Positions 1-5,725 of a DNA stretch of 5,725 nt are shown piece by piece (position 1 is the stretch's first letter; the number at the start of each line of letters is the position of its first letter). The position numbers were made by a program, and so were the translations under genes. This DNA comes from a bacterium (GTDB taxonomy: Bacteria; DYJV01; JALVYZ01): positions 1-5,725 of the forward strand of contig JALVYZ010000475.1 of NCBI GenBank assembly GCA_027037705.1, read 5' to 3'. The notes beneath the pieces were generated by a model. It saw nothing but the letters and a program-made list of their open reading frames with translations, did no database searches and was not told the origin of the DNA.

Positions 1-2
1 TG

Positions 3-1172
3 GATAATTATTCAATAGAAGTAATATACAAAAGACCTTTTGCTCCAGCCCTTTCAAGCTGGACTGTAAGTATCTTGCCAAAGCATTTATTAGAAGGAAA
101 AAATTTATTAAATTCTCCTTTAAGAACTCATCCCATAGGAACAGGGCCATTTAAATTTAAAAAATGGGAAGTAGGTCAGAAAATTGAGCTTGCAGCAAAT
201 GATACATATTTTAATGGTAGGCCATATCTTGATGGTTACATTTATAGAGTGATTCCAGATAGTGCAACAATGTTTCTTGAGTTAAAAGCAGGTAAAGTTG
301 ATTTAATGGGATTAACTCCTGTACAATTTAAAAGACAGACTGAAACTAAATTTTTCAAGGAAAATTATAGAAAATTTTGCTATCCAACTTTTGTTTACAC
401 ATATCTTGGTTTTAATTTAAAAAATAAACTATTTAAAGATAAAAAAATTCGTCAAGCAATAGCTTATGCAATAGATAAGGATGAGATAATCAATGTAGTT
501 TTACTTGGGCTTGGTGTAAAAGCCACGGGGCCATACAGACCTGATATGTGGTATTATAACCCAAATGTTAAAAAATACCCATATAATCCTGAGAAAGCAA
601 AAAAATTATTAGAAGAGGCTGGCTGGAGGGATGCAGATGGAGATGGGATTTTAGATAAAAACGGGAAAATTTTTGAATTTACAATAATAACTAATCAAGG
701 GAATCTTAGTAGATTAAAAGCTGCTCAAATTATTCAAAAAAGACTTGGAGAAGTGGGGATTAAAGTAAAGATTAGAGTTATTGAATGGGCATCATTTATA
801 AATGAATTTATTGATAAAAAAAGATTTGAAGCTGTAATTTTAGGTTGGAGTACAGGAATTGATCCAGATCAGTATGATATTTGGCATTCTTCTAAAACTG
901 GACCTAAAGAGTTAAATTTTATTTCATTTAAAAATAAAGAAGTAGATAAATTATTAGAGCAAGGAAGATTAACATTTGATAGAGAAAAGAGGAAGAAGAT
1001 ATATTTTAAATTTCAAGAAATATTAGCAGAAGAACAACCATATGTTTTTTTGTATATCCCATATTCTCTTGTAATTGTACATAAAAGATTTAGGAATGTT
1101 AAATTAGCTCCTGCAGGAATAACTTATAATCTTGAAAAATGGTATGTCCCAAAATTTGAGCAGAAATATTAG
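3..1172 (+). CDS. ABC transporter substrate-binding protein, family 5 (peptide/nickel type), 5'-truncated by window edge
   Basis: This is the extracytoplasmic binding component of an ABC importer of the SBP_bac_5 family, whose members bind oligopeptides, nickel chelates or sugars outside the membrane. The frame is open from the first bases, and the 24 codons before the TTG at 75 already read as family sequence leading into LPKHLLEG. That TTG is therefore not a start, and the gene begins upstream of the window. The 389 visible residues include the hallmark GTGPFKFKKWEVGQ block (about visible residues 46-59), the FNLKN...FKDKKIRQAIAYAID segment, and the DPDQYDIWHSS region followed by a C-terminal lobe ending in KWYVPKFEQKY. 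Complete members usually have 500-600 residues, so the signal peptide and first lobe are missing. A DxDxDG loop lies at 630-665. No permease or ATPase gene is seen; the next gene belongs to a TRAP system. The substrate cannot be told from sequence alone. Confidence 0.93.
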   Translation, partial: DNYSIEVIYKRPFAPALSSWTVSILPKHLLEGKNLLNSPLRTHPIGTGPFKFKKWEVGQKIELAANDTYFNGRPYLDGYIYRVIPDSATMFLELKAGKVDLMGLTPVQFKRQTETKFFKENYRKFCYPTFVYTYLGFNLKNKLFKDKKIRQAIAYAIDKDEIINVVLLGLGVKATGPYRPDMWYYNPNVKKYPYNPEKAKKLLEEAGWRDADGDGILDKNGKIFEFTIITNQGNLSRLKAAQIIQKRLGEVGIKVKIRVIEWASFINEFIDKKRFEAVILGWSTGIDPDQYDIWHSSKTGPKELNFISFKNKEVDKLLEQGRLTFDREKRKKIYFKFQEILAEEQPYVFLYIPYSLVIVHKRFRNVKLAPAGITYNLEKWYVPKFEQKY

Positions 1173-1180
1173 AGGAGTAT

Positions 1181-1279
1181 ATGCGTTAATGCGTATATGC
1201 GTAAATGTGTAAATGAGTAGATGAGTAGATGAGTAGATGAGATACATAAACTCATTAACGCATTTTCGCATTAACAAAT
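1181..1279. repeat. Octanucleotide array with inverted half, between the ABC binding protein and dctP
   Basis: From 1181 to 1236 there are seven consecutive 8-bp units in unbroken register. The first three share ATGCGT, the fourth is ATGTGTAA, and the last three are identical copies of ATGAGTAG, followed by a partial ATGAG. From 1240 to 1279 five further units read as the reverse complement (TAACGCAT at 1256-1263, TTTCGCAT at 1264-1271). GTTAATGCG at 1185-1193 is perfectly complementary to 1267-1275, so the two halves can fold on each other with almost no spacer. The array lies in the expected leader of dctP, ending next to its SD. Its function is unknown. Because 8 is not a multiple of 3, stops fall in every frame, and it is not coding. 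Confidence 0.88.
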
Positions 1280-1280
1280 A

Positions 1281-1289
1281 AAGGAGGTG
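1281..1289 (+). promoter_or_regulatory. Strong Shine-Dalgarno of dctP
   Basis: AAGGAGGTG lies four bases before the ATG at 1294 and is a near-complete match to the 3' end of bacterial 16S rRNA. It fixes the dctP start. It contrasts sharply with dctQ and dctM, which have no recognisable SD. Confidence 0.9.
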
Positions 1290-1293
1290 TGTT

Positions 1294-2310
1294 ATGAAAA
1301 GATTTTTATCAATTTTACTGGTTTTATTATTGATTCCAGTTTTACTTATCGCAGGAAGGTATAAGAAAGAGTATAAATTAAGCTGTGTAGTGGGACCTAA
1401 ATTGTATTGGGGAGAAGGTGCTTCTTTATTTGCAAAAATGGTTAAAGAGAGAACTCAGGGAAGGATTAATATTAAAGTTTATACAGCTGCATCATTGATG
1501 GCAGGAAAACAGACAAATGAGTTTTTAATTTTAAGAAGAGGAGTTGCTGATTTTGCTTTTGCTTCAACTATAAATTGGTCTTCTACAATTAAACAGTTAA
1601 ATCTATTTAATTTGCCATTTCTCTTTCCTGATTATGCAGCGCTTGATAGAGTTACAGAAGGTTATGTTGGTGAAAAGTTAAAACAAATTATTAAGAAAAA
1701 AGGTGTTACAGTTCTCGCATGGGGAGAAAACGGATTTAGGGAAATTACAAATTCAAAAAGACCTATAGTAACACCAGCAGATTTAAAAGGATTAAAAATT
1801 AGAGTAGTTGGGACACCTATTTTTATTGATATAATGAAAGCTCTTGGAGCAAACCCAGTAAATATGAATTGGGGAGAAGCAAAAGTTGCATTTCAACAAG
1901 GTGTAGTAGATGGACAGGAAAATCCAATTGTGGGGATTGAAATTCCTGTTAAGATCTGGCAATTTCATAAATATATTACAGTATGGCATTATGTGATAGA
2001 TCCACTTATGATGGCTGTAAACAATCAGGTATGGAATAGTTTTACTCCTGAGGATAGAGAAATTGTGAAACAAGCTGCGATTGAAGCATCATATTGGGAA
2101 AAAACAATGGTAAGAAAAGGTTTAATCCCGCCAGATTTAAGTGCACTTGACACATTAAAAAAACATGGAATGCATGTAACTGTTTTAACACCAGATCAAA
2201 GAGCAGAATTTAAAAAATTAACAAAACCTATTTATAAAAAATGGGTTCCAATTATTGGTGAAGATTTATATAAAGCTGCATTGAAAGCGATAAATTATAA
2301 AAATAAATAA
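1294..2310 (+). CDS. dctP: TRAP transporter solute-binding protein DctP
   Basis: DctP captures the substrate, usually an organic acid, outside the cytoplasmic membrane and hands it to the DctQM permease, which uses an ion gradient. The 338 residues match the usual family length. Residues 1-20 form a Sec signal peptide (KR, then a hydrophobic run, ending LLIA before G21) with no lipobox cysteine, so the protein is secreted rather than a lipoprotein. Family landmarks are GFREITNSKRPI (147-158), PADLKGLKIRV (161-171) and NWGEAKVAFQQGVVDGQENP (192-211). By family knowledge R170 should be the arginine that holds the substrate carboxylate, while R149 and N210 match other pocket positions known from SiaP. 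The start is fixed by a strong SD. The genes for its membrane partners follow after an unusually long 308-bp gap. The substrate is not predictable; it could be a dicarboxylate, a 2-oxo acid or a related compound. Confidence 0.95.
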   Translation: MKRFLSILLVLLLIPVLLIAGRYKKEYKLSCVVGPKLYWGEGASLFAKMVKERTQGRINIKVYTAASLMAGKQTNEFLILRRGVADFAFASTINWSSTIKQLNLFNLPFLFPDYAALDRVTEGYVGEKLKQIIKKKGVTVLAWGENGFREITNSKRPIVTPADLKGLKIRVVGTPIFIDIMKALGANPVNMNWGEAKVAFQQGVVDGQENPIVGIEIPVKIWQFHKYITVWHYVIDPLMMAVNNQVWNSFTPEDREIVKQAAIEASYWEKTMVRKGLIPPDLSALDTLKKHGMHVTVLTPDQRAEFKKLTKPIYKKWVPIIGEDLYKAALKAINYKNK

Positions 2311-2410
2311 GGCTGAAGATTTAAGGTGGAAGTTCTTTTATATGTTAGTTAAGGTTAGTTGATGTTAGTGAACGGGGAATAGTAATTAAAAGGCTGAAGG
2401 TGGAAGGAAG
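2311..2410. repeat. Two short repeat families at the left of the dctP-dctQ gap
   Basis: The gap after dctP begins with GGCTGAAG (2311-2318) and GGTGGAAG (2325-2332). The same two words recur, fused, at 2392-2399 and 2399-2406. Between them are three 10-bp units beginning GTTAGT, at 2344, 2354 and 2364. No open frame of useful length or terminator is visible here. The words look like dispersed intergenic repeats, but a genome-wide count is needed to say so. Confidence 0.7.
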
Positions 2411-2413
2411 TAG

Positions 2414-2598
2414 ATGCGTAGAGGAGAAAAGGAAGTATATGCGTAGATGAGTAGATGTGAAGATGCGAAAAGAAAAAGATGCGATATATCCAAATTGACA
2501 TATGATGCATTTATATATTATCCCATTTACTCATTATCATATTTACGCATATAAATAAGGACGCATCCACGCATTAACGCATATACGCATTAACGAAT
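2414..2598. repeat. Large inverted octanucleotide array between dctP and dctQ
   Basis: This is the same repeat family as at 1181-1279, but larger and with a spacer. The left arm has one unit at 2414-2421 and then six in 8-bp register at 2439-2486 (ATGCGTAG first, ATGCGATA last). The right arm has ten units in exact 8-bp register at 2519-2598, on the opposite strand, with TTACGCAT at 2543, TAACGCAT at 2575 and ATACGCAT at 2583. Some units have decayed (2471-2478, 2535-2542, 2551-2558) but the register is kept. A 32-bp AT-rich spacer separates the arms and holds a possible promoter. No coding frame spans the region. The RNA could fold into a long imperfect hairpin with several possible pairing registers. 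Confidence 0.87.
2495..2521 (+). promoter_or_regulatory. Possible promoter for dctQM inside the array spacer
   Basis: A perfect -35 box, TTGACA (2495-2500), is followed after 15 bases by TATTAT (2516-2521), one mismatch from the -10 consensus. The spacer is shorter than the preferred 16-18, which weakens the call. A transcript from here would start near 2528 and contain only the right arm of the inverted array, about 90 nt ahead of dctQ. Confidence 0.45.
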
Positions 2599-2618
2599 CA
2601 CAAGTATAAAGTTGAATT

Positions 2619-3173
2619 ATGAAAGTAAAAGAAGAAAATCCAAATTTAAAAATTCAGAATTTAAAATTCTCAAAAGAGAATCCTAACAATAACACCAACA
2701 CTACCACTAAACTTAAATGGTTTTTAGATAATTTGGAGGAGGTGCTTGGCGCCTCCCTTTTATTTTCCATGGCTTTACTTGCTTTTATTAATGTTATTAC
2801 AAGGTATTTTATAAAGGTTTCATTTGCTCCAACTGAGGAGCTTGAAGTTAGTGGTCTTGTATATTTAACAATGCTTGGTGCAAGTGCAGCTTTTAAAAAA
2901 GATTTACATTTAAAGCTTATTTTTATTCATTCCAGATTAAATAAAAAAGCTCAAAAATATTTAAACATTTTTTCTTTAATAGTTAGTTTTTTACTATTTT
3001 CCACAATTGCATTTTTAAGTTATTTTCATATAAAAGATGAGATTGACCTACAAATTACAACAGAAGCATTAAATATCCCAGAATGGATTTATGTAATGGC
3101 TATCCCAATTGGATGTATTCTAATAAATATTAGGCTTATTCAAAAAATAATAAAAATCGTAAAATGGGATTAA
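2619..3173 (+). CDS. dctQ: TRAP transporter small membrane subunit DctQ
   Basis: DctQ is the four-helix membrane subunit that associates with DctM. The conserved part starts near residue 36. Helices lie at about 42-61, 77-93, 114-136 and 157-177, with the family's TRYF (61-64) after helix 1, a TEELE stretch (72-76) and GASAAFKKDLHLKL (87-100). Residues 1-33 (KVKEENPNLKIQ..., NPNNNTNTTT) resemble no family sequence and are encoded by simple-repeat DNA. The ATG at 2619 is the first possible start after an in-frame TGA at 2613; the only later alternative before helix 1, apart from the GTG at codon 42, is a TTG at 2733. No SD precedes either. A terminator-like hairpin occupies codons 40-46. The end overlaps dctM by 10 bp. 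Identity is firm; the start is uncertain. Confidence 0.9.
   Translation: MKVKEENPNLKIQNLKFSKENPNNNTNTTTKLKWFLDNLEEVLGASLLFSMALLAFINVITRYFIKVSFAPTEELEVSGLVYLTMLGASAAFKKDLHLKLIFIHSRLNKKAQKYLNIFSLIVSFLLFSTIAFLSYFHIKDEIDLQITTEALNIPEWIYVMAIPIGCILINIRLIQKIIKIVKWD
2738..2766 (+). terminator. Terminator-like hairpin inside the dctQ coding region
   Basis: GGAGGTGC (2738-2745) pairs with GCGCCTCC (2749-2756) around a 3-nt TTG loop, giving an 8-bp stem with one G-T pair. It is followed by CTTTTATTTT. It is the most GC-rich spot in the surrounding AT-rich DNA and has the layout of an intrinsic terminator, although it lies within conserved codons. It may act as an attenuator when dctQ is poorly translated, or be a chance product of codon choice. 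Confidence 0.45.
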
Positions 3174-4444
3174 TTCTATTTGGACTATTTTTTATTTTAC
3201 TAATAATTGGAGTTCCTATTGCAGTCGCAATAGGGGTTGCAGCAATTTTTGTAATCTGGAAAGCTCAACTTGGCATAACAATTGTATCTCCAAATTTTTA
3301 TTCAGGGATTGCAAAGTTTCAACTTTTAGCAATTCCTTTATTTATTTTTGCTGGTTATATCTTTGAAAGATGCGGAATTTCTGAAAGACTTGTAAAATTT
3401 GCAGATGTAGTTGTTGGAAATAGAGTTGGAGCTCTTGCAATTGTTGCAGTTGCAGTATGCGTGTTTTTTGGTGGAATTTCTGGGTCAGGGCCTGCAGATG
3501 CTGCTGCAATTGGTGCTATTTTAATCCCAGCAATGGTGTCTGAAGGTTATAGTAAAGGGTTTACAGCTGCATTAATAGCAGGAGCTGGCTCTACTGCAAT
3601 TGTTGTGCCTGTTAGTATTGCTTTAATTATTTATGGGGCATTAACCAATACTTCTATAACAACACTTTTTGCTGCAGGGATTATCCCTGGAATCATTGCA
3701 GGAATAGCTCTTGTTATACCAGCTTATTTAATATCTAAAAAAAGAGGCTATGGAAGAAAAAGAAAATTTGAAAGTATCTCATTTTTTAAGGCTTTTAAAG
3801 AAGCTTTTTGGGGATTACTTGCACCTGTCATAATTCTTGGGGGTATGTATGGAGGAGTCTTTACTCCAACAGAAGCAGCTGTAATAGCAGTATTTTATGG
3901 TTTATTTCTTGGTTTTATAGTTTACAGAACATTAACTTTTAAAAAATTCTATAAGATTTTAGTTGATGCTTCAAATTCAAGTGCAATTGTTATGCTAATA
4001 GTGACATTAGCTGGGTTGTTTTCATGGGCTGCAAGCACTCTTGGAACTCTTGATGCAATTTCTCATTATCTTTTGTCTTTAAGTAATAATGAATATGTTG
4101 TTCTTTTTTTCATAAATATTATTCTTTTTGTAGCTGGAATGATGATTGATGCAATTTCAATATATTATATATTTCTTCCAATATTTTTACCAATAATCTC
4201 ACAATTTCACTGGAATCCAATATGGTTTGGAATTATTATGACATTTAACCTTGCGGTTGGTCAATTTACTCCACCAGTTGCAGTTAATCTTTATGTTACT
4301 ACTCATCTTGCTGATATAAACATAGAAGAAACTTTTAAAGAGGTTATACCTTTTATTATTTCAATGCTAATAGCTCTTGCTATTTTAGTAGTATTTCCTC
4401 AAATTTCGCTGATTATTCCAAAAATATTTGGAATGTTGAGTTAA
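3164..4444 (+). CDS. dctM: TRAP transporter large membrane subunit DctM
   Basis: DctM is the permease subunit that moves substrate across the cytoplasmic membrane, coupled to ion (commonly Na+) import. At 426 residues it has the normal length and is hydrophobic throughout, with about a dozen helical stretches and basic cytoplasmic loops such as SKKRGYGRKRK (191-201). Family motifs are FFGGISGSGPADAAAIGAIL (101-120), GGVFTPTEAA (230-239) and FNLAVGQFTPPVAVNLYV (361-378). At 149-151 it reads PVS, where many relatives have PPS. The ATG lies inside the end of dctQ (10-bp overlap) with no SD, so translation is probably coupled to dctQ. The stop overlaps the stop of purE on the other strand, and no terminator hairpin follows. 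Confidence 0.95.
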   Translation: MGLILFGLFFILLIIGVPIAVAIGVAAIFVIWKAQLGITIVSPNFYSGIAKFQLLAIPLFIFAGYIFERCGISERLVKFADVVVGNRVGALAIVAVAVCVFFGGISGSGPADAAAIGAILIPAMVSEGYSKGFTAALIAGAGSTAIVVPVSIALIIYGALTNTSITTLFAAGIIPGIIAGIALVIPAYLISKKRGYGRKRKFESISFFKAFKEAFWGLLAPVIILGGMYGGVFTPTEAAVIAVFYGLFLGFIVYRTLTFKKFYKILVDASNSSAIVMLIVTLAGLFSWAASTLGTLDAISHYLLSLSNNEYVVLFFINIILFVAGMMIDAISIYYIFLPIFLPIISQFHWNPIWFGIIMTFNLAVGQFTPPVAVNLYVTTHLADINIEETFKEVIPFIISMLIALAILVVFPQISLIIPKIFGMLS

Positions 4445-4965
4445 TCAAAATCTCCTATAATATTTGGATTTTTCATTGAAAGTCTTTTAGCTTTATCTTC
4501 AACAGACTTTTTCATCTCATTTTTAAAATTATTTAATTTCAATTTTAATTCAGGATTATTCAATGATAGAATCTGAACTGCAAAAATTCCTGCATTTCTT
4601 GCGCCAGCTTTTCCAATAGCCATACATGCAACTGGAATCCCTCCAGGCATCTGAACTGTTGAATATAGCGCATCAACTCCATTTAAGGAAGTTGCAGAAA
4701 TTGGAATTGCAATCACAGGAAGAGTTGTTTTTGCTGCTACTACTCCTGCAAGATGAGCAGCAGCTCCAGCTCCAACAATAAAAACTTTACAACCTTTTGC
4801 TTCTGAAAATTTTATCCATTTTTCGGTTCTTTCAGGTGTTCTATGTGCTGAAGTGACAGTTATAGCATAACTAATTCCAAATTTATCTAAAATACCAATA
4901 GTTTCTTCAATTATTGGAAAATCTGAATCACTTCCAATTAATATTGATACATCAAAATTTTTCAT
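4441..4965 (-). CDS. purE: 5-(carboxyamino)imidazole ribonucleotide mutase (PurE, class I)
   Basis: PurE converts N5-CAIR to CAIR in cytoplasmic de novo purine synthesis, normally after PurK. The 174 residues show the full class I set: GSDSD (11-15) for the ribotide phosphate, SAHRTPE (39-45) with the catalytic histidine H41, GAGAAAHLAGVVAA (65-78), LNGVDALYSTVQMPGGIPVA (94-113) and IGKAGARNAG (117-126). The SAHRTP motif argues against the class II (CO2-using) form. The ATG at 4965 is preferred: GGAGGG at 4973-4978 lies 7 bases upstream. A TTG at 4980 would add MEGNC but overlaps that SD. The C-terminal tail (about 140-174) is Lys-rich. No purK or other purine gene is visible; the neighbours are a TRAP transporter (convergent) and a glycosyltransferase (divergent). 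Confidence 0.96.
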   Translation of the reverse strand: MKNFDVSILIGSDSDFPIIEETIGILDKFGISYAITVTSAHRTPERTEKWIKFSEAKGCKVFIVGAGAAAHLAGVVAAKTTLPVIAIPISATSLNGVDALYSTVQMPGGIPVACMAIGKAGARNAGIFAVQILSLNNPELKLKLNNFKNEMKKSVEDKAKRLSMKNPNIIGDFD

Positions 4966-4972
4966 ACAATTT

Positions 4973-4978
4973 CCCTCC
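4973..4978 (-). promoter_or_regulatory. Shine-Dalgarno of purE
   Basis: GGAGGG on the minus strand, 7 bases before the ATG at 4965. It decides the start against the upstream TTG at 4980, which would place the ribosome site inside the coding region. Confidence 0.85.
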
Positions 4979-5015
4979 AATTATTATAGTATTGGTGTTA
5001 GTGATAGTGTTGGAG

Positions 5016-5044
5016 ATAATAATTTAGTATTTAAATATTGTCAA
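5016..5044 (-). promoter_or_regulatory. purE promoter
   Basis: On the minus strand TTGACA (5044 to 5039), a perfect -35, is followed after exactly 17 bases by TATTAT (5021 to 5016), one mismatch from the -10 consensus. Transcription should start near 5009, giving a leader of about 44 nt that contains the SD. The leader has an uneven composition: C/A-rich on the transcript and G/T-rich on the + strand. Confidence 0.75.
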
Positions 5045-5066
5045 GAAATTTAAATTTAGTTATAGT
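5038..5066 (+). promoter_or_regulatory. Glycosyltransferase promoter, overlapping the purE -35
   Basis: TTGTCA (5038-5043) and TATAGT (5061-5066) are each one mismatch from consensus, with an ideal 17-bp spacer. The -35 shares five bases with the -35 of the purE promoter on the other strand. The expected start point, about 7 bases after the -10, falls at or next to the ATG at 5073, so the transcript would have essentially no leader. Confidence 0.65.
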
Positions 5067-5072
5067 CAAATT

Positions 5073-5725
5073 ATGAATTCAATTTCTATTTGTTTGATTG
5101 TTAAAGATGAGCTTGAAAATTTAAAACAATTACTTCCATCTTTAAAGGAAATTGGTGATGAAATTATTGTTGTTGATACTGGTTCTATTGATGGAACTTA
5201 TGAATATTTAATGAATCTGGATTTTATAAACTTATTTAAATTTCAATGGAAAGATGATTTTTCAAAAGCAAGAAATTTTAGCATTGAAAAAGCAACAAAA
5301 GATTTTGTATTATGGCTTGATGCTGATGACAGGATTATTAATCCTGAAAAGTTTATAGATTTAAAGAAAAAAATTGATAAAAACTCTGTTTATTTTATAA
5401 AGATTAAAAACTCTTCAGATGATACATTTTTTTATCAATTAAGATTATTTCCAAATTTTCAAGATATTAAATTTTATGGAAAAATTCATGAGCAAATTAA
5501 CTTTAATCATAAAAAGTTTAATGTAAAATATATTGAAGAGCCAATAATTGTGCATGTAGGTTATGAGGATAGAGAAACTTTAATTAAAAAGCATAAAAGA
5601 AATATTAAAATACTAAATTCAATTGCAAATAAAACAGACTATGAAAAATTGCAACTTGCAGAAAGTTTAAAAATTATAGGAGATTACAATAATGCTTTAA
5701 TTTTATTTAAAGAACTCATTAATTC
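5073..5725 (+). CDS. Family 2 glycosyltransferase with start of a TPR-like region, 3'-truncated by window edge
   Basis: This is a GT-A fold enzyme that transfers a sugar from a nucleotide sugar; the acceptor cannot be told from the sequence. The 217 visible residues run off the window with no stop. They show the N-terminal ISICLIVKDE (4-13) and EIIVVDTGSIDGT (30-42) nucleotide-binding strands, WKDDFSKARNFS (59-70), the metal-binding WLDADD (81-86) with D83 and D85, then RLFPN (124-128) and KIHEQ (137-141). HVGY (161-164) and KHKRNIKIL (173-181) match the SunS/WcaA-like branch, whose members often carry C-terminal TPR repeats. LAESLKIIGDYNNALILFKE (195-214) looks like the first helix pair of such a repeat. 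No SD precedes the ATG; a promoter ends 6 bases upstream. The next in-frame ATG falls after the VDTGS motif, so 5073 is the sensible start. It probably serves surface polysaccharide or protein glycosylation, by inference only. Confidence 0.92.
   Translation, partial: MNSISICLIVKDELENLKQLLPSLKEIGDEIIVVDTGSIDGTYEYLMNLDFINLFKFQWKDDFSKARNFSIEKATKDFVLWLDADDRIINPEKFIDLKKKIDKNSVYFIKIKNSSDDTFFYQLRLFPNFQDIKFYGKIHEQINFNHKKFNVKYIEEPIIVHVGYEDRETLIKKHKRNIKILNSIANKTDYEKLQLAESLKIIGDYNNALILFKELIN

Follow-up and report, generated by a model that had tools for sequence, protein, structure and literature searches.

Convergent arrays of a degenerate octamer in the dctP–dctQ gap of a bacterial TRAP-transporter operon

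What is a long block of short repeats doing inside a TRAP-transporter operon? The window, by which we mean the whole 5,725-nt stretch of bacterial DNA analysed here, carries, on gene calls that are simple open reading frames, a solute-binding gene (3-1172), dctP for a TRAP transporter solute-binding protein (1294-2310, plus strand; PF03480, E 6e-74), dctQ (2619-3173, plus strand; PF04290, E 1.6e-26), dctM (3164-4444, plus strand; PF06808, E 9.7e-108), a purE-like gene on the minus strand (4441-4980) and a glycosyltransferase gene from 5073 on. The 308-nt intergenic region between dctP and dctQ (2311-2618), within the operon, is a lineage-specific expansion. Our answer, which we hold to be somewhat on the probable side, is that its element is one of many degenerate octamer arrays, a lineage-specific family which has expanded and dispersed in intergenic DNA, and that it would act here as a transcribed intra-operon spacer hairpin.

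The element and its absence from a relative

When scored position by position for the octamer GTnnATGC, the dctP–dctQ gap proves to be filled by opposed arrays of 8-bp period, one on the plus strand in two blocks (2410-2482) and one on the minus strand (2507-2594). A preliminary description of this locus had listed ten right-arm octamers that keep exact register over 2519-2598, and these are as stated, reading TATTATCC CATTTACT CATTATCA TATTTACG CATATAAA TAAGGACG CATCCACG CATTAACG CATATACG CATTAACG; the right (alpha') array as scored holds eleven octamers in register at 2507-2594 (66.6 bits, consensus GCATNNAC), and the dctQ start codon lies 24 nt beyond its end. The six left-arm units first placed at 2439-2486, with an outlier at 2414, are equally real, and are scored in another phase as the left (beta) array at 2435-2482 (34.1 bits, consensus G[AT]A[AG]A[TA]GC), whose units run GTATATGC GTAGATGA GTAGATGT GAAGATGC GAAAAGAA AAAGATGC from 2435, with C almost confined to unit position 8. 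An outlying block of octamer-like units (GTAGATGC GTAGAGGA GAAAAGGA) precedes it on the same strand at 2410-2433 (17.8 bits), and the unit at 2414 owes its departure from the 8-bp register to a 25-bp direct duplication at 2404-2451 (plus strand; TRF period 25, 1.9 copies, 91% matches). The registers first described were therefore correct, but the arrays extend slightly further, and what had been omitted is the non-repeat core of about 24 nt between the arms (TATATCCAAATTGACATATGAT, 2485-2506, plus strand), a relative of TATATTCTAATTGACGTATGA.

Neither array is likely to be a matter of composition, as the best score in 500 dinucleotide shuffles of the gap was 19.1 bits, with a 95th percentile of 12.5, against 34 and 67 bits for the two main arrays. 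The RNA of 2409-2598 is predicted to fold at -44.0 kcal/mol (z = -3.8 against shuffles), which bears out the hairpin that had been proposed. No intrinsic terminator, in the sense of a GC-rich stem followed by a T run, is present in 2300-2760, and no RNA family of Rfam 15 matches anywhere in the window. We also considered the core as a promoter, with TTGACA near 2497, and rejected this, as no plus-strand promoter-like site is found and counts are at shuffle level; the scarcity of octamer arrays in divergent gaps is a further point against it.

The window has a second element of this type between the solute-binding gene and dctP (1169-1275), with a left array on the plus strand at 1169-1240 (71.5 bits), a right array on the minus strand at 1244-1275 (33.3 bits) and a fold z of -5.7. 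The dctP–dctQ gap itself holds further short-period repeats, such as the plus-strand array of GTTAGTTAAG.. past the dctP stop (2344-2369). In dctQ, the first 31 codons (2619-2711, plus strand) are extra, low-complexity repeat sequence, the tblastn match to the orthologue in genome G001 beginning at residue 32; this extension is made of short repeats (..NPNNNTNTTTK), and repeat growth appears to enter the coding sequence. A hexamer-like array, CTAACAATAACACCAACACTACC, and its complement form an inverted pair of their own, at 2683-2710 by the dctQ start and at 4987-5018 upstream of the purE-like gene.

G001, from the same order, is the one other genome with which we could compare within the phylum; like all the genomes compared here it is a draft bin. 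Its dctP, dctQ and dctM orthologues are 70, 67 and 76% identical to those of the window, and its dctP stop is separated from the dctQ ATG by 5 nt, as against 308 nt here. The 308-nt gap and the 31 dctQ codons are therefore either specific to the window's lineage or lost in G001, and gain is the simpler reading. No arrays of the octamer pattern were found in G001, and no relatives of DctM in the genome contig set that was searched. The preliminary description had staked its reading on related genomes keeping the inverted layout or the 8-bp register, and G001 keeps neither, so that the refuting outcome it named has come about in part; but G001 is only an order-level relative, with different repeats, and what this comparison shows is a recent origin and not an absence of function.

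A dispersed family with fixed polarity

Is the element a local accident? The source genome (2.05 Mb in 496 contigs) contains 65 exact ACGCATnnACGCAT pairs, and the genome-wide intergenic family that had been suggested is indeed there: 52 array clusters in 531 kb of contigs compared with 2 in shuffles, although this sample was partly picked for array matches, so that array counts rest on such contigs, and the cluster count is slightly inflated, the contig ends L174 and L190 being the same locus. The arrays are nearly all non-coding (93% or more in one count, whose 'reversed sequence' control is invalid, as the reversed unit resembles the unit). The inverted layout also holds throughout, since all 24 paired clusters are convergent, plus then minus, and none has the opposite order. 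Flanking genes are codirectional for 40 of the 42 clusters with both neighbours known, compared with 95 of 121 gaps overall (binomial P about 0.003, or 0.0024 with 41/43), and reading in the direction of the downstream gene one meets the preceding stop, then the left array, the core, the right array, the ribosome-binding site and the start.

On its G strand the right array has the consensus GTnnATGC, where nn is mostly A or T and sometimes G, and unit positions 1-7 are nearly free of C, in a count whose unit filter had fixed positions 1, 5 and 7. The end of the right array lies a median of 24-25 nt before the start codon. Arrays that stand alone belong to the right type, and of 28 such arrays 22 face a start codon; some of those at contig ends may have been cut off. 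In several elements of the genome the core TATATTCTAATTGACGTATGA recurs, oriented alike relative to the downstream gene, and with it, also in one orientation, the left-array anchor GAATTAT. The shared core and anchor thus point to common descent of copies that were dispersed, and such copies stand at different loci, as those of a MITE or mobile palindromic element do; the similarity between them fades without clear ends.

What fixes the layout? From each gene edge it is the C-poor strand that reads inward, and the arrays are always convergent because of this polarity. For the right side, avoidance of false starts is one likely cause: towards the start codon the right array presents an orientation nearly free of false start codons, with 11 per kb on the sense strand of right arms and 135 per kb on the antisense strand. 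Counting against an explanation linked to start codons is a right-type array next to an apparent tRNA gene, with no start codon involved; it was read by eye at about 5025-5160 of L183, upstream of what resembles a tRNA-Ser gene in place of a protein gene.

Two side observations concern the same gaps. Other degenerate short-period families occur there (GGAGTCGGGAGTGC, GAAGGTTGAAGGCT, GTTAGTTGAGGTTAGTTGATG, GAATCACGAACTACGAACC and AATAACAATAAATTAC, in L174-L193, L222-L234 and the window at 2311-2400). In the post-stop halves of codirectional gaps the sense-strand G skew is strong in the source genome (0.41) but not in G001 (0.05), and divergent gaps of the source genome are without this post-stop pattern.

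Arm pairing, unit growth and the octamer frame

Similar convergent octamer arrays are not confined to this genome, and stand at scattered loci of other bacteria; examples come from bins of Nitrospirae (L069), Desulfofervidaceae (L064) and Phycisphaerae (L078). At the Nitrospirae locus (L069:4323-4480, bin GWC2_56_14) an entire gap between two genes consists of them, and the rare unit GTCTAAGC stands in both arms. The idea that GTnnATG recurs across phyla because it is special in itself was rejected, with matches in 7 of 386 genomes compared with 2 and 6 for control octamers. In G097, a small genome in one long contig, repeated, near-identical genes carry GTnnATG arrays at their 3' ends (L264, L270 and L281).

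It was through a control octamer that a further case came to light, namely the genus g99 (G098 and G365; L305-L317, L320-L329, L336 and L339), which is unrelated to the source genome and has gaps filled by convergent arrays of the octamer TGGRAGTR, with what appear to be dozens of hairpins in its genomes. Like the octamer family of the window, these are hairpins in 8-bp register that fill intergenic gaps with the C-poor arm first; unlike it, they have a different unit and higher GC, lie also between converging genes, and give mostly much stronger folds (about -23 to -112 kcal/mol). G098 and G365 have four orthologous hairpins in two syntenic stretches that are about 92% identical; site and inverted layout agree between the species, and units and unit numbers differ (for example, arms of 64/64 nt in one species and 96/80 nt in the other).

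A hairpin selected for base pairing of its arms, as the preliminary description had considered, is the reading that such a layout brings to mind. Every paired array is convergent, the folds are strong, the g99 layout is kept at orthologous sites despite sequence turnover, and at two g99 loci rare units are common to both arms and missing in the sister species. When arms were swapped among elements, all oriented by gene (an unoriented version is misleading, mixing arm types and coming out worse than random), true pairs nevertheless did no better than permuted ones, at a mean of -29.6 and -30.9 kcal/mol, respectively (P = 0.90), and in g99 the same energy test gave P = 0.47-0.64. The longest stretch common to both arms is no longer in true than in permuted pairs of the source genome (P = 0.94); likewise, homogenisation of arms as a general rule in g99, which two loci had suggested, was not significant over 18 elements (P = 0.34). 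Left and right arms of the source genome differ in consensus, single arrays are common, with no inverted partner upstream of 13 of the 20 tested, and the swap tests revealed no compensatory changes between arms, whether among paralogous copies or at the four orthologous loci of the other genus. Selection on pairing thus finds no backing here and we regard it as improbable; with no advantage of true arms and most of the single arrays tested partnerless, the hairpin cannot be the whole story.

A more serious rival, if in our judgement still an unlikely one, is neutral growth, in which slippage and quasipalindrome template switching enlarge dispensable spacer DNA and the polarity is simply what neighbouring genes tolerate, a gene being preceded by no false start codons. 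The arrays are, after all, lineage-specific and absent in G001, several unrelated families of short period are packed into the same gaps, unit numbers vary between the sister species of g99, and in g99 a unit resembles those at lag 1-2 somewhat more than those of different elements (9.8% and 8.2% versus 5.3%). Template switching is, in addition, reported to create and maintain RNA hairpins (PMC8794818). In the source genome, on the other hand, a unit is no closer to its neighbour than to a distant unit: 4.1% of adjacent units are identical compared with 5.1% of units from different arrays, and permuting unit order within arrays leaves neighbour likeness unchanged, so that the growth by unit duplication that had been proposed left no trace of this kind.

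The main evidence against neutral growth is the frame itself. Six left arms that are homologous differ by 23 changes, of which unit positions 3, 4 and 8 account for 17 (P = 4e-4 if changes were spread uniformly, on columns that are few and not fully independent), and therefore the frame has been held with the spacer positions near saturation; drift after slippage would strike all positions equally, yet the frame persists and positions 1-7 have hardly any C. The octamer frame GTnnATG is, in short, constrained while three positions drift. Part of this constraint could be mutational bias and not selection. One might also imagine an RNA- or DNA-binding regulator that reads GTnnATG (CATnnAC in the sense direction) every 8 nt just upstream of starts, as has been suggested for TAACTGA repeats; for it speak the conserved frame with its free spacer positions and the single arrays in fixed orientation near starts, a placing which those repeats share (PMC4679880); the left arms have another consensus, and we give such a binding array little credence.

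Known kinds and a possible role in the operon

How new is all this? The earlier suggestion of an undescribed class was too strong, given that the kind, namely short-period, degenerate intergenic repeats that are lineage-specific and able to fold, is known from cyanobacteria and Beggiatoaceae, although we found no match in open-licence papers for inverted octamer arrays or for this octamer family itself. The closest known kinds are the cyanobacterial STRR hairpins and the TAACTGA arrays upstream of start codons, and our element is of the same kind as these, but its unit is 8 bp long and its two arms are strand-polar. STRR repeats, whose function is unknown, are likewise degenerate short direct repeats, mostly intergenic and many per genome, and some form hairpins within operons (PMC2670836). 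The octamer family shares with them an exact register with degenerate copies and a large number of mostly intergenic sites; it differs in its period of 8, its strictly convergent pairs and its common core, STRR units being 7 bp, of other sequences and cyanobacterial. The TAACTGA repeats of marine Beggiatoaceae, Cyanobacteria and Bacteroidetes are intergenic, lineage-specific and fixed in orientation just upstream of starts, and relatives have shorter gaps at these loci without obvious repeats (PMC4679880). Single octamer arrays have such an orientation too (22/28, at a median of 24 nt), with the unit CATnnACG in place of TAACTGA; the TAACTGA unit is 7 bp and nearly invariant, and inverted pairs of it are rare (one indirect repeat), whereas inversion is the rule for paired octamer elements. 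The P6b heptanucleotide hairpin of the Nostoc trnL intron also has a stem both of whose sides are degenerate repeats and whose length varies with unit number (PMC3488679), but lies in a group I intron, with a 7-bp unit, and is not intergenic.

What, then, might the element do? In the polycistronic mRNA it would, on the predicted fold, form a long and imperfect hairpin that stands between dctP and dctQM, and by analogy such a hairpin may keep expression of the membrane subunits separate from expression of the binding protein. REP/BIME elements are dispersed intergenic palindromes inside operons, as between malE and malF, where they are thought to separate the expression of neighbouring operon genes; a REP, unlike an octamer array, is a short, conserved palindrome with a link to RAYT transposases. 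In being dispersed, intergenic, palindromic and intra-operon these elements resemble the octamer family (PMC2817692). The other analogue is the set of STRR hairpins between hupS and hupL, for which a function in transcript stability or translational coupling has been proposed (PMC2670836).

More tentatively, it is possible that intergenic hairpins evolve time and again in unrelated bacteria from lineage-specific, degenerate octamer arrays in inverted layout, always with the C-poor strand first, and that a common process, whether one of mutation or one of selection on nascent RNA, fixes the 8-nt register and the G-first polarity regardless of the letters. A caution for the field is that 'arms' which match in such arrays may mimic a selected stem even where they show no covariation. 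Intergenic repeats of this degenerate, short-period sort have been on record for decades and their function is not agreed; a fixed frame with drifting spacers, a polarity set relative to genes and the orthologous hairpins of g99 make both their origin and their function testable by comparison of sister genomes.
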